This document shows positions 1 through 64,000 of a stretch of 64,000 nt of DNA, piece after piece (positions within the stretch are counted from its first letter, which is position 1; each line of letters starts with the position of its first letter). A program made the position numbers and the translations under genes. A model generated the notes under the pieces. It was not told where the DNA came from, searched no databases, and was given only the letters and a program-made list of their open reading frames with translations. The stretch comes from Sphaerolaimus hirsutus (Eukaryota > Nematoda > Chromadorea > Monhysterida > Sphaerolaimidae), in NCBI GenBank assembly GCA_964036195.1, contig OZ038458.1, positions 9,995,832 through 10,059,831 of the forward strand, read 5' to 3'.

Positions 1-246
1 CAAACGAATTGCACTCTGAAATAATCCCCCTAGGGGTATTCAGGGGTAATACGGTATTTAGAAGTTAACATAAATAGACTTAAGATTTTAGGCTTCAGCT
101 TGAAGTCTCATACTGGGCTGTGAAACCCTTGCTATGAAACCCAGGTATTTTTACAGATTTTCACGTGTAGTAAAAACTGTCCCCGTTGAACCGCGGCCAT
201 GCCAGTGCCACCCATGTGGAAAGCGAGTCGGTGAATTCTGCCTAAT

Positions 247-552
247 TACCGTATTTCTTCTAATAGAAGAGCACCGTTCTTTTTTTTCACCAATATTTTC
301 AGACATTTTTTCATTTGAACCTAGTGTTAATAATGAAAAATGAATGACATTTTACTATAAGAGCATCAATTCAAACAAAACCAAATGTGAAAATAACCCT
401 AAATCATAGTTCTGAACACTGTGGATGTTCTCAACACCCATTTTTCTAATATTTGTGTGTTCTGGCACTGTTCCAACGTAATTTCTACCTGTCGTTCTAT
501 TGGAGGTGCCGTTCTATTGGAGGTATGCCGTTCTATTACAAGAAATACGGTA
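247..552. mobile_element. Inverted-repeat MITE, TACCGTATTTCTTC family
   Basis: The left end reads TACCGTATTTCTTCTAATAG and the right end finishes AGAAATACGGTA. The interior repeats short units containing CCGTTCTATTGGAGG. The same family recurs at 21370-21556, 41721-42188 and 45945-46144. It is non-coding and presumably mobilised in trans. Confidence 0.75.
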
Positions 553-1754
553 TGTCATCCGCATAAATAGATTGATAAAATTGTCGATGAACCAGCATAT
601 ATTCATGTGTCCTATTTTATCTATCATAGCAAGAAATTTCGATTATCGGCATTCACCGACTCTTCATGCTATTGTACATTTGTGTGTATAATGTTAGAAT
701 AGGTATATTTTATTCTTGGAAAAAAGCCAACATTACTTAGTTATAGGGTTGGCAAAAATAGCTAACATATTTTTGGTATGAATGCACAATGTCAATTGGC
801 AGTTTGTGGCTTTGCAGCATAATTTTTTTGGTTGTGCAAGTCAATTTTTGTTTTATGGTTGGTTTAATGTTTATAGGAAGCCACAACGATTTGGGTATAA
901 ACATAATTTTACTGATGTGTTCTAGTATCAGACATTGATGCAAATGCTTTACATTAGTCATAATTTCAAAAGTGATTTTGTTCTGAAGATGGTAAAATAG
1001 AAAAAATAAAAAAATATACAGCTTGAAAATAGGTAATAGATTTTTGACCAACCCTACTTAACTATGTACATATTCAGGTTTACAAAATATGTAGATAGAT
1101 CGAGTTTTCAAATCCATTTTCATTAAACCTGTTGTATACCGCCGGATATTGTAATCGTAATAGTGCATATGATCTTTTCCGAAGAGATTGTCAAACCGAT
1201 TGATTGCTTTATTAGTAATGATTCCACTCAACTTAGCGATTCCCAATTTCATTGTGTTAGATACAACATTCCCTTGCACCAGTGCAGTAAGATACATATT
1301 TAGGTCATAAAATAGCCAACGAGGTTTGTGCAGCTAATTGTGATAATATTTTTATAAAGGTGTAATAATTTATTGAGTAGTGCTTTCTTTCACCTTAGTG
1401 ATGGTCCCTTCACTCGCAAATACCCATACACATCATTTCTGGCTTTCGTTTTAGGAAAATTTGTACTTCACACATATTTGTTCATATTTTGAAATGATTT
1501 ATTTACAATTTTTAACTGGATTCGCTGATTTATTGGAATTTTTACACTTTGGAATTTTTCTGTATGGCTGAGAAGTGAGTGACTCAGCTGAGAATGTTGC
1601 ACATAGGTAAATACATAAATGGCAATACCGTATATCCAACAAATATGCCGAAGGAACTTATTATTTTGCCACCAAAATTTGGGGGAATCTAATCACATGG
1701 GTGATTATTATCGCCAGGATTTTCATCAAGGTTCAAAGAATCGTTTCATAGAAC

Positions 1755-2132
1755 TACCGTATATCCTCAAATAAGACCCCAGGGGAGTTTTTTTGTCAGA
1801 GTTTGTGAGGGGGGAGTTATTCAATGGAGGGACTTATTTTTTCCTGAGAAAACTTAAAATTAATTCATTGCATGAATTCATTCTGTGAATCCAGCTGTTT
1901 AACAGTCAACAATAACAAAAAGGTGTGTTTACACTGGGTAGCTGCATGTATTTATCTGCTGTCGCTTGCATACTTAACATAATTTTGTATTTTCATAGAC
2001 CATTTTTGTGAATTACGTACCATATTTTTCACCAGTAGAGGGGGAGTTATTCGAGGGAGGGAGTTACTTTTTCGTCAGAGTTTTTGAGAGGGAATTATTC
2101 GAGGGTGGGGTCTTACTCAAGGATATACGGTA
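1755..2132. mobile_element. Inverted-repeat MITE, TACCGTATWT...CTCRAATAA family
   Basis: The ends TACCGTATATCCTCAAATAA and its near reverse complement enclose G-rich blocks such as GGGGGAGTTATTCGAGG. Related copies lie at 3295-3576, 16189-18273, 24356-24815, 32193-32832, 46455-46785, 51846-52762 and 60058-60371. It is non-coding. Confidence 0.7.
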
Positions 2133-2482
2133 GTTCATTGTACATTCATCAATTACTTGCTCAATACAATTTCAAGGAGGGTATTGCCCCCCCCCCGCTA
2201 TCACTCGTATTTTGGGTTATTTCGAGGGGGGTAAATTAGAGGATCTACGGTATAAATGTGTTCAACGGGAACATTATAATTTGGTAAGCAGCTGGACACG
2301 AAGCTTTTAGGTAGGTGTATTGCATAAAACCTCAAATTGTTCAGCCATTCGTTTAGTTTTCCGCGTTTTTCCAAACAATGCCGCTTTCTTCACCGAGTTG
2401 TGAATCGTGCGATGACCTTGATCTGAATAAAAATGGTCATTCATTTGACGCGAGCTATTTTTGAAGATTTCATTAAATTATT

Positions 2483-2725
2483 GTGCCTACACACACTAGT
2501 TTTCACCGTGACCTCGTGTGAAAACTGAAAATTTTTCAAATGCAAATTAATGAACACGGTTGAATGATTTTATTTTATTTTAATTGGAATTTAAATTAAT
2601 GAAAGTTAAAATTTTAAAATTTCAAAACTAAAACACATGGCATACAAAAAGAGTAAGCTGGATGTCGCCATGTCGCCATTTCAGTTTTCACATCGATCAC
2701 GGTGAAAACTAGTGTGTGTAGGGCC
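2483..2725. mobile_element. MITE with GGCC..CACACACTAG ends
   Basis: The ends GTGCCTACACACACTAG and CTAGTGTGTGTAGGGCC are near-perfect inverted repeats flanked by ATT on both sides, suggesting a 3-bp target duplication. Its subterminal bases differ from the GTTGACAC members elsewhere in the window, but the terminal CACACACTAG is shared. Confidence 0.65.
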
Positions 2726-2933
2726 ATTATCGCTTGAGTGATGCGTCGCGGCGCGAATCGGCTCGCCGCGTATTTTTTATTATTTCGAAAAAATCGACGC
2801 TCACCTGTTGATGGTTGCTGTTGAGGGATTGTATCTAGGTTGTAGATTGAGATTGTTTTTCAAAGCGGCTGTTTTCAAAATGTGCGTTTGAAAAAACATT
2901 AGTTTATTCTAAAAAAGCTAACTGATCATCTGG

Positions 2934-3228
2934 GGGCAGTTCCGCAAACTCTCCTTTTCACTTCTCACTTAACTCTTTACTTTTTACTCTACTTTTTAAT
3001 TTTCCACTCTTGGAAGCAGCACCAGGGAGCAGTTCCAGAGTGTGAACTGTGTATCCAAATCTTATGTTTGATAATAAGATTTGGATACAAAAAAAAACAT
3101 AAGATTTGGATACACAGTTGACATTTGGGACTGCCCCCTGGTGCTGGTTTCCCGAGTGGAAAATTAAAAATTGGAGTAAAAAGTATAGTAAGAGGAGAGT
3201 ACTCTACCACTTGCGGAACTGGCCCCTA
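2934..3228. mobile_element. Palindromic MITE, GGGGGCAGTTCCGCAA ends
   Basis: The ends GGGGGCAGTTCCGCAA and TTGCGGAACTGGCCCC are inverted repeats. The interior contains a further palindrome around AAATCTTATGTTTG near 3058-3115. Its termini resemble the intron-forming family at 26348-26541 and 58150-58286, but the core differs. Confidence 0.6.
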
Positions 3229-3294
3229 AAATTGATCGATTATTGCGCTAAATGCTAGGGCTGACGCATGACACCACGCATTGTATTCTGTATA

Positions 3295-3576
3295 TACCGC
3301 GCTCGAATAATCCCTCTTGAATAAGTCCCCCCTGTAAGACTAGTGTGGAAAAATAATTCCCCCTTAAAACATATAATGAATTTGTTATGCCCAATTCGAA
3401 CAAAAATGGCATGTTATTGTGTTAATAAGGATTTTGTGGAATGATTTGATATAAACATGCTTGAAATTTCTGACGATAAAATAATTCCTCCCATTGAATA
3501 ACTCCCTTCGAATAGTTACACCCTGAAGAGTGACGAAAAAATAATCCCCCAGGGTTTTTTTCGAGCAAATACGGTA
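3295..3576. mobile_element. TACCG...CGGTA MITE
   Basis: The ends TACCGCGCTCGAATAA and TCGAGCAAATACGGTA are flanked by TA on both sides. The interior consists of CCCCC-rich TCGAATAA repeats. It is non-coding and belongs to the same family as 1755-2132. Confidence 0.7.
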
Positions 3577-3628
3577 TACCGTTCTTTTTTCCGTTGTGAA
3601 CCTACTTTGAGATGAAGACGGCTAAATA

Positions 3629-4873
3629 CACTACCGTGCAGAATAGTTGAGACTTTTCACACATAGAGAAACAGTAGACTGGGGGTTCACCGCACTTTTT
3701 TGCTTCCCAATTTCTTGTCCCTGGCCCAATTTTGATGCCGTTTGAGTATGTTGGGGTTTGATGCTGGGACTACTACGGAAAAATTTTGTTTGCTCAAATA
3801 ATCCTCCAGGCCCGAGATAAGGGGGTCTATAAAAAGATGGTCAATAAATATACAAAAAATAGGCAATCTGGATGAGTGTGTTTGAAGCTCTGGGCTGATT
3901 TGAATCATTCAACAGTTAAAATGATCGGGACAACATGCAAATTCTATTTTTGTGGTCGGTTTAGTGATGTCTAAACTAGGTATGTCAATTTGACCCAGTT
4001 TTTGAACATGAAAAAATAATTTTTTTTTAACAAACTATCATATACTTTAGACAACGAGGATTCATTTAAAACAAAAATGAGTTCAATATCTCTTTCCAAT
4101 CAAAAGTTATGGCACTTCAAAGTTTTCAATGGTGTCGAAATATTTTATGCTTAATTTACTGGGGTTTGCAGCATCAAAATTTTGTTATCAAACAGTCTAT
4201 AAGATTCTTTAGACAGAGAGAATTAATATGACAAAAACGTTTTTTCAATATCTCTTTCCAATCAAATGTTATAGCACTTACAAACTTCCATCTTCATTCC
4301 ATACAAAATAATTGCACATTACTCATTCACAGTTGGGCCAAATTTTCTCCCTTATAGAGCAAAGCCATAACCTCAAATTTACACACCAAATAGCCCCACT
4401 CAGTAGTATGCCTACCCCCATTTCTGATTTGCTGGCAATAGATGCAAAACTGCAGCAAAAATAAATAAATGCCACATTTCCATATATGCATTGCCATATG
4501 CTGTTCATGCTTAGAATGTTTCTTGCTGCACACAGAGCTCAGCAATGCAGGCAAGCAGTTCCCATGGTAAAATTTTTGTTAAAAAATGAACATAGGAATT
4601 GGATATAAACTTTAAAGTGAGATACTGAGTGGCTACTGCCCAAAACAAGAAAAGTCTCAACTATTCTGAAACATGAACAAACTGAGTTAATATGTTTGTA
4701 CACTAGGAATATACGCAGATTTGAACTTGAGGGGCAGTCATCCTGGGCATTTGTAGTCGACCCCCCAGAGTACCCATGCATAGTATCCAAATGTTTTGCA
4801 TATCAACCATTTCAAAATACTGGCAACATTAATCACGCAGCGCAAAAAGTCTCAACTATTCTGCACGGTAGTG
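3629..4873. mobile_element. Non-autonomous mariner/Tc1-like element
   Basis: Inverted repeats of about 28 bp begin CACTACCGTGCAGAATAG, and the element is flanked by TA on both sides (3627-3628 and 4874-4875). An internal partial copy of the repeat lies near 4650. No open frame longer than about 80 codons resembles a transposase. The part from about 3720 to 4040 is clearly related to the interior of the element at 27244-27809, although the termini differ. Confidence 0.7.
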
Positions 4874-5076
4874 TATATCGTATATAGAAGTCGCTAAACC
4901 AAGTCACATGAAGCTTCTAAAAAAACATAGCAGGTGAATTTCCGGGCGATTTCACAGAATACCGCGTGAATTCAAAAAAAATTTGCCTGCATTAAAAAAA
5001 ACTGTCTTTACCCTAAAAAATATTTTCACAAACCGTCACCAATTCCAAACAGGTAGTTGCTTCCAGTGGCGCGCAC

Positions 5077-7423
5077 ATGGCTGCGGCGGCGCGACTGCAC
5101 AGCGCGGAGGCGGGCTTGGGCGAGTCGCCGTGTAAAAAACCTGTCGCCGATGTGGTCACAAATTCGTTGATGCTGCTGCGCAATGGCGACGCTGTGTTCG
5201 TTCTGTTTTTTTTTGTTGGGCCAGGCGTTAGTTGACACTTGTGTCGACTGTCCTGTGTCAACTATAGATTTCAGCTTTACGTGTCGAACTGATCTTTTAG
5301 TGCAATGTTGACAAATAAATGTAACAGCAAGTGCATGGAAGATCGCCCTGCGTCACGTGAAGCCGAAATCTGTGTTGACAGACCAGTTGACGCGTGTCAA
5401 CTTGTGTATGGGCCGTCTTTGTGCGTGAGTGCGGCTCCCGAGGTCTACTAGACAACTACTCTGAACGGCTCAGCTCCAACGTTCACGCCGCCACGTCGAC
5501 ACCCAGCTCGCCGGGCAGCACGAAGCGCAGCGACTACCTCAACTGGGACGACTACTTCATGTCGGTGGCGGTGCTGTCGTCGCAGCGCAGCAAGGACCCC
5601 AGCACGCAGGTGGGCGCGTGCATCGTCGACGCCAGGCACAGGATCGTCGCCATTGGCTACAACGGCTTTCCCAGGGGTTGCCATGACGACCAGCTGCCTT
5701 GGGGCAAGGTGGCAGATGACCCGCTGGACACGAAGTATCCTTATGGTTATTGCTTTTGTTGAACTGTGAATGTTTGCTCTGTGTGTGTTTTGTATGTCAA
5801 TTGTTATACTAGGCGGACGTCACACTTTGTATGGAAACCTACCATAACCCATCTGAATAACGAAGCAAAAATTATACAGTTTTAATCATGATATTTCGTT
5901 TGTACTATGGAATAATAAATTACGAAATTTTTATTCATTTTATTCAAGATTTTATTCATTAAATTATGGTAGGATTCTACGCAACGTATGCGCTCCGCTC
6001 GGTATAGTTACTGTGGATGTGGAAACTGCGCAGTGTGTCATGCTGAGCAAAACGCGATTTTGAACAAGAACAGCGCGGATTTGGATGGCTGCCGCATGTT
6101 TGTTCTGCCCATCTTTGCCCGTTTTTTTACAAATTGAAATATTTTTTTACAAACGTCTGACGTAGGTACACTGTTTTGTTCCCCTGCAATGAGTGCGCCA
6201 AGCTGATCATTCAGGCGGGAATTACGTGAGTAGTTTGATAATTAATTTTGATAATTTGTCTAGTTTGATAATTTAAACTTTAATCGCACTGCACGCAGCG
6301 AGGTGATATACATGCGCGACAAGCCGCTGAAACAGGAGATGATCGCCAGCAGACGCATGTTCGACATGGTGGGCGTGAAGCTAAGGTGCGTTTTACCCCG
6401 ACTCCACACTTTTCAAGTGACCGAGTTCAAGTGACAATTAATGTAAATAAACCAATTGCTTAAGTGACGAGGAAAATTGAGGGAATCAAGTGCAACGTCA
6501 CTTTTCTTGTCCTTAGTGTTTTTTTTTGCATCTAACCTCTGCCACTTGCAACTTGTTTTCTCTCTGTCGATGAGGTGCTTAATTCGATGCATACTGATGT
6601 GTTTTGTCAAAATTGTTGACAACCAAATCACCATCAAAATTGTCCACAACAATACAGGCCTTTTGTCCCGTCACGAAGTGAGCCAATCGTCATAGCCCTT
6701 TCTTCGCCTGATGAAACTCAAGTAGAAAATGCTTCGCAGTGATACAATGTCAATTTTTTTGCCGGACCTTTTTTGTCCAACGTTTTTTTGGTGTTTTTTT
6801 GCCTTTCATTTTTATTACCGGTATAAATTTAATAATTTATTGGTGCTCTAGCTACATCCCACGGCATTAGTTCGCTCAGCACCGCTCACATTTTACGTCC
6901 GTTATCTTATTTTATCAGGTTAATCAGATTAACCACACCAATGTTCACTTAATTAGATTTTTAGTTTTTGGTTTTTAGACGTAGACATTTGTTTTCCTCA
7001 TTTTTATTTTTCGCTTTCTATCGACCTACCTAAATGGCTGGGAGTTTATCACCTGTCTACTGCGTTACCAGTTAACCATCACATTTGAGATAAGTCGTTG
7101 AATTTAGTTTTCTGGTTAACTGTCGTGTAACCTTGTAATTGTTGACTGACAAATGTAACATTTACCTTGTAACATATTATTATTCCCAACGGAATTTGTA
7201 TAGTAAATATCAAAAAACCATTCCACCTCAGAAATGCCAGTGATCTAGCTAATAAATTTTTACATTCTGCAGCAACATTATCAGACCTCTTTGCCGCGTC
7301 AGCGTTTCTTTCGGCGCAGCATGCTCCCATGCTGTATTACCTTTCACTTTTACTTTTATTCGCGCATGTGCCCAGATGCAAGTAGAACACGGTGTCCGAC
7401 ACGTGAGTGAGCTCATGAATTAG
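5077..7423 (+). CDS. DCTD: dCMP deaminase (six-exon model)
   Basis: Deoxycytidylate deaminase converts dCMP to dUMP for thymidylate synthesis. Exons: 5077-5131 (tentative), 5452-5745, 6034-6097, 6166-6225, 6299-6385, 7273-7423 (tentative); phases close to 236 residues. The core is convincing: DDYF near the start, [24 protein letters not shown], the zinc-binding and catalytic CHAEQNAI split over an intron, and FPCNECAK with the two cysteine zinc ligands. The metazoan enzyme is about 178 residues, so both ends here are longer. No in-frame ATG precedes the core in exon 2, so I join an upstream ATG exon by phase. The last exon resembles the family C-terminus only loosely. A MITE (5218-5414) fills the end of intron 1. 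The core exons are secure; the two ends are not. Confidence 0.88.
5218..5414. mobile_element. GTTGACAC MITE in DCTD intron 1
   Basis: One of about ten copies of a roughly 200-bp element. It has terminal GGCCCACACACTAGTTGACA-like repeats and internal arms containing TTTCGGCTTCACGTGTCGCAGAG. This copy is diverged at its outer ends. It stops about 38 bp before the proposed acceptor of the second DCTD exon. Confidence 0.7.
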
Positions 7424-7444
7424 TCTACAATACGTTTACTTTCT

Positions 7445-7680
7445 TGTCGGGACGTAGGCCCGTTGCGCATCTAAACCCATTGCGCATCTCGTCCCGCTGC
7501 CCATCTAATTGTACACGTTGCCCATCTAACAGGGGACGTAGATGAGCAACGGGCAGGGGATTAGCCATCTGGGTATTAGCGTTTGGGGCGGGGGTTAGGC
7601 TATAAAGAACATTTCCTCAAATAAACCCGCGTAGTGATGGGCGACGTGTAAAATTAGATGCGCAATGGGTTTAGATGTGC
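7445..7680. repeat. Diverged tandem and inverted GCGCATCTAA motifs
   Basis: Short motifs such as TTGCGCATCTAAACCC and TTGCCCATCTAA recur in direct and inverted orientation immediately upstream of TMEM107. The block may be a decayed element overlapping its promoter. Confidence 0.4.
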
Positions 7681-7763
7681 ACCGGCACAGTCTGCTTGTC
7701 GGCAGCTTACTGCCAGTTATATTTTTTTTTGGAATCCAGTCAATTGCCCAGAGAATCGCCGCG

Positions 7764-9309
7764 ATGACCAGCTCCACGTGGCCGCTTGTGCCGGCGCGCT
7801 TCCTGTGCCTCACTGCGCATCTGATCGGCGCCGTGGCGCTGCTGTGGAGCAGACGGGACAACGTCATTTCTGGCTTGCCGCTCGAACACACGCCCGACGA
7901 CTATGATGCCATGGACCTCAGGTGCCGTTTGGTTGAATTGTGTCGTCTGTTTTGGATTGTGTCGAGAAGTGTTCGCACGTGTTTTGGAGGATGTTGGCTT
8001 TGAGAACTATCAGCCTGAATTATGGTCCAAACTGGACCCGATCCCGTAAATTCAAAAATTTGTCTCGAGAACCCTGGTATGGATTGTATTTTCGTTTTGG
8101 CTTTTCATTCGAAATTTTCGCTAAGGGGCCCCGCAATCAATTTGCGCGTCAATTTCTACCTCACGTCTTATTCCATGGAACCTTCACCTTCAAATTGTCA
8201 CAATCGTGTGCAGGTTCACCGTGGCGCTGAGCGTGACGTTGGCCTGTCTGGTGATAGAGTTCGGAGGTTTCTTCAGCGGCATCACCATGTTCCAGCCAGT
8301 CACCGCCACGATATGTATGTATTTAGGCTTTTTTGTATGTTGTTTTTGTAGCTAAAGCTGCGTTTACACTGCGACTTGTGCCGACAATTCAAAATGTGAA
8401 AAAGTTCCACAATTTTGGAATAAAGTTCCAAATCTGCTAGAAAATGCAGTGAAGTATACTCACTAGTTAACTGCACTCACTTGCCAATTTGCAGATAAAT
8501 CGTCCATGTCGCTCCACAGTTATAAGCATTTTAAAAATATATCCAAAAAAGCAAACCGACAAGCGAAATATTTTTTGAACAGCTTATAACTCTGGAACGA
8601 CGTGGACGATTTATCTGCAAATTGGCATGTGAGTGCACTTAACTAGTGAGTATGTTTCACTGCATTTTCTTGCATATATGGAACTTGATTCCAAAATTAT
8701 GGAACTTTTTCACTTTTTAAAATTGTCGGCACAAGTCGCAGTGTAAACGCAGCTTAAGTGGAAGCTAAATTTCCAGAGTATTCTTCATATTGAATTTTGT
8801 AGAGTTTTTAAAGCATGAAACTTTGGATCTCGGCGTGAAAAATTCCACAGCAAACAATTCGGGTGCCAACAAAAATTTGTTTATGCCAACAAAAATTTGT
8901 TTATGCCAACAAAAACAACACAACAACCACAACAGCAACAACAATGGGTACTAGTAATAAAACACATTTGTCACAAACCGCGTAAAAATCTTCCACGTCT
9001 AAAAATGTGTTCTACGGCTCAAATTTTCTGTCACCACATCAAAACCGTGTGAACCACCGTTTAAATATCGCCGCCAAAAGTCTTCCGACCTCGATTCCCC
9101 CCCCCCCACCCATATACTACCTAATCTCCATTCTCCAAACCTCAGCCACCGCTCTCCACATGAGCACGTGCGTGGCGATGGCGTTCTTCGCGTGGGACGA
9201 GTGGCCCAGCGACGAGTTCTGGTGGCTCGTGGTGCTGGGCGCCGCCCTGCCCGCCGCAGTTGAGCTGCTCGCCGTGGCCAAGGTGCTCGCCTGTGGGAAG
9301 AGGTTGTGA
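7764..9309 (+). CDS. TMEM107: TMEM107, ciliary transition-zone membrane protein
   Basis: Exons 7764-7921, 8214-8314 and 9146-9309 join in phase to 140 residues, the same length as the vertebrate protein. The N-terminus reads LVPARFLCLTAHLIG, followed by a short loop with a TPDDYDAMDL segment, the helix FTVALSVTLACLVIEFGGFF, then SGITMF, and two further hydrophobic segments ending in ALPAAVELLAV. This is the four-helix pattern of TMEM107. In other animals the protein sits in the transition zone and recruits MKS-module proteins. I chose the ATG at 7764 because family similarity begins there; an upstream in-frame ATG at 7665 lies in repeat-like DNA. Intron 2 contains a Harbinger-like palindrome. 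Confidence 0.93.
8356..8754. mobile_element. Palindromic Harbinger-like MITE in TMEM107 intron 2
   Basis: The two halves are long inverted repeats starting AGCTGCGTTTACACTGCGAC and meeting near 8560. TAA flanks both sides (8353-8355 and 8755-8757), the 3-bp duplication typical of PIF/Harbinger elements. There is no coding capacity. The transcript of this intron could fold into a hairpin of nearly 200 bp. Confidence 0.75.
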
Positions 9310-9865
9310 TTGGTGATGTGTTGGTGTTCTCTGATGTGGTTGTTATGTGTTTATGTAAATATGTCATTGTCGTGTACATAGTGCATTTATGTTTGTATGA
9401 TATTGCGATCGTGTCTTGCATTTTTTTTCTTGATAGCTGTATTGATTGTGTGTTTAGCAGCTTGTGGTTCTCAGATCTCTTAAACTGACATTAACATTGA
9501 TCACGGTTGTTCACGGTTTTGATAAAAAAATTCAACGAAAGTTCACCATGTTTATCTGGTCAATTTGTCCTTTATGATCTCGTTCATTCAGTGAATTCAA
9601 TCGTACGCCTGTGAATGTTCCATGATGCCGCATTCGATTTGTTTACGATCAAATCACTCATTGTGCAATATCTATTTTTATTTACCTATATAAAGTACAT
9701 CGTTCCGGAATTGGCATTCACGCGTCTCTCTAAACTTTTTATTTGTCAATATATTTTTATTTATCACTTTTTTCTGTAAATCGACCCGGTAAAGTTGACA
9801 ACCAAACTTGAAAATTCGGAAATACATAACTTATGGAATTACGGAATTTAGAAATGATTCATCGG

Positions 9866-9871
9866 AATAAA
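9866..9871 (+). terminator. AATAAA poly(A) signal
   Basis: An AATAAA lies 557 bp after the TMEM107 stop and about 35 bp before an acceptor-like site upstream of TAF12. It is a reasonable cleavage signal for TMEM107. Confidence 0.4.
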
Positions 9872-9889
9872 TAACATTCACTACAAAAA

Positions 9890-9903
9890 CTGCACATTTA
9901 CAG
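9890..9903 (+). promoter_or_regulatory. Candidate splice acceptor upstream of the TAF12 ATG
   Basis: TGCACATTTACAG lies 41 bp before the TAF12 start codon with no donor visible in between. It could be the acceptor of an untranslated first intron or a spliced-leader site. The sequence alone cannot tell which. Confidence 0.3.
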
Positions 9904-9944
9904 TTCCATTAGCTCTAGCCCGGCGGAAAGTACATCTCCCCAAA

Positions 9945-12900
9945 ATGTACGGCCAGTCGCAAAACCCCCAGCAACAACAACAGCAGTACAATGCCGTCGC
10001 ACCTGGCGGTCAACAGCAGCAGCAGCAGTATGGCGGGCTGCCGCGGCAACAACCGCATGTGGTCATGCAGGCGCCCGGGGCACAGCATGTCGCCAATGCT
10101 CCGCAGGTGACTGGTGGCGCTTTGTTTTTGCCTTTGTGATCTTTTTGCAAGTTCGCGGCGTGCGTCCATATGGCTGTTGTAGGGGCGAATTTCGGGCGGC
10201 TTGGTTGTCGCCGTTCACTGGGTTGCGAATACATCCTGTCCCCGCTCAAAAACTTGCTAGATCCCTATGCATATTCACATCTGAAACAAACAATTCCCCA
10301 TGTTTTGTCATGTGTAAGAAGGGACCCTCGTAAACACCTTCCCGGACAAGTTCACCACCCATTTTTTTATTTCACTTCGGTTGTAATATCTCCATCTATA
10401 AGGGTGTTATAAAGCTGAAACTTTGAATATATAAAGTTGTAACACCCCCTACTTTGCTTCAATGGGGGGAGGTGGGGCGACTCACTACAGGGTGGGTTGC
10501 CCTATATGCAACAATTTTTTTGGTGTCCCAAACAAGTTCACCACCCACTTGATTAGCTATACTTCGAGGGTCATATCTCCAGCTGTGAGGCTGGTATAAA
10601 GCTGAAATTTGGGGGATGTCTTGCCAACAACCCCCCTCACAATACACCAGTGGGGTGGCTGCCAGCGATCCACTACGGTATGCGTTACTGTATGTACAGT
10701 TGTTCATTTTTTTCAAAACAACCCAAATGTCCCAAACAAGTTTCCCACCCAGCTCCATTTTAAAAAATGTTGTGAGAAGATACCTAATATAAAATTGAGT
10801 CAGATTCGAACCCTAGTTCTGCTAATTAAATGTTTATCAGTAGGGCACGCACCCCGTCCCAAAAACAGCATAGCGAAAATTTCACATTAAACCAATTTTT
10901 TGTTTCACATTTAAAAAGTTGGTTTACAAAGTTCACTAGGGAAGGGTCCAAGGTTCAAAGTTACGTAAACAACATGACCTCTAAAATGCGTCCATAAGGA
11001 AATTTATTTGGGGTGAATATTATGATGTCATAATCACAACATTACAGGAACAAAATTTGACAAAATTTTTTCTTTTTCATTCACCCCAAATAAATTTCGT
11101 TATGCAGGCATTTTAGAGGTTATGTTGTTTACATAACTTTGAACCTTAGACCCTCCCCTAGTGAACTTTGTAAACCAACTTCTTAAGTATGCAACAAAAA
11201 ATTGGTTTTAAGTGAAATTTTCAGTCTGCCATTTATGGGACAGGGTGGGTGCCCTACTGAAAACTTTTTAATGAGCAGAACTAAGGTTCAAATCTGATTC
11301 AATTTTATATCAGGTTTGTTCTCACAACACTTTTTTATAATGCAGTTGGGCGGCGAACTTGTGTGGGAGACTTGAGTGGTTTGTAAAAAATGAACAAATT
11401 TATAAGCGGCGACCCATGCTGTAGTGGGTCGTTGGCGGCCACCCACTGGTGTATCGTGAGAGGGGGTTGTTTGCAAAGCAACCCCCAAATTACAGCTTTC
11501 TATCGCCCTCACAGCTGGAGATATGGCCATTGTAGTGTTGCTCATCAAGTGGGTGGTGAACTTGTTTGGGACACCGAAAAAGCCACAAGGGCGACCCACC
11601 CTGTAGTGAGTCGCCGCACCTCCCCCCATTGATTCGGAGTAGCAGGGTGTTAGGAATATATACCCACCAAATATTAGGTATATACGACTCCCATAGCCAG
11701 AGATATTGCATCTTAAGTGAAATAAAAAAATGGGTGGTGAACTTGTCCGGGAAGGTGTTTACTCAAATTAATCTAACCAATTCAATCCGATCACTGCATT
11801 TACTTCCCAGGGCTACTACCAGCAACCGGGCGTATCCAGCGCGTACATGCAGCCGATGGCCGGGCAGCAGACCGGGCCGGGTCTGCAGCAACAACAGCAA
11901 CACAGCTATCACCAGGCCGCGCCGCCCATGCCGCAGCAGCAGCAACAGCAGCCGCAGATGTCCTATGTGGGCTTGCCGCAGCAGCACATACAGAAGGGTT
12001 GGCTCTGGTTTGGTGATTTGTGAAGGGTCTAGGGGTGTTTTTTGAGTTGTCTGTTTGTGACGCGCAGGACCGGCACATGGTGCGGTCGGCGCTAGCAGCA
12101 CCTTTTCTCAGGTATGACGTTTTCCCGGTTTTTGTAAGATTCACGTAGATTCGTCTGGCGCTACTTTTACCTGTGCAGCAGGGGTCTCCTAGGGGGGGGG
12201 CTGGGGGGGGGGGGCTGCCCCCCCCCAAATCCGCCAGCTATCTATCTATCCCGGAGGCCGCTCAGCTATCTATCTATCCCGAGGCAAAATTTTTGGCTAC
12301 TACCCCCAAAGACCCCCCCCCCAAATCGCTCAGCTATCTATCTATCTGGAGTGGTTTTTGAGAAATTTTCCCCCAATTTTCGCTCAAAATCACTAATTTT
12401 CGCACCTTTTTATAGTTTTTCACCTTCAAAATCGTGCTCTCCAGCTATATGCATGGTTATATGCCTGTTTTTAGCCATTTTAAACCTACTTTTAGCCACT
12501 TTTAACCAATTACCAGCGATTTTTTCTCCTTTTAGCCTTCTATGCACTGAACAAGCCTATATATTTTGCCCCCGCGAGCCCCCCCCCAAGCCCCCCCCCC
12601 CAGCCCCCCCAGAAAAATTTTCCAGCTATCTACCCCTCGGGAGGGGCGATTTGCTATCTATCCAGCCCCCGCGAGGGCCAAAATCCTGGAGACCCCTGCT
12701 GTGCCGTGCAGCCGTCGAGCGGCCGCTCGTCGCAAATGGATCTTGGACGCCCGCATTCACAGATGTCTCAGCCCGTGGCTAGGTTATGCCGAGTCACTTA
12801 AATACTGTCATTTCGTTTTTCGATTTTTCCAACGTATCTCCACAGTCCGGCGACTCCCGCCAGCGAGGGCGTATTGACTGCAATTGGCGCCAGCGCGGCA

Positions 12901-14074
12901 AACCGCAGCGCTGCCGCGCCGCCGCTCCCGCAGCAGCAGCAGCAACAGCAGCAGCTGCAACAGCCGATATCGCAACAGTCAAAGACGTCGCCAGCTAGTG
13001 TCAGCGGACAGCCAGCTAGTGGTTCGTTATGCCTTCAGTTCAGACAACCACCAGGTTTTTGGTGTCTGGACTGGGAGTTTCACTTGTTTGTAGTGGGATC
13101 GAGTCTGAAAGGTCCATACTTTTGCTGAACTTTCGCAGTTTCTGGTTTGGAATCCGGTTTGAACCCACGTGAAGCGTAGTATTTGTACACTGCAGGCATG
13201 ACTCAACGGGCCCACACGCTAATTGACATCGACACCAAATGTCAACTGGTGTCGTTCCCGATAGAAAGCTTGGTGACGAGCCGACGAACGACGTTCAAAC
13301 GCAAGCTTTGAATTGGGAACGGAACCAGTTGACGTTTGGTATCGATGTCAACTGGCGTGTGTGGGGCCAACTTCGCACAAAGATCTGGCATCCTTAACGC
13401 AGCCACGTCTCTGCTGCCGTCCAAGCAGCGGCTGGACACTCTGGCGCGGGAGATCGACCCGCAAACGCACCTGGACGACGAGGTGCGCTCGGCGCTGTGC
13501 ACGCTCAACGAGCAGTTCGTCGACGCGCTGGTGAGCCGCGCGTGCCAAGTCGCCGCCAGGAGGGGCAGTTTGGTGCTAGAGGCGACCGATGTCCAGTTTG
13601 TGCTCGGTGAGTGCGCGGTGTGGGTCACAGATATAATCCACTTTACACTTTACAACGAAATCTAGGTATGTGCCATATCTAACCTGTATAAAGTACCCAA
13701 GTTATTATTTTTCTTTTAACATTTCACCTCTCACACAATTAGTTGAATCTGGTGCATAATATTACACGTGACTCTATTCATCAAAATACGGTAGCACACC
13801 CTTTGTATAGCGTACACTCCGACCAGTATCCCTGACTCAACGATGGGGGCGTGATTCGCAGAGCACGAGTACAACATGTGGCTGGGTCCCATGGGCGCCG
13901 ACAGGCACGACGAGCTCACGCGCAGGGCCAACGCGATCAAGGCCCAGCCCGCCGCCACCGACGCGCACAAACAGGTGCGCGCTTTTTGTGGGTGGATTGC
14001 TTTTTAATAAATGTAAACAATAATTGTGTTTGCAGCGCATGGCAGCCGTCAAGAGAGAGTTCAAGAAACAGTGA
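9945..14074 (+). CDS. TAF12: TAF12, TFIID/SAGA histone-fold subunit
   Basis: Eight exons (9945-10106, 11811-11997, 12068-12111, 12712-12782, 12846-13021, 13403-13606, 13862-13974, 14036-14074) join to 331 residues. The first 200 or so residues are low complexity and rich in glutamine, with runs of Q. The C-terminal third is the histone fold: LPSKQRLDTLAREIDPQ, an acidic loop, a helix ending VSRACQVAARR, then LEATDVQFVL and EHEYNMWLG, with a basic tail. TAF12 pairs with TAF4 in TFIID and with ADA1 in SAGA. The ATG begins the Q-rich segment and closes the frame. Introns 1, 3 and 5 host a 1.4-kb palindrome, a hAT element and a GTTGACAC MITE. Confidence 0.95.
10331..11762. mobile_element. 1.4-kb palindromic element filling TAF12 intron 1
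   Basis: Terminal inverted repeats of nearly 50 bp begin GTAAACACCTTCCCGGACAA. Inside them, successive modules recur in inverted order on the other arm, for example CAAGTTCACCACCCACTTGA near 10530 against its complement near 11550. The axis lies near 11047. The flanks show only a possible 2-bp TC repeat. There is no plausible coding frame. It takes up about 84 percent of the intron. Confidence 0.75.
12179..12698. mobile_element. hAT-type MITE in TAF12 intron 3
   Basis: The termini CAGGGGTCTCC and GGAGACCCCTG are perfect inverts. Flanks CTGTGCAG (12171-12178) and CTGTGCCG (12699-12706) are an 8-bp duplication with one mismatch. The interior has TATCTATC blocks and long C or G runs. Reverse-oriented sister copies lie at 32226-32741 and 52054-52558. 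The right end lies 13 bp before the start of exon 4. Confidence 0.88.
13208..13368. mobile_element. GTTGACAC-type MITE in TAF12 intron 5
   Basis: The ends GGGCCCACACGCTAATTGAC and GTGTGTGGGGCC are inverted and flanked by AAC on both sides. It lies 34 bp upstream of exon 6, which begins the histone fold. Confidence 0.7.
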
Positions 14075-14340
14075 TCTGTGCGCATACTGATATCCTTTTC
14101 CGTGTGTATTCGTGCAATGAGCGTGAATTGTGAAGGGTTCTTGTCTCGCCGATTTTTTTGTCATTTTTTTTCTGCGTCAGTGCGCCTTAGTGCATCAATG
14201 AACCTGTTGGGAAAATCTACTGAAGTTTGCTTGATTCCCGCCTATTCCACGGTTGAGCCCACGTTATTACTTTCTCAGCTGTCCGGTTACAGGGTCATGC
14301 ACAGCTGAAAACTCAAAATTTGCAAATACACACGTGGCAA

Positions 14341-14355
14341 TTCACTACTTCACAG
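14341..14355 (+). promoter_or_regulatory. Candidate splice acceptor upstream of the TSFM ATG
   Basis: TTCACTACTTCACAG ends 12 bp before the TSFM start codon. The gap to the upstream TAF12 stop is only 293 bp and I see no AATAAA in it. A trans-splice acceptor or the end of an untranslated intron would both fit. Confidence 0.3.
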
Positions 14356-14367
14356 CGACCGATTACC

Positions 14368-17300
14368 ATGTCCCTTCGCCTGTACCTTTCTCCCTGCTTG
14401 ACGTCATGGCGCGGCGGCGTTTTTTGCCGCCCCTGCGCTCGATCGGCCGCGACTGCACCGGGCAAAAAAATCGACAAGGAAGCATTAATGCAGCTGCGCC
14501 GGGAAACTGGCTACAGCTTTTTGAACTGCAAGCGCGCCGTGTTGAAGTTCGGCAGCGACACTGAGAGCGCGCTCGCCTGGCTGCACGAGTTGGCCGAGCA
14601 GGAGGACTGGCAGAGGGCTACGAAGTTTGTTCATTTATTTTTAGCGATATTTTTTGGCAGTTTTCATTTGCTGTTGACCGGATTCGCCAAATTATTTTCT
14701 GAATATAGTGTTTAATTTTCTAAACGTACCTTGTTATTTTCGGGCATGTGTGACATTGTTAATTGACTCGGTGGTGCAGTTTTGCATGCAATGGCGACCC
14801 GCACACCAGTTGACACATGTGTGTCAACTGTGATTTCGGCTTCACCTGTCGCAGAGCGATCTACAAATGCACATGCGCAATGTTCAAAAATAAATATTAC
14901 TGCAAGTGCATTAGAATATTCGCTCTGCGACACGTGAAGTCGAAATCTGAGTTGACGCAGACCAGTTGACACATCTGTGTCAACTAGTGTGTGGGCCGCC
15001 AATGATGCACGAACGTACCCATTTAGGATGCGCTCCCGTCCCGCGCGCGAAGGTCTGATCGGTGTAGCGTCCGGCGGCAACGTTGGCGCATGCGTCGAAC
15101 TCAACTGCCAGACTGATTTCGTCTCCAGGAATGACACATTTCGGTGGTTATTGTCAAGGTCCATTTTAGTGAACTGGAACATGATTGCACTGTTCTGAGC
15201 GTCGCAGGTCGCTCTTGGATGAACTCACATTTGAAGCGCTGCAGCAAGCGCGGCACATTGATACCGATTGCGTTGAAGTGGTAGCTGACCCCTCCAACAG
15301 TGGTAAAACTCTAACTTTGAACCAATATTACCCACCTATATATGAAAGCATAACCCAGTCACATTCAGACACGTCGCTGCACTTGGCGCGCATGTCGCAC
15401 AGCAAGTCCAAGATCCGGGACGCTGTGATCGCCGCCACCGCCTCTCTGCGCGAGAATATCCACGTGTCGCGCTACACGCTTATGAAAGCTCCAGCTGGCT
15501 GTGTGGTCAGAGCCTATGCCCATCCTAGGGGTAAGTGCATTGGGGTAATTTGGCTCACACACACTAGTTGACTACAAAGTTCTTGTCAACTAAATTTTAA
15601 TTAATTATGTGATGGAGCATATTTAATGTTCTATCATGACACTTAATTTTCATGGTTTCTGTAGAGTGATACCTTAAAAAATGTTCTGTTATTTAGTTGA
15701 CATTTATTGACGGTGTCAACTAGTGTGTGTGTGGGCCCATTATGTCCTTCACCGCAAATGTGTTAAATTACAGCATTTCTAACGTTACAGACATTCCTGT
15801 GGGCTTGAACGACACACTTATGGGCAGATTTGGAACCCTTGTCGCCGTGGGTCGCGATCAGACACAAAAGGACAGCCAGTCAGAAGTACTGCCGCTCGAT
15901 AACATCGCCGGTGCACTGTGTCAGCATGTAATTGGCATGGCGCCAAAATCTATCGAGGCAGCGAACGATGTTAATGTGGACAATGTTAAGGAGGAAACTG
16001 TTGTAGCCGTCGATCACGAGGCTGAGGTTTGTTGGCGAATGTCTGTGCGTGTGTCGTGAATATGCTATCGTTGCTAGCGTTTTTTGTAAACCGTTGTGTA
16101 AAGAATGGGCAATAAAAGTTGAACTGAGATCCATAAGTGCTTTGGCACTTTAGTTTTTTTCAGCCCAAGATGTGAATACGTAAATATTTACCGTATTTAC
16201 TAGAATAATTCCCCCCTCTTGATCAATTCTCCCTTTGACCTCCACTCACCGTTAGACGGGTGAGGAAAAATACCCCCCCCCTAGGGTTGGGGAACCGAAC
16301 CGAACCGAACCGAACCGAACCGAACCGAACCGAGAACCGAGCACAATTTTGGAACCGAGAACCGAGAACCGGAACCGAAAAAAATAACCGAACCGGAACC
16401 GAGAACCGGCACTTAGACCCGGAACCGAACTAAAGAACCGAAAGAACCGAAATTTTATACAATAATCGGCGGCCGCCCCCCCTTTGCCGGGTGAGAGTAA
16501 GAAGATGCGTGGAAATGTAACTTCCGGCATCAATTTTTAGGGTGATTTGTAAAAATTTTGCGCGCAAGCGCGCAATTCTTGCTTCACGCGACCGGTGATT
16601 TCATCAGTTGCGCAGCCTCATGTGTTCACGGTTCCGCCTAAGATGTGTATATGTACCCTAAATCCTCGAATAAGACCCCAGGGGAGTTATTTTTTCCTCC
16701 GACGTTTTAGAGGGGGGAGTTATTCGAGGGGGGAGTTATTTTTTCCTCAGAAACTTGGACTCAATTCATTGTATCGATGCAGTCTGTAAACACATGTAAT
16801 TCAGGTATTTACCTGTATTTAACAACAACAAAATGATGTGTATACACTGCATACATATCATGTAAATATCTGCTGTCGGTGCTGTAGGCATATATTCTTT
16901 TGTATTTTTGTATCGTATCATTTTCATCCAGAGGGGGAGTTATTCAAGAGGGGGGGCGTTATTCAAGGGGGGAGTTGTTTTTTCCTCACCTCGCTAACAG
17001 GGGGGAGTTATTAGAGGGGGGTCTTATTTGAGGATTTACGGTATGTAAAATACATATACAGCAGTCTGTGGGGGTCTGTGCCAGTGCGCATGTAAACCTG
17101 GTGCGCATGTAGGCCCATTTTGCCACATTTTTCCATTACACTGATATTTTAGAAATACATTGGTAATCGTACTGTTAATTCTCTATAAAATACAGCGAGT
17201 GGGGTGTCCAGTCTCTCTATATGTACATGTATTTACATACATATCAGAGATTTTTGGCACCAATGCCAATGGCACCAGCGCCATGATGCCATTTCGTCAC

Positions 17301-18493
17301 CAGGTAGGTAAACTTGTAGGGCGGGTGGCTGCATCCCCCTCCCGTACACCAGGCTCAGTAAACAAACAGACACCATACTCATAAATCCTGAATATGTACC
17401 TGGCCCCCGAAGCAAGGGGTCTACATGCGCACTGGGTTTACATGCGCACCGAGTTTTATCCATCTGGGGCACCTACGCCAATTCCAATGGCGCCATGGCG
17501 TGGCGCCTATGAATGGCGCAAGCGTTATGACACCATTCCGCCACTACAGGGGCAAAATTTTAGGGGGGGGGGGTTGTTTTATGTTGTGTTTCCTTTGTTC
17601 AGCTTATTGTTTTCTTATTCCCGATTTTTTCATTACCCGATACCCGACTTTTTCATTACCCGGAACCGAAATTTTTGACAATTTGGAACCGAAAGAACCG
17701 AACCGGAACCGAACTTAAGAACCGAACCGAGAACCGGAACCGACAATTTTGAGGAACCGAGAACCGAGAACCGAACCGAAATTTTTTAGAACCGAGAACC
17801 GGAACCGAAAATTTTGAAATTCCCAACCCTACCCCCCCCCCCTCTCAAAGACATATTTAGGATGTTGTTATGTCCGATTTGAACAAAAATTGGTTAGTAT
17901 GTTTATGAAGCATATTTTGTGGAATGACTTGATAGAAAAATGCTTGACATTTTTGACAAAAAATTACTCCCCCTCCTTGAATAATTTCCCCCTCGAACCC
18001 CCCCCCCCCAACCACAAAAAGTGTGACAAATTAAAAAAGTGAAAACAAATACAGTTTTGAAAAAATTAGGACATAAGGGAGGGAAACCTTTGTTCCCACT
18101 GCCACACAGTAGTTGGTTTGGCAAACCATTCAAAAAATGTAAACGAGCGTTAGTGGCATGTGCCTCGCACCTGGCTTTAGCGCCTTCCCCTTCTCAACAG
18201 TGCGCCACCGAATGAAGGACAAAAATCTTTAAAAAAACTGCCGGAATAAAAAATAATTCCGGTAAATACGGTATTTCCAACAGAAAACCCCCAAACTATA
18301 ACAGAAAACAATTTATTGCATCCGAACGCAGCTCGACCCAGAAGAGCGCAGCACAGTTCTGTTAAACGCGGACGACATGCACTCGCAAAGTTTCATTCTG
18401 CGACCCGACATCACCGTGGCAGAGTATCTGTGGATGCACAAAGCAACTTGTTTGCAGTTTGTACGGTACGAGCGCGGCGAGCAGTTGCGTTAG
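14368..18493 (+). CDS. TSFM: Mitochondrial elongation factor Ts
   Basis: EF-Ts exchanges GDP for GTP on mitochondrial EF-Tu. Exons 14368-14624, 15027-15143, 15208-15302, 15369-15530, 15791-16026 and 18332-18493 join to 342 residues. A basic N-terminal segment, probably a mitochondrial presequence, precedes the UBA-like domain (LMQLRRETGYSFLNCKRAVL). Next come the EF-Tu-contacting motif CVELNCQTDFVSRND, the core segment ending QHVIGMAPKSIEA, and a last exon with FILRPDITVAEYL and LQFVRYERGE. That last exon lies beyond a 2.3-kb transposon nest. Without it the frame stops at 16059 and loses the end of the C-terminal domain. Introns 1 and 4 each contain a GTTGACAC-type MITE. Confidence 0.95.
14793..15000. 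mobile_element. GTTGACAC MITE in TSFM intron 1
   Basis: A well-preserved copy with GGCGACCCGCACACCAGTTG and its inverse at the right end, flanked by AAT on both sides. The arms include GATTTCGGCTTCACCTGTCG. It ends 26 bp before exon 2. Confidence 0.8.
15552..15737. mobile_element. CACACACTAGTTGAC MITE in TSFM intron 4
   Basis: The ends GGCTCACACACACTAGTTGA and its near inverse enclose an AT-rich interior unlike the TTTCGGCTTCACGTG core of other copies. It resembles the outer parts of the element at 24254-24931. The flanks are not clearly duplicated. Confidence 0.6.
16111..16116 (+). terminator. Intronic AATAAA in TSFM intron 5
   Basis: An AATAAA lies about 50 bp after the in-frame TGA that ends a read-through of exon 5. 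Use of this signal would give a shortened TSFM lacking the last 54-codon exon. Confidence 0.3.
16189..18273. mobile_element. TACCG...CGGTA MITE split by later insertions (TSFM intron 5)
   Basis: The left end TACCGTATTTACTAGAATAA and the right end GGTAAATACGGTA belong to one element. It is interrupted inside a C run by the insertion at 16282-17831. The two halves fill most of TSFM intron 5. Confidence 0.65.
16282..17831. mobile_element. TAGGGTTGG element with (GGAACCG)n arrays
   Basis: The ends TAGGGTTGGGGAACCG and TTCCCAACCCTA are inverted repeats. The flanks are runs of C on both sides, consistent with an 8-bp duplication but not diagnostic. Arrays of CCGAA/GGAACCG occupy both ends. A TCGAATAAGACC-type MITE (about 16656-17042) sits inside. 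It is related to 62409-63500. Confidence 0.75.
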
Positions 18494-19948
18494 TGTACAT
18501 TTTGTCCGGTGGTGTGTAATTTATAGTGCTATTTATGCTAGTTTTTTTAGGAAATTGTGTTGAGTTTGATGAAATTGCGTCGATGATTGTGGAAGTGATA
18601 TTTTGTTCTCGCGTGACTGCTCACTTTCTTCTGAGATCTTCGATTGCATTATTTTTAGGACTGGGATAACGTGCCATTTTTGATCTGTATACTGAACTTT
18701 ATCTGACTCGGTGCAGTTGATACATGCATTGATGGCTACCAAGTTTTATTTTGGAAAGCACTGTGTGTTTTGAGTTTTTTTTAAGAATACTTGTGTTTTG
18801 AGTTTTTTAGTATGAAAATTACCTATGAAAAACCCTCAAATAAAATTCAAGAGTTTCAATTCTGTGTTGCCGTGTTTCCCAAAAAAACTCATTCAGTTTT
18901 AAGTTTTTCAGAATTTGAGATTTTCTGTGTTTCTTTGTAAAACAAAGACACAGGAGATTCTGTCTTCAAAATGTGTGTTGCCATCATACATCAAGCCTTC
19001 CGGAAATCTCAAACTCCACATGTCGGCGCTGCGAATGCTCTCCCACCCACGCATTTACTAGGGCGCTACACCTAGACAAAATTGAACAATTTGCGACGAA
19101 AAACAAGCTATACTGCAGTCACTTTACACCCTGCACGTGTGGTTCCGGCTGAAGCGTGCCAACAATTTTTTTACGCATGCGATTTTCATACAAAGTTCAA
19201 AAAAGTCATCTCTGTTATAACGCTTTACGTTAATTTATTCACAACAATGTTTTTTTCATCTTTTAAACAAAAATCGCATGCTTCATCATCATTCGCACGC
19301 TTCCAACGTGAGACATAAATGAGTGCGAGGGCAGAGTATCATGTACGCCGAGTATACCGTGGATTCGCACGCGGAATGTAACCCCATTAACGCTTTTGCG
19401 CGCGTAATTTAAATTTTTGTGGTTTTTTGTCTAAAACTACTTCAAATTTCGAGTATTTTTGGAAAACAGTAATTTTCGAACTTAGTTTTCGAATTTTCGA
19501 ACTTTTTTGGTTACTTTCCGAATCTTTTTTATAACTTTTCGAATATGTACATCAAATTTTTGCATGTTCGAACTTTTATGGTGAATTTTGAATACATCTT
19601 TATACAAGATGTTTCACCAGACACATTTTCAAGAATTTTGTGAAATTGATGTATTGAAATCTGATGGCGCAGACAAGTTACTGAGGTGGGGACTTAAAAA
19701 AAATTCTAGGGAAAATACTGGTGATTTACAAAATAGATGACAGATATGAATATGCCACTATTTAGTTAGCGTGTGATTTTGGACTTTGTGTCGCTGTTTT
19801 TTCGACCCCATTTAGATTTGTCAATTATACAAGTGGTGTGTTGTTCTCTCCTTTGAGGAAATTCACTGCAGTCCAGCGCTAAATTCATACGCGTGAATAG
19901 AATGTCTAAGTAAATAGAATACACACAAACATAATTTTTCATTCTGAA
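18494..19948. other. Convergent intergenic region, TSFM and Kunitz genes
   Basis: The 3' ends of two converging genes face each other across about 1.45 kb of AT-rich sequence. I see no further coding exon. An AATAAA at 18839-18844 on the plus strand could end TSFM transcripts. Confidence 0.5.
18839..18844 (+). terminator. AATAAA poly(A) signal for TSFM
   Basis: A canonical hexamer 346 bp after the TSFM stop codon. It is the first AATAAA I find downstream on that strand. Confidence 0.4.
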
Positions 19949-22900
19949 TCAGCGCAATTCACAGCACACAAATGCGTCGATTTTCTCGCTGTGCACGCAG
20001 GCGGCGCCCTTCGCCGCCGGTCTGTTCTGCTTGCACGCGTCCGGCGCGAATGGACTGCACCGCACCGGGTAGGGTGCCATCGGTACCAAATCTGGTAGAT
20101 TCGAACAGAGTGCACTATCGTTTTGACTGGTTGTGTTGCCGCCTCTGAGGGATGGTTCGGCTTTTCTAGAGTTCAATTCATACTCTTTCTGGCAGCAAAT
20201 GTATTCTGCATTTGCGGCGCCAACGTAGAGGCACACCGATTTTGGTGGACACGCCTGCGATATCAATCATACAGTGTCAAAATTACGTGTTCAAATGTTA
20301 AAATTCAAACCGATGGGGCGCCCAGGGTGGCCGTCGGTTCGCAAACTGTGTAGCCGTTCCCTGAATACACTGGCACCAAGCCAACTGGTATCGGGGGACA
20401 GATATCTGTGCGATAAATCGCATAGTTGATCATTTAAAACCTTGATTTTCGTCTACATGAACAAACTCTTTTTGAAGTTGCCTCTTTCCGGCACGCAGCA
20501 GACAAAATCGCCGAGACTGTTTGAGAATTGACAGAATCCACCCTCCCCACACGCTGCGCTCGATGTGGGCGAGCAGTGCACGTACAAATCTTCCGTGTCC
20601 AGTGCCGCTTCTTTTTGTAGAGGTTCCAATTGGGGTGGGCAGATTTGTTCTGAATGGGGTATTTAAATAAGTGACAGTTTATTGAGCAAAATCGATATTG
20701 CGTTATTGCAAAACCCTAATAATATTTGCTCATCGGCATATAATCTGCCTACGAAATGCCTCGTTTCCTCGAAATCCGCCTCTCGAAATCCCCCCTCGAA
20801 ATCCCCCCCACTCAAAATGACCACTTGAATGATTAACCCCCTCGTGTAACCCCCTCAAAATGTGCACTGAAAAAATAAACCCCCGGGGGTGTTTCGAGGA
20901 AATACGGTATTTTCACACTAGTTTTCTACTGAACTTTCTATAGCCCACAAATCAGTTTTGAATGCGTTCAAGTTTACCAGAATTAGTTATTTTCAATTAT
21001 AATCAACTTTAGTTGACAGACACCTCATTCGCTTAAACTCAAGTGTCAAAACCTAATTTATTAGTTTCCGAAATTCTACTCGAAAAGTACCGTGTGTATG
21101 CACATTTAGCTGACCTCGCATCGGGGCACTGACGCTCGCACCGAATCTGGCACCCCCGTTTTGTTCCTCAGTGCAGCAGTAGTACGCATCGGTCACGCTG
21201 TTGGCAGAATACCAACAAAAGTAGTCGTGTGGGCACGAGCCCAAAATGTTTGGGGTACATTGCTTTGCCTGCAGTGTCACCGCTGATATGAATGGTTGGG
21301 CTTCCGGTGGACAGCTGCCTGTATTGGCGATTTTGTATTGATTGAGAGTATTCAGTGTGTTGAGCTATTTACCGTATTTCTTCTAATAGAAGAGCGCCGT
21401 TCTATTTGTTCATCAACTATTTTACCTGTGGTTCTATTTGAGGCGCCGTTCAATTGGAGGGTGCCGTTTTATTTTTCTCGTGCGTGCAAAAACGTGCCAA
21501 AAACGTGCCGTTCTATTGGAGGTATGCCGTTCTAAAATACGGGGAAAAATACGGTAGGATGTTTTATGATGACCTTGGAATTTATTCGGAACCCCACAGC
21601 AGACATTCTGGCCAAGAAGTTGGCTGCTGTAGCACCTGCAAAAGTATGTGATTGAATTTCATGTGCAGTCTGTCGGATTTTCAAAAAAAAAGTCATTTAC
21701 ATAAAGTTTGCATCGCATCCGCCGCTAGCCTGACCAACTTTGCCCGGACTTTGACACGTGTGGATTCTCTCAGTGTCAATATCTGTTGCTACTATTGTTC
21801 CCGTCGGGCACACTGAGAGGAAATTCTATTGGCGCTGATGATTGAACAGCGACTAATACGTGAACAATAAACTATCAATTCCAAAGATAACTGTCGGAAA
21901 TTTTTGTTAAAAAGCTCAGCAATAAGAACTCTCAGCATAAGAGAATGCCAATGATCTGCTAAATAGTTACACGGCCTGTAGCGGCAGAACATTTGCAGTA
22001 AAACTTAACTTTGAGGTTGTTTCAGGCAGTTTATCTTTCAAATTGCAATAATTTTTCAACTTCAGCACTAGCTCATCAATGGCACTATTTATACTCCAGC
22101 GACATTACACCTTACAACGAAACTTACCATATCCAATCTGAATAAAAGAACAAGCATAAAAAATTTCCATCATATTTATCAAATTGCTTTGAAAAATATA
22201 TCCTAATGGAATATGGTAGATTTCATTGTAAAGTGATGTCGCTGGAGTATATTCATTTATTTTGTATGACATCTGTCACGTTCATTTCAACTCACCAGCG
22301 CTGAGGCAATAATTCTGACAGGCACTTTTCGTGGCAAAATTGTTCCTATTTCCGGAGCATCCTCCATATTCAAAGCCTTCACACGTTTTGGTCGCCTGAT
22401 TGAAAAAGTACCTAGGTACCGAAATAGTGGCGCATTTGGTCCCTGTGTCCTTGTGCAGGCTGCACACGTGTGTCTTAGACGGGCAACACCTTCTCGTGGC
22501 AGTGTTTTGAGCTACTGAGCCTCTAAAAGTGGATGCCGTGGCCACTGTGGTGCATTTGTGGGTGGCTGGGCAATTTTCATCAGTTTTGCAGATCTTTTCT
22601 GCCCCAGATCTGTCGCGGTAAAAGTCACCGCCGTCTGGACAAGCTGGATTGATGAATTGATGATGCGATAAAATTGATAGTGTGTGGTCATCAAATCGGG
22701 ATTACAGCTTGAAGGACAATAGGCAACGGAAAATTTCAACTGAGAATTGATTACATGAGAGTGGATAGTACAGGCTTCAAATTTTTCGTGGATAATATGG
22801 TTATCAATACCTGTATTGTGTCCAAAACACAGCGTTAACGGTCACAGCTGGATCGAACTAAAAATGTGAAAAATGATTATTTTCTGTAAAAAATTTCTGT

Positions 22901-25900
22901 CAGGGAACTACTTTTATTTTTGCGTTACCTGATTGCATGCAATCGGTAACGTAAAATTGTTGACGCTGTGTTTAGGACACAATACAGGTATTGATAAATA
23001 TATTAGCCATGATGAAAATTTGAGACTTGTACCATTATCCACTTTCATTTCACTCTGATTTACTGATGAAATTTTCCGTTGCCTATTCTCCGTCAAGCTG
23101 TAAGCCCCACTTCACAAAGACTCAAAAGTACATACTCTCAACTCCACAATACTCTTTGCAATCTTGCTGTGTTGCGAAATTGTTGCTGTTTCCATCGCAG
23201 CCTTTGTATTGGAAGGTGACACAGCGCTGGCTGATGCTGTCAAACTGCCACCTTGTCACTTTTGGTCCGCATTCACGCCCTTCATTTGAGCTCAGGGAAC
23301 ACGTGTGGGCTGTGCAATGGTTGATTTGATAAACCTCAATTATTTACTTCCATGTATAATAGTTGTATTTGCCTTAGGTACCTTGTGTAGGGCAACAGCC
23401 ATAGGTGGTCCCATCAAAGTGGCAGTAGAAATTTGGCGGACATGATCTGATTTCACCTGCCGAATTTTTGCAAGTGCTCAGAATTTTTTGCGCAAAAACG
23501 TGTCACTCGAAACTGAACTTGACCCACCTGTGCTGCCGGCACAAATCACATAGTGTCCACCTGTATCCTTCAACGGATTGCCGTGGACGCACTGCGGCTC
23601 CACCCTGGCATCCTTGCAAAAGTCTTGACACTTGCCATACTTGTCAAAATTGTTTGCATTGCCTTGACAGCCAGAGAATGTGAACGATTCACAGTTGCCG
23701 GTGGCTGCGTTGAACCACCAGCGAGATGTGTAAGAATTGCAGTTTCCAGGAGCTTGGGCCAGTTTGCAGACGAATTCTGGTTAACGAAGAATGTTGTTTG
23801 GCGGCCCACGCACTAGTGGACACTTGTGTGTCAACTGGTCTGTGTCAACTCAGATTTCCGCTTCACGTGTCGCAGAGCTTTATTCTAATGCACTGGCCTT
23901 AATAGTTATTTTTCAACATTGCCGCATGTGCGTTTGGAGATCCTCTGCGACAAGTGAAGCCGAAATCTGAGTTGATACAAACCAGTTGACACACATGTGT
24001 CAATTAGTGCACTTTGGAACGAACTGTCACACTCAATAATTTGCCTTTGTAAGCGTAAATACTAACGCGGTCTCGGGCAGCACAAGTTTCCTTTGCACTG
24101 GTGTGTTGACGGACATCGATTGCTGTTGCCGCCGCAGTTCACATTGCGCACGCCGCTCGAGTCCTTCAGCGGCAGACCCGCCGTGCACACGGCTGCATTT
24201 GCATTGCATTTTAAATAACGGCTTCAAAACAATCGCCATCCAATCTCTTCTATGGCGTCACACACACTAGTTGACATAGAGATTCGTGTCTAATTTTTGT
24301 TAATTATGTGATTTCAACTTTCCGATGTTTATAGAGAATGGTGAAATTTTATATACCGTATTTCCTCGAAATACCCCCCCCCCTCGAAATACCCCCCCCC
24401 TCGTTTGACCCCCCCCCCCCTCTCGAGACCACTATGAAACAATCACCCCCCCCCCTCGAAATACCCCCCCCCCAAATTGAGTGTAAAGAGAACGTACATG
24501 ACAAATACTGCAGTTTGTGTTCTGCGTAGTGCAGAACACACGTTAAAACAATGTCGGAATCATGTTAGAACAGTGTTTTTACAATCTACGTACTAATATT
24601 AGTCTACAGAACCTTATAATTGGCGGTTTTTGTTGCATTTTTCGACGTCTGCGTACGTTTCAGACGACAATTTCGTACTTGGTTTTCAAAAAATTTCTTG
24701 TGAAATAATAACCCCCCCCCCTCGAAATACCCCCCCCCTCGTTTAACCCCCCCCCCCCTCTCGGGACCACTATGAAACAATCACCCCCCGGGGGGTATTT
24801 CGAGGAAATACGGTAGGTAGTGACACTTAAATTTCTTTTTTTGTTAAATGTGATGTTTTGAAAAAATTGTGTTTTTTAGTTGACATTCAGTTGATATTTG
24901 TTTGCGATGTCAACTAGTGTGTGTGTGGGCCGTTTGTGACGCACTTCTGGAGCAGTACAGCTCGCAGTCGGTCTCGGACATGAAGTTGTTGAAATTGCCA
25001 GCCTGGCCAAGATAGGTGAATGGGCGGCACCGGGCCGACCCCTTGTCATAATAAAATCGCGAGTAAGTCTGCGACTCCGGACCTGGCGCGATGCCAACGT
25101 CATAGCCCAGGCCGTCTTGACGACCGAAAAAGTCATTATAATCGGCGGCGCCGTTTTCTGAGCACACGCTTTCCACGCTGGGGCAGCACAGGCTCTTGGT
25201 GCCCACCGCGGTGCAGTGGAAGCCGGCCGCGCTGCCGCACAGCGAGTTCGTGTCGCATGTTTGCGCGCCGCGCAGCGACAGGCCCGATGCTGGCGTGGAT
25301 AGTTCGGCGGACGGCGTGCCGCTGTACAGGGGTCTGCCGCGCTCGCATGCTGAGTGTGCGGAGGGTTGGTGTGGTGTGTGTGTGTGTGGCTATCGGTATT
25401 GAAATGCCAGTGTCATTTGAAGCCTATCCTCGAGCACTGACACGTAGGGTGTCAAATTTGGGGCTTATGTTTCCGTTTTCGGAAAGCCAAAATTTTCAAT
25501 TTCTAGCCACTAGGTAAACTTTTTTCCGTTCCATTTTTCCGGCTCATTTTCTATTTTCTGAAAATTTTTCTGTGTGTTTTTTCTGCCTCATTTTCCATTT
25601 TCTGTTTTTTTTTCGCTTTATTTTTTATTTTCTAGCTCAACCTTCCGTTTTCTATTGCATTCAGGTTTTGCAAAAAAGTTCTGCTTCACCGTTTTCGGCA
25701 AAACAAAATTTTGCAAATTTTTTCCATTTCCATGCAAATCTTTTTTCCTTTTTTTTGGCAAGCACAAAAAAATTTCCGTTTCTGTTTTCCACAAGTGCAA
25801 ATTTTCCTCTGCTTCCGCTTATGTTTTCCATAAGGAAATTGTTGACATCCTACTGACACGCACCCTGCAAGCAGTAGCTCTCGCAGTGCTCTCTCGTCTC

Positions 25901-28123
25901 AAAATTGTTCGCATTTCCGCCGCTGCCCCTGTAGGCGAACTGGGTGCACTCGCCCGTGACCGTGTTGTGATAGTAGCGCGTGATGGTGCCGCCGCCATTG
26001 GCGGAAAATGAACCAGCGTCCTGGGGTTGGATGCACGCCAGAGCTGCGAGCGCGTGTGGATTGAAATCGAGTTTTAAGTTACCTCTAGATTAAGTTGCAC
26101 TGGGGCGAAGTTATGGATAAACTTTCTGAAGTCATTGGACATTAAAATTTAGTTAACTTCTAGATTAAGTTGGGAATTAAGTTATGGATTGAATAATATA
26201 ACAAAATCATTGGAAATTATGACATAGTTCAATTCTGTAGATTAAGTTACAATGGAATTAATTTATGGATGTACTTTCTGAAATGGACATTGAAATTCAT
26301 TTTACCTCTGGATGGACAGCAGAACATGTTGTCAAAGTTGTAGCAGTCTAGGGGCAGTTCCAGAGCCAGTAAAATGCCCTGAAAATGTCAAATGTCATGC
26401 AAAGTGCCAAAAGTCATGTAAAATATTCGGTAAAATGGCAAACACACGTTTGCCATTTTACCGGGCATTTTACATGAATTTTAACACTTTGCATGACATT
26501 TGACATATTACAGGGCATACCACAGAGTCCGGGACTGGCACCTGGATCGCTGCAAATGCAGTCGTAGGTAGCAGGGCAGCCGTAATCAACCGTCATCGCG
26601 CAGTACAATATCACCTTGCCATCGGACCACCTCAACTTTGTTCTCTCCGCCCCAATAGGGCAGCCGCCGTAGTTGACGCACACCATGCCGTCTTTGGTTG
26701 GGAAGGGCGGCTGGTTGTTAGCGCAGCGGCACGTGCCGCCCGAACAGTGCGCGCCCGGCCACACGGCCGCACATTGCCTGTCCTTGGTGCAGCCCGCCTC
26801 GCCGGGGTTGATTCCTGCGTGGGTGTTTGATTGTCAGTAGCCGAACATTTTATTATCTAATGACCTAACATCTAATGATGGCAAGCGATAATTTTTATAT
26901 GCGAAAACATTTTCAGGATTTTGCCAGTATTTTCCATGTATTTTTTACTCAGCAATAAAAACGTTTTATAATCAATTTGTGGCAATCGAAAAATCATGAA
27001 TTCTAGAGTCATTTCGATAAATCACGGTTTATCCAGAAATTTCGTAAATGTTATTGGAAATGCGAGACTATTTTTCAACTCTAATAACGCCGTAATTTAA
27101 TTACTTATTTACCATTGCCGTTGCATAATGGATTTACCCTTGCACAACAAAAATTGCTTGAGTTATGTCGAATTTTTAATTGATTTTAAGTGATGAGTCG
27201 TCACGGCCACACGATTGTGCAGATCCAATTGTATCAGGCTGTAAACTAAGTTTCTTATATTTTTTTGCGATCTCATAGAAATGCACATTCCTGCATCCTA
27301 TTCTCTTGTATTTACATTGGCCGATTTTGATGGCCTTCGAGTATGTTGGGGTTTGGGGTCTGGGTTATGACCAACTGTTTTGGTTTGCTCGAATAATCCC
27401 CCAGTCCCGAGATAAGGGGTGTCTAAAAAAAGTGGTCATTTTGCACGGATGATCTGCACATTGACTTTGAAGCTTTATAACTCGGCCATTTCTGGGCCGA
27501 TTTGGATCTTACAACACTTAAAATGATCAGGACAACCTGCAGATTCAATTTTTGTGGTCGGATTAGTCATGTCTAGCTTCCGTACGCCGATTTGACCCGG
27601 TTTTTGAACACAGAACAAAAATAATTTTTTTGCATATGCTATCATATACATAAGACAAAAAGAATAAATCTGGCACAAAAATTATTTCAATATCTCTTTC
27701 CAATCAAAAGTTATAGCACTTTGAACTTTCGTCGCCCACTCATAAAATAACCACATGAAGAACAGTGAACATTTCTATGAGATCGCAAAAAAATATAAGA
27801 AACTTAGTTTATCCCCTAATAAATATATTTACTCGATTTTAGGCACTCCCAAAGACTGAATGCAAAAATTCTGACGTTACGAAAAAATCGAATTGCACAT
27901 TGTAAAATGATAAGATCTTCACGGCGCAACACTCACTCCTCCAGCAGTAGCCGTTTATGTCCACGTAACTCGACAGACAAGCGCATCTTTTGTTGCCAGC
28001 GCAGTAGCCGCCCGTGCCGCATGAAGTCGACTCTTCACATGGCTGATTTACTGGCGGCAGTTGGCTCAGTGCCAAGTGATTGGCTAGTAGAATTGTGAAA
28101 ATTGCAGCATTTGTGTTTAACAT
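19949..28123 (-). CDS. Secreted EB / lustrin / Kunitz multidomain protein
   Basis: Sixteen exons (28123-27937, 26814-26542, 26347-26306, 26043-25864, 25349-24945, 24192-24067, 23776-23528, 23456-23382, 23309-23136, 22643-22296, 21812-21701, 21635-21574, 21318-21115, 20649-20467, 20405-20311, 20254-19949) give 1006 residues with phases closing. A signal peptide (MLNTNAAIFTILLANHLALS) precedes two EB-type cysteine modules, then about ten lustrin-type repeats, each ending in CC, and five Kunitz domains (exons 4, 5, 7, 9, 10). The first two Kunitz domains lack the pair equivalent to BPTI C14-C38. The other three have six cysteines but N, G and A at P1. Proteins of this plan are typical of nematodes, as matrix or cuticle proteins or protease inhibitors. 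With no basic P1, trypsin inhibition is unlikely. I cannot name an orthologue. Confidence 0.9.
20745..20909. mobile_element. Partial TCGAAATCCCC / CGGTA MITE
   Basis: CTCGAAATCCCCC repeats end in TTTCGAGGAAATACGGTA. The left end is degraded. It lies between exons 13 and 14 of the Kunitz gene. Confidence 0.5.
21370..21556. mobile_element. TACCGTATTTCTTC MITE in Kunitz-gene intron 12
   Basis: The ends TACCGTATTTCTTCTAATAG and AAAATACGGTA enclose CCGTTCTATTGGAGG units. It makes up most of the 255-bp intron between exons 12 and 13. Confidence 0.7.
22092..22249. mobile_element. TA-flanked MITE, TACTCCAGCGACATTACACC ends
   Basis: The ends TACTCCAGCGACATTACACC and GATGTCGCTGGAGTA are inverted with TA on each side. 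A sister copy is at 63012-63198. It lies between exons 10 and 11 of the Kunitz gene. The TA duplication suggests a mariner-like source. Confidence 0.7.
23800..24015. mobile_element. GTTGACAC MITE between Kunitz exons 6 and 7
   Basis: The left end is GGCGGCCCACGCACTAGTGG. The inner arms contain ACTCAGATTTCCGCTTCACG and the inverted counterpart. The right end is eroded (GTCAATTAGTGCACTTTGG). Confidence 0.7.
24254..24931. mobile_element. CACACACTAGTTGAC MITE containing a nested element
   Basis: The outer ends GGCGTCACACACACTAGTTG and its near inverse enclose AT-rich arms like those at 15552-15737. A CTCGAAATACCCCC-type element (about 24356-24815) ending in GAAATACGGTA is inserted inside. It begins 13 bp inside the intron after Kunitz-gene exon 5. 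Confidence 0.65.
25445..25852. mobile_element. TAGGGTGTCAA element, 8-bp duplication, in Kunitz-gene intron 4
   Basis: The ends TAGGGTGTCAAATTT and TTGACATCCTA are inverted. Both flanks are CTGACACG (25437-25444 and 25853-25860). The interior is rich in TTTTCC and TTTTCTG units. The insertion point is only a few bases inside the donor of exon 4. It is related to 54847-56766. Confidence 0.8.
26348..26541 (-). mobile_element. MITE that is exactly one intron of the Kunitz gene
   Basis: Read on the minus strand, the intron runs from GTGCCAGTCCCGGACTCTG to GGAACTGCCCCTAG, and its two halves are inverted repeats (TGTCAAATGTCATGCAAAG and complement). Exon 2 ends in SDPG and exon 3 starts CYNFDNMFCCPS, completing a lustrin module, so removal must be exact. 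The same family is at 58150-58286, with diverged copies elsewhere. Confidence 0.85.
27244..27809. mobile_element. Mariner-like non-autonomous element
   Basis: Inverted repeats AACTAAGTTTCTTATATTTT and complement are flanked by TA (27242-27243 and 27810-27811). The interior from about 27320 to 27660 is clearly related to the element at 3629-4873. It lies in intron 1 of the Kunitz gene. No transposase frame is seen. Confidence 0.7.
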
Positions 28124-28315
28124 CCCGCAGCTAATATTGAGTTTGAATCTTGAATATTGAGCTTTTAGATCTATTCTATCAATTATTTTGCAGGTGGTGT
28201 ATTTTTCGATGTAAGCGCGTAAAGAGGACTTGAGCTGAGTTATTTATGTGGCGTTGAATTGTTATTTCAATCGAGCGCATTTGCCGCTTCATCCGTTTTG
28301 TAAACAGGAAACATG

Positions 28316-28321
28316 TTTATT
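28316..28321 (-). terminator. AATAAA poly(A) signal for CEP290
   Basis: On the minus strand an AATAAA lies about 135 bp after the CEP290 stop and about 190 bp before the Kunitz-gene start. It fits as the CEP290 3' end. Confidence 0.5.
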
Positions 28322-28456
28322 TATTGGCAGTTGACGAAATGCTAGGTATTTACTGTCGAGGTACACTGTACAGTTGTCTCAAATGCTAGTGATTCACAAA
28401 AATTGCGCTGTGTGTTTAAGCCACAAAAAATCACGACAAGGGGGCAGTGCGGAATT

Positions 28457-31400
28457 TCAATCATGTCGTTGAGCCTGGTGCAGCTGCAGTTTCAGCTGGA
28501 CGTTTTCGTGCAGCAGCCGATTGTAATTTTTCAGCCGTTCTCTCTGACAAAAATTTGCGATGATTTTAATATTTGGGAGAGAAACAGCGAAATTTGGGGG
28601 GCCACTTACCAGCTGTCCATCGCTGGATTGAACGGGGTCGATCTGCCTTTGCAAGGTGTTCACTTCAGCTTTTAGTTCCAAATTTTCGGCTGAATATTGA
28701 GCATTCTCCACTCTGAAATGTGGAGGGCATTTTCAGTGACAATAATTTAGATGGGTCATTTAGATCTATTCAAACTTCGGAACGAACTTCAAACGCCTGA
28801 TTTCTTCGACTAAAACGTCGGCAGTGGAACTTTTTGGTGCCCATTTCTTCGCATTCAGCTGCGTAATAATTGGACAGTTGGTGGGCAAAAAAATTTCGAG
28901 AATTATTTACACATGTCAAAAACCCACTTTCTGCTGCATTTGCCTATTTTCGTATGTTATTTTAATAGCCTTCTCCACTTCCAGTTGCAGCATGTGCTCA
29001 AGTTGTTCTATTCTTTGTTGCTGCGAGTTTATTAAAAATTATGGTGACTCTTCATGACACTTCCAGAGAATTATTTACAAATCACGCTAAGCGCCCTGTC
29101 AATTGCAGAACTCTAAGCAAATCTAGAACTTCCTGTGAAGTCACTTCCGTAGAGCATTAGAAGCCCCAGATGATCAGAACCCGTGAATTGTAAATATTTA
29201 TGATTGATCCCATTCCTTGTAAAACCCCAAGTTCCAAAAAATAATTCTCTTACAAATGAAAAAGCAACTTGCATAGGTACCTATTTTTTAATTTGGGTAA
29301 AATATGCCAACTGGGGCAAAAGCACACCGGCAGGGTACACAGACACATCCGTTGTGTGTGATCCATGTATCATATTTCCAATTTAAATGTAAATTAAATG
29401 AAATGTATTTCAATGTGTAAAATACTTACTTATCACTTGACAGTGTATCTGGAACGTTACTGTTTAACTCATTTTATTTCGCAACCCACCTTGAACTGTA
29501 GAATAGACTCCTTCGCTTTGAGTTGCTCTTGCAAAACTGACAGTGAATGACCTTTGTTTGAAATGGGTAAAACAGGTTGCACCTTTCTACTGTGCTCAGA
29601 CTTGTATCTGGAACTTTTTGTCACAACCTCCTGCATTTTCACCATATCATACTTCATTTGCTCACAATCATCCAGCAACTGTTTGTTTTGTTCTCGCAGA
29701 TCCATATTTTCATAAGACAGCTGAGTGGCCAGTATGATAATCGTTTTCCACGCTTAATGCGTCATACCATAGTTGTAAAATGTATTTACATTTGCTGGAA
29801 CTATGCATATACTCGAGTACTCGGTAAATACATTTACAGAAATTTCAATATGGGACATAAAATGACTAGGTACACTGTTATGTTATTTTACAGAAGTGCT
29901 CGGATTGAATATAAAACACACATGTTATGTCTTCCAGTGTAAAAACCTAAAAAGTACTCACTTTTACATTTTCCCACAAAAAACTACCCGCTTTTACATA
30001 GTCTATGAAAAATAGTACTCACTTTGAAATTTTCCCGGAAAAAGTCACTTAGGTACTTTACATTTTCTGTACTCGGGGATTGAGTAAAAAAAAACACTTT
30101 TACATACTTAGCAACAAGTTCTTTTATTTTTACAACTCTGCACCACAAATGTCAATTTACCAACCTTCTGTATTTTGTTTTGAAGACGAAACTCTTCATT
30201 TGATCGAACTTCGGGCGGTGGCGTGGCGTGTTTCAGTGTCTTCCTTTCAGCAAGTTCATTCTGCAGACTTGCATTTGATTTCTGCAGCAGTTTAATATTG
30301 TTCTCCAACTTGGATATCTGCTGTTGCATCTCATTTTGGTGGACAACCTTGTTCTGAATGGGCGTTAGGATATTGTCTTTCACAAATTTTTGGATTTGAT
30401 AATTTCAATTCTCTACTTTAACTGGGGACACTCTGGGAAAACTCAGTGCCATGCGCATGCTTTTCCTATCACCTATTGTGATAATTCAAACAAATAGAAA
30501 AATGAATAGTTTAAACCATGATCACCTCACTACTAGCTCTGTTTTTCAGCTCAGTTTCAGCTTCTCTCAATTTTGTCGCCTGCAACTCGATTATTTTGCA
30601 CAGCTTTCTCACTGTCGCAGTGATATCCACATATTCTGAAGTTTGTATGTTGGCTACCTGAAAATTTCGATTGGTTTAATGAAAAAATAGTGTCAGCCAA
30701 GCATGCTCGACGGACCGTAAAGTATGTGCACAATCCTACCATAATTTGATGAATAAAATCTTGTGATAAATTTTGTAATTTATTATTCCATACTAAGCGA
30801 ATTATTATTATGAAAAACTGTGTAATTTTTGCTTCATCATTCAGGTAGGTTTCCATACTAAGTGTGATGTCCGCCGAATACATGTAAATGACAAATTATC
30901 ACAATTACCTCATCAATGTGTCCATTCTGTTCAATGACTTCTTTTCCGTTTTCATGAGCTATTGTCAATTCTTCTTCCAGCATTTTGCACCTATTCTCCA
31001 ATTCTATATTTTTGCTTTGCAGCTGTGTTAAGGCATCTTTCGCGTCCTTCAGGGCGGTATCAATCTGAATAAAATTGTGGTTGTAAACATTAATGAAGCT
31101 AGATGAATTCATATAAGTACTCTATGAACCGGATGCGATATGTTTTTCTGGACGTAACTCTCCATCATGACGTTTTCGTAAAAGAGTAAAAAAAATTTAA
31201 AAAACACTTCACGCATGAAAAGAGTTTTTATTTTATTTTTTTGTGAAAGTGTTTCGTTGTTGCGTAAGGCATGAACCTGTGCGGAAAAATGCTATCCGCG
31301 GAGTATACAAAAGAATTTACAGCCCTTCCCAACTTTTTCATTCAGATGCTCTGTTTTTGCCGGCAACATTCTGTCCGTCTCCAGTCTGCTGATTCTATCC

Positions 31401-34400
31401 ACATATCGACTGACACTTTTCTTCATTTGCTCGAGCTCGGCCACTTTTTTGTCATGCTCGGTTTTCCAATGTTCCATTTTACTCTGTAGTTTTTTCATCT
31501 CAGTCCATTTTTCAACAGCGTCAGCACTCTGCGGCAAAGTGTTTTTTTATCATTGTCAAAACGAAAAAAGCCACCACAGTGTCACCTTTTGTGATTTCTC
31601 TTGGACAGCTGTACCCTTCGCTTTTGATGCCCTGTTCAGTTCATTTTCCAGCGTCTTGATACGCTGTCTCAACTCTTCAAATTCACCAGTTGATGACTTC
31701 TGATCAATTTGAATCACAATTATTGTAACTGGTTTGTAAGTTCGTTGTGAAAATTTTTACCTTAGTTGACAGTGACCGAAGGTGTGCAAGTTGGCTTGAC
31801 AATGATGTATTTTCCTGCTTCAATGTGGAATTTTCACGATCCAGCTTTTCCTTCTGTTCTTGAAAGTGTGCTTAAAAATGTGAAAATGTATTATGTGTTT
31901 AAAAATATTGTCAAATAATTGTGGAATTGCACATTAATATGGATTCATAATATTACCGATTTCCTTTTTCAGCTCATGCTGTTGCGAGAACATGAGGGAA
32001 TTGCGATCACGCGATTTCTTCAGTTCATTTTTCATGTGGTCCATTTGCGTGTTGAGTCCGGCTACCTTTTGCTGTAAAAATTAAAATTTTGATAACTAAA
32101 TACTATTATAAGACAAATACTATTTATATGTGAGTAAATATGCAAATTCAAAGGGTTTTGGTCCAAAATTTGTTAATGAAAATCAACTTGAATACCGTAT
32201 TGCCTCGAATTATAACCCCCTCGAACAGGGGTCTCCAGGATTTTGGCCCTCGCGGGGGCTGGATAGATAGCAAATCGCTCCTCCGGAGGGATAGATAGCT
32301 GGAAAAATTTTCTGGGGGGGGGGCTGGGGGGGGCTAGCGGGGGCACAATATATAGGCTTTTTCAAGGTTAAGAAGGCAGAAAGGGAAAAAAATCGCTAAT
32401 AATCAGTTAAAAGTAGCCAAAAGTAGGTATAAAATGGCTAAAAACAGGTATATAACCATGTATACAGCCGGAAAGCACGATTTTGAAGGTGAAAAACTAT
32501 AAAAAAATGCGAACATTAGTGATTTTGAGCGAAAATTGGGGCAAAATTTCTCAAAAACCACTCCAGATAGATAGATAGCTGAGCGATTTGGGGGGGGGGG
32601 TCTTTTGGGGTAGTAGCCAAAAATTTTGCCTCGGGATAGATAGATAGCTGAGCGACCTCCGGGATAGATAGATAGCTGGCCGATTTGGGGGGGGGGCAGC
32701 CCCCCCCCCCCCCCAGCCCCCCCCCCCCTAGGAGACCCCTGCCCTCGAATAACCCCCCTCGAATTAACCCCCCCTCAAATTTTGCTGGTGAGATAATAAA
32801 CCCCCGTGGGGGTATTTCGAGGTAATACGGTAGGTAGGTAAACGTATCATTTCAGACATGACTCGGGCTGTTCGACTAAAATGTCGGGGTATAAAATTGA
32901 AATTTCAGTGGTGCAGTTCGGTTGGTGCTGAAAGAGAGTAATTTTTACGTATTAAACTACCTGCAATTCCAGTTCCTCAATGCTGGATGCGCGATGGGGT
33001 AATTTGGGCTCTATTCCTTTCAGAGCGCCAGACTGCAGTGTGCTCAGTGTTGTCTTGAGGCTCTGAAGAAGTTAAACTTTTTGGCTACGCGGATTTGTTG
33101 ATATTCAGCCGGCGGTCAATCGAAAAATATTTTTCAACGGTTTTCAAGTCGTAATATATTTATGCTTCCGAACACACCTTATTTTCTTTCTGCAGTGCTT
33201 GGAATCGATATTTCAAGTGATCATATTTTACTTTCCACTCTAAGTTGAGTTTCTGTTGAGTAACATTTTCACCGCCTTTGATTGTGGAAATTGTCTTTGT
33301 CCTCGACTTTGATGATGTGGCAGTTTCTGAATTGTTATTAATTTACTTGAAAATATGCATTCACTTTTTCACTTGAAAGACCACATGCAACAGTTACCAA
33401 TAGTTTTTGTCAAATTCTCAGCATTGGAGTGGTTTCCATTTTGACCCACAATTATCGCTGTGTCTTCATCAAAATCGTCTGGAATTGGCTGCTCAGAATC
33501 ATCTGGAAGTAAGTCGTTTGTGTCCGCTTCTGAAGCATTGCCATTGGTTGGAAATTCCTGCATCGAGAACGAAATTCATTTATCAGTCATTTCAAAATAT
33601 TGCAAAACAGCAGACTTCATCCTCAATATTCAAGCCTTCATCCTGCTCAAAATTGTCATTTTGCTGTTCTGGTGTTTTCATCACCAACCCTTCACTTTTA
33701 TCAGCTCCTTCTGAATCTGATGAATTTTCGGTGGGTAATATCAGCCTCTCAATTGTACCTTTGATTGGGTACCTCTTTAGTTGCTGTATTTCTTCCCTAG
33801 CAAGATTTAGCTTGTTGAGTAAGTTTGTGTTTCCATACTTCAGTTGTTGGATTTCACAGTGCATCTCTGCTAATTGTTGAATCTGGAAAATGAGGATCAT
33901 TAAAGGTGGTTTATAAAGATTTTTGAGGGGCAGTGCCGCAGTAGGGTTCAAGCCATATATCGTAATGAATATCGATATCAAAAATTGTGAAAAAAATTGA
34001 ATATCGACCATTTTTAATATCGAATATCGATATCAAGTTTCAGTAAAACTATCAAATATCGATATATAAAAGTCATATCATTTGATACCTATTGAGCAGT
34101 TAACCTGTGCTTTGGCTTGTGCAGAGTCTGGCATCTCAATGCTCTCCCGCTTTGGTGGTCTAAATGCCTTCATAAGAAGGTCCCTCTTTTCAATGTTCAT
34201 TCTGCTTTCCAATTCTCTCAGTTGCGCAAGGTACTTGCTTTCAATTGACAGGGTGTCTTGTTGCGACTGTTGCAGCATTTCTTTGTATTGAGTGATTGTT
34301 TTGTCTTTGTGGTCCATTTGTGCCTGTGTCAAGTTTTGGATGGAATAATAGTGTAATCATGCAATGCAGGGGTCTCGAATGAGGGGTAGTTGGGGTGTAA

Positions 34401-37400
34401 CCCCCTCCTAATTGCCCAGCTATCTATCCCGGAGGCGATTTTTTTTGGCTACTATCTCCTGAACCCCCCCCCCATCCAAAGCGGCCAGCTATCTAGCTAT
34501 CTGGAGAAATTGTTGACAAATTTTACCCCAATTTTTGCAAAAATCTAACCAACCGAGCCAATCAAAATTCAAGATAAAATACCCCTGATGCAATAGATAA
34601 CTTGAAGATGAGTACTGAAACGTGTGTGAAAAATTCATCAGCTTACCTGCAGAGATTCTATAGCCACAGTGCTTGCTTTCGTCAGTCTTTCACACTCTCG
34701 TTTATAATACTCAGCATCTTCGAACTGAGTCATTTGTGATCCACTCAACGTGCCAGATTTGAGGGCAAAGTCAGCAGCCGCGTGTTTTTGCACCAAAACC
34801 GATTGCAGGGACTGCTTTTCATTTTGCAATGCAGCAAGTTTCTGTCAATTTATGACAGAATTGGTTTAAAAAATTATCAATAATTTGAATAATTAAGGCT
34901 TTTCTCACTTTTTCAGAACTCTTTATCTTATCATTCTGTTGAGAAATTGTTGCCAAGTGTTGTTTGATTGAAAACATCGCTTTTCTCAGCTGCACCTCCA
35001 GCGGGGTGTTAGCATCAGTGTTCAGCACATCAAACTCCTTGACAGTGCCAAATTCTATGAATCGCTGCTCTGATTCCAGCTGCTCTAATTTGCCAAGTAG
35101 TTCAGCCTCACGCAGCTCAAAGTCAAGTGACATTTCTTCATTTGTCTGGAAATTTTGATGGGATTTGAACAGAGAAATCTAGGAAGCGAAAAAAGTTTAC
35201 CTTCTGCAGTGAAGCACATTCCTCTTCCAAATGTTCCACTTTTTCCTCCAGTGTTTGATTTTGGTCTTCAATTGTGCTCACCTGATAAGTTTTAATTATT
35301 AAATTTCCAATGTCTTGTTATCATGTCTGTTTAATAGTTGTGAAATAAAGAAACCTTTTTCATAGCACTATCACACTTTCTTCTGCATTTCATTTCACTA
35401 ATGCGCAATCCTTGCATCTGGCCATAGACATCCTTGATTTTAGACAAATGTGAAATGCCAGCTCCCTTTTCTATTATGTTAGCAATTAATTCTTCTAAAT
35501 TGGACTGTGTTATTGAAAGTTCTTCATTTTTCTCATTGACTTTCTCAGCTGTTTCTGTTGCCTGTGTAGGGTTCATTCCATGTGCATAGTTTTACAAGAA
35601 ATTTACAAGACTTTGTACAGCAGACCAACTTCAAGTACTTTGCTTATCAATGTCTGTCTATCTGTCTCCAATCTTTTGAGCATTTGATTCACTCTTTCCT
35701 GTTGTGGCAGTGTTACTGCACCAGCATACCGTACCCGCAGTGTCTGCAAAGAAAAACCTGTGACATTTAAAAGAAATTACTAAGGGCATAATACAGAATA
35801 CACACATCAATTGTTTGCTTCAATTTTCCCATTTTGCTGGCAGAAACAAGGCGATAGTGTCTCAAAATTCTGTCTTTTGTGTCATATCTCTGATCAGCAT
35901 GATACATCGCATTTTCCATACTTTGTGCCTTCTCAACGGCAATTCTAAGCTCATCCAGCCGGTTCATTTCATTGATCTTCAAATGAATCAATTCTTTGTG
36001 CAGCCGACCAATAATTGCCTGATGTTCAGTGTCTGCATGAAGATCATGGATACACAATCTCAGCTGTTCAATTTCCGTCTGTTTCATTCTGGCTGTTTTG
36101 TTCCAAAATGCCATCTGATCTCTGGCAATGTCAACCAGACTTTGTGCAGCCTGAAGTTCAGTTTGGAGCTTAGATTCACTGGTTTGAAGCTCATTCAGTT
36201 GGGTCTGTAGTTGCTGGTGCATGTCAGATGATATACTGCCTGTGTGTTCAGTGGATTTGATATTTGTTGATTAAGCAAAACTGCATGCATTATCTCACCT
36301 TCCAATTGCTCTTGTAACTTTTGTTCTGCCTTTTGAAGGAGAATGTTTTTTTCCGTTATCTGTGTTTGCGAGAGAGAATATTTGTTTCCTTAAAATGGGC
36401 ACAGCGTAAAAATTCACAGCTAGTTTTTACAAGGAAAATTATTTCTGATGTTGTAAAAGTTATGTCAGAATTTACCTCAGCGATTTGAGCTTCCAATTGA
36501 GCATTTCTTTGCTCAATAATGGATAGCTGCTCCTTGATTCTGGCGTTTATAAGGTCAAGATGGTCCGCGCGATTTCTTTCATTCAATGCCTTTATTTCCA
36601 AGGATACAGTATTCCTCTCAGGTTCATGATTCCCCAATGTTTGTCCCTCCAAACCAAGCAGGACATTTTTCTGTTTTTCCGATTCAAAAAGTTGTTTATA
36701 GAGGTGACTCTCTTTGGTTAGCTTTTGTATTAATACCTGGGCATTGGAAATCATTGTTCAGTAAAAATGAGAAATGTTGGGGAAAACAAACATCCTGTTC
36801 AAAGTTGCGGCTGTTCTTGTCTTGAACTTTGTCATATTCCTCCATGGATTTTCTGTATTTTGTTGCCATATCTTCATAATTTTGCTGAATTTTATCGTAT
36901 TCTTTTTTATCGACCACATTTGACAGCAACTTTTGCATCGATGATAATTCACATGATGCCATTTCCTGGGCAAAGATGAATATTAACATTTATTTATGAT
37001 TTTGGGCCATTGTGAGGGTAGGGAGCGATCGATTACAATGTGTAAAACATGATCGGTATTTACCTTTTCCTTTCTCATATAAACCAATTTTTCCCGAAAT
37101 TTCGCTTCCACCTTTGACAGGGCTGATTTGAGATAATTGTTCTCCTGAAAATTGACGCGCTAGTGATCAAAAATCATTGAAAATTTCGTTGTAAGCCATC
37201 AAAAATCTCGTATATGTAGAAAATTTCAAAACCTTGGTCAAGTGCTCCTCATTCATACGCTTGTCATCATATTTCCTAGTCATCACAGTTTCATTTATCC
37301 TCATTATTGTGTATTTTCTGGTCATTTCAGACAGACGTCGTTGTACCTCCTCTGGATCGGCTGTCAAAGTGTCAAGTAACCTCTGAAAAACGTTGGAATG

Positions 37401-40400
37401 GAACTCGCTTTAGCACGTCCCATATTCTTCAGAGATTGTAAATAATCAAAGTCTAGTAAATGATTGCACTTATTAATTACTGTATGCTCAATCAACTACT
37501 AAAAATACACAATTTTACGGTTCAACATATTCAACAATTTCACGATGTAACTGACGTCAAATTCCTGCAGCTTTATCTGTGACGCCTCAAACTTTTCCGA
37601 CATGGAATTCCTTTCACTCTCAGCCCTCTTCAGTCTCTCCTCAAACTTTGACTTGTGTTCTGCAAGCTCCTGATACAGCAGTGATTGGCAGTGCTTGAAA
37701 ACCGATAGCTTACTCTGATAGGTTTGAATTGTGCTTTCATTGTTATGTAGAAGCTCGTTTTTCAATCCAATTTCCTGCGTGGGTGGATCAAATTGATTTT
37801 TTTATTCACCTTGAATAGTGTGACAACTTAGGGGGCACGCATAAACCCTGTTAATTCGAGTTTCAAATGTCATGTAAAATGTCAATCAAAATATAAAACG
37901 CAATATTTTATTACTGAATATTAGATATCTACCTTCAATGACAATTGACAAATTTGTATGCATTTTACATTACCGTATATTTTACACTTTACTATACACT
38001 TTACACGGTATGCCACCTGTGAACTGTAAAATGTGTAAAAAATTATGTAAAATTCCCTGAAAAATGGCAAACGCGTTTGCTTTTTTTACAGGGCAGGGCA
38101 TTCTACATGACTTCTGACACATTGCACGACATTTGACATTTTACAGGACATTTTACATGATGTTCGACACTTTACAGGGAATTTTACATAGTCCTAGAGT
38201 TGCACCTGAAGCAGCTGGACCATCTGTTCATTCAGATTCGCCAGCACGGCGGCGCTGCTGCTCTGCATGTGCTCCGGCAGCGCGGCCGGCGTGAACGTGC
38301 TCGCCTCCATCGCCTTCAATTTGTCCTGCAGCTCGACCACTTTCGATTTAGCCTCGGCAGCTTCAACCTCCAACGATTTGTTTCCTTCCTGTGCCCCTTT
38401 CAGCGCCTGTCGCAATTCATCGTTGCGCCCCTGCAAGCGGTCGATTTGCGATTGCGCAGCGGGCGTCGCGGCGACTGATTGCGGCCGCTGCACGGGATCG
38501 GCGTCAACGTTGCCGCCGCTGGTGCCGTGCGCGGCGGCCAGCTGGGCTCGGAGTGCCGCATTTTCCCGCTGCAGGATTTCAACTGTGCCGTGGTCGCCGC
38601 CCGCGTGGGATAGGGCGTCAAACTGCGAAGTGTAGCGGGCGCTAATCAGGGGAAGTTTAATTTGCTCGACATGCTTTTGACCTGCTGCCTGAGCTTTTTC
38701 GAGCCGAATCATGATGGTGGTTGATTCAGGATTACTAGTCTGACAGATCAGCATCAAATTGGATAACGTAAATATAACAGATCACGTTACCAAGGAATCT
38801 GTCGAACTAATCAATTGCGGCAGATAAACATTCATAACACACCCTAATTTCGTCGATTCTCCTCCTCCACTGCTCGCTGTTTTGCTGGCGTCTACTTTTC
38901 AGTTCCTCCACAAACTGCTCCACGGCGAGAACGTCGTCGGCGCTCAGACCGACTGCGGACGCGCGTTCCGATAGCGGCTTGGCCAGCCGTCGCAGCTGCA
39001 GCTTGAGCGACAAGCGTTCGTCTTCGAGTCGGTCGATCTGCGAGTGCAATTTTTGGTGGTATGTAGGCTGTTTTTAAGGCGGCCCGCACAGTAGTTGACA
39101 CATGCGTGTCAACTGGTCTGTGTCAACTCAAATTACGGATTCATGTGTTGCAGAGCGATCTCCAAATGCACATGCTGTTGAAAAATAAATATCTTGACAA
39201 GTTCATTGGATGATCGCTCTGCGACACGTGAAGCCGAAATATGAGTTGACACAGACCATTTGACAAACATGTGTCAACTAGTGTGTGGGCCGCCAACGAG
39301 GACAAGGGTTGAGTATCGCGGATACTTCACGAGTTGACTACCTCTCGTTGCAGGATCGCATTAAGCGCCTTCTCTGATTCCTGCATAACTTGTTCCTTTT
39401 CCTTGGCGGACTGGGCGCTGCCGTCTTTGCTTCTTTTGGTGCGCTCGGGCATGCCCAGCTGCTTACGGAGACTGGCGTTCTCCTCAATCAGCTCAAAGTT
39501 GTCGCTCTGCACATCGCTACATTTGGCACTCAGATCCGCAATTTGCCTGGGCGATTACATGTTAATTTATGTAGTGATTTTGTAGTATATTCCACTATAA
39601 ATGAACATACATTTAAATTGGAAATGTTAGGCTAAAATCTGATTAAAATAATGTCAAGCATAAACCAAGACATTGACCAACTTGTCTCTAAAATCTATCT
39701 GCGCCCTTAGATTCTGCACCTTGTCCACGGCCTCCCTGAGGGCCGGCTCGGCGCCACCCTCGTACATTCTGACTCTGGCGACCGCCTCGGCCAACTGTTT
39801 GTCGCGGTGCGCCGCCGCCGTTTCCGCGGCCGCCGCCCGCTGGTGCATGTCGGCTGCGCGGCGCTCGGCCGTCTTCAAAGAGGTGGTCAGGCGGGCGGCG
39901 TGCGTCCGCGCCAGGGATAGGGTCGAGTCTGGGGTGGGCGTTGTTTTTAAGGTGGTGTTACAGCATAACGATCAATAGAAGGTGATGCGACACATAACAC
40001 GTCACCGAAAAATTCATTATTTTCATTTTTTCAATTTTTTTATTAAGAAGTCATGTTTTTTCATCATCAATTTTTTGCAAAAAATTACTGTGTGGGAGAT
40101 GTGAAATTAGAATTTGAATGAAGAAGTTCGGTAAAAAATTGTACGCTGTAAAATCAATTTCACAGTGGTGCTAAAATCAATTTGTTGGCAGTCATTGCAT
40201 GCAATGGCCACCGACAAATTGATTTTAGGGCCTCACCGTGACATTGATTTGACGGGGTACAATTTTTTACCGAACCTTTTTCATTCAAATTCGAATTTAA
40301 CATCTCGCACATAGTAAATTTTGGCAAAAATTGATTATTTAACATGACTTTTTAATAAAAAAACTTGAAAAAATGAAAATAATGAATTTTTCGGTGACGT

Positions 40401-43400
40401 TTTTTTACTCGCATCACTTTTTTTTTATCGTTATGCTGTAACTCCGGCTTTAGGGTTGCGTTTGGTGAAGTTTGAAGATGGTAAAACTTTGTGCACTGAA
40501 ATGAAAGTTTCAAACTCACACTTTCATAAAACATAGAAGAAGAGTACAAGAACAATTTTACTCAGAATTTTAGTGACTTTGCTAGACGTGTGAAACTTTG
40601 ATGTTTTTTACAGGTTTTTTTATTGCAATCCCACATCACTCAATCTTTTTTTACACCGACCATCCTGCAGTTGTGTCTGGAGCAGCTCCATCTGCCGCAC
40701 CGTCTGCTCCATGTCCACCGTGGCCGTTTTCATTTGGTCGCGCAGCGAACTGATCTGCTCATCGCGCTCCTTCAGTGCCTGTAATGTTTGATAGGCAAAG
40801 CAGTGAGAGGAAGTCGATTAGAACGTGAAATGCCACGTCGGTGAGAAACTGCAGCAAAGACGGTTTCGTGAGAAGATTGCGGAAACAGAAGGAAGGCTGG
40901 ATGCGTGTGAAGCGACCTCTGTGAAGACACTTCCACGCACTTCCACACGCTTCACGAGATTATTGGTGAAGTGCCTTCCACATCATAGCGACGCACTTTA
41001 GAGTTTAGATTCTGACGTTTCCGAGAACATCAAAACGATGCCCAGGCAACGTCATTAAGCACGTCTGCGATGTGAAGTGTATTCACGAGGAATTTCGTGC
41101 AGCGCCGGGAAGCGTCAACTAGCTTCATGAAGCGTCGGGAAGTGTCACCGTGAAGGCACTTCACGCCGCATCACACACCCATTTTTTTGCGATGAACGTG
41201 TCGGCCGCCTTTTTTATATTTAAATTAATTATGTAATGTGAAAAACGACCTTTGTGAGAGCTGCGACGCTGGCTTTGTCAGAATCAATGCTGTATTCGGT
41301 GAGACGTTGCTGTAGAGAGTCTATGGTTGCTTTTTGACCCTCAATCTGCTCGTCCTTTTTGGTCAGCAATTTCTGAAAGCGGTCAATTGTTTTGTTATTT
41401 ATATATTTATTTACCGAAAATTAACGAATAATTTTCTTCCTGTGAATATTGCCAAAAAACATCCCGGTAGCTGTCCTGCATCGTGTAAAGTGTCACGTTA
41501 AATGTCATAAAATGTCAATCAAAATTGAAGATTTTTTTACTTAACTTTTGATCTTTTGTAAATGCATTTGACAAATTTGTATGACATTTTGCATGGTATT
41601 TGACACATGACTTTACACCTTACAGGGTGCAGACTGTCCCCCTGGGTTGGGAACTTTTTCGACCATTTCAGTGTCAGTGTATCTATTAGAACTTGTACCT
41701 ACCTATAAAAATAAAAAAAATACCTTGTTCTTCTAATAGAATGGCATACCTCCAATAGAACGTCACCTCCAATAGAACGGCAGTTTTTGGAACTTTTTTG
41801 CACTCACGAAATTAAAAGAACGGCAGCCTCCAATAGAACGGCAGCCTCCAATAGAACGGCACCTCCAATAGAACGGCAGGTAGAAATTACGTTGGGAGAG
41901 TGCCAGAACACACAAATATTAGAAAAATGGGTGGTGTGAACATCCAAGGTGTTCAGAACTATGATTTAGGGTTATTTTCACATTTGGTTTTGTTTGAATC
42001 GATGCCCTTAAAGTAAAATGTTGTTCATTTTTCAGTAAAAACACTATGTTCAAATGAAAAATGTCTGAAAAATACTGGTGAAAAAAAGAACGGCAGCCTC
42101 CAATAGAACGGCACCTCTAATAGAACGACAGGTAAACAAGTTGACGAAAAAAATAGAACGGCGCTCGTCTATTAGACGAAATACGGTAAAGTCATTACAG
42201 CTTTACCTTCCAATGTTCAATCTTTTTGTCTACAGCGTCAATCATCTCTTCATAAATTGACCTCTGCTCATTGGCTGGCGCTTCCAACTGAAAATAAGAA
42301 CGTGTGGACACGCTGTTTACTATGGCCACAATGTACAAGTAAAACAGGTATAAGCATTATGGGACCTTTGCTCTAAGGTCCAGATTCTCTCGTTGTAGTG
42401 CCTCAACCGTATCATCAGCCTCACGCAAGGCGTCCTGTGCATGATGGAGGGCACTTGAACAATGAAACAAGTTTTTTAACAGAACGTTGGCACTTGGCAG
42501 CCCACAAACTAGTTGACATTTGTGCGTCAACTGGCCTGTGTCAACTCAGATTTCGGCTTCACGTGTCGCAGAGCGGTATTCCAATGCACTTGACATAATA
42601 GGTATTCATTTTTCAACATTGCTGCATGTGCATTCGGAGATCGCTGATTCAAATACTGACACTGTTTAAGTGTACTGACACGTGAAGCGGAAATCTGAGT
42701 TGACACAGACCAGTTGACACACATGTGTCAACTAGTGCGCGCGCCGCCATTTGAACGAATGGTAAAATACTGTCACCTTCAACTGGGCATACTTCTCAGT
42801 CATCTTGTCCATTTCCTTTGCCGCAGTGTCCAGACCATCGCGCAACTGTTTGGCTTCATTTTGGATTGACTCGTTTGCTTGACTCAAATTCTGCGAGTGC
42901 ACTTTGTTACAACTCAATGGCGGCCCGCACACTGGTGAAATTTGTGAAACTCGTAAATCTGTTTTGAACACATTTGAGTTGACCTTAATGAATGATTTTT
43001 ATCGCCGTCAACTGTAGTTGACAGACTTCCCATTATGACTCAGATGTGTTCAAACAAAGTTTATGAGTTACCATATTTCGATGGCGTACTAGTGTGCGCA
43101 GCGCCAATGTTTATTTGATAGCCTTTGACAGCCTTTGATATTTCACGAAATTTTTCATCCTTGCTGGTGCTGATTGAATTTTTTTCATATAACATCGGAA
43201 ATGCGATTTGTCTCCGAATTTACATGCAGCACCGTGGAACGCATGCATTTGCGATGCGTACTTATGCTGTGATTACAGCTCGGGCGTAAAATTGACTGGG
43301 CGTAAAATTGATTTTGGTTGTAAAATTGATTACAGATGAATGGATAAAGATAGGACATTGTCATTTCAGTCAACGAAAGTATAAATGCAGACACAATTTT

Positions 43401-46400
43401 GTCAATTATGCGCTGTAAGTTGCGTAAAATTAGGGCATAAAATTAAAAAAATTTGCGCCAAAATTCATAACTTCTAGTACAATCAAAATAAACTGATGAG
43501 CTTTGGACACAAGCAACATCTGCATGTGCGCTTCCTTTGACTGAAATTACGACGCCATATCTTTATCCATTCACCTTTTCCTTCATCCATTATCCATTTT
43601 ACGCCCAAAAATCAATTTTTCGCCCGGTCTATTTTACGCCTGAGCTGTAATCGCAGCATTAGCGATAACTCAAGATTTAGAATGTTAACAAAATAGATAA
43701 AACACTAGAACACCTTTTTGCCATTCATCAAGAAATATACCTAATTCATACCTAGTTCATCAGTAGATTGTAACTATGGGGACGATACCATTTTTCCTAT
43801 TTATTACACGTTTTAAAAATTATTATTAGTTTTAAAAGTTTCAAACATACATTTGCATAGTAATGTTTGTAAAACATACCGAAAATAATGTCAGTCGATT
43901 TCTGAACAAAAAAAAATTAATTCGATACGCACACAAAATGCAAAAAAATTTAGCCCCTACGGGGTCTCGATCCCCGGACCTTAAGATTAAAAGTCTCACG
44001 CTCTACCAACTGAGCTACAGAGGCTGTTGGGTTCCGCCTTCCTATAGACCCAGAATAAACATGCATGTGGCGTCACGGTACCGAATATACACGCAGCAGA
44101 TGCTGTGAATGGACTTGGTTTGTTCCGAAATTTTGTAGCCATTTCTGGACTAACGATTGAACACACGAAAGCAAAAGTACCTATACACATGAAAGCCCAT
44201 ATCTTTTGTGTTTTTTTCTGATGAAAAATTTCAGCTGTATATTTATCTTGTATTCTTTTTATATTAGCGAACTTGTGTTTAAAATTATTGTATTTTATTT
44301 TGGGTTACAAATTTCCAGCCTCCAGCCCTGAAAGGGGACTGACCCCAGAATTTCCGAACTGACCAAGTTTATTTTCGAATGGTTATTAAACACATATTTA
44401 AATGTAAACGTATTTGGTATAAAAATACATATTTTCAAAAACAAACGTTGCATTCTACATCTCAGTTCAACAAAAACACTATACGAAACAAGAACCATTC
44501 ACCAAGGAAAAACATTACAACTCACATTCACTTCATCCACATACTGGGCCAATTCAGCGGACCTCTGTTTCAACTTGTTTCTCAACTGCTCATTTTCTGC
44601 GCGTCGCCCAGTTTGCGTGTCCAGTTGAGCGGTGGCGCGGCGTTCTAACGCTTTCACGGTGTCTTGCAGCATGTAGATCTGCGTTCGCGCGGGTCAAATG
44701 ATGGACAGCGGTCGTTTTTGGATTGATTTAAGGATGCGATATGGAGATTGGCTTACCCTTTCCCTGGCGTCTTTGAGCTCCTTCTCCAGGCCGGCTATTT
44801 GCCCCATGAACTGCGAGAGAAGTTGGAATGTTGCCAAGCTTTACATTTGGGACTTGACTTTACACTTTACAGGGTGCGGGAATGCTCCCTGAGGGTAATC
44901 TGAGGCGCTAATTCAAGCAGGTACTTGGAGCAAACACGGTATATAACACACCTTCTCCGCCCTCTCCCTCTCATCAGCCAGTTCCCTGTCCCTGTCCCTG
45001 CTCTGCGCCCTGAGCTGGTCGGCCTCCTCGCGCAGACTGGCGATCTCGGCCCTGGCCGCGCTGAAACTGGCCACCGTGCCGCCCGCCACCCCGCTGCTGC
45101 TCGACGCCAGACCCATCCTGTGCGAGTGGGCCTTGGTCGGCTATATTGTAAAGTGAGTGTATTGGATATTGTATCGCCAAAAGCGAGTTAACTATCCCTC
45201 CCAGTGCCAAAGCCAGATCCTGTAGAATGTCATGTGTCATGTAAAAGACCCTGTAAAGTGTCATGTGTATCCAAATCTTATTCTATAGTATTCAAAATAT
45301 TACGTTTTGTGTCCAAATCTTATGTTTTGTATCCAAATAACGTTTCTTACGTTTGGACATAATTATAAAAAACCTTTTAGGGACCCAACGTCATCGCTGA
45401 GAGACTCTTACTCTCACATCCTACATACCTGGGGACTTGGCAAAAGTCCAAAAAATGCAGAAAAATTAACTGGATGGTACCTCGGACATGTGGTGAGCGT
45501 TTTCACGATTACTAAACTCGCCATAGTGATTTTGGTTTGAATACAACAACATAAGATATGGGTTCTATCGAATAATATTTGGATACATGTGACATCTTAC
45601 AGGTTCTTCTACATGTCACTTGACATTTTACAGGATCTGTGACTGCCCCCAGGTTCATTTACCATCTGACCATTTCGCACATACGTGGCTCAATGGCACG
45701 CTAGTGATGTAAAAGCGCCATGGCGCGGTCACCAAAGTCCTGGCGCTTTTTACATCACTGGGCGTCGCTCACCTCAATTCGCTCAGTTCTTCCTTGAGTT
45801 TGTCTCGCTCAGCCTCGAAACTGTCCTCCAGCTCGGCCAGGGCCTTGCCCCTCTCTTCAGCCTCGTCGAGCGCTGCGGCTGCAGCTGTCGCTTGGTACTG
45901 CGAGCAGAGACGAGTAGAGTGGAGATTTATTTATTATCTGTGTTTACCGTATTTCTTCTAATAGAACAGCATACCTCCAATAGAAGGGCACCTCAAATAG
46001 AAGGACACCTGAAATAGAACGGCAGGTTTTGGCGCATTTTTGCGCTCGGTAAAACAGTAGAACGGCAGCCTCCAATAGAACGGCAGGTAAAAACGTTGAC
46101 GTGAAAAATAGAACGGCGCTCGTTTATAAGAAAGAAATACGGTACGTCACTCTTAGGTAAAGAATACATGAAGCTCGTAAAATGATAAATGTGAATTCAC
46201 GCTGGTACCGTCATGAACAATCGGCAATCGAAATCCACATTTTTTTTCTGAGCGTGGCGGCCATTGTAAAAATAATGACGTTTTTAAGATTGCCGTCATG
46301 GGCTCAATACACGTCATGTAAAAAAAATGCGACCGACAGCCATGATGGCCTGGGCGGCGTCGAACAGCGTGCGCAGGTGCTCCACGTTGTCCTCGTCCTC

Positions 46401-46930
46401 GGAGCGCACCTGGATGCCATCGTTGGAATTTCACACAAGAACTAGCTTTCTATTTACCGTATTTACCCGAATAATCCCCCGGGGAATTATTTTTTCGTCA
46501 GACTTTTTTTAGAGGGGACTATTCGAAGGGGAATTATTCAAGGGGGAATCATTATTTCGTCAAAATTTTCAAGCGTTTTTCTATCAACTGAGTTCATCAA
46601 ATACGCGATTTTAATAACATAACATGCCATTTTTGTTCAGATTATACACTTTAAATTTATGATATGCCTTAAGGAGAGAATTAGGTATTCGAGGGGGGAT
46701 TATTTTTCCTCACCCGTCTTAAAGGGAGGAATTATTCAAGGTAGAAAGTATACAAAAAGGGGGAATTATTCCAGTGAATACGGTATAGGGCATAGTGAAC
46801 CAAAAAAAGATACCTCTGCAATCTGCGCCATCCAATCATTGGCCTCCTTTTCATGTTTCTCTTCGATTCCACCAGACTCCCTGATTTCGGCACAAAACGA
46901 CGATAGTCGATCGATGCTCAGCGGTGCCAT
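28457..46930 (-). CDS. CEP290: CEP290 homologue, full-length coiled-coil transition-zone protein
   Basis: Exon 5' to 3' boundaries: 46930-46814, 46409-46338, 45897-45773, 45117-44952, 44810-44757, 44678-44526, 42890-42777, 42434-42366, 42287-42207, 41372-41250, 40778-40661, 39928-39682, 39546-39342, 39037-38843, 38739-38206, 37774-37556, 37382-37233, 37144-37064, 36965-36792, 36736-36476, 36359-36299, 36239-35806, 35743-35639, 35561-35355, 35281-35201, 35145-34909, 34841-34647, 34323-34105, 33882-33616, 33557-33398, 33326-33178, 33062-32961, 32071-31957, 31870-31761, 31699-31586, 31528-31334, 31064-30909, 30657-30526, 30353-30165, 29720-29490, 29020-28928, 28858-28776, 28712-28610, 28543-28457. 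These join to 2360 residues (human about 2479). Nearly all is coiled coil, collinear with CEP290: RNDELRQALK, HCQSLLYQELAEH, LNERNRADH, PLEVQLRKAMFSIKQHL. CEP290 links ciliary membrane to axoneme. Exons 29-30 add an acidic linker. Confidence 0.95.
32193..32832. mobile_element. TACCG...CGGTA MITE carrying a hAT insertion (CEP290 intron 32)
   Basis: The outer element has ends TACCGTATTGCCTCGAATTA and TTTCGAGGTAATACGGTA. It is split by the hAT-type element at 32226-32741, whose 8-bp duplication CCCTCGAA comes from the outer element. Confidence 0.75.
32226..32741. mobile_element. hAT-type MITE with perfect 8-bp duplication
   Basis: The ends CAGGGGTCTCC and GGAGACCCCTG are perfect inverts. CCCTCGAA flanks both sides (32218-32225 and 32742-32749). 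It is a near-identical, opposite-orientation relative of 12179-12698 and matches 52054-52558. Confidence 0.92.
34369..34510. mobile_element. Decayed hAT-type MITE fragment
   Basis: CAGGGGTCTCGAATGAGGGG followed by CAGCTATCTATCCCGGAGGC is a diverged end of the family at 12179-12698. No right end is visible. It lies in a CEP290 intron. Confidence 0.5.
37833..38205 (-). mobile_element. Diverged copy of the intron-forming MITE family; supplies a CEP290 donor
   Basis: On the minus strand exon 15 ends CTTCAG and the intron starts GTGCAACTCTAGGACTATGT, matching the terminus GTGCCAGTCCCGGACTCTGT of the element at 26348-26541. The interior carries TGTCAAATGTCGTGCAATG-like blocks. The far end is near GCGTGCCCCCTAAG. 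The acceptor lies about 58 bp beyond and looks host-derived. Confidence 0.6.
39078..39294. mobile_element. GTTGACAC MITE in CEP290 intron 13
   Basis: The ends GGCGGCCCGCACAGTAGTTG and CAACTAGTGTGTGGGCCGCC are inverted. The inner arms carry GATCGCTCTGCGACACGTGA and its counterpart. The flanks are similar but not identical (TAA and AAC). Confidence 0.8.
39958..40441. mobile_element. Near-perfect ~480-bp palindrome in CEP290 intron 11
   Basis: The left arm starts TTACAGCATAACGAT and the right arm ends ATCGTTATGCTGTAA. Paired internal blocks include GTCACCGAAAAATTCATTAT and CGGTAAAAAATTGTAC with their complements. The axis is near 40200, around TGCATGCA. It is non-coding. Confidence 0.75.
41462..41640. 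mobile_element. Fragment of the TGTCAAATGTCATG MITE family
   Basis: GTGTAAAGTGTCACGTTAAA and TTTACACCTTACAGGGTGCA are inverted partners like those of 26348-26541, with eroded ends. It lies inside CEP290 intron 9 and is not flush with any splice site. Confidence 0.45.
41721..42188. mobile_element. TACCGTATTTCTTC-family MITE in CEP290 intron 9
   Basis: The left end is diverged (TACCTTGTTCTTCTAATAGA); the right end is intact (GACGAAATACGGTA). The interior contains repeated CTCCAATAGAACGGCA. It begins 19 bp inside the donor side of the intron. Confidence 0.65.
42496..42748. mobile_element. GTTGACAC MITE in CEP290 intron 7
   Basis: The ends GGCAGCCCACAAACTAGTTG and CAACTAGTGCGCGCGCCGCC are inverted. 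The inner arms TTTCGGCTTCACGTGTCG and CGACACGTGAAGC-like sequences are present. Confidence 0.75.
42919..43105. mobile_element. Related MITE with AAT flanks in CEP290 intron 6
   Basis: The ends GGCGGCCCGCACACTGGTG and TACTAGTGTGCGCAGCGCC are inverted and AAT flanks both sides (42916-42918 and 43106-43108). The interior (AAACTCGTAAATCTGTTTTG and inverse) differs from the GTTGACAC core. Confidence 0.7.
43265..43658. mobile_element. Harbinger-like MITE in CEP290 intron 6
   Basis: The ends TGCTGTGATTACAGCTCGGG and its near inverse are flanked by TTA on both sides (43262-43264 and 43659-43661). Repeated GGGCGTAAAATTGA motifs fill the arms. It is non-coding. Confidence 0.78.
43952..44024 (-). tRNA. 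tRNA-Lys(TTT)-like gene inside CEP290 intron 6
   Basis: All four arms fold: acceptor GCCTCTG with TAGGGGC, D-stem GCTC/GAGC, anticodon stem TGAGA/TCTTA with loop CTTTTAA (anticodon TTT), and T-stem CGGGG/CCCCG. A run of seven T residues lies just downstream on the same strand (43942-43948), as expected for RNA polymerase III. There is no intron. Two deviations need caution: the discriminator base is U, and the T-loop starts with A instead of T. It may be a working gene or a slightly decayed copy. It is co-oriented with the host gene. Confidence 0.8.
45203..45658. mobile_element. Long copy of the TGTCAAATGTCATG MITE family in CEP290 intron 3
   Basis: The left side has GTGCCAAAGCCAGATCCTGT and the right side ACAGGATCTGTGACTGCCCC, inverted partners resembling the family ends. 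The interior contains a further AAATCTTATGTTTTG-type hairpin. The ends do not coincide with the splice sites. Confidence 0.55.
45945..46144. mobile_element. TACCGTATTTCTTC MITE in CEP290 intron 2
   Basis: The ends TACCGTATTTCTTCTAATAG and AAGAAATACGGTA are intact. CTCCAATAGAA units are inside. Confidence 0.75.
46455..46785. mobile_element. TACCGTATTTACCCGAATAA MITE in CEP290 intron 1
   Basis: The ends TACCGTATTTACCCGAATAA and CCAGTGAATACGGTA enclose GGGGGAATTATTCAAGG repeats. It is non-coding and almost abuts exon 1. Confidence 0.75.
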
Positions 46931-47003
46931 CGTTTCAGTTTGATAATTTTGCTCGAGGTATCATTTTGAACAAGGACAATATAGTTTTGGACGCTTCCAC
47001 GGA

Positions 47004-47192
47004 ATGTCAACGGCAGCCGAATGGAAAAGAGTGAATGTCGTCCGCCAGTCGGTTGCCATGGCAACTGATGTAGCACGAGCACAAGCGATTTCCGGGCACC
47101 CGCAGCTGCACCAAGCGCACGCGTGTTTCGATACCATTCGCACGACGATTTTCGGCGCATCCCCTCGAAATTGCATTCTTAGATTGCGATAT
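47004..47192 (+). CDS. Candidate first exon divergent from CEP290
   Basis: An ATG 73 bp from the CEP290 start, on the opposite strand, opens a GC-richer frame of about 60 codons (MSTAAEWKRVNVVRQSVAMA at the start). After that, a CGGTA-ended repeat begins near 47190. No domain is recognisable and no definite partner exon was found. It could be the 5' exon of the zinc-finger gene or chance. The short divergent spacing suggests a shared promoter. Confidence 0.22.
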
Positions 47193-47480
47193 TTAATCAA
47201 AATACTCCAGGGGGTTTATTTTTTCATAGTGTCAATTTTGAGGGGATAAACGAGGGGGTATTTCGTGGGGGGGTATTATTTTGCCAGAATTTTCTTCGAC
47301 TCCCAGTACTTATTTGTTGTTTGTGACGTACGCAGACGTAGAAAAATGCAACAATAACCGCAATGTATAAAAGTCTAAAGACTACCTAAGTCTTTCCCCC
47401 CTCTTTTAACCCCCACTCAAAAGTTCCAGTCTGAAAAAACAAAACCCAGGGCTAGGGGGATAATTTGACGAAATACGGTA
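47190..47480. mobile_element. TCCAGGGGG...CGGTA MITE
   Basis: The left part ATACTCCAGGGGGTTTATTT and the right end GACGAAATACGGTA match the ends of the CGTATTT family, with the left terminus eroded. It is non-coding. Another fragment of the type ends near 47695. Confidence 0.5.
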
Positions 47481-48600
47481 TATAAATATGACGATGGAAT
47501 AGGTAAACCCCGTTCTAACGTAACACAGTCATTGTTACTAGGTACTGTGTGTTCTGCATTACACAGACCATAAGCAGCAGTTTTTAGCCAATGCATTCTA
47601 TTGAGTTCATTTGGGAGGAGGGTCATTAATTCATAGTGGCCATTTCGACGGGGGTATTTCGAGGTGAGGTATTTCGAAGAAGAAGAAAACGGTAGATTTG
47701 ATGCATATTGAGTTTTCTACAATGACGTGGCCGTCAACTACAGTTGACGGAGATAAAAAATGACTCATTGTGGAAAACTCAAACACAAAATTTATGAGTT
47801 TTCGAAATTTCGTGTGATAACTAGTGTGTGCGCAGGGCCATTGTGACTTTCGGCCGACGGAAAACTGAACTTCTCCGAGGCTTTTTTTAAAAGAAAATTA
47901 CTACAGTTATTCAATGGCGATAGAAATTATAAACAAAAGGCCCCTGAGGCTTAAAAATAGTAGATAATGAAATAATGCATGCGGGAGTTTCTGACGATGC
48001 TGACTGCGAGTATACATTCCATCTTGACGTTACAACAAGCTCAAAATGTGAAACCTGTCGTTGAGCGCAAACAACTACAAAAGTGGGAATAGTGGGTAAC
48101 TGGAAAAGACACTTAAGTTCGCTTCCAGTTTCAACAGCCTCCAACGCCAAACCATGCCAATTTATCACTGAATACGCGGATTTTATGTGAATGGCCACTC
48201 TCCAGAAATTTGGGTACGAGTGACAACTTTCTCGTTAAAAGAAAAATCACCGCGGTGTTTGTGAATGCGCGTTGTTTCGGTGGATGCATGTTCGTTGCCT
48301 GTTAGGAGGATGGTAAGAGTTGTCGCGGTTGCAAGGAGCGCTGAAAGTACGTTTTTATGATACATTGAGATAAGTGAACGCCTGTAAAATGGTTGGATCG
48401 GGTCACGTATGGTAAGTTGGCTAACATCCAGATTACCCAAGCGATTTGGCGCACGTCCAAGTCCGAGCGATTTTTCATTATCGTTATTTTCGTGTATATA
48501 AATAGTTATATACCTATTTTTGGCCATTTTATTTTTAATTACATAGGTATCAAAAATATTGGCATTTTGCCAACTTATCATACGGGTAGTTTTCGAAATA

Positions 48601-51600
48601 ATGGTTTTAAATGTTGGCACTCTTCCAGTGGGAAGACCGCCATTCGTGCACCGAGGAAGCCTGAACCAGAACCAGAGGCAGGCATTCAAATCTCCGGGCA
48701 TGCCATCAGCGAACAATACGCCACAGGGAATTGGACAGAACTTGGTTGGCAATTTTCTTTTTACCGATTTTGTGTTGGTGTCGTTTAGACGTTCGTATGC
48801 CAAGGTGTGTAAGCACCGGCGGTGTTCACACTGATTAGTCCCGCACTAACGGGTGCAGATTTGTTGATAGGGACGAGACCTGCAAAATTCCTTAATATAG
48901 TGTTGAGATTGAAATTTTCGGTGACCTAGCTAGAGACAGTGGGGTGTCCCGAAATCTGAAAATCCAAATCCCGGTCCCGAAAATTTTCAAATCCCGATCC
49001 GGCAAAAATGAGTGGAAATCACTTTATGCACTGAGAAACAACGGAAACGTCCAGTGTGCCTCTGTGGCACTTCCCTGGCATTTGGTGTGTTTTTAGACCA
49101 TTGTGAAAACATAAAAAACAACCATGAATGCCAGAATATTGGCCAAAAGTGCCAATCCCGAAACCCCATCCTTATCCCGGTCCCGAAATCACAAAAAACA
49201 ATGCCGATCCCGGGACCCCAATCCTAAAAAAACGATCCCGACCCCGAAAAGTTGATCCCATTTTGAATCCTATCCTTGGCAACGTTTTTTCTCACAATAT
49301 AAGAAAGAATGCTGATCATCATCTGATCATTGTGCACCAAAAAGTGTTATTACTTGTTTCCGTGGCCATGGTATTTATAGATTGCCCTTGATTTTTTCCA
49401 ACTGATTAAAAAAAATCACGGTGTGAAAACTAGGGTTGGAAAAAAAAACGTTTTTTTTTAACTCGATGTTTTTTTATAAAAAAACACGTTTTTAAAAAAA
49501 CAACGTTTTTTTAATAAAAAAGTTTTTTTTAAAAGCTCCCAGATATGAACTTGTGTCAACATATATAGGTATATCAGACAGTGGCAATACTCTGTGATGT
49601 TATGTATGACCATATAATGGCTGTGGAGCCATGGGATAGCATTATAAGTGGTGATTTGTGTCAAAAATATCCATTTTTTGTCGACATATCGTTCGTATAT
49701 TGCCTTATAGTCGAATGTTCGTGACTTCAGGTAAAGTTTGGCACGGAATAGTGATCAAACAAGGTTATAAGAGGAGCTTGTTACTTTGGGAGTGAAGTTA
49801 CACACTGTGGAGGTACATGGAAGCATATTACCTCAATATTATATAGTACAGCAGCATATGACGGCTTATTCACCCACGGTAGCACATAGAAATGGATACT
49901 TTGATACTAAAAATGCCACAAAACAAATGAAAACAACCACCAATGTCAATTTGTGTGTGAAATTGTGTGCTTGCGCGCAAAAAGTTTGCAAAATACCTAG
50001 TGCTTAGTACAAAAAATTTCGGTCAATGTTTTTTTTATAAAAAAAACATTTCGGACGTCATGTTTTTAAAAAAAAACAACGTTTTTTTAATAAAAAAAAC
50101 AACGTTTTTTTAATAAAAAAAACGTTTAAAAAAACATCGGCCAACCCTAGTGAAAACTGATTTTTATTTTAAAAAAATATCAAAAGGCAACGGTTGTGGT
50201 AGACACGCACACGATATAGTGCATTTTTAGGATGTTTTGCTGTGCTATCTATCCAACCCCTGGGATCAATGTCCTAGAAAACAACTGGGTAAAAATCTAA
50301 TCTAAACAAATTTCAAACATGAACTCTGAAATATCAGTCTGCCCAATGCCATGCAGTTCCTCACTCGCGGCAGGCTGCCCCATTTATTTCCCAAGGAAAA
50401 AAGCAAAGGGACGCCGATTGATTGCCCCCATTGTAATGAGACATTTAATGAGAGTTCAGCATTTGTGAAGCACATCGGTGGGCTTTTTGGACAGGAATCT
50501 GATCAGGTTTGTTCTTCTAGGTTCTGAACGTTTCTGAGGTGTTGAGATTTCCATATTCGGTCTGAAAGGTGCCGTCGATATCCGATATTAGACGCGAAAT
50601 GTCCACCTTTGAGAATCGACATCGATATTGTGAATTACTGTTATCGATATTCTATTGAGAAAGTGGTCGATTTCTTACCTCCGTTAGGTAATATTAATCC
50701 CAGGTCATCCATAAAAGAAATCTGTATTTTTCATGACACCGGATCCTCCTTTACAGAGTACCAATAATTTCAATTTAGAGAATGATATTCGCAGTCTGCA
50801 AGTGTTTCCTGGCAAAGACTGCTATTTTTAAATTTACCCAAAACCCATTTAAATCAACACAATGTAGCAACAAACGTAGAATTATATTCTGTTATGAAAA
50901 TGTCTGCACATTCTTCAGGGTATGTGAGTGACACCCAGGGCCTACTTTTAGACAATGTAAAATTCCAAATGTCATGCAAAGTGTCAAAAGCCATGTACGT
51001 GTTAAAATGTAGATGTGTCATGCAGTGGCGTAGCCAGGATTTTTGAGCGGGGGCGGATTGTATACGGAGCCCGGCGAACGGGGTGGGGCGCTCCCCCCTA
51101 AATTTTTTCCCCCTATGATAGCGGAATGGAGTTATGGCGCTGGCGCCATTCGTAGGCGCCGCGCCATGGCGTGATTGGGGTCGGCGTTGGCGCCAATGGC
51201 TACAATATAAGAAAACTTTTATACCTAGATGTGTGAAAATTTGTACCGCATTTCGTAATTTGAAGCGGTATTTATACTAATGCGACAATGCGACATAACA
51301 ACAAGAGAGATTGTGAGACATTTTTGAAATCTGACGTTTTACATGACTTTTGACACTTTGCGTGCCATTTGACTTTTTACAGGGCATTTTACGGGGTCTA
51401 CGAGTGGAGCCAGTGGTTTTGGATGTCCACATCCACACAACAATCTACCAACACGATCTGAAAATCTCCACAGGCATTATTTTGCAAATGCATTGCTGCA
51501 TTTAGGCATATACCTAATTAATCTTTTATCAACTGCTTTTCTCTTGTTTTGATAAGAAATCGCAATCAACCCATCACAGGCGAAAGCATTGCTGAAAATC

Positions 51601-54600
51601 AAAAATCGATCATTCGTGCACAATCGGGCGCATTTAAAATTCGACAACACTTTCGATCAGAAGCCAATGTTTCGATGCAAAGTATGCGGTGTGATGTTCC
51701 AGACTTTTGGGCTTTTGCGCTATCACTTGGCTTGTAAGCATAAGCCACCGGCGCGCAGCGGTGCGGCCGGGCCAAAGACCGACAAAAATGTTCGTTTGTG
51801 TCATTCTGTGTTTGGGTATATTGGGCACATATTTACCTATTCAGCTACCGTATTTACTCGAATAGTTCCCCCACTTGATAAATTCCTCATCTTGAATAGT
51901 TCCCCATGTTAGATGAGTGGGAAAAAAATAATTACCCCACTCGAATAATTTCCCCCTCACCAATGATGGGCAAAATATCGATGAAGTCAGACCAAACAAA
52001 ATAGCTGTGTCTGGTTTGATTCATCAAATTCAAATGCAGCACATTGCAAAGATCAGGGGTCTCCAGGATTTTGGCCCTCGCGGGGGCTGGATAGATAGCA
52101 AATCGCTCCTCCGGAGGGATAGATAGCTGGAAAATTTTTCTGGGGGGGGGGCTGGCGGGGGCACAATATATAGGCTTTTTCAAGGTTAAGAAGGCATAAA
52201 GGGGAAAAAATCGCTAATAATCAGTTAAAAGTAGCCAAAAGTAGGTATGAAATGGCTAAAAATAGGTGTATAACCATGTATATAGCCGGAAAGCACGATT
52301 TTGAAGGTGAAAAACTATAAAAAGGTGCGAAAATTAGTGATTTTGAGCGAAAATTGGGGCAAAATTTCTCAAAAACCACTCCAGATAGATAGATAGCTGA
52401 GCGATTTGGGGTGGGGGGTCTTTTGGGGTAGTAGCCAAAAATTTTGCCTCGGGATAGATAGATAGCTGAGCGGCCTCCGGGATAGATAGATAGCTGGCCG
52501 ATTTGGGGGGGGGGGGCAGCCCCCCCCCCCCAGCCCCCCCCCCCCTAGGAGACCCCTGGCAAAGATGCAATAAAATGTGCGAAACCAACAGAAACAGGAC
52601 ATATTTACATGTGTATGTATTTGGTGTGATAGAAACGTGTTTAAATATTCGGACAGAATAAATCCTCCCCTTGAATAGTCCTCTCCTCTTGAATAGTTCT
52701 CTCCTCAAAAATGTCAGAGGAAAAAATAATTCCCCGGGGGAACTATTCGAGTAAATACGGTATATGTCAGCCGACGACGTACTCAAGGGGGGGGTGGGGT
52801 GGTCGCCACCCACTCAAGGCGTCGCTTGAATTCAGATGCATAGATATATAATTATATAAACTACATACCGCGTATCCACGAATAGCTCAGCGGCGGTGGT
52901 GTTGCACAGCGTGGCGGCGTTGGACAGCGTGGCCGTGCAGACAAACGTCCATACATTACGCCGCGCAACAATCAAGTAGTAGCCAAACGGGGTAAAATTC
53001 AGGTTGGCGCATGTTGTTTTGTGACCAGAGGTGGTCAGAGTGACGCTGTACCCGTGGACATGTAAACCCGCTGGGCATGTAGACTCGGCGTACACGTCTT
53101 TCACCTCGCTGGCCGTGTAGACCCACCAGGCATGTAGCGGGGGTGATAAGTATGCCAGATCGAATAATGGCTTCACTTGTCACTTTTTGACTTTCCTCAT
53201 CCCTAATCATCACTTTTAAACGTGAAAAGTGATGAGAAACTCAAAATAGTGCCAAAAAGACTACTTTTCGCTTTTTTAAGGTGATTATAAGGGATGGGCA
53301 AAGACAAAAAGTGACAAATGAAGTCCTTACTTGTCATGTTTATACTTTACTTAACTCGCTAACGCCAATAAAAAAGACTCGCTTTACAAAGAGCCTGTGC
53401 CTCTGTGCATGTTTACCCGCTGTGCATGTCAGGGGTATTCTAGATGTTGACCCTCCAGGCGGTTTGATCGACCGCTAATTGCTCCTCTGGAGGGACAGAT
53501 AACTGGACAAATTTTTTTGGGGATTTGGGAGTTCACGAGGTTTCAAACTATTAGGTTGTCAACCAGGGACGTATCCAGGATTTTTGAGCGGGGGGGGCTG
53601 CTTGTTTACGGAGCCCGGCGAGCGGGGGGGGCTCAGCCCCCCCCCCTAAAATTTTGCCCATATAGTGACGAAATAGCGCCATGGCGCTGGCGCCATTCGT
53701 CGGCGCCACGCCATGGCGTCATTGGCGCTGGCGCCAGTGCCTGAAACCACTGTATATGTATGTAAATATACGTACATATACGCCGACGGGCACATTTTTG
53801 ACAGAAATTTTAGGGATTTGTGCCTAAGGGGACCGATCCACTGATAAATATATATTTGAGGGGGTGAATGCGCGCTTGCGCGCAAAATTTTTGCACAAAA
53901 CGTGAAAAATGTATAGGAGAAGTCTCATTTCCCACGATTTTTTTGGTCTCACCCCGGGAACGGGGGGGGGGCTGCAGCCCCCCCCCCCCGCCCCCCCCCT
54001 GGATACGTCCTTGTTGTCAACTAAGTAACATTACGCAAAAAATTAAGGTTACTTAGTTGACAACCTAATATATGCTTTTTCAAGATGTAGAAAAAAGGTA
54101 GATTGAAAAGTTATTGAAAATGAGTATATAAGCACATATACTACAAAAATAGCTGAAAATGGACAATAAAACACATGAACTAGTGATTTTGCAGGTGAAA
54201 ATCTCTATAAAGAAATGAAAACCAGCGATTTTTAGTGAAAATTATGATCTACATGCACACCGGGTTTACATGCACAGAAGGCCCCAGTCCGTTCAAAATA
54301 CCCTGTCGCAGGAAAAGCCATTCTCTGCTACATATGCGGCACTGGTGGTTAGCGCCGCTCGCCGACGAGCGTTCATTCGTGATATGAGCATTCGCAACGC
54401 GAGAACACGCAACATTTCCCCGCCTGTAGCACGAACAGCCGGTGCTGCAGTCAGCCAAGGGTCTGCTAGAACCGACTGCTACATTCAGCCCAAAACATTG
54501 GTGAGTTTTGAGGGGTGGGGCGTTCACACGGTTTTTACGACCATTTGTGACGACCATTTTTAATTTGGACATTGATGAAAATTGCAATGTTTTTAAGGTT

Positions 54601-57600
54601 ATAATATATATTCGGCATTAAAAAAGCTCATGTCCGGTTTGCGTTATACCGACCATTTATACATAATTCATTTGTAATATTGACATTTTTCACTTATATT
54701 TACATTGAAATTTTCATTGATGTTCTAAACTTTAACATTATCGTCACATCACATCTTTTCTAAAAGATTCTTCATAAAAATCTACAGTATGCGTTTCTGA
54801 ATAGGCCCACCGAACACCAACGAATTTTAAGGCGGTGTATGTCCACTAGGGTGTCAAATTTCCGTTTCCGTTTTCCGTTTCCGCCTTTCCGCAGGAAAAT
54901 TTTTTACCTTTCCGTTTTCCGTTTTCCGGCAGCCGAAAAATGTTTACCTTTCCGTTTTCCGTTTTCCGGCAGCCGAAAAAAATTTACCTTTCCGTTTTCC
55001 GTTTTCCGGCAGCTGAAATTTTTTTACCTTTCCGTTTCCGTTTTTCCGGCCCATTTTTCCGTTTTCCGGCTGAAAAATTTTTACCTTTCCGTTTCCATTT
55101 TACCAGGCCATTTTTCCATTTTCTGGCTCGATTTTCAGTTTTCTGGCATTTTTCCATTGTTTTTCCAATCTGTATTTATCTTCAATTGGCTCATCCCATT
55201 GTGTTGTTTTTGTCTCTTGGAGCAGCATTGACAACTGGGATTTCAGGGTCAGTGAAACAGGTGCTGTGAACCCAATTGAGTCATATGCTGACACCAATAA
55301 TTTATTCAAGTTTTGTCTGGTTGGTGTTGTGATGCTGTCAATTTGCAATTTTGGTGTTGATATTGCCAGCATGTCCGTTTGGTTATTTTATTTCATGCCC
55401 ATTACTGCGACAATTTTATTCACCTTTGGACTCCTGTTGTTTTCTGCTATTTCATTCATGACTGATCTGGAGTTTGATAGCCATTCCCTCATGTTCATAG
55501 AACATTGGTAAAATAAAGCTTTGACTTTGTAATATAGTTCTAAAGCTTCAACTTCATTCGTGACACTCATGATAAAGTTATCAACGTAAATGTTGTTTAT
55601 AATCATTGCCAACTGGTTTTGTTCCCCTGCGTTTTCTTCATATTCATTCATGTTGTTTATTGTCACATTTAAATGGTATTTTATGACTGCTCCCAAAATT
55701 GCTGGGCTGCAGACAAGTCCAAACAGTACGCATTTAAAATGAAGTACTATTAAGTTATTTTCAGTTACTGGTTTTGAGGCATCTTTCAGCCAGAAAAATT
55801 GTGTGTAGTCTCTAGCTTGGTCATGCAATCCTATTTGCAAAAATGCCTTTTCAGTGTTGACAATTAATGCTAGATTGCCTGCCCTGAACCTCAGGAGTAG
55901 GCCCAGTGCTAATGGTGTTGTAATTGGTCCTCTAAAAAGGCACTCATTGAAACTGGGCTTACCTGCCGACCCGTCGTACGTACACGATTATGCATGATGT
56001 CGATTTGCCCGGCGTGATTACTGGCTGGTGTGGCAGGTAATGAATGGTTGTCACAGATCTCAATTATTCCCTTTTCTAGTTGGTCATCCAAAACTTTCCT
56101 GTATTGTTTGAATAAGTTCGGATCTTTGTTGAATCTTCTTATCAGTGATTTAAACCGCGCCAAGGCTTCTGCTTTTCCCGTGGGCAGGTCACTGATACTC
56201 TCTTTATACAGCCAGTCAATATAGTTTTGTTTGTTGTTGTCGTTGAATTTTATGCTATTTATTATCATCTCCTCTGCAATGTCATCATCAATTGCATAGG
56301 GGTCATCAGTGATTCCCACTGCTTCTAGACTGTGAAATTGTTGTAGTGTTTCCTTTCCTATGGCCACTATGGCTACTTTTTGATGATTTTTTGTTGGTTC
56401 AGTTTAGCTTGAACTACAAGTGAAGTTACAGGCATGATCCATAGTTGCAGAATGTACAGCTACCACAATCAAAGCCAAACAGGCAAACCTGCATGCAGGT
56501 TTTCCTTCTGCAAATTTGTCTATTACCGTGCTAATTTCACTTTATTTTTTTCCGTTTCCGTGAAAATTTTGCTTTCCGTTTTCCGTTTTCCGGCATTTCA
56601 TTTTTCCGTTTTCCGTTTTCCGGCCGACAATTTTTTTTTACCTTTCCGTTTTCCGTTTTCCGGCAGAAATTTTTTTTTTACCTTTCCGTTTTCCGTTTTC
56701 CGTAAAGTGAAAAAATTTTACCTTTCCGTTTTCCGTTTTCCGTAAAAAAAATTTTTTGACACCCTAATGTCCACCGCTTTTCGTAGGATAGGTGTAGGTT
56801 ATCTAGCGGGAATAAATTCGGAATAGAATTGCGAGGTGTAGGATTTTTTTTGGGGGGAGGGCGGGGGTTACTTCTTCAAATCACCGATTGCACACATTTT
56901 CCAAGGCTGCAGCCCCCCCCCCCCCGTTCCCGGTGTGAGAGCTAAAAAATCGCGTGAAATGCGACTTTTCCTATACATTTTTCAAGTTTTGCAAAAAATT
57001 TGCACGCAATCAAACATCTAATTGAGGCCTCTACTTCTAAAAGTCGACAAGTCCACAAAATGTGATTTTGAGTAAATGGCATTTTAAGTTTCGGACCCAA
57101 TTACAGGCCCGTGGTGCGTGTCCAATTTGGCTCTCTCATGCTTTCCATATGTTCCATATGTTGACAATAAAGTGTCAAATTTTCAGCCCCTGCTCTCAAC
57201 CTTTATGTGAAAAATTGGGTGTCCATAAATTTCCATTCGGTCAGAGCAAACTGTTTTTGGGAGGGAATTGGACTTGTCGACTTCATGCACTAGAGAACAT
57301 TTTTGTTCCCGGGGAGGCTGAGGCTGCCTTATGGGCAATTTATGCACTTGTCGACTTTTAGAATTAGCTGTCCATAGTGGACATATCACATTTCTTGCAA
57401 TTTTTTCCCATAAAAAAGGAAGCAGAGGGATGGACATGTCGACTTCTTGCACTAAACTAGGTGGACTTGTCGATTTCTTGCCCGAAATTTTTGCATTTTT
57501 CCCCAAAAATGTCAAATTTGGCACTATTGCAATGTTGGCAAATTTGCCATATGGGCATGTGAGGTCAAAAATTTTATGGAAAATCATAAAAAGTATGCGG

Positions 57601-60600
57601 AAGTAGCCCCAGATGACGTTTCCGGGCCTACCTCGAAATTGTCATATTTTGGATTTGTCGACTTTTAGAAGTAGACGCCTCAATTATCAGTGGATCGGTC
57701 ACCGTAGGCACAAATCCCTACAATTGCTGTCAAAACTGTGCCCGTCAGCGTATATGTACGTGTATTTACATACATATACAGAGGTTTCTGGCACTGGCGC
57801 CGGCGCCAATGACACCTTGGCGTGGCGCCTACGAATGGCGCTATTCCGTCACTGTGTAGGCAAAATTTTAGGGGGGGGGGCGCCCCCCCCCCGCTCGCCG
57901 GGTTCCGTAAACAAGCAGCCCCCCCCCCCGCTCAAAAATCCTGGATACGTCCCTGACATTTACAATTGTGAATTTACACGAACTTTCGCCCGCTGCAGGC
58001 CGCCAATTCAGATAGAATACGTGGATACTGCCGTGAAGTGGCAGCGAGAAAGCGATCGCCGAGCAGTGAATGTAAATTTCTCGGCGTGAAATTGAACAGG
58101 GGAGTGTCGGCGCATCACAATCGCGCCCTTTTTGATGTGATATCATCTGGTGCCAGTTCCAGACCCTGTAAAATGCCCCGTAAAATGACAAATGTCATGC
58201 AAAGTGTCAAAAGTGATGTAAAATACATGACTTTTGACACTGCATGACATTTGACATTTTACGGGGCATTTTACAGGGTCTGGGAGTGCCCCCTGGCTTC
58301 ACTGAAGCTGTCTATTCGTGTCCGGTGTGCAGCAAAAAATTCGAAAGCAAAACGTTCGACTGCGATCATAAAATTGTTGACGGCTCATCCGCACGCGTGG
58401 ATGCCTCTTCTCCCGGTGAACAAGCGCGGGATAAAAGGAGGGTTGGTTTATTTTTTCTTATGCGTGAGCACACATTTCTGCACCCCACAATCTCTATTTT
58501 TGTCATGTACGTTACGAGAGTGCATAGACCGCTACAAATGACCAAATGTGGACCAATTTTCATACATATAGGTATAAAGTTGTTCTTGAGAAGTAAACAT
58601 TGGCGCCAGCGCCAATCATGCCATGGCGCGGCGCCTACAAATGGCGCCAGCGCCATAAATCCATTCCGCTACCGTAGGGGCCAGATTTTAGGGGGGGCGC
58701 CCCCCCCCTGCCCCCTGTTCGACCGGCTCAGTATACAATCCGCACCCCCTCCCAACGCCTTGCGGAACTGACCCCAGGGGCCAGTCCCGCAAGTTGACAA
58801 GTACTTTACTCTTGACTCTTTACTTTACCCTTGACTTTGCTCTAAACTTTTAAATTGACTCTTGACTTTGCCACTTGCGGAGCCAGCACCAGAGTCAAAT
58901 CAAAAGTCAAGAGCAAAGTCAGTAGTAAAGTAAAGAGTCAAGAGTAAAGTACTTGTCAACTTGTACTGACCCCATCTCAAGATCATTTCAAAGCCTTTGC
59001 ATTTTCAGAAGGTCGTCGAAAGGCAGCCGGGACAATTTGCATGTACCCTGTGCAGCCGAACTTATGCAAGACGTGAAAAATTGTTAAACCACATGAGCAA
59101 AGTGCACAACATCGATCCGGGTGTACGTTACTTTATTTTTACTTGCATTTGACTTTTATGGTTCGCGTCGAGTAAACACAAATTGAATTGAATCGAATCC
59201 ATACGAAACAGGTGCGTGTATCTAATAATGGGATGGCATTTGTGGAGCGCTGAATTCCCTATTTGTATTTTAAACCGCGTACCGCATGCTATGCATTTTT
59301 CTGAACACTCCCTTACGCTTTGTTACGCTTTCATGGCCATAAATACCCGGGTGCCGAGAAAGCGTAAAACGACACAAAACGTTTGACCTTGCTTTTGAAT
59401 AAGTATAAAATGATAACTGTATGCGTGCTTCTTGATTTTGCCAATGCTGGTTCTGTTGAAAGATAATGATTGGTGCCAAAATTCGGTACTCTACGCGGAT
59501 TTTTTTAGTAATGCGGCCTAATGTTTTTCCGATGCATAATTACAAATCTGCGAATTAGAAATTTATCAAAAAGAAACGTGTTTAACAATAAAAATTCTAG
59601 CCTAAATGCAAATTTCACGAAGACTGAGGCTCTCTGTGCATGTTTACCCGCTGTGCATGTAGACCCTAATCTTCACACAAAATCGCTCATTTTCATACCA
59701 TTTTATACATTTTCACCTTCAAAATCACTAGTTCATGTGTTTTATTGTCTATTGTCAGCTATTTCTTGTAGTATATGTGCTTATATACACATTTTTAGTA
59801 ATTTTTCACCTACTTTTAGCGATTTTTCTACCTTTTTTCCTCATTATGAAAAAGCCTATACGATGAACCCCCACGAACCCCCAACCCCCCCAAAAATTTT
59901 TTTATAGCTATCTATCCCTCCAGAGGAGCGATTAGCCATCTATCCAACCCCCTGGAGGGTCAAAGTCTTGAATCCTCCTGATATGCACAGCGGGTAAACA
60001 TGCACAGAGGCACATGCCCGAGCAAGAATATCCTTGTTTTGCATATTAAACATGTTATACCGTATTTACATGAAAAATCCCCACCTTCAATAACCCCCCC
60101 CCCCTGTTAGACGAGTGAGGAAAAATAAATCCCCCCTCGAAAAATTCCACCAATAGGCATATAATAAATTATGTGTGTGTAATTTGAACAAAAATGACAT
60201 CTTGTGTTGTTAATTAATCACATTTCATGAAATGGGATCATACAAAGATGCTTTAAAAAATTTAACAAAAAAATTCCCCCCCCCTTGTATAATTCCCCCT
60301 TGAATAGTCCCCCACAAAAAAATCTGGCGAAACAATAATTCCACGGGGCAATTATTCGAGTGAATACGGTAAATTGAAAAGATTACCCGTGGAAGTTCCA
60401 CGATGGAACCAAAAATTCTCAGACGCTTTTATCGAAATTTCAATGCGTGCGTGTATATGATTGTGTCATTGTTAGTCTGCTTGGATAGTGCTTGGAAATA
60501 TTTTATAAATGCGTTTAAGATGAAAACAATGCTCAACAGCAAGGTCACGTTGTTAAATTTTTTACGCTTACGCTTTATTTTACGCTTTCCTCGGTATTTT

Positions 60601-61832
60601 AAAAATACCGATCGCTTTAGTATGGATACTCAAAATTTTGAAAGGGTATTTACGCTTACGCTTACGCTTTTCAAAAGTACCTGTATTTTAAAAACTCTGC
60701 TAGAATCGCGGTCCCAAAAATTTTCAATCCCGATGCCGTGACCCAATCCCGTTGTCCACCAATGTTCAACCTTTCACCAGACCTTTAAAGTCGCCAAAAA
60801 GTAATTTTAACTCCATCTCTGAAGAACTTATTGCTTATGCTCAACTATTTATAGTATATACGAACATTCATATACATTTATTTATTTTCAGATGTTCTCT
60901 GGTCAACTTCATTTCAAAGCTTTCACATTTTCAGAATGTCGTCGAAAAGCCGCCGGAGAGATTTGCATGTACCCTGTGCAACCGAACCTATTCAAGACAT
61001 GGCCAGTTGGTAAACCACGTGGGCAAAGTGCACAAAGACGGGACAAAACGGGTGCGTATATCTAATAATGTGATGATATTTTAGAGCGCTTAATTCCCTT
61101 TTTAGCGCTGCGCCGTTAGAAAAAGTGCTAAAAGCTCGCGTTAAATATGGTGGCAATCCCGCACCCTGTAATGTAGGGTCCAAATGGCGGCCCGATTCCG
61201 AAAAATTCTGGGATTTTGCAGTCCCGACCCGATCCCGAAATTTGAACATCAAACAATATATCTATCCTCTCCTCCAAATCAGCTAGCTATCTGCACCGAT
61301 TTTTGAGAAACTTTTGCCTATTTTTGCCCAAAATCGCTAATTTTCACATCTTTTCGTCCATTTTCACCTTTTTTTTTGTAATGACTCGACAACAATTAAA
61401 AAGTTCAATAAGTTGAGTAAAAAGGTTCCATATTCATGAGAAACAGTGATAATTACACATTCTACCTATTTGATCACTGTTTCTCATGAATATGGAACCA
61501 TTTAGCTCAACTTTTTGAACTTTTTTAGTCTTTTCGAGTCGTCACAAAAAAGCTGTAAACACCGTTTTAAAGTCGCCAATACATTTTCCTACATTTACCT
61601 CCATCGTTTTCAAGACCATATGTACAACTCTTTGTTGTTCATTAATATACATTTACTTATTGTCAGATGTTCCCTGATCAAATTCATTACAATGCCGTCA
61701 CATTTTCAGATTGTCATCGAAAAGCCGCCGGGACGATTTGCATGTACCCTGTCCCTGTGCGACCGAACTTACACAAGACGTGACAAATTGGTCTACCACA
61801 TCATGAAAGTGCACAACATCGATATGAATCAG
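48601..61832 (+). CDS. C2H2 zinc-finger protein, 3' end outside window
   Basis: Nine in-phase exons are proposed: 48601-48744, 50357-50506, 51580-51789, 54312-54500, 57999-58149, 58287-58441, 59009-59122, 60935-61051, 61710-61832. The clearest fingers are FRCKVCGVMFQTF with H-x4-H in exon 3, and three near-identical exons, each one finger of the pattern FACTLC..RTY..R..LV.H..KVH. Exons 2 and 6 have a C-x2-C half (CPHCNETF, CPVCSKKF) without a clear histidine pair. Every junction is phase 0 except the one made by the MITE at 58150-58286, which is phase 1. A nucleic-acid-binding nuclear role is assumed from the family. No stop is reached. The zinc-finger exons are firm; exons 1, 4 and 5 are less so. 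Confidence 0.65.
49431..50149. mobile_element. TAGGGTTGG element with (T)nAACG arrays
   Basis: The ends TAGGGTTGGAAAAAAAAACG and CCAACCCTA are inverted. GTGAAAAC flanks both sides (49423-49430 and 50150-50157), a perfect 8-bp duplication. Both ends are arrays of AACGTTTTTTTAATAAAAAA. It lies in intron 1 of the zinc-finger gene. A relative lies at about 62270-63860. Confidence 0.85.
50944..51408. mobile_element. TGTCAAATGTCATG-family MITE interrupted by a CAGGGGCGTAGCC-like end
   Basis: AATGTCATGCAAAGTGTCAA on the left is matched by TTTGACACTTTGCGTGCC-like sequence on the right. Between them lies GGCGTAGCCAGGATTTTTGA, the start of an element like 53564-54013. It sits in intron 2 of the zinc-finger gene. 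Confidence 0.5.
51846..52762. mobile_element. TACCG...CGGTA MITE carrying a hAT insertion
   Basis: The ends TACCGTATTTACTCGAATAG and CTATTCGAGTAAATACGGTA are long inverted repeats. The middle is occupied by the hAT-type element at 52054-52558 and unrelated sequence. It lies in intron 3 of the zinc-finger gene. Confidence 0.7.
52054..52558. mobile_element. hAT-type MITE with perfect 8-bp duplication GCAAAGAT
   Basis: CAGGGGTCTCC and GGAGACCCCTG ends; GCAAAGAT at 52046-52053 and 52559-52566. It is nearly identical to 32226-32741, so both insertions are probably recent. Confidence 0.92.
52869..53045 (-). CDS. Orphan exon-like frame
   Basis: On the minus strand a GC-rich open stretch is bounded by an acceptor-like ...GGGTACAG and the donor GTATGTAG. 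It encodes about 58 residues containing NLNFTPFGYYLIVARR and LSNAATLCNTTAAELF. No family is recognised and no neighbouring exon was found. It could be a stranded exon, part of a gene in the intron of the zinc-finger gene, or a chance frame. Confidence 0.25.
53564..54013. mobile_element. hAT-type element with CAGGGACGTATCC ends
   Basis: The ends CAGGGACGTATCC and GGATACGTCCTTG are inverted with one mismatch. TTGTCAAC flanks both sides (53556-53563 and 54014-54021). It landed in a small hairpin element (TTAGGTTGTCAACTAAGTAA and inverse, about 53551-54068). That hairpin itself interrupts an old TCTATC-type hAT remnant (about 53430-54240). Confidence 0.85.
54847..56766. mobile_element. TAGGGTGTCAA element with TTTTCCG arrays and retroelement cargo
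   Basis: The ends TAGGGTGTCAAATTTCC and TTTGACACCCTA are inverted, and ATGTCCAC flanks both sides (54839-54846 and 56767-56774). Both ends consist of many CTTTCCGTTTTCCGG units. The centre contains a degenerate BEL/Pao pol fragment on the minus strand. It lies in intron 4 of the zinc-finger gene. Confidence 0.85.
55094..56370 (-). pseudogene. Degenerate BEL/Pao retrotransposon pol fragment
   Basis: Three minus-strand frames in order recall Pao polymerase: LQQFHSLEAVGITDDP with a following LARFKSLIRRFNKDP region, a reverse-transcriptase palm segment with IYVDNFIMS, and a downstream SLTLKSQLSMLLQ segment. The frame changes between blocks, and the palm motif reads YVDN where active enzymes have YVDD. 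No long terminal repeats, gag or integrase are visible. It is enclosed in the element at 54847-56766. Confidence 0.8.
56870..57956. repeat. Composite repeat block ending in GGATACGTCCCTG
   Basis: C and G runs, GGCGCCA-rich segments and a right terminus AATCCTGGATACGTCCCTG like that of 53564-54013 are visible. Sequence from 57000 to 57670 contains repeated TTGTCGACTTTTAGAA and TTGTCGACTTC motifs. No gene is seen. Confidence 0.5.
58150..58286 (+). mobile_element. MITE acting as a 137-bp intron of the zinc-finger gene
   Basis: The donor lies at GTGCCAGTTCCAGACCCTG and the acceptor at GGGTCTGGGAG. The arms GACAAATGTCATGCAAAGTG and complement form a hairpin. Reading through meets a stop. Removal joins the flanking frames in phase 1, unlike the phase-0 introns elsewhere in this gene. 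Confidence 0.7.
58777..58980. mobile_element. Palindromic MITE, GGGGCCAGTCCCGCAAG ends
   Basis: The arms ACAAGTACTTTACTCTTGAC and complement pair across a GGCCAGTCCCGCAAG / CTTGCGGAGCCAGCACC region. It is similar at its tips to 2934-3228. It occupies the region just before the zinc-finger exon at 59009. Confidence 0.6.
59009..61832 (+). repeat. Tandemly duplicated zinc-finger exon units
   Basis: Three units share the upstream intron tail (TTTTCAG preceded by TCATTTCAAAG-like sequence), the exon and the downstream intron start (GTGCGTATATCTAATAATG, then AGCGCTGAATTCCC). Exon starts are spaced about 1926 and 775 bp apart because different transposons have entered between them. Confidence 0.8.
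60058..60371. mobile_element. TACCGTATTTAC...CGGTA MITE
   Basis: The ends TACCGTATTTACATGAAAAA and CGAGTGAATACGGTA enclose CCCCCC-rich units. It separates two duplicated zinc-finger exons. Confidence 0.7.
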
Positions 61833-62408
61833 GTGCGTATATCTCAAAATGGGCTGGTATTTTAGAGCGCTGAATCCCTTTTTTGTATTTTACTGTTATG
61901 CATTTTTCTAAACAGTCCAACCGGGTTGTCGGAGCCGAGACCGGGGCTGCAATATTTTTGACTCGGGACCGCGATATTAAAATAAAAAAGATAATCAAGG
62001 CAAGTGAATTGGGAGATCCCTCTGCGACACGTGAAGCCGAAATCTGAGTTGACACAGACCAGTAAATTTTCGTAATCAATCTGTAGCAGCAGAACGGGGA
62101 GGGCGCCGGGGGTGCCACTTAGCACAAATGTAGACAAATGTTGAGGGCACCCCCACAACAAACGGCAGCCAAATTGGGCCACACGTCTTCCTGTGTGATT
62201 GTTTTGAAAAAGGAGGTACACACTTTCTCATTTAAATGTTCCACCAGTTTATACAAGCACATATCTATAGGGATAGAAAAACCTTGTTTTTTTTCAACGA
62301 CCCTGTTTTTTCTATAAAAAAACGTTTTTTTATAAAATAAAACGTTTTTTTCAAAAGCTCCCAGTTATGGTTATGGGTCAACATATAAAGGTACATTAGA
62401 CAACTGGC

Positions 62409-63500
62409 TAGGGTTGGGAATTTCAAAATTTTCGGTTCCGGTTCTCGGCTCTCGGTTCCAAACTATTTCGGTTCGGGTATCGGTTCTCCGTTCCTGAAAA
62501 TTTTCGGTTCCGGTTCTCGGTTCGGTTCTTAAACTCGGTTCCGGTTCGGTTCTTTCGGTTCTAAAATGATCAAAATTTCGGTTCCGGGTAATAAAATAAC
62601 CGGTTATCGGGTAATAATCGGCTGAACAACAGAACAACAATATACCCAAGTTTACATGTGTAAGTACATTGGTTGGATATTTCATACTACAGGAGCATAT
62701 CACAGCTTCAATTATTTTTGAATTTCAATTCAATTATTTCATGGTAGAATGCAGAAATCAGAGTTGTTATAATAATACTGGTATTTAAAAAAGTGTAAAA
62801 GTAAACATATACATTTTCTGTACTCGCGTACTTTCAAAAAGTACACAAGTAAATGAGTACTGGTATTTTTTTCTGGAGGAAACGTAAATGTATTTATGTA
62901 GTATGCGAGTGAGTACGCGTATTATTTTGAGTACAAACATAAATAACTTTTGCCAACTACGGTTAAAACTGCCACAAAACCAATGAAAACTACTACCAGT
63001 GATAATGTGTATACTGCAGCGACATTACACCGCACAATGAAATCTACCACATCCCATCTGAATAAACGAACATACATAAAAAATTTCATCATATTTATCA
63101 AAGCAATTTGATAAATATGATGAAATTTTTTTATGTTTGTTCTTTTATTCAGGTGGGATATGGTAGATTTCATTGTAAGGTGTAATGTCGCTGGAGTATA
63201 TGTGAAATTACACGCTCCCGCGCAATCATTTTGCAAACAGATAAATTTTGCAATTCTGAACACGCACCAAGATGTTCAGCTGCTGTTTTAAGGCTTACAT
63301 GTAGGTGTTGAAAAAACGCTGTTTAAAAACTTAGATTCCTAGAAAATTTCGGTTCTTTCGGGTATTTACTTCGGTTCCGGGTATAAGTGCAGGTTCTCGG
63401 TTCCGGTTCGGTTCTCAAGCTCGGTTCCGGTTCTCGGTTCCAAAATAGTGCTCGGTTCTCGGTTCGGTACGGTTCGGGTCGGTTCGGTTCCCCAACCCTA
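62409..63500. mobile_element. TAGGGTTGG element with (GGTTC)n arrays, perfect 8-bp duplication
   Basis: TAGGGTTGGGAATTTC and its counterpart GGTTCCCCAACCCTA; CAACTGGC at 62401-62408 and 63501-63508. Both ends are arrays of TCGGTTCCGG. The TA-flanked MITE at 63012-63198 is nested inside. The host sequence is itself an AACGTTTTTT-array element related to 49431-50149. Confidence 0.88.
63012..63198. mobile_element. TA-flanked MITE nested in the TAGGGTTGG element
   Basis: The ends TACTGCAGCGACATTACACC and GTAATGTCGCTGGAGTA are inverted, with TA on both sides. It is a sister of 22092-22249. Confidence 0.72.
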
Positions 63501-64000
63501 CAACTGGCAGTACTTTGTGATGTTATATATAGCCACAGAATGGCTGTGGAGCCATAGGATAGCATTATAAGTGGTGATTTATGTCAAAAATATCCGTTTT
63601 ATGTCGACTTCTTGCGTATATCAAAATTCCACAAATGGAAGGTTTAACACTAAAAATGCCTCAGAACCAATGAAAACAACCACCAATGGTTATGGGCATG
63701 TGAAATTGCGCGCTTGCGCGCAAAAATTGCAAAATACCTAGTGCTTAGTACTAAAAATTTTGGCTGCCGTTTTCTTAAAAAACGGTTTCGATGCCTCTGT
63801 TTTTAAAAAACAACAACGTTTTTTAAAATAAAAACATTTTAAAAAAACACGGACCATCCCTACATTTTTATACTACTAAAATAGCTGAAAAAAGACATAA
63901 AACAGATGAACTAGTGATTTTGACGGTGAAAATCTATAAAAAGGTATGAAAATTAGCGATTTTGTATGAAAATTAGGTCTACATGCACTCCGGGTTTACA

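What the first reader, a model, noticed from the sequence alone, without database searches (positions are those of the whole stretch)
26348..26541. A MITE whose own ends are the donor and acceptor of an intron
Exon 2 of the secreted Kunitz gene stops at the first base of an inverted-repeat element and exon 3 starts right after its last base. The GT is in GTGCCAGTCCC and the AG in CTGCCCCTAG, both parts of the element's terminal repeat. The lustrin module reads through only if exactly this 194 bp is removed. The intron is the transposon, as in introners described in some algae, fungi and a few animals.
Basis: partly seen in the sequence, partly recalled or inferred. Interest (0 to 1): 0.88.

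Follow-up and report, generated by a model that had tools for sequence, protein, structure and literature searches.

The report
Transposon that becomes introns in genes
A small hairpin transposon is present in very many copies in this animal's genome, and where it lies in genes it looks like a ready-made intron, in some cases with an end that ordinary introns do not have.

Summary
Window 26348-26541 (- strand) is a complete copy of a hairpin MITE and, by reading frame, an intron of a Kunitz gene: exact removal gives an open frame of 367 aa, retention gives stops. The 348-Mb genome has 1,846 exact donor ends and 2,383 exact acceptor ends, 0 in reversed-pattern controls. The ends differ (GTGCC, GGGGC) and pair only with each other in 32 of 32 position pairs. 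Of 71 held-out loci, 22 score strongly coding in sense and 0 in antisense. At 14 of 29 loci tested a Pfam match spans the spliced junction.

One correction: the acceptor AG comes from a 3-bp CWG target-site duplication, the mark of NuwaI (PIF/Harbinger-related) transposons, not from the terminal repeat. Consequence: insertions at CTG leave no AG. Such copies interrupt conserved exons, including the only CNOT9-like gene found, and would need a TG 3' splice site, a neighbouring AG or another route. The genome also has a second, divergent U2AF1. No RNA data were available. It is an introner of a new variant; its GT-TG class is the surprising, unproven part.

The parts
26351..26541 (-). Introner element proper (191 bp), GTGCC...GCCCC, hairpin MITE; its 5' end supplies the GT donor
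26542..26544 (-). Target-site duplication, exon copy (CAG on the - strand); last three bases of exon 2
26348..26350 (-). Target-site duplication, intron copy (TAG on the - strand); supplies the acceptor AG
26448..26509 (-). Inner hairpin arm, 5' in the transcript
26382..26443 (-). Inner hairpin arm, 3' in the transcript
27937..28123 (-). Predicted exon 1 of the host Kunitz/EB gene (borders chosen by eye on GT/AG and frame)
26542..26814 (-). Predicted exon 2, upstream of the introner (phase 1 end)
26306..26347 (-). Predicted exon 3 (42 nt), downstream of the introner
25864..26043 (-). Predicted exon 4, Kunitz domain
58150..58292 (+). Second copy of the family in the window, CTG on both sides (58147-58149 and 58293-58295): a candidate GT-TG intron; one joined sense frame is open and looks zinc-finger-like by eye

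Best explanation
An introner: a non-autonomous DNA transposon of NuwaI type (PHIS superfamily, PIF/Harbinger-related) that inserts at CWG and duplicates it. SHOWN by sequence: CWG target and 3-bp duplication, asymmetric ends, copies within coding exons in sense, frame and protein domains restored by removing the element plus one CWG. INFERRED: one terminal repeat has departed from the NuwaI-like GGG start (GGGGC) to GTGCC, so that exon CWG followed by GTGCC reads as a 5' splice site; the other end keeps CCCC followed by the duplicated CWG. At a CAG target this gives GT...CAG, a standard intron. At a CTG target it gives GT...CTG; I think the spliceosome cuts there too, helped by the hairpin that holds both ends together, perhaps less efficiently until the CTG mutates to CAG. 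The mRNA length does not change, because one CWG stays in the exon. The confidence given is for the introner; for the TG step alone I would say about 0.4.
For: Exact 16-mer donor end 1,846 hits, acceptor end 2,383, reversed-pattern controls 0. Ends pair donor with acceptor in 32 of 32 pairs within 420 bp. CWG duplication: of 30 pairs CAG/CAG 15, CTG/CTG 12, CTG/CAG 3, CAG/CTG 0, Fisher p = 1e-5. Orientation: codon model trained on 18 loci; of 71 others 22 score >= 8 in sense and above antisense, 0 the reverse; sense exceeds antisense in 53 of 71 (L014 and L022 among the 22 are copies of one gene). In 21 of those 22 exact removal scores above removal shifted by 1 or 2 bases; over all 71 in 40. 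Pfam matches span the junction at 14 of 29 loci given to Pfam, 12 over Pfam's own cut-off: 7tm_1, ABC_tran, Pkinase, Urocanase; RRM_1, Oscp1, Tmemb_cc2 (the last below cut-off); Srx, E1_dh, Xan_ur_permease, Rcd1, a second Oscp1 site, FYVE_2 (below cut-off), Glyco_transf_92. A paralogue of the E1_dh gene is uninterrupted at the site. NuwaI: CWG duplications, TIRs usually starting GGG and 12-61 bp long, animals only (PMC4482050, passages and the NuwaI section).
Against: No RNA evidence. The 29 loci for Pfam were picked by eye, not at random. The autonomous partner was not found: 163 DDE_Tnp_4 matches (150 of 306 candidates scored); of the listed ones, the three within the range of the end lists on C1 have no exact family end within 50 kb, and two fetched pieces hold none of four family words. 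Many copies are not shown to be coding: 5 of 25 analysed in the sample taken without regard to context. One of the 18 training loci (L006) itself scores negative, and three of the 22 sense loci also score above 8 in antisense, though lower (L015, L034, L060). Mixed duplications do not all point one way: CTG/CAG 3 and CAG/CTG 3 in the fetched loci. For TG-ending coding loci the first downstream AG is in frame in 7 of 11, against 11 of 29 for AG-ending ones (p = 0.17) and one third by chance (p = 0.04): weak support for a rival. The locus scans required GT, so the GT conservation is not independent.
Confidence: 0.88

Rival explanations
1. CTG copies are spliced at a nearby AG, with loss or gain of a few codons, so that no TG 3' splice site exists (the introner reading itself stands).
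For: All 11 TG-ending coding loci have AGs downstream; the first is in frame in 7 of 11, more than the one third expected by chance (p = 0.04) though not clearly more than in AG-ending loci (11 of 29, p = 0.17). In L007 it lies only 3 nt away. All 11 carry an AG 19 nt upstream. Human TG sites work only beside an AG within 28 nt (PMC2374985, one section read).
Against: The AG 19 nt upstream breaks the frame in all 11; further upstream AGs are in frame only in L007 (30 nt) and L081 (45 nt). In-frame downstream AGs would delete 5 codons in the Rcd1 match, 6 in Oscp1, 9 to 20 in L078, L098, L023 and L095. In L012, L065, L094 and L097 the first downstream AG is out of frame.
Confidence: 0.27
2. The copies, or at least those with CTG on both sides, are cut from mRNA by SOS splicing: the hairpin is recognised, the element is cut out without the spliceosome and RTCB joins the ends.
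For: Near-perfect hairpin (z = -16.7 for the window copy); CTG copies lack an AG at the border; SOS splicing of transposons from animal mRNAs is described in a review (passages read, PMC13247085). The original paper is not held and its worm data are recalled.
Against: A hairpin has no direction, so antisense exonic copies should be as frequent as sense ones; 22 strong sense and 0 strong antisense of 71. One end has a GT, and the 32 pairs examined are all donor with acceptor.
Confidence: 0.1
3. The elements are removed from DNA in the soma by precise excision, and the assembly comes from germline DNA.
For: Precise repair of excision sites is reported for mPing, a related type (title and start of abstract seen in a listing, PMC4561436); one CWG would stay, as the frames require.
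Against: Predicts no orientation to the gene and no asymmetric GT end.
Confidence: 0.03
4. The MITE landed inside older introns, or the genes are pseudogenes or heterozygous insertions, and the coincidence with exon borders is accidental.
For: Some copies are not in exons or are undecided (for instance L086; L093 and L099).
Against: Both element ends coincide with frame and domain continuity at many unrelated genes; the only CNOT9-like match is the interrupted one; coding CTG/CTG copies diverge from the consensus about as much as coding CAG/CAG copies, mean 6.6% (n = 9) and 6.1% (n = 13), so they are not all fresh insertions.
Confidence: 0.04

Closest known systems
Introners (Gozashti et al. 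2022, PMC9860276; parts 1-3 of 7 read, plus passages)
   Same: Repeated family whose ends coincide with intron borders, TIRs and TSD, insertion into exons without change of mRNA length. 'Carries the 5' splice site, takes the 3' splice site from the TSD' is described there for Chrysochromulina.
   Different: That Chrysochromulina family has 4-bp TSDs and no TIRs. The survey found introners in only two animal groups. Here the TSD is CWG, so CTG targets give no AG.
NuwaI transposons of the PHIS superfamily (PMC4482050; passages and NuwaI section)
   Same: CWG duplications, GGG at the unmodified end, TIR length in range, animal host.
   Different: No role as introns is mentioned in what I read; here one TIR begins GTG and no transposase was linked.
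Non-canonical introns of Fritillaria borealis (PMC13326754; abstract, introduction, one discussion section)
   Same: Animal with many introns outside the GT-AG rule, discussed there with introner transposons and with duplicated, divergent U2AF subunits; this genome has two distinct U2AF1 loci.
   Different: Tunicate with fewer than 10% GT-AG introns; here the other introns of the window gene are modelled as GT-AG and only the 3' end of some introner copies departs.
TG 3' splice sites in human genes (Szafranski 2007, PMC2374985; one-sentence abstract and one section)
   Same: GT-TG use in U2 introns.
   Different: There only as alternatives beside an AG within 28 nt; here they would be the frame-keeping site.
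Nonconventional introns of Euglena (PMC11170887; passages)
   Same: Ends brought together by base pairing, proposed transposon origin.
   Different: Those lack GT/AG at one or both ends and are presumed spliceosome-independent; here a GT end and a fixed orientation to the gene are kept.

Membership tests
Introner | Many introns share sequence that ends at the splice borders | tested here: met
   30-copy alignment and end tables, 32 of 32 end pairs
Introner | Insertion into coding exons with frame kept after removal | tested here: met
Introner | Signs of DNA transposition (TIR and/or TSD) | tested here: met
   hairpin TIRs, CWG TSD
Introner | Splicing shown in RNA | not testable with these tools
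   no RNA reads held
Introner | Intron absent in relatives (gain) | tested here: inconclusive
   one paralogue without it in the same genome; no related species held
NuwaI (PHIS) | 5'-CWG-3' target-site duplication | tested here: met
   27 of 30 paired ends carry the same CWG on both sides, 3 mixed; those pairs come from patterns that require CWG; without that condition on both sides 49 of 82 loci have CAG/CAG or CTG/CTG
NuwaI (PHIS) | TIR usually starting GGG, 12-61 bp | tested here: met
   acceptor end GGGGCAGTCCCAGACC; the donor end is GTGCC, so met at one end only
NuwaI (PHIS) | DDE transposase and Myb/SANT protein in an autonomous element that shares the TIRs | tested here: inconclusive
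   DDE_Tnp_4 matches present, not linked to these ends; Myb/SANT not tested
SOS-splicing substrate | Removal driven by inverted repeats regardless of direction (direction-blindness is my inference) | tested here: not met
   22 strong sense, 0 strong antisense of 71
Canonical GT-AG intron | AG at the 3' end | tested here: inconclusive
   met in the window copy and in 29 of 40 coding loci; not met in 11 of 40, which end TG; 5 of these 11 (L094, L095, L097, L098, L100) were fetched because of their CTG flanks, so the ratio is not a frequency

The most novel reading that the evidence does not exclude
In this animal a transposon supplies introns on a large scale whose 3' end is whatever CWG it hit, so that a large share of them are GT-TG introns spliced constitutively. 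The spliceosome here reads CWG as a full 3' splice site, possibly through the second, divergent U2AF1, so transposon and splicing machinery have adapted to each other.
Probability: 0.4. Interest if true: 0.93.

Novelty: new variant of a known kind. Interest (0 to 1): 0.82.

Why it matters
Introners are a leading explanation for bursts of intron gain, yet the 2022 survey found them in only two animal groups. Here an animal genome carries one family with some two thousand exact ends of each kind. Its transposon group can be named by a hallmark (CWG), one end differs from the group's usual start in a way that makes a splice donor, and the target site supplies the acceptor. Because W is A or T, the same transposon makes matched sets of GT-AG and, it seems, GT-TG introns in one genome. 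That makes an old question directly testable: how far the spliceosome depends on the AG, and whether a transposon can change that rule.

Tried and rejected
Longest open frame alone was too weak, because exons are short and GC-rich sequence is open in many frames: exact removal was best in 22 of 52 loci. It was replaced by the codon model and by Pfam. A first codon model trained on long ORFs was dropped because its training set mixes sense and antisense frames. I first took the AG as part of the terminal repeat; the flank tables rejected that.

Autonomous partner: six facing end pairs 0.45-9 kb apart on C1, about what chance would give by a rough estimate of mine that no call computed. The DDE_Tnp_4 matches look like a Harbinger-type family; in L101 I see two short GT-AG introns by eye.

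Host: the mitochondrial contig uses code 5 (AGA=Ser, ATA=Met, AAA=Lys by conserved positions judged by eye), which by recalled code tables excludes tunicates, echinoderms and flatworms. One host gene matches the receptor family Srx (nematode character of the family recalled), but nematode SL1 (recalled 22-mer, up to 1 mismatch) has 0 hits. I leave the host as an invertebrate, perhaps a nematode outside the SL1 clades.

Searches for print on introners in nematodes or other animals: (listings; passages of PMC9169325, PMC12235515, PMC10597677 read). I saw no paper on this family there. That is no proof of absence, since most subscription papers are not held.

Full report
What is there. The stretch 26348-26541 on the - strand is a complete copy of a hairpin element and, by reading frame, an intron. 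Exon 2 ends ...GATCCAG, then GTGCCAGTCCC...GGAACTGCCCC+TAG, then exon 3 ACTGCTAC. Joining exons 28123-27937, 26814-26542, 26347-26306, 26043-25864 and the start of a fifth gives one open frame of 367 aa (cut off by me inside exon 5) with an EB module and two Kunitz stretches; keeping the 194 nt brings two stops. The other three introns of that gene are modelled with GT and AG, borders chosen by eye.

The family. A whole-genome search with 211 bp scored 40 of 4,452 first-look candidates and reported matches at 40 places, each on both strands. The exact 16-base donor end GTGCCAGTCCCAGACC occurs 1,846 times and the exact acceptor end GGGGCAGTCCCAGACC 2,383 times; the reversed patterns occur 0 times. 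A 31-mer with up to 3 mismatches gave 5,168, but three mismatches can also admit the other end, so that number may mix ends. I estimate a few thousand elements; this is inference. The consensus of 73 copies of 150-205 bp is a 191-bp near-palindrome, and the window copy folds at -112.8 kcal/mol, z = -16.7.

Two different ends. The terminal repeats differ at positions 2 and 4: GTGCC at one end, GGGGC at the other. From printed positions on one chromosome, 32 of 32 facing end pairs within 420 bp are donor with acceptor, none donor-donor or acceptor-acceptor (100 donor rows and 94 of 100 acceptor rows used). So in these pairs one end can serve as a donor and the other is pyrimidine-rich.

The duplication. 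1,572 of 1,846 exact donor ends follow CWG and 1,721 of 2,383 exact acceptor ends are followed by CWG. In the 100 rows printed for each, the left side is CAG 52, CTG 48 and the right side CAG 59, CTG 41; for 30 pairs both sides are known: CAG/CAG 15, CTG/CTG 12, CTG/CAG 3, CAG/CTG 0, p = 1e-5. In 82 distinct fetched loci, which include samples chosen for an AG flank, CAG/CAG 39, CTG/CTG 10, CTG/CAG 3, CAG/CTG 3, others 27. So the target is CWG and is duplicated, and the intron's last three bases are the duplication. CWG duplications with TIRs usually beginning GGG mark NuwaI transposons, reported only from animals (PMC4482050). The GTG end is then a departure in the place where a 5' splice site is needed; this is inference.

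Exonic copies. Removing the element plus one CWG restores Pfam matches across the junction at 14 of the 29 loci whose joined proteins I gave to Pfam (10, 9 real ones, 10; picked by eye): 7tm_1 (L016), ABC_tran (L026), Pkinase (L056), Urocanase (L058); RRM_1 (L023), Oscp1 (L081), Tmemb_cc2 (L028); Srx (L095), E1_dh (L097), Xan_ur_permease (L098), Rcd1 (L100), Oscp1 (L082), FYVE_2 (L025), Glyco_transf_92 (L018). Tmemb_cc2 and FYVE_2 are below Pfam's own cut-off; a VWD match at L006 also spans the junction but is weak (E = 0.007). The codon model trained on 18 loci was applied to 71 others: 22 score at least 8 in sense and above antisense, none the reverse; means are 0.8 for exact sense, -7.4 antisense, -7.1 and -8.8 for removal shifted by one and two bases; exact removal is the best of the three in 40 of 71 and in 21 of the 22. 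Two genes hold hints of history: the Oscp1-like gene has two copies about 0.8 kb apart (L081, L082), and a paralogue of the E1_dh gene is uninterrupted over query residues 2-70 at 45% identity.

How common in exons. In the sample taken by exact donor end without regard to context (L063-L092, first 5 Mb of one chromosome), 25 of 30 loci could be analysed (3 repeated earlier loci, 2 had no acceptor end) and 5 are clearly coding. The rest lie elsewhere or are undecided. In the sample of best matches to the window copy 12 of 21 held-out loci pass the codon threshold and 9 more were training loci.

The surprise: CTG copies. If the target is CTG the intron ends in TG. Of the 12 CTG/CTG pairs, 11 were read. 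Five have a Pfam match across the junction (L081, L095, L097, L098, L100), one is a near-copy of L095 (L096), two more pass the codon test (L078, L094), and three are not coding or undecided (L086, L093, L099). All eight coding ones are sense. Outside that list L023 (RRM_1) and L007 and L065 (codon test) also carry CTG/CTG. The protein search with the L100 sequence finds only the two exons that flank the element, so the one CNOT9-like gene found is interrupted (the name CNOT9 is recalled; Pfam says Rcd1); read-through shifts its frame. The AG 19 nt before the junction would break the frame in all 11 TG-ending coding loci; the first downstream AG is in frame in 7 of 11, but would delete from 1 to 20 codons. 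As a control, it is in frame in 11 of 29 AG-ending coding loci (p = 0.17 between the two; p = 0.04 for 7 of 11 against one third), which leaves room for the neighbouring-AG rival. Coding CTG/CTG copies are about as diverged from the consensus as coding CAG/CAG copies, 6.6% (n = 9) and 6.1% (n = 13). In the first 30 loci, 18 of the 21 that I count as coding have an AG at the right end and 3 do not (L007, L012, L023); five of seven with CTG on the exon side have AG on the intron side, which fits later repair of the acceptor, while L012 goes the other way (my count).

Mechanism. Sense-only orientation and the GT end point to the spliceosome; SOS splicing, DNA excision and Euglena-type removal do not, to my understanding, predict a direction. 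TG acceptors in human genes were found only beside an AG (PMC2374985). Recalled, not read: a 1993 report that C. elegans splicing tolerates a missing AG. In Fritillaria, non-GT-AG introns go with duplicated, divergent U2AF (PMC13326754). This is suggestive only; I recall that U2AF1 copies occur in other animals too.

Verdict. It is a new variant of a known kind: a NuwaI-type introner in an animal that takes its acceptor from the target site. The GT-TG class is the part that would surprise a specialist, and it awaits RNA.

Noticed in passing
window 58147-58295: Second full copy of the family in the window, CTG on both sides, + strand; the joined sense frame is open and looks like a zinc-finger protein by eye (codon score 0.3 sense, -12.0 antisense): a candidate GT-TG intron.
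   Followed up: partly
window about 45600-45650: Acceptor-like end of the same family (TTTTACAGGATCTGTGACTGCCCCCAG) with no donor end seen in the 320 bases printed; probably a remnant.
   Followed up: no
window 24360-24830: C-rich repeats built from TCGAAATACCCCCC, with CCGTATTTCCTCGAAATA at one side and its reverse complement at the other (by eye).
   Followed up: no
window 10330-11762: Large nested inverted repeats (257-nt arms at 87% plus outer arms), another hairpin element; the search for arms of 45 nt or more listed 23 inverted-repeat pairs in the window.
   Followed up: no
window 43952-44024: tRNA gene on the - strand (Rfam).
   Followed up: no
G000 C14:3032343-3037998, C720:101293-108657, C16:15183258-15191469: U2AF1-like exons at two distinct loci (C720 nearly identical to C14), the C16 one divergent in two of four stretches; may bear on TG acceptors.
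   Followed up: partly
L081 and L082 (C1:3592147 and 3592982): Two copies of the element interrupt the same Oscp1-like gene, one with CTG and one with CAG duplications.
   Followed up: yes
L101, L102 and the places: 163 matches to the Harbinger-type DDE_Tnp_4 transposase; L101 shows two short introns by eye; terminal repeats not determined.
   Followed up: partly
L062 (G000 C762, first 10 kb of 14,754): Mitochondrial contig with code 5 and an unusual gene order: nad2 and nad1 on one strand; cox1, atp6, cox3, cytb, cox2, nad3 on the other (gene names by eye).
   Followed up: partly
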